Assembly (NCBI GenBank): GCA_963402885.1
Contig: OY727096.1
Span: 2,914,001-2,978,000 of the forward strand
Direction: 5' to 3'
Source: Antedon bifida
Taxonomy: Eukaryota; Echinodermata; Crinoidea; Comatulida; Antedonidae
Length of the DNA stretch: 64,000 nt
Below are positions 1-64,000 of the stretch, one piece after another; the first letter of the stretch is position 1; every line of letters starts with the position of its first letter. The notes beneath the pieces were generated by a model. The model ran no database searches. It was not told the DNA's origin and worked only from the letters and a program-made list of their open reading frames with translations. The position numbers and the translations under genes are program-made.

Positions 1-89
1 ATTGTATTCATAAATGTCAGGCTTACACATCATAATTGTGAGTGATTGATCATTAATAAAACAATAAAATATTAGATGGAACAGATGGA

Positions 90-250
90 AATTCTGTCTA
101 CACTATCCAACTAGTTTGACAAAACAAGTGTGATGTGCCCAAATATGGTAGGGATATGTTTAAATATGGTAGTGGTATGACATCATCATGTCCATATATG
201 GGCACATCACATTTGTTTGTCACAAAGTTTGATACTGTAGACAGAGCTTT
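90..250 (+). mobile_element. MITE family A, full copy, + orientation
   Basis: Palindromic element of about 160 bp. The left end reads CTGTCTACACTATC and the right end GATACTGTAGACAGAG; the core has GTGATGTGCCC-type and GGGCACATCAC inverted arms. I define + orientation as the arm with CTAGTTTGAC on the left and CACAAAGTTTG on the right. No coding capacity. At least 23 copies lie in this window. Confidence 0.85.
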
Positions 251-492
251 AGTATAAAGCAGCTTGCTGGTAAAACATTTTATGTCCAAAATACCAGAGA
301 ATGGTAACTAAATATACTGTAGTAAGCTAAAAGTACACTAGTTTATAATAGAGTTTTATTGATTATGCACTGACCCCCGGGAGGTGCGCCATGGATGCGT
401 CATTTCAAATAATTATTGACTCAGGGGTGCTTAAGCATTTAAAGACTACACAGTAGGCCTACATCCCATCATGTTGAACGTAAATGAAGAAT

Positions 493-1064
493 AAATAAAT
501 GGTTCAGGGACGATTCGGCCCTGAGACGATTCGGCCCGGGACTATTCGGCCCACTTTTGGTGAGACGATTCGGCCCACTTTTGGGCCGAAACGTCCCACT
601 TTGTGGGCCGAAACGTCTCACTTTAGACCAAATTCATATTCATTTTTTTTTTGGTATTTATCCAGTTTTTAAAGGTGTTTAACAATCCGTATTTATTGAT
701 ATTGACAATCTTGATATAATATATTACTAAAAAAACGTAATTTTATATTCAATTTATTACTTCGAAAACTTTGTTTATTTCGTGCATTCGCCAAGCGGCC
801 AACAGAGGGCGTAACTTGTTTACATCGTTTGCGTGACTAAAAAATGATCATTTTCGACAATGTTTTCAAAATGTTTGCTTTATTGCATCTTTATCCCTAG
901 TAGTACTATCCCATAGTCTCTGAAAATAAAGTTTGGGGAAAAAAGCTTTTATGCTTATAAATGCATATCAAAGCCGATAAATTTAAGTGTGCCGAATCGT
1001 CTCAGGGCCGAATCGTCCCGGGCCGAATCGTCTCAGGGCCGAATCGTCCCGTTACCAAATAAAT
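493..1064. mobile_element. 556-bp MITE with 8-bp target duplication (hAT-like)
   Basis: The element runs 501-1056. Its ends are inverted repeats of roughly 60 bp: the left end has GGGACGATTCGGCCCTGAGA and the right end is its reverse complement, each with a sub-repeat of CGATTCGGCCC. It is flanked by identical octamers AAATAAAT at 493-500 and 1057-1064. There is no transposase, so it is non-autonomous. An 8-bp duplication is typical of hAT elements, but the superfamily is inferred. Confidence 0.85.
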
Positions 1065-3194
1065 ATTAACAAGCCGTACAGTATATCAGGTCTAATAATG
1101 GAGTTCCATGATCTCTGTCATGTCGGAAGAATGGTTAGTTTCCCAGGTGACGATGACATTTCATTTAAATGTTCTGGTAAAACGGGGGTTTAAATACGTT
1201 CTTTGGCTAATGATGCTCTACTGTAACTGTATACAGTACATGAACAGTTGATTTTATTGCAACCCCAAGAAAAACCTAGCTAGGCCTGCATTGTACTTCA
1301 ATAATAAAATACTAAATTAAATGATCCCTTATTTTCCATTTTCCCCTTCTTCTTTCAATCAAAATTATAATGGCTGGATAATTGTAAAATGAATAATTAA
1401 TAGGCCTAAAGTCTAAGCCAAAGCAACAGTTATTAAGACGCGCCCCAACTGAGATCAAACAGAAGAAAAATCCGGATTCATCCGGTGCTGCTGCATGAAT
1501 GGCCGCTTCACACACACCGTAAAAAGTCAATGCGAATAACTTCCTCATCAGAGATTCGAAAATATAAATATTGTTTATTGAGTAGAAACTGTAAGAAACA
1601 ATACTAAACTGATCCCTAAACTACTTTACAGCATATCCATTAAGTCTATAGAATGAATTATTACGTGAAAATACATAAAACGTAACAAATAGTAACGTCC
1701 ATTGGTTTTTCCTAGCCTAAACTAGCAACAATGAGTAGGCCATTTCATGCCTTTTATTCCCACAAATATCTCTATACCACTCTAGGCCTACCCACGGCAC
1801 AAGCAACGGATTCCCCAAGCAACAAGGCGAGGTAATTTGCATTGCTTTGTTTAGTACAGTTAAAATACTTGTTACTTGTGGTAAATTAAACACTGAAGTA
1901 GTACGTGTTATCGATAACTTACTTCTGATGGCTTACACATTGAGTGACCAATTCCTAGGAAACTTCCAACAAAAATAGGAGTATTCTGGTGTACCGGCTG
2001 TTTCGATTTCTGGGGAATGAATCGAATCGCTAAAACAACGGTGTGCTGAAGAAGAATAGGAAATATCCCACACACACAAAATCAGATTCCAAGGTGAACA
2101 CGCATGCGCATACATTATAAATAGGTAAAAAGAATTTAACGACAATCATCAAATTTATGTTGAGTTTTCACATAATTAACTACGAAATAAGAAATAATTA
2201 TCATTAAAAATTTTTATTTATAGTTTTCAAAGCTATATAAATTATAATTAATTAAAGAATATAAATAGTTATGCTACATATGATTACTAAAATAGAGGTA
2301 TTAATTCGTTTGGTATTTAGTCTCACATGTCAGTAGTAGTTCCTCCTCTCTCCAACCCAACCCCCTTTCCCCCACACCCGCTCGCGCTCCGCATGATATT
2401 ATTAATTCGATTGGTGGCGCAATTCAATTTTATTCAAAAAGCCATATAATATGATAAATGGTATTTTTAACACAATGTCAAACAATATTATTTTATAATT
2501 TTTTATCATATTACAATAATCTAAAGTTAGTTATACTAATCACTACTTCTGTCAATTAAAAGTATCACAAATAATTAAATTCTCCATACTTAAATGAAAT
2601 ATTAATTTAAAAAAATGTTTTTTTAAAGCACTTATTTAGCATGTTGTGCTTTATAAATTAAAAAATTAGCCATAGATATGGACATTATGAAGAGACTGCT
2701 GAATTCTTAAAATATGCCCTCTGTTGCTTAATTTTGGAGTTAGAACTTCACTCAATCTTACTCAATTAATAATTTATATTATTTTACGTGGGGATATGTA
2801 TAAGATATGTACAAGTAACAATGTGCATGGTGGGCTTTAGTAGACTGTGTTTCGACTTAATATTAATAAAAAGAAAAATATTCTGGCACATATGGCATTT
2901 CATACGTATGATATTGAGCTCAAAATCACAATGTATTATTCCAGAAAAAAATAAAAAAGACAATAAATTACAATACAAATTGAACTGGGATAATTTTATC
3001 CAATTATGTAATCATGAAGTTTGATGCACAATTTGTAATATTAATAATAGCATTATAATCGTTTTATTTTCTTTTTAAAATAACATTTTGAAATTGTATT
3101 TTTAGTATTACAAAATAATTAGTTATTATTTGGAGGCTGGTACTACAATACGCTTGGGAATTAGAAGAACTTTTTAACCCTGCTTTGCATATTC
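1065..3194. other. non-coding upstream DNA
   Basis: AT-rich sequence with short open frames on both strands (for example minus strand 1312-1548 and 1933-2145), none with a recognisable domain or convincing splice context. I see no gene, RNA gene or complete transposon here. TAGGCCTA-type motifs occur at several places. Confidence 0.5.
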
Positions 3195-3390
3195 ATGAGG
3201 GAGGCGTGGCTTTTCCCTCTGTGATTTGTACGCTATGAAGAGGAACAACAAATCTGCCGATGGCGGTCGTTGTGCTGGTGTGGCAGTGTGCACGGAAGTA
3301 GAGAGAAGGGCCTGCGTAGCCTAGAACTAAGTATAGCCTAGCCCTAGAATTGAAACATTTATTTAATCTTTTTGAAACCGAATTCATCAG
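3195..3390 (+). promoter_or_regulatory. candidate HECW promoter / untranslated first exon
   Basis: A locally less AT-rich stretch just upstream of the coding part of HECW. It ends in a good splice donor (TTCATCAG then GTATAG at 3391), as expected for an untranslated exon joined to the acceptor at 4035. No long open frame is present. Transcript data would be needed; another upstream exon is possible. Confidence 0.35.
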
Positions 3391-4049
3391 GTATAGTTTT
3401 ACAGCCTTTTGACATGTGCTAGTTTTCCAATAAACTGTATTTATATTTACTTTCTAATCGAAAAGGAGGGCTTTACACACAGCCAGCTAGCTAGTCTAGG
3501 CCTAGCCTAGGCTAGACTCGGGCGGGAGTAGGCTAGGAAGGGTAGGAACATCATATTTTATTTATAATCGGTGTATGTTTGTGCCTGGTGGTATGAACTA
3601 TCAGTATGAATCTGTAGCGTAGCCTGAATATCTACTGTTGTCACAAATGTTGCAGGCAGGCCTTGGTAAATAAAAATGGAAATAAAATAATAAATAAATT
3701 ATGGAAATTTGAACTTGTTTTGATTTAGGCTCTGATCTCCTGCGCCTCAACAACTGACTGTAGTTTAGTTTATTATTTTTGAATGTCTGCAGATGACCTA
3801 CCTTTTGGTATAGTGAAGGAAGTTAGCATTTTGTACTGTATATAATTAAAAATATGTTATGCGCGATGATTTTCACAATTAAAATCAAAAGTAGTAGTAA
3901 TATAATATGATAAAAAACTGTTTATGATTGGTGCATTAATTATTGATTAACAAAACAAATACATTAAAGTTAAAATTTAAAAGAAATTCACATTCCAAAT
4001 TTACATTAATTATAACTTGATTTTACTTTTTACAGCAATTATTATAATC

Positions 4050-44234
<40,185 letters not shown>

Positions 44235-44766
44235 ATCGCACCGATTTTAAAACAAAGGAATCACAGGGAAAACAAAATTAAAAAACTTGATTTAAATAAA
44301 TATAAGACTTTACTAGCAATGGACATATAAATTCAAATGTTATAAAAGTAAATTACTGACATACAAATGTTCTCTGATTATAAAAGTATAATACTGGGCA
44401 TTGTGGGTAAAGTACGTTAAAACAGGGCTTTCTATCCCATCATGCTTTTCATTTTGTAATATAACCATAGTGAGAAATATATATATATAACTTATTGTTG
44501 GTCAATTCAAAGATAATTATTTTAATATTCATAGTTATAATAGTATAAAATCAACACATTTGTAAGCTAAAATGCAAGAATTATTATTATTAATATTATC
44601 ATCCCCATTATTGTATTCTTATTTGTTGTCTTCATATCTAACAATAATATCTGTATCATTTTCAACATTTTGTACGAGACCATTGTTTTATGTATTTCAT
44701 TTTCGTAATTCTATCATGTACTGAAAACTAATATACAGTAGTGAAAACATTTTCCTCTGGTTTTGA

Positions 44767-44870
44767 TTAGTATATTGATATGTAGTTCATTAATTGTAAA
44801 CCGTCTTGAAACATAAGTTTCAATTACTGGTTTACTATCAATAAACTACATATCAATATGAAAACTAATA
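44767..44870. repeat. long inverted repeat in the HECW 3'UTR region
   Basis: TTGATATGTAGTT near 44773 pairs with AACTACATATCAA near 44845, and further in GTAAACC pairs with GGTTTAC and GAAAC with GTTTC. This gives a hairpin about 100 bp long with a few bulges that includes the AATAAA. Confidence 0.75.
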
Positions 44871-45484
44871 TGTTTTTTATTTATATAATTTTAATACTGT
44901 GAGTAAATAATTATGAATAATGAGGTGATTTTGATAATGATAATAATAATGATACGATACCATGAAATAGAATAGAGATGAAAGTGACTATTCCTGGCCA
45001 TCATATACAGCACACTAAAATAACCATAAATGATGAATATTAGATTAATAGAAGATAATAAAGATATAATAAAGGTAATAACATAGTATATATAATAATA
45101 ATATAAAGATAAATTAATATAATTTAAGCTGATTATGAGGATGATGAGGGTGACTATTATGGCATTTTTATATGGTAACGTTGATCATAGTTTTTTAATT
45201 ATTACAAGGAGAAAAAAATAAGTTTTTATATTCATATAATAACAATTCAATTATAATACATTAGGCTAAAGTAGTGTAGAAAATATAGTATACCAGGAGA
45301 GCCATCACCATACCCAGCAGAAGACATCAATTGGAGTTCCAGTTGAGATGACTTTTATATATAACCCTTTTTGTATTAAAGTATAATGTTAGATATAAGT
45401 GTAATACTGCTACACAACATGGTATTATATAACTACAAATATTACATTTTGTATATTATATTATTAAATATGTGATACATTACT

Positions 45485-45649
45485 AAAACTCTGTCTACAC
45501 TATCAAACTAGTTTAACAAAAAAGTGTGATGTACCCAAATATAGTAGTGATATGGCCACATATGGTAGTAATATGACATCATCATGTCTATATATGGGCA
45601 TATCACATTTTTTGGTCAGATAAAGTTTGATAGTGTAGACAGAGCTTAA
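45485..45649 (+). mobile_element. MITE family A, + orientation
   Basis: AAACTCTGTCTACACTATC on the left and GATAGTGTAGACAGAGCTTA on the right, in the intergenic region. Confidence 0.85.
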
Positions 45650-47874
45650 TACAGCATACATCACACTGATCATACACACATACTACTTGGGCACTAGCGA
45701 ACAATAAGTTTGTGCTTTAAATTCTTTATTCAAATATAGTACTGTAAATATAAGAATCATGAATAACATAACATTGACTATATTTAAATTTGAATTTATA
45801 ATTGTTATATAAAAATACTATTAATTTATATAAATAGATACATGATCATATAAAAATCGCACATTAAGAGTATATATTATATATAGTTTGTTACATTCAA
45901 TTGGTCTGAAATTTATTTTAATTTAACGTAAGTTTTTTTGCAGAAATGTTTTGATAATAATCGTATTATTGTGCAACACATTCAGGATTTTTTTTAATTT
46001 GTAACTGATTGTATTTTCAAGTATATTAAAATATAAAAGGGCGTGGTAATGCTTATTAAATATAAAAAGGGCGTGGTAATGCTTATATAAAATGGGGTAT
46101 TCAGTATGGTACTGTTTCGTATATAAATATATTATTACTGTAAAATTAATATTATATAAAGTATCATATTACGTGTTTTGTATATTTTTCTGGCATGCGA
46201 CTTTTTTTTTAGATATGAGGTGCGGTCATTCTATACAAAGTAAAAAGTTATATATGCAATTGTTATTCTTTCTAATTATCTAGTTGTCAAATTTTACTGG
46301 ATTTTCAGCACATCGTTTTATCTGTTTTGTTTTAATTTGTACCAATATTGTTCATGAATCTTTTCTTCAACAAAAAGTTTAAATAAAAATGACAAAAATA
46401 TATAATATTTTGTATATTTCTAAAAAATATTTTTACCTAGCAGTTTAGAAATTGTAAACTAGTGTACTTTACGGTATGCATATTGTAATGATGATTGTTG
46501 CGTTTATATAGCGTATATACAGGACATCTCCATATGCACTTATACCACGACCAAATGAAGAATAAAACAAGACAAAAGAAGTCAGAAAGATAATTTAAAA
46601 CATAGGGAAATGATGGGATTTGAGCCGAGACTTAAAGAGAGCGAGAGATGGCGATTTCTGCAACCTCAGCTCTGCACATTCAAGGGTTGTGTGCGCCAAA
46701 GCTCAATTGAAGCAGCGACGTGGAAGAAGCATTCTATACTCCCCAAATGTCTTGAGATGGCCAATTTGACACTGAAGGGTACTGGAAGAAGAGGAAGAGG
46801 TAGACTATAAGTGAGGAAACACTTGATTGGAGGGATCTAACAACAGAATGCTGAGCTCCAGAGTTAAAAGTGTTTATCTATGGTTGCGACACGATCAGTT
46901 CCAGGTCGCCTCTTAGACCCCGCGGAAAATATGTACATACAGTACTATTGGTGGTATTTGTCGCCGCCATACATAAGATCAAAGGACTGTTACGAGTTCC
47001 TATCTTGGCAAGGCGAGCTCAGTGTCCTGTTGTCATATTGCCCTGAGTTTCCTCCGTGATTTGAGATAGCATCGAAAGGTTTTTGTCTTTTTTTCAATTA
47101 CAATTTCTGGCGAAATATTTGAGGTTTTGAGTTATGCCGAGGGGGAAAAGTGTACTCGAGAATTGTAATCTTCGACTGGAAATATATTCCCGAATATCCT
47201 GTCCATTGTTGGCGTGGTAGCCGGTTTGAATAGAGGAATCCTTTTCAATAAATGGATTTCTTTTGAACCCTGGCCTTTACTGCGATACGCAAACACTCAA
47301 CTTTAGTGACGTAACTGTACTACTGTATTATTGTATTGTCAATGTTGGTGTGTGCACGTATTCGTGTGACCATCAATGAATTCCTTTATGGGACCATGCG
47401 AAAACATTTACAATGATGTCATGATGACGTCACGCTGTAAATAAAACCAGCAAAGAATAATTAATGTTTGCAAATGGAGAAGGATGTAAAAAACACAAAA
47501 CAGGGCGTAAACATTTAAAAGTAAACCGCATTTGTAATCTGCAATGGGGGCTTTCTAATTTTATATCTCCATGATATTGATTAACAATTGTTTTGTTTTT
47601 TAAGTTTCGTTTTTAAAGCAGTGTTCATTCAATTGCGACTAAATCATATATGCATTTGGAGAGGTACTCTAGGAATAAGGATTAGGATCACCGAAGAAAT
47701 GTACAATAGAATACTGTGGTCTTTATAATAAAAGGGGATTTTCTATTTACAGTCTGACAACCCAGTATTGTCATTGAAATTCATTGAGCCATGACTCACT
47801 AACCAATTGTTACGTTGCATTATTTTTCCCAAACAGGGTATATTTCATCTCGGTTTCTTATCGATTTGACGTAA

Positions 47875-47936
47875 GATCAATATAAGATTATTTGCTCTTC
47901 ACACTCGACGACTGGATCATGAATCTTTTTTAATTA
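47875..47936 (+). promoter_or_regulatory. candidate promoter and 5'UTR of the YWTD/mucin/HYR gene
   Basis: TATAAGA at 47881-47887 lies about 55 bp before the start codon, which fits a short TATA-type promoter with transcription starting near 47910. A five-codon upstream frame (ATGAATCTTTTTTAA, 47919-47933) ends 3 bp before the main ATG. This is inferred from position and motif only. Confidence 0.4.
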
Positions 47937-48009
47937 ATGATGTTTATAACGACGATCCAACTTTGGCTCTGTTTTCTTGTGGGATTACTTAAATGTTCGA
48001 CTGCTATAA
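47937..48009 (+). CDS. exon 1: signal peptide
   Basis: Codes 24 residues, almost all signal peptide, ending in CSTAI. Donor GTATGT at 48010. The downstream one of two adjacent ATGs (47940) could also start it. Confidence 0.75.
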
Positions 48010-51000
48010 GTATGTATATTTTGTTTTTATTGTTTACTATATAAATGAATGAAGGGACACCACGAGGGTGAATATTATACTAGGTTAAGCCTTGTCTACA
48101 CTATCAACTTTGTGACAAAAAAATGTGATGTGCCCATATATGGACATGATGATGTCATATCACTACCATATTTGGGACGATCACTACCATATTTGTGCAC
48201 ATCACACTTTTTTGTCAAACTAGTTTGATAGTGTAGACAGGGCTTAAAGGCCCTATATCAAGTCAATACGAGTTTAAATAAATATTATGCGTTTAGATAC
48301 GGCCCATCTTTATGATGTTGGCTGTCCCATAATCTTAATATCAGAACGTCATTAACTGTTTAAGCTTTATTCAATAGATGTAACGAGTGAATTTGTGATT
48401 GTTAGTAGTGTAACAACACCAGGGATATACTTCTCATTGTTCGATTATGAAAATGTTGAATTCGAGGTTGATTTTGAACCACTACCCGCTATGACAGAAC
48501 ATTTCTCCCCAAAATCCGTCGACTTTCATCGACGAATGTGTGCTGTATATTGGGTAGAGGAATTTACTAGTAGTATATGGCGCTACTTCTTAGCAGAGGA
48601 GACCTCCGAGGTCGTGATTTCTGAAGAAGAATCCATACCAGGAGTTTCAAGAAGTAAGTTAATTATTTCATTCATTTAGATTTAAATTTAATTTAGTTTT
48701 TTAAATATTGAATGTAATTGACTAATGAGTTAAGCATTGCACTTTTATTTACAAACACCCACAGTACGGTTCTTGTATTCATACAAAATACTACTAAATG
48801 TATTGTACTGTCTATTGTAAAATTGCACAATACAGAGAGCTAGGTTGGAATTTGTTGGATTTGTGTAATAATTACAAAGATATGCAACTATGCAAGTTAT
48901 GTCTAAATCTTATAAACTAGGTTTGAACAAACCAGTTGATAACTTGATTTGTTCTACATAACGCCTACCCGTATTAACTTTTCATATGATATAAACTTCA
49001 TCTGCTTTCACAATTTTATTTTGTTCCAAACTTTCATATCATTCCACATTTTCATCATCTAATTTCACATTTCCATCACTTAACTTTAAACATCATATTC
49101 CAAACTTTCATCCCCTTCCACGTTTTCATCCCATTCCACATTTTCTTCCCATTCCACATTTTCATCCCATTCCACATTTTCATCCAATTCCATATTTTCA
49201 TCCCATTTCACCCTTTCATATCATTCCACCCTTTCTTCCCATTCCACACTTTCTTCCCATTCCACATTTTCATACAATTTAACCCTTCCATATTATTTTA
49301 CACTTTCATCCCATTCCATACTTTCCTCCCATTCCCCATTTTCTTCCCATTTCACACTTTTCTTCCAATCCACATTTTCATCCCACTTCACCCTTTCATC
49401 CCATTTCATACGTTCATCTCATTTACAATTTCATAACTATCCATGAATTCGATTTCACATTTCCATTCCATAGATATGTCACTTTCTGTTGATGTGCGTA
49501 CTAATCAATTATTCTGGACTGATTCTGCTTCCCAAACAATTGAGACAGCTGATTTAAACGGTGAAAATCGAGAGGTTCTTGTTGAAGGTGTAATCCAACC
49601 GTTGTCCATTGCAGTAAACTCAGATGAAAAGTACGTTTAAAGATCTGTCCACACTATCAAACTGATAAAAAATGTGACGATGATGTCCATAACTACTATA
49701 TTTGGGCACATCACACTTTTTTTGTCAAACTAGCTTGACAGTGTAAACAGAGCTTAGCATAAGACAACCATGGATGTTACTTTATTAATGACCATTTATA
49801 ATTATTTCAACTAACGATACGCCTGAAAATGTGGTGCATCTTTTCTAGGGAAACTTTGATGGGTTCCGAATAGAGGTTCCGTCCTAGTTTGAATCTACAA
49901 AATCCACAAATAAATTGTCAGCAGCTGATATATTCATTCAGAAACAGAGGGTCGATTGATGAAAAGAGTGTACTTTCACTAGTTTTTGTGTGTTTTATAG
50001 TCTAATAGTTTGGTCGACAGGAGGGACTGCCCCGTCTATTCAACAGGCCGCCTTTAATGGTAGTAGCGTGATTACATTGCTAGAAAATGGATTAATACAA
50101 CCGATATCAGTATTCATAGCACCTAAACGTAAGTAATACCCGGATTTTAATTTCTGTTATTCTATATACCACAACAAACTTCGACAGAACCGTGACAAAG
50201 TGGGCCAGAATTAATTCACGAGAATTGGCCTTGAATTCCATTGTTACTTGGACGTAAACACTTGTAAAACTCTTTGTAGTTTGCACCATTTCATTTTGTA
50301 GTATGAATAGAATAATTAAAGTGAAAAATTTGGTTTAATAAAGCGTACTTGTTTGGGTACCTAAATGTCCATCTGCCACGTGATTGGGGTAAAAGTCAGA
50401 AATCAATACAGCTCTTTATTAGTAATATAGTATTACATTCGCATGGCGTCTTTTATAAAGTACAGAAATGATCATCCGTAGATCTTCTGTACTCCACATA
50501 TACAGTACTGTAGGTACAGTATAGGCCTACTGTATGTGCACATAAGGAAATAGTATGTCCACGTATAAACATGTTGCGTCTGCTATTGGTTAGGTTCATC
50601 TTATGGCCATGATACAGAATCACATGTGAAACATATGTTACACTGTATTATAGAATTTGCCTATGATTCTGTACCGTCATTACAGTACCGAGAATCGGCT
50701 AAAATAACGAACCGTTAATGTAATCCTTGCATTCGCGTGCGTACGTAAAATAATAGAGAACCTTAACCAATATTTGATTATGGTTAGTGAAAAAGAAAAG
50801 AACAGTCCATATTTTTGGGTAAAGCTAATTCTATCGTTTTGTTCTTGATAGCTGATCGAATTTACTGGGGAGACACAGTCGCTCGGATGATATCATATTT
50901 GGAACTCTCGGATGGTAGCAGAGTTGACGTCATAACTGATGTACCAGTTGTCAGTTTGCAGATCTATAAACAGAACCTATACTGGACTCAATTAAATGAA

Positions 51001-54000
51001 GATAGAATTTTTCGTGCTGACAAACACACTGGAGAAATCATTTATACATATATTCTACCGGGGAACTTCATGCCTTATTCTCTGTTCCTATCAGTAACTA
51101 AAGGTAGGCTATTTCAGTATTATAACAGACAATTTATTCATTTATGAATGTTGTCCGTAATTGTATTATTTGTTAGTATTCGTGATTATGTATTACATAT
51201 TCCGTTTTTTTACCTACGCTATTCAAATGTAAGAATTTATACTACTGCTCATATTCAAATTACAGGAAATAACCAAGAAGAAGAGACCACTATTTCAACT
51301 GAAATATTCACTATAGAAGAACATACTACTAAAACAGAAATCGCTAATGCAACAATTGAAACTACACAAGATCCAACAACACAAAATCGTACTGATGGGA
51401 TCACTAAAGCAACAACTCAATTATTAACTGAAAAATCAACTACACAAGAAACAACTACTGTTACAACGGCCACAGAAGCAACAACTGAATTATTAGCTGA
51501 AAAATCAACTGCACAAAATACAACTACTGAGGTACAGACCACTGAGGCAACAACTGAATTATTAGCTGAAAAATCAACTGCACAAAATCCAACCACTGAT
51601 GTCGAGACCACTAAAGCAACAACTGAATTATTAACTGAAAAATCAACAGCACAAAATCCAACCACTGATGTCGAGACAACCAAGGCAACAACTGAATTAT
51701 TAGCTGAAAAACCAACTGCACAAAATCCAACCACTGATGTCGAGACCACTAAAGCAACAACTGAACTATTAACTGAAAAATCAACAGCACAAAATCCAAC
51801 TACTGATGTCGAGGCCACTAAAGCAACAACTGAATTATTAGCTGAAAAATCAACTGCACAAAATCCAACAACTGATGTCGATACTACGAAAGCAACAACT
51901 GAATTATTAGCTGAAAAATCAACTGCACAACATCCAACCACTGAGGTAGAGACAACTAAGGCAACAACTGAATTGTTAGCTGAAAAATCAACTGCACAAA
52001 ATCCAACCACTGATTTCGAGACAACTAAGGCAACAACTGAATTATTAACTGAAAAATCAACAGCACAAAATCCAACCACTGAGGTAGAGACAACTAAGGC
52101 AACAACTGAATTGTTAGCTGAAAAATCAACTGCACAAAATCCAACCACTGATGTCGAGACCACTAAAGCAACAACTGAATTATTAGCTGAAAAATCAACT
52201 GCACAAAATCCAACAACTGATGTTGAGACCACTAAAGCAACAACTGAATTATTAGCTGAAAAAACAACTGCACAAAATCCAACTACTGAGGTAGAGACCA
52301 CTAAAGCAACAACTGAATTACTAGCTAAAAAATCAACTGCACAAAATCCAACCACTGATGTCGAGACCACTGAGCCAACAACTGAATTATTAGCTTAAAA
52401 AACAACTGCACAAAATCCAACTACTGAGGTAGAGACCACTAAAGCAACAACTGAATTACTAGCTGAAAAATCAACTGCACAAAATCCAACCACTGATGTC
52501 GATACCACTGAGCCAACAACTGAATTATTAACTGAAAAATCAACTGCACAAAATCCAACTACTGATGTTGAGACCGCTAAAACAACAACTGAATTATTAG
52601 CTGAAAAATCAACTGCACAAAATCCAACTACTGAGGTAGAGATAACTAAGGCAACAACTGAATTTTTAGCTGAAAAATCAACTGCACAAAATCCAACCAC
52701 TGAGGTAGCGACCACTAAAGCAACAACTGAATTATTAGCTGAAAAAACAACTGCACAAAATCCAACTACTGAGGTAGAGACCACAAAAGCAACAACTGAA
52801 TTATTAGTTGAAAAGTCAACTGCACAAAATCCAACCACTGATGTCGAGACCACTAAAGCAACAACTGAATTATTAGCTGAAAATTCAACTACACAAAATC
52901 CAACTACTGAGGTAGAGACCACTAAAGCAACAACTGAATTATTAGCTGAAAAATCAACTGCACAAAATCCAACTACTGAGGTAGAGACAACTAAGGCAAC
53001 AACTGAATTATTACCTGAAAAATCAACAGCACAAAATCCAACAACTGATGTCGAGACCACTAAAGAAATAACTGAATTTTTAGCTGAAAAATCAACTGCA
53101 CAAAATCCAACCACTGAGGTAGCGACCACTAAAGCAACAACTGAATTATTAGCTGAAAAATCAACTGCACAAAATCCAACAACAGATGTCGAGACCACTA
53201 AAGAAATAACTGAATTTTTAGCTGAAAAATCAACTGCACAAAATCCAACCACTGAGGTAGCGACCACTAAAGCAACAACTGAATTATTAGCTGAAAAATC
53301 AACTGCACAAAATCCAACAACTGATGTCGAGACCACTAAAGAAATAACTGAATTTTTAGCTGAAAAATCAACTGCACAAAATCCAACCACTGAGGTAGCG
53401 ACCACTAAAGCAACAACTGAATTATTAGCTGAAAAATCAACTGCACAAAATCCAACAACTGATGTCGATACTACGAAAGCAACAACAATTGAAGGAACGT
53501 TCACTGATTTAAAGACTGAAGAATCGCCAATAGTTGCAACAACAATCGAAGGAATGTTCACTGATTTAAACACTGAAGAATCGCCAATAGATGCAACAAC
53601 AATTGAAAGAACGTTCACTGATTTAAACACTGAAGAATCGCCAATAGACGCAACAACATTCGAAGGAACGTTCAGTGATTTAAACACTGAAGAATCGCCA
53701 ATAGATGCAACAACAATTGAAGGAACGTTCACTGATTTAAACACTGAAGAATCGCCCACAGATGCGACAACAATTGAAGGGACGTTCACTGACTTAAACA
53801 CTGAAGAATCGCCAATAGATCCAACAACAATTGAAGGAACATTCACTGATTTAAACACTGAAGAATCGCCCACAAATGTAACAACAATTAAAGGAACGTT
53901 CACTGATTTAAACACTGAAGAATCGCCAATAGATACAACAACAATTGAAGGAACGTTCACTGATTTAAAGACCGATGAATCGCCAATAGATACAACAACA

Positions 54001-57000
54001 ATTGAAGGAACGCTCACTGATTTAAACACTGAAGAATTGCCCACAAATGTAACAACAATTGAAGGAACGTTCACTGATTTAAACACTGAAGAATCGCCAA
54101 TAGATGCAACAACAATTGAAGGAACGTTCACTGATTTAAACACTGAAGAATTGCCAAGAGGTGTAACAACAATTGAAGGAACGTTCACTGATTTAAACAC
54201 TGAAGAATCGTCAATAGATGCAACAACAATTGAAGGAACTTTCACTGATTTAAACACTAAAAAATCGCCATTAGACGCAACAACCATTGAAGGAACGTTT
54301 ACTGATTTAAACACTGAAGAATTGCCAATAGATGCAACAACAATTGATGGAACGTTCACTGATTTAAACACTGAAGAATCGCCAATAGATGCAACAACAA
54401 TTGGTGGAACGTTCACTGATTTAAACACTAAAGAATCGCCAATAGATACAACAACAATTGAAGGAACGTTCACTGATTTAAACACTGAAGAATCGCCAAT
54501 AGATGCAACAACAATTGGTGGAACATTCACTGATTTAAACACTAAAGAATCGCCAATAGATACAACAACAATTGAAGGAACGTTCACTGATTTAAACACT
54601 GAAGAATTGCCAATAGATGCAACAACAATTGATGGAACGTTCACTGATTTAAACACTGAAGAATCGCCAATAGATGCAACAACAATTGGTGGAACGTTCA
54701 CTGATTTAAACACTGAAGAATCGCCAAGAGGTGTAACAACAATTGAAGGAACGTTCACTGATTTAAACACTGAAGAATTGCCAATAGATGCAACAACAAT
54801 TGATGGAACGTTCACTGATTTAAACACTGAAGAATCGCCAATAGATGCAACAACAATTGGTGGAACATTCACTGATTTAAACACTAAAGAATCGCCAATA
54901 GATACAACAACAATTGAAGGAACGTTCACTGATTTAAACACTAAAGAATTGCCAATAGATGCAACAACAATTGGTGGAACATTCACTGATTTAAACACTA
55001 AAGAATCGCCAATAGATGCAACAACAATTGAAAGAACGTTCACTGATATAAATACTGAAGAATTGCCAATAGACGCAACAACATTCGAAGGAACGTTCAC
55101 TGATTTAAACACTGAAGAATCGCCAATAGATGCAACAACAATTGAAGGAACGTTCACTGATTTAAACACTGAAGAATCGCCCACAGATGCGACAACAATT
55201 GAAGGGTCGTTCACTGACTTAAACACTGAAGAATCGCCAATAGATGCGACAACAATTGAAGGAACGTTCACTGATTTAAACACTGAAGAATCGCCCACAG
55301 ATGTAACAACAATTGAAGGAACGTTCACTGATTTAAACACTGAAGAATCGCCAATAGATGCAACAACAATTGAAGGAACGTTCACTGATTTAAACACTGA
55401 CGAATCGCCAATAGATGCGACAACAATTGAAGGAACGTTTACTGATTTAAACACTGAAGAATCGCCAATAGATGCAACAACAATTGAAGGAACGTTCACT
55501 GATTTAAAGACTGAAGAATCGCCAATAGATGCGACAACAATTGAAGGAACGTTTACTGATTTAAACACTGAAGAATCGCCAATAGATGCAACAACAATTG
55601 AAAGAACGTTCACTGATTTAAATACTGAAGAATCGCCCACAGATGCAACAACAATTGAAGGAACGTTCACTGATTTAAACACTGAAGAATCGCCAATAGA
55701 TGCAACAACAATTGATGGAACATTTACTGATTTAAACACTGAAGAATCGCCAATAGATCCAACAACAATTGGTGGCACATTCACTGATTTAAACACTGAC
55801 GAATCGCCAATAGATGCAACAACAATTGAAAGAACGTTCACTGATTTAAACACTGAAGATTCACCAATAGATGCAACAACAATTGAAGGAACATTCACTG
55901 ATTTAAAGACTGAAGAATCGCCAATAGATGCAACAACAATTGAAGGAACGTTCACTGATTTAAACACTGAAGAATCGCCAATAGATGCAACAACAATTGA
56001 AGGAACTTTCACTGATTTAAACACTGAAGAATCGCCAATAGATGCAACAACAATTGAAGGAACTTTCACTGATTTAAACACTGAAGAATCGCCAATTGAT
56101 GCAACAACATTCAAAGGAACAATCACTGATTTAAAGACTGACGAATCGCCAATAGATGCAACAACATTTGAAGGAACATTCACTGATTTAAACACTGAAG
56201 AATCGCCCACAGGAATAACAGAAATTGAAGGAAGGCTTACATTTTCAAAAACCGAAGAACCATACACAGAGGCCACCAAAAGTGAAGTCGAGTTTACTGA
56301 ATTACTAAACACCGAAGAACCATTCACAGAGGCAACAGAAATTGAAGGAGAGTTCACTGAATTATTAAACACCGAAGAACCATTCACAGAGGCAACAGAA
56401 ATTGAAGGAGAGTTTACTGAATTATTAAACACCGAAGAACCATTTACAGAGGCAACAGAAATTGAAGGAGAGTTCACTGAATTACTAAACACTGAAGAAC
56501 CATTTACAGAGCCAACAGAAATTGAAGGAAAGTTCACTGAACTATTAAACACTGAAGAACCATTCACAAAGGCAACAGAGATTGAAGGCGAGTTCACTGA
56601 ATTACTAAACACCGAAGAACCATTTACAGATGCAACAGAAATTGAAGGGCAGTTCACTGAATTATTAAACACCGAAGAACCATTTACAGAGCCAACAGAA
56701 ATTGAAGGAGAGTTTACTGAATTACTAAACACCGAAGAACCATTTACAGAGGCGACAGAAATTGAAGGCGAGTTCACTGAATTACTAAACACCGAAGAAC
56801 CATTTACAGAGGCGACAGAAATTGAAGCAGAGTTCACTGAGTTACTAAACACCGAAGAACCATTTACAGAGGCAACAGAAATTAAAGGAGAGTTAACTGA
56901 ATTATTAAACACTGAAGAACCATTTACAGAGGCAACAGAAATTGAAGGAGAGTTCACTGAATTAATAAACACCGAAGAACCATTTACAGAGGCAACAGAA

Positions 57001-60000
57001 ATTGAAGGAGAGTTCACTGAATTAATAAACACCGAAGAACCATTCACAGAGGCAACAGAAATTAAAGGAGAGTTCACTGAATTACTAAACACCGAAGAAC
57101 CATTTACAGAGGCAACAGAAATTGAAGGAGAGTTCACTGAATTACTAAACACCGAAGAACCATTTACAGAGACAACAGAAATTGAAGGAGAATTCACTGA
57201 ATTGTTAAACACCGAAGAACCATTTACAGAGGCAACAGAAATTGAAGGAGAGTTCACTGAATTAATAAACACCGAAGAACCATTCACAGAGGCAACAGAA
57301 ATTAAAGGAGAGTTCACTGAATTACTAAACACCGAAGAACCATTTACAGAGGCAACAGAAATTGAAGGAGAGTTCACTGAATTGTTAAACACCGAAGAAC
57401 CATTTACAGAGGCAACAGAAATTGAAGGAGAGTTCACTGAATTACTGAACACCGAAGAACCATTTACAGAGGCAACAGAAATTGAAGGACAGTTCACTGA
57501 ATTACTAAACACTAAAGAACCATTCACAGAGGCAACAGAGATTGAAGGAGAGTTAACTGAATTATTAAACACTGAAGAACCATTTACAGAGGCGACAGAA
57601 ATTGAAGGAGAGTTCACTGAATTACTAAACACCGAAGAACCATTTACAGAGGCAACAGAAATTGAAGGAGAGTTTACTGAATTATTAAACACCGAAGAAC
57701 CATTTACAGAGCCAACAGAAATTGAAGGAAAGTTCACTGAACTAATAAACACTGAAGAACCATTCACAGAGGCAACAGAGATTGAAGGCGAGTTCACTGA
57801 ATTACTAAACACCGAAGAACCATTCACAGAGGCAACAGAAATTGAAGGACAGTTCACTGAATTACTAAACACTAAAGAACCATTCACAGAGGCAACAGAG
57901 ATTGAAGGAGAGTTAACTGAATTATTTAACACTGAAGAACCATTTACAGAGGCGACAGAAATTGAAGGAGAGTTCACTGAATTACTAAACACCGAAGAAC
58001 CATTTACAGAGGCAACAGAAATTGAAGGAGAGTTCACTGAATTACTAAACACCGAAGAACCATTTACAGAGGCAACAGAAATTGAAGGAAAGTTCACTGA
58101 ACTATTAAACACTGAAGAACCATTTACAGAGCCAACAGAAATTGAAGGAGAGTTTACTGAATTACTAAACACTGAAGAACCATTTACAGAGCCAACAGAA
58201 ATTGAAGGAAAGTTCACTGAACTATTAAACACTGAAGAACCATTCACAAAGGCAACAGAGATTGAAGGCGAGTTCACTGAATTACTAAACACCGAAGAAC
58301 CATTCACAGGGGCAACAGAGATTGAAGGGGAGTTCACTGAATTACTAAACACTAAAGAACCATTTACAGAGGCAACAGAAATCGAGGGAGAGTTCACTAA
58401 ATTATTAAACACCGAAGAACCATTTACAGAGGCAACAGAAATTGAAGGAGAATTCACTGAATTATTAAACACCGAAGAACCATTCACAGAGGCAACAGAA
58501 AATAAAGGAGAGTTCACTGAATTATTAAACACCGAAGAACCATTTACAGAGGCAACAGAAATTGAAGGAGAGTTCACTGAATTACTGAACACCGAAGAAC
58601 CATTTACAGAGGCAACAGAAATTGAAGGACAGTTCACTGAATTACTAAACACTAAAGAACCATTCACAGAGGCAACAGAGATTGAAGGAGAGTTAACTGA
58701 ATTATTAAACACTGAAGAACCATTTACAGAGGCGACAGAAATTGAAGGAGAGTTCACTGAATTACTAAACACCGAAGAACCATTTACAGAGGCAACAGAA
58801 ATTGAAGGAGAGTTTACTGAATTATTAAACACCGAAGAACCATTTACAGAGCCAACAGAAATTGAAGGAAAGTTCACTGAACTAATAAACACTGAAGAAC
58901 CATTCACAGAGGCAACAGAGATTGAAGGCGAGTTCACTGAATTACTAAACACCGAAGAACCATTCACAGAGGCAACAGAAATTGAAGGACAGTTCACTGA
59001 ATTACTAAACACTAAAGAACCATTCACAGAGGCAACAGAGATTGAAGGAGAGTTAACTGAATTATTTAACACTGAAGAACCATTTACAGAGGCGACAGAA
59101 ATTGAAGGAGAGTTCACTGAATTACTAAACACCGAAGAACCATTTACAGAGGCAACAGAAATTGAAGGAGAGTTCACTGAATTACTAAACACCGAAGAAC
59201 CATTTACAGAGGCAACAGAAATTGAAGGAAAGTTCACTGAACTATTAAACACTGAAGAACCATTTACAGAGCCAACAGAAATTGAAGGAGAGTTTACTGA
59301 ATTACTAAACACTGAAGAACCATTTACAGAGCCAACAGAAATTGAAGGAAAGTTCACTGAACTATTAAACACTGAAGAACCATTCACAAAGGCAACAGAG
59401 ATTGAAGGCGAGTTCACTGAATTACTAAACACCGAAGAACCATTCACAGGGGCAACAGAGATTGAAGGGGAGTTCACTGAATTACTAAACACTAAAGAAC
59501 CATTTACAGAGGCAACAGAAATCGAGGGAGAGTTCACTAAATTATTAAACACCGAAGAACCATTTACAGAGGCAACAGAAATTGAAGGAGAATTCACTGA
59601 ATTATTAAACACCGAAGAACCATTCACAGAGGCAACAGAAAATAAAGGAGAGTTCACTGAATTATTAAACACCGAAGAACCATTTACAGAGGCAACAGAA
59701 ATTGAAGCAGAGTTCACTGAACTAATAAACACCGAAGAACCATTTACAGAGGCAACAGAAATTGAAGGAGAGTTTACTGAATTACTAAACACCGAAGAAC
59801 CATTTACAGATGCAACAGAAATTGAAGGAAAGTTCACTGAACTATTAAACACCGAAGAACCATTCACAGAAGTGACAGAAATTGAAGGAGAGTTCACTGA
59901 ATTACTAAACACCGAAGAACTATTTACAGATGCAACCGAAATTGAAGGAGAGTTCACTGAACTATTAAACACTGAAGAACCATTCACAGAGGCAACAGAA

Positions 60001-63000
60001 ATTGAAGAAGAGTTCACTGAATTATTAAACACCGAAGAACCATTCACAGAAGTGACAGAAATTGATAGAGAGTTCACTGAATTACTAAACACCGAAGAAC
60101 CATTCACAGAGGCAACAGAGATTGAAGGCGAGTTCACTGAATTACTAAACACCGAGGAACCATTTACAGAGGCAACAGAAATTGAAGAAGAGTTCACTGA
60201 ATTACTAAACACCGAAGAACCATTTACAGATGCAACCGAAATTGAAGGAGAGTTCACTGAACTATTAAACACCGAAGAACCATTCACAGAGGCAACAGAA
60301 ATTGAAGAAGAGTTCACTGAAGTATTAAACACTGAAGAACCATTCACAGAGGCAACAGAAATTGAAGAAGAGTTCACTGAAGTATTAAACACTGAAGAAC
60401 CATTTACAGAGGCAACAGAAATTGAAGGAGAGTTCACTGAATTATTAAACACCGAAGAACCATTTACAGAGGCAACAGAAATTGAAGGAGAGTTCACTGA
60501 ATTATTAAACACCGAAGAACCATTTACAGAGGCAACAGAAATTGAAGAAGAGTTTACTGAATTACTAAACACCGAAGAACCATTTACAGAGCCAACAGAA
60601 ATTGAAGGAGAGTTCACTGAATTATTAAACACCGAAGAACCATTTACAGAGGCAACAGAAATTGAAGAAGAGTTTACTGAATTACTAAACACCGAAGAAC
60701 CATTTACAGAGGCAACAGAGATTGAAGGAGAGTTCACTGAATTACTAAACACCGAAGAACCATTCACAGAGGCGACAGAAATTGAAGGAGAGTTCACTGA
60801 ATTACTAAACACCGAAGAACCATTCCCAGAGCTTACTGCTACAACATCCACCTCTGACCAGCCGTTAACTGAATTATCTACATCTGCAGCATCAACATCT
60901 GAAATGTTTACTGAAGTATCAATAACAACAGACTCATCCACAACAGAGGCAGCCACAACTGAAGTATCAACAACTGAAGCGTCAACAACAGAAGCGTCAA
61001 CGACAGAAGCAGCGAAAAAAGAACCATCAACGACAGAAGCGTCAACGACAGAAGCAGCGAAAAAAGAACCATCAACGACAGAACCATCAACGACAGAAGC
61101 ACCAACGACAGACACATTAACAACTGAAGTATCAACAACAGAAACATTAACAACATCAGCGGCCACAACTGAAGCTTCAACAACATATGCATCATCGACA
61201 ATGGCACCAACGACAGAAGCACCAACGACAGAAGCACCAACGACAGAAGCACCAACGACAGAAGCAGCGACGACAGAAGCACCAACGACTGAAGCACCAA
61301 CGACAGAAGCACCAACAACTGAATTATCAACAACTGAAATATTAACAACAGCAGCGGCCACAACTGAAGCATCAACAACAGATGCATCATCGACAAAGGC
61401 ACCAACGACAGAAGCATCAACAACTAAATCAACAACAGAAGCTGCAACAACTGAAGTATCAACAACAAAAGCAGCAACAACTGAAGTATCAACAACAAAA
61501 GCAGCAACAACTGAAGTATTAACGACACTGATATCAACAACACTGCCTGCAGGTAGACCTAATTTGTAATATATTTAACCACTACAAAAACCACAAAAAA
61601 TGTAACTTTTTCTAACAGTAGTATTTATTACTAATAATATATATTTTCAGATATCGATCCTCCTGCCGTGTCGTGTCCAAACAATGTATCCACCATTTTA
61701 AATGAGGGTGCTGGAATGACGGTTGTAAACTATACAGCAGCTGCAACTGACAATGTTGGTATTACCTCTGAAAGTTTTGATATACCTTCGGGTTCAATGT
61801 TTAGCTTCGGTGAAACCATTGTAACTTTTACAGCTTTTGATGAAGCTGGAAATGTAGGGAATTGCTCATTCACTGTCATAGTAGTTGGTAAGTTTAACTT
61901 TATCAAATGTCATTTGCTTGTTTTTATTTATTACACTTGAATTGAAGTTCAATTGTTCGACAGTTGTACCATATAAATAATTTATTAAATATAAACTGCT
62001 TGCCTTATTATTATATTTACACTTATGATTAATTAAAGTGTGTATTCCTTTTAGTAGCAATCTTTCAATAGTTTCATATACAGTATTTGTGTAATGTTGA
62101 CTTAATAATTATTATTTAAATAACGTATCTGCAGTGTGGATATAGTTGTTTCCATTTCTTCCAATCTGTCAACAGTTAATGCATATACTGTATTTCTTTA
62201 CTGTATAAGTTACTTATTCTATGCATAATTTATTGATACAATACAAAAGAAAATATCTTTTATCAAATTTCCAGTAATGTATATTACAGTGTTATTGTCC
62301 TGCTTTTTATTTAAGACACTGGACTCGCTAAGATAATTTCATTATAAAAAGACATTATTGAACTTTTCGTTTAATACACTGATAACTTAATTACGAAAAT
62401 AATGACAATATTACATTATTGCGGTTTCAATTTTTCCATTTAAGACAACGAGGCTCCTATGGTAACTTGCCCCGGTAATATAACCACTAATTTAACGGAT
62501 GGCGCCAAAACAGTTGTAATAAACTACATGGCAACTGCAACTGACAACGTAGAAGTTGCCTCAGAAACCTTTAGCGTTCCTGCTGGTTCCATGTTTGCTG
62601 TTGGCGAAACTGAGGTCACTTTTACGGCAATCGACGTTGCTGGTAACACAAAAGACTGCACATTTACGATCACAGTCCAAGGTAAGTAGATGGAATATTT
62701 GATTAACATTTGATTAATTTATTTGATTAATTAGTATCAATCATGAATAGGTATATACCTCATGTGTAGGTATAAAAATAGTAACTCCATGGTGTTAATA
62801 ACGCGAGTTAGAATCTTTAATTCAATATTTCAATATCTAATCATGACCCCAATGATTCCTTTCTCTTATTTACGTTTTCTTGTTTTTGTATTGTATTACT
62901 GTTTCTTATTGTTTATTATTCTTGTATTATTTGTCTTCCATTATTGAATAAATGTTATTGAAATTGAATTGAAATTGATCTTATTATTATGAGGTATTTA

Positions 63001-63915
63001 TCATTCAATTGAATCCATTTTGATAGATTTTGAAGATCCAACGATCACATGTCCTCTATTTCCTGTCGTTGAAACCGATCCCAGAAGCCCAGAAGCCATT
63101 GTCGTCTGGGTTATCCAAGTCGAAGATAACTCTGGTGACGTAACTACATCGTCATCTCATTCGCCGGGTGATAGCTTTCCAATTGGACGTACAACTGTAC
63201 TATATGTTGCCACAGACTCCTCGGGAAATGTTGCAGAATGTTCCTTTGATTTAAATGTCGAAGGTGAGAACACGCAGGTCTTTTTGTGAACAAATAACAA
63301 CAATTATAAATTCATTTGAGTGATCCCCAGTGGAATGTCTGCCGTCGTATATATTATTAGAAAGATTGACAAAACGTAAAGCACTTTCTACACTATCAAA
63401 CTTTATGTGACAAAAAATGTGATTTGTCCATACATGGATACGATGACGTCATAACATTACCATATTTGGGGATAGCACTACCATATTTGGTCAAACTAGT
63501 TTGTAGACAGAGCTTAACACTCAAAACCTACAGTATTGGTAAAAATCAATATGTCTCTTTTCTGAAACAAAACCAATAGTAATTTTTTTATTCAGATTAT
63601 TAAAAAAAACATAAACAACGGATTCATGCAATCTTTTTACTGGTAAACAGTTAAAATTCATATTTAAATATTAATGATTGTTTTCAGATAAAGAAATCCC
63701 AAATCTTGTATGCCCTAGTAACGTTGTTAGCGACATTGACAGAAGCGTTACCTGGGAAGTTCCAGAACCTGACGATAACTCAGGAGAAGAAGTTACCTTA
63801 TCTGCTTCTGCATCTCCTGACGATGAATGGGAAGTTGGCACATATTCAGTTACATATACTGCTACTGATATATATGAGAATACTGCAACATGTTCTTTTA
63901 TGGTTTCTGTTATTG
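47937..63915 (+). CDS. secreted YWTD-propeller / mucin-repeat / HYR protein, 3' end beyond window
   Basis: Ten exons in consistent phase: 47937-48009, 48378-48653, 49474-49630, 50001-50128, 50852-51103, 51266-61552, 61651-61887, 62445-62681, 63027-63263, 63688-63915. The start gives a clean signal peptide (MMFITTIQLWLCFLVGLL). Five YWTD-like motifs follow (VYWVE, LFWTD, IVWST, IYWGD, LYWTQ), suggesting one LDLR-B-type beta-propeller. Next is a giant Thr/Glu-rich repeat region likely to be O-glycosylated, then HYR domains, immunoglobulin-like modules of extracellular proteins. The gene would encode over 4,000 residues, but TAA at 52396-52398 would stop it after residue 672. Function unknown: a matrix, mucus or adhesion role fits the domains. 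A close relative cannot be named. Confidence 0.85.
48085..48246 (-). mobile_element. MITE family A, - orientation
   Basis: TTAAGCCTTGTCTACACTAT on the left and GATAGTGTAGACAGGGCTTA on the right, in intron 1 of the YWTD/HYR gene. Confidence 0.85.
48378..48653 (+). CDS. exon 2: first YWTD-like blade
   Basis: Residues 25-116, acceptor TTCAATAG, donor GTAAGT. Contains VDFHRRMCAVYWVEEF, a YWTD-type strand, preceded by an acidic stretch. Confidence 0.8.
49017..49440. repeat. pyrimidine-rich minisatellite, about 18-bp unit
   Basis: Over 20 imperfect units of CATTTTCATCCCATTCCA type (also CTTCCCATTCCACATTTT), strongly strand-biased for C and T, ending just before exon 3 and running into its polypyrimidine tract. 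Confidence 0.85.
49474..49630 (+). CDS. exon 3: second YWTD blade
   Basis: Residues 117-168. LSVDVRTNQLFWTDSASQTI followed by ADLNGENREVL and IQPLSIAV is a textbook LDLR class B repeat. Acceptor TCCATAG, donor GTACGT. A MITE fragment starts about 10 bp later. Confidence 0.92.
49640..49756 (-). mobile_element. MITE family A, shortened copy next to a donor
   Basis: AGATCTGTCCACACTATC on the left and GACAGTGTAAACAGAGCTTA on the right, with much of the core deleted. Starts about 10 bp after the exon 3 boundary. Confidence 0.8.
50001..50128 (+). CDS. exon 4: third YWTD-like blade
   Basis: Residues 169-211 with LIVWSTGG, AAFNGSSVITLLE and IQPISVFIAP. The YWTD core is degenerate. Acceptor TTTTATAG, donor GTAAGT. 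Confidence 0.88.
50129..50851 (+). other. intron 4 of the YWTD/HYR gene
   Basis: AT-rich with some TACAGTACTGTA-type short palindromes near 50500-50540. No coding sequence or transposon recognised. Confidence 0.5.
50852..51103 (+). CDS. exon 5: fourth and fifth YWTD blades
   Basis: Residues 212-295. PDRIYWGDTVARMISYLEL and QNLYWTQLNEDRIFRAD are two LDLR-B-like repeats. Acceptor TTGATAG, donor GTAGGC. Confidence 0.9.
51266..61552 (+). CDS. exon 6: giant mucin-like repeat exon with one internal stop
   Basis: A 10,287-bp exon (residues 296-3724 of the uninterrupted frame), acceptor AAATTACAG, donor GTAGAC after 61552, phase 1 in and out. It consists of Thr/Glu-rich tandem repeats and lacks Cys. 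The frame is open from the acceptor to the donor except for TAA at 52396-52398 in the 15th unit of the first array, where sister units have GAA. Repeats of this sort with high Thr are typical mucin-type O-glycosylation regions. Confidence 0.85.
51409..53478 (+). repeat. coding array A: 30 units of 69 bp
   Basis: 23-residue unit containing TTELLAEKSTAQNPTT followed by DVETTKA or EVETTKA. Unit starts fall exactly every 69 bp from 51409. The first unit is the most divergent. Within it a 138-bp dimer is repeated three times at about 53040-53460. Confidence 0.95.
53488..56223 (+). repeat. coding array B: 48 units of 57 bp
   Basis: 19-residue unit IEGTFTDLNTEESPIDATT with variants at a few positions (E/G/D at the second residue, S/L before P, IDA/TDA/TNV/RGV). 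Units start every 57 bp from 53488 to 56167. Confidence 0.95.
56224..60840 (+). repeat. coding array C: one 57-bp bridge unit then 76 units of 60 bp
   Basis: 20-residue unit IEGEFTELLNTEEPFTEATE. The unit is alignable with array B but one codon longer. The bridge unit at 56224-56280 is still 57 bp yet already has the TEEPYTEAT half. It contains a perfect 1,140-bp tandem duplication (57421-58560 and 58561-59700). Confidence 0.95.
60841..61552 (+). repeat. coding array D: short TTEAS/TTEAP repeats
   Basis: About 230 residues dominated by five-residue units TTEAS, TTEAP, TTEVS with occasional AAKKEPS inserts, a typical mucin-like Thr/Ser/Pro region just before the HYR exons. Confidence 0.9.
61651..61887 (+). 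CDS. exon 7: HYR domain 1
   Basis: 237 bp, phase 1 to 1. DIDPPAVSCPNNVS opens the domain; TATDNVG-like, GSMFSFGETIVTFTAFDEAG and NCSFTVIV follow, with the two HYR cysteines. Acceptor ATTTTCAG, donor GTAAGT. Confidence 0.94.
61888..62444 (+). other. intron 7 of the YWTD/HYR gene
   Basis: AT-rich intron between HYR 1 and HYR 2. No repeat or coding signal recognised. Confidence 0.5.
62445..62681 (+). CDS. exon 8: HYR domain 2
   Basis: 237 bp, phase 1 to 1: APMVTCPGNITTNLTDGA, ATATDNVEVASETF, VGETEVTFTAIDVAGNT, DCTFTITV. Close in sequence to HYR 1, suggesting exon duplication. Acceptor TTTAAG, donor GTAAGT. Confidence 0.94.
62780..62985 (+). mobile_element. LINE 3'-tail fragment
   Basis: Ends TGAATAAATGTTATTGAAAT followed by TGAATTGAAATTG, a short (ATTGAA)-like microsatellite tail typical of CR1/L2-type LINEs and similar to the tail at 43020-43045. 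No protein-coding part remains. Confidence 0.55.
63027..63263 (+). CDS. exon 9: HYR domain 3
   Basis: 237 bp, phase 1 to 1: DPTITCPLFPVVETD, VEDNSGDVTTSSSHSPGDSF, GRTTVLYVATDSSGNVAECS. More diverged from HYR 1 and 2. Acceptor TTGATAG, donor GTGAGA. Confidence 0.93.
63378..63516 (-). mobile_element. MITE family A, diverged copy
   Basis: AAAGCACTTTCTACACTATC on the left; the right end GTTTGTAGACAGAGCTTA has lost ATAGT. In the intron before HYR 4. Confidence 0.8.
63688..63915 (+). CDS. exon 10: HYR domain 4 (last exon visible)
   Basis: 228 bp, phase 1 to 1: PNLVCPSNVVSDID, PDDNSGEEVTLSASASPDDE, VGTYSVTYTATDIYENTATC. Donor GTACGT after 63915, so the gene continues past the window. Confidence 0.92.
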
Positions 63916-64000
63916 GTACGTTCTGCTATATTTCATTTTCTTCATTAGATCTTACTTAGACCGGGACATACCCGGACATATATGACTAGATTCCTCCATA

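Follow-up and report, generated by a model that had tools for sequence, protein, structure and literature searches.

The window, that is, the whole stretch of 64,000 nucleotides analysed here, carries on its plus strand a gene of which ten exons could be rebuilt from their splice borders. These exons are delimited by 10 GT donors and 9 AG acceptors, and their phases agree throughout (1, 1, 2, 1, 1, 1, 1, 1, 1 and 1 after exons 1 to 10), as an earlier note on this DNA had claimed. The coding sequence within the window amounts to 12,109 nt and contains exactly one in-frame stop, with no other stop and no frameshift. A donor follows position 63915, so the gene extends beyond the end of the window at 64000, and the domain order is therefore incomplete at the C-terminal end. 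A search of genome contigs with a repeat from the window gave 0 matches. The upstream neighbour, on the same strand, is a HECW-type E3 ligase gene whose apparent last exon, judged by eye, ends at 44234, 3.7 kb upstream of the start codon.

Exon 1 (47940-48009) provides the start codon and a signal peptide, identified by eye (MFITTIQLWLCFLVGLLKCSTA). The propeller follows on exon 2 (48378-48653, first YWTD-like motif VYWVEE), exon 3 (49474-49630, LFWTDS), exon 4 (50001-50128, LIVWST) and exon 5 (50852-51103, IYWGDT and LYWTQL). The five motifs lie at residues 80, 128, 169, 214 and 253, spaced by 39-48 residues, and Pfam detected only one of them: the Ldl_recept_b match in exons 1-5 (E 9.3e-13; 48.9 bits, cut-off 21) consists of a single stretch, residues 126-162, in exon 3. 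Compared with solved structures, the propeller part matched LRP2, LRP4, LRP6, LRP8, LDLR and VLDLR, and nidogen weakly, the best single-domain matches being those to LRP4 (71.7 bits) and LDLR (70 bits). The matches to the LRP4 and LRP6 propellers cover residues 48-252 of the mature part, and the LRP4 propeller aligns in a single run with residues 48-250. A YWTD propeller is usually six-bladed, and the 272 residues of the mature part fit a full six-bladed domain. Because this length and the span of the LRP4 and LRP6 matches suit six blades, the propeller is probably of the usual type; the "five YWTD-like blades" of the earlier note hold as a count of motifs, but as a number of blades are probably an undercount.

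Exon 6 (51266-61552) is the repeat exon described below, and behind it lie exon 7 (61651-61887), exon 8 (62445-62681), exon 9 (63027-63263) and exon 10 (63688-63915). Pfam finds the HYR domain (PF02494) in these four exons in four stretches (E 9.2e-58; 193 bits, cut-off 21.7). The domains stand in tandem, one per exon, numbered 1 to 4 in exon order, and measure 76-79 aa each. The Pfam search thus places Ldl_recept_b before the repeat exon and HYR after it, in agreement with the HYR exons that had been claimed behind the repeats. Bact_surface_Ig-like also exceeds its cut-off in the HYR part (30.3 against 27 bits), where it overlaps HYR domain 4. Against solved structures the HYR part gave two matches, with E values of 0.23 and 0.29.

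The repeat exon and its arrays

Exon 6 measures 10,287 nt (3,429 codons) and is in phase 1 at both ends. It is as rich in Thr (25.6%) and Glu (22.3%) as the earlier note had led us to expect and strongly acidic, with 894 acidic against 115 basic residues and a pI of about 4.05. Four arrays make up most of it, all read on the plus strand. In array A (51412-53478) a 23-aa (69-nt) unit with the consensus TTELLAEKSTAQNPTTDVETTKA is repeated about 30 times; array B (53479-56271) repeats a 19-aa (57-nt) unit with the consensus ATTIEGTFTDLNTEESPID 49 times; and array C (56272-60828) repeats a 20-aa (60-nt) unit with the consensus ATEIEGEFTELLNTEEPFTE about 76 times. By eye, array C resembles array B with one additional codon, and the last unit of array B appears intermediate to array C. 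Array D (60829-61552) consists of short repeats of the TTEAP/TTEVS type.

Within array C lies an exact direct repeat of 1,183 bp, 57385-58567 being identical to 58525-59707 (plus strand). The shift between the two copies, 1,140 bp, corresponds to 19 units, and the units around the repeat average 95% identity to their consensus. This exact repeat is either a very recent duplication or a duplication made in assembly.

The arrays differ in their content of Ser plus Thr, which is 35, 32, 20 and 49% in A, B, C and D, respectively. A customary cut for mucin-like composition is 40% Ser plus Thr and 5% Pro per window. Among 3,328 windows of 100 residues, 155 reach it, and because all of these start in the last ~270 residues, most of the repeat stretch is not mucin-like in composition. 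DUF7710, Methyltransf_25 and DUF3737 exceed whole-protein cut-offs in the repeats (45.9, 40.6 and 27.5 bits), with no stretch passing alone; YusW and Polyketide_cyc stay under the Pfam cut-off, and Extensin_1, with one stretch at E 0.03, is far under it. We attribute all Pfam matches in the repeats to their repetitiveness and composition.

Variation among repeat copies and the in-frame stop

The single stop is a TAA at 52396-52398 on the plus strand, codon 672 of the protein, in unit 15 of array A; there two open reading frames, 51148-52398 and 52399-61569, part from each other. The earlier note, which made no mention of this codon, had the 10.3-kb exon right in its extent and its phases but not in being open. 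As written, the product therefore ends at 671 residues, inside array A and before the HYR domains.

How far the rest of the exon is open says little about coding, because each of the three main repeat units has a length divisible by three. In intron 2, an 18-bp array stays open in two plus-strand frames, and the antisense frame that shares its wobble positions with the coding frame runs open over 52395-61574, until it meets the base change that creates the TAA and that stops it as well. We therefore rejected openness as proof of coding, since both the antisense frame and the intronic array possess it. A long open reading frame over an array with a multiple-of-three unit is weak coding evidence, and a single base may end such a frame unnoticed.

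The type of variant found among the copies is better evidence. We compared 151 whole units (29 of array A, 48 of B and 74 of C), setting aside the first 48 codons of exon 6, border and partial units, and array D. These units contain 131 distinct variants. Silent variants number 50, where 34.0 would be expected (p 0.0005), and a stop is created by one, where 4.5 would be expected (p 0.0275); these p values are rough, as duplications copy variants and distinct variants are thus not fully independent. Codon position 3 holds 61% of the variant cells in array A, 51% in B and 53% in C. In the control array of intron 2, the 48 variant cells are spread over the three column classes as 17, 18 and 13, a maximum of 38%. 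A silent excess of equal kind appears in the antisense frame with shared wobble positions (51 against 36.3) and is absent from the remaining four frames; it follows that the strand is set by the flanking exons and not by the arrays.

The stop codon can be placed among its copies. Of the 29 copies of codon 7 of the array A unit, 27 read GAA; the other two are an AAA and the TAA, which is one base away from GAA. The segment 138 bp upstream gives an exact match that extends 20 nt leftwards and 68 nt rightwards from the altered base, which suggests that this base changed after that local duplication had taken place.

A probable mosaic gene and its alternatives

These observations are best explained, with a probability of about 0.6, by one secreted or membrane-anchored mosaic gene that encodes a signal peptide, a propeller, repeats and HYR domains, and in which the TAA is probably an error or a recent null. 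The gene model given in the earlier note is largely right. The single LRP-type YWTD propeller would serve as a ligand-binding head, the very long acidic Thr/Glu stretch, encoded by a single exon able to expand, would form a stalk or spacer, and the Ig-like HYR modules would serve in matrix or cell adhesion. The repeat exon may lengthen and shorten by unequal exchange, as the central exons of mucins do, and because the steps of such exchange are multiples of three it would stay in frame. The sequence itself shows the exons, through their splice borders and phases, together with the domains, the arrays and the stop; we infer that the gene is transcribed and translated, with roles in binding and adhesion and perhaps O-glycosylation.

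In this explanation the TAA at 52396 would most likely not be a fixed state but come from a base error in the assembly or mark a recent null allele. If the stop were real and fixed, the gene would produce a secreted protein of 671 residues, consisting of the propeller and 377 repeat residues, or would be a young pseudogene, and its HYR part would no longer be translated. The TAA does stand in frame in the sequence, and a hidden intron that removes it is not favoured: no donor upstream in the exon scores above 3, and the 20 nt before any of the 58 AGs downstream in array A contain no more than 11 pyrimidines. This test is soft, as four of the gene's own ten donors score below 3 and 11 is also the pyrimidine count for one of its nine acceptors. 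Against a fixed stop, however, the rest of the 12,109 nt is free of stops and frameshifts with every splice border kept, the arrays show their silent excess, and the codon is a single step from the GAA of nearly all other copies. Since this is the only stop in the coding sequence and the repeats carry the silent excess, an old pseudogene seems less likely than an error in one base or a null allele of recent origin, and we regard a fixed stop as possible at best.

It is also conceivable that the locus holds two transcription units or alternative 3' ends, giving a propeller-repeat protein and a separate HYR gene. Transcripts reading through the donor at 61552/61553 would meet a stop at 61567-61569, 17 nt past it, and this donor is of moderate strength (score 2.2, the 97.7th percentile of 958 GT sites). 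Of the five GT sites in 61300-61570, however, no other leaves phase 1. The introns flanking the repeat exon are short (162 nt for intron 5 and 98 nt for intron 6), neither contains AATAAA or ATTAAA, and exon 7 lies in an open stretch that starts at 61638 and has no ATG ahead of the exon. Phases also match across the junction, which is weak support, because phase 1 is very common among extracellular modules. On these grounds of sequence, the short introns, the absence of these two hexamers and of an ATG, and the sole phase-1 donor, two separate genes are unlikely, and we give the arrangement in two units very little weight. The claim of a single gene, made earlier from agreeing phases, is thus supported more by spacing; phase agreement says little alone, and the product claimed there is, as the sequence stands, interrupted by the TAA.

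A further alternative concerns how the stretch works and is compatible with the mosaic gene: the repeats, above all B and C, might form a folded acidic beta-stack, a solenoid-like rod, and not a disordered glycosylated stalk. AlphaFold2 models eight units of array C as an all-beta structure in which a strand of 13-17 residues recurs every 20 residues (the best model has a mean pLDDT of 89.9 and a pTM of 0.79), and the hydrophobic positions of the C unit (I, F, LL and F) are mostly retained, array C being 25% hydrophobic. The five array C models nevertheless fall from a mean pLDDT of 89.9 to 60.2, and those of six array A units range only from 67.4 to 25.2. A Foldseek search of the array C model against the PDB gave 123 matches up to E 10, the best at 4.3e-3 and none at 0.001. 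For near-perfect repeats AlphaFold2 often yields false beta-stacks, and with 33% Asp plus Glu such a stack would place like charges upon each other. We therefore find a beta-stack unlikely. Quite improbable is a giant, undescribed extracellular protein in which an LRP-type propeller head and adhesive HYR modules would be spaced by an acidic folded beta-stack rod of ~125 similar units of 19-20 residues (B and C); if it were true, the length of this spacer could vary by whole units.

Comparison with known systems

The preferred reading, a full-length mosaic gene, shares features with three groups of known proteins. Its single YWTD propeller is of the type found in LRP4, LRP6 and LDLR of the LDLR/LRP family, with the nidogen propeller also among the known cases compared. 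Hallmarks of the LDLR/LRP receptors are LDLR-A modules, a transmembrane segment and an NPxY tail, with an EGF module packed after the propeller. In place of the EGF module, the Thr/Glu repeats here directly follow the propeller, after the 162-nt intron. Pfam finds no EGF match adjoining it, and exons 5 and 6 are free of Cys. LDLR-A is likewise without a match across exons 1-5 and 7-10, the gene continuing past 64000.

Hyalin is an HYR protein, and the tandem HYR domains of this gene are shared with hyalin and Sfp5. The footprint protein Sfp5 of a sea star, found in its secreted adhesive, has three hyalin repeats, according to passages of PMC9382459. Sfp5 differs in having a FAMeT domain besides its hyalin repeats, whereas the gene described here places a propeller and long repeats in front. 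A coral protein with five YWTD domains appears in passages of PMC7853314, with HYR named in a different figure legend; those passages do not contain YWTD and HYR in one protein. Searches of the open-access literature gave no match for "YWTD" together with "HYR domain" and did not find the order of YWTD, repeats and HYR among the papers listed, so that its novelty is plausible as judged against that literature.

The repeat exon itself is of a known kind, ordinary for mucin-type genes, since MUC2 exon 30 and the MUC5B central exon are precedents. In passages of PMC6269512, MUC2 exon 30 is 8,793 bp long with 98 units of 69 nt, and a title cited there gives the MUC5B central exon as 10.7 kb; a single very large Thr-rich repeat exon, hard to sequence and variable in length, is found for mucins in passages of PMC1552070 and PMC6269512. 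Exon 6 likewise carries its tandem repeats on one very large Thr-rich exon, subject to the TAA, and the 69-nt unit of MUC2 equals that of array A, which may be coincidence. Unlike mucins, arrays A-C are Glu-rich and keep hydrophobic positions, with 20-35% Ser plus Thr. The parts scanned (exons 1-5, exon 6 after the stop and exons 7-10) contain no VWD or SEA match, the C-terminal part of the gene lying beyond the window. Subject to the TAA, the combination of domains is probably a new one of a known kind. If the gene is full length, domain shuffling would clearly have joined an LRP-type head for binding to HYR modules for adhesion by way of a mucin-like stalk, a combination that would bear on animal matrices, mucus and adhesives.

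Repeat exon and intron 2

The repeat exon includes array C, which is built of about 76 units of 20 amino acids and carries a direct repeat of 1,183 bp (57385−59707) whose copies are exact, reflecting either a recent duplication or an assembly duplication. On the reverse strand, an antisense ORF of 3,059 codons (52395−61574) passes through the exon. This fits the codon geometry, in which wobble positions are shared with the sense frame. The single base change that creates the sense TAA in array A also terminates this antisense ORF. Intron 2 of the same gene harbours an 18-bp tandem array (49097−49434; unit ATTCCACACTTTCATCCC, about 19 copies), in which two forward frames are open.

The HECW-type neighbour gene

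A gene for a HECW-type HECT E3 ubiquitin ligase, with matches to HECW_N, HECW1_helix and two to HECT, occupies about 3981−44234 on the forward strand; by eye, the open stretch ending in ...TFGID at 44234 looks like its last exon. Three forward-strand reverse transcriptase fragments matching RVT_1 (37193−38173, 38112−38921 and 40826−41272) apparently lie in introns of this gene, and probably derive from non-LTR elements. A little ahead of them, at 35381−35666, are two 143-bp tandem copies (97% match).

A dispersed 21-bp unit

The 21-bp unit CATATCACTACCATATTTGGG recurs at many sites in the window, for example at 31248−31332, 43962−44011 and 48159−48205. At about 48083−48248 it is flanked by ends that, judged by eye, are near-inverted, an arrangement resembling a small transposable element.
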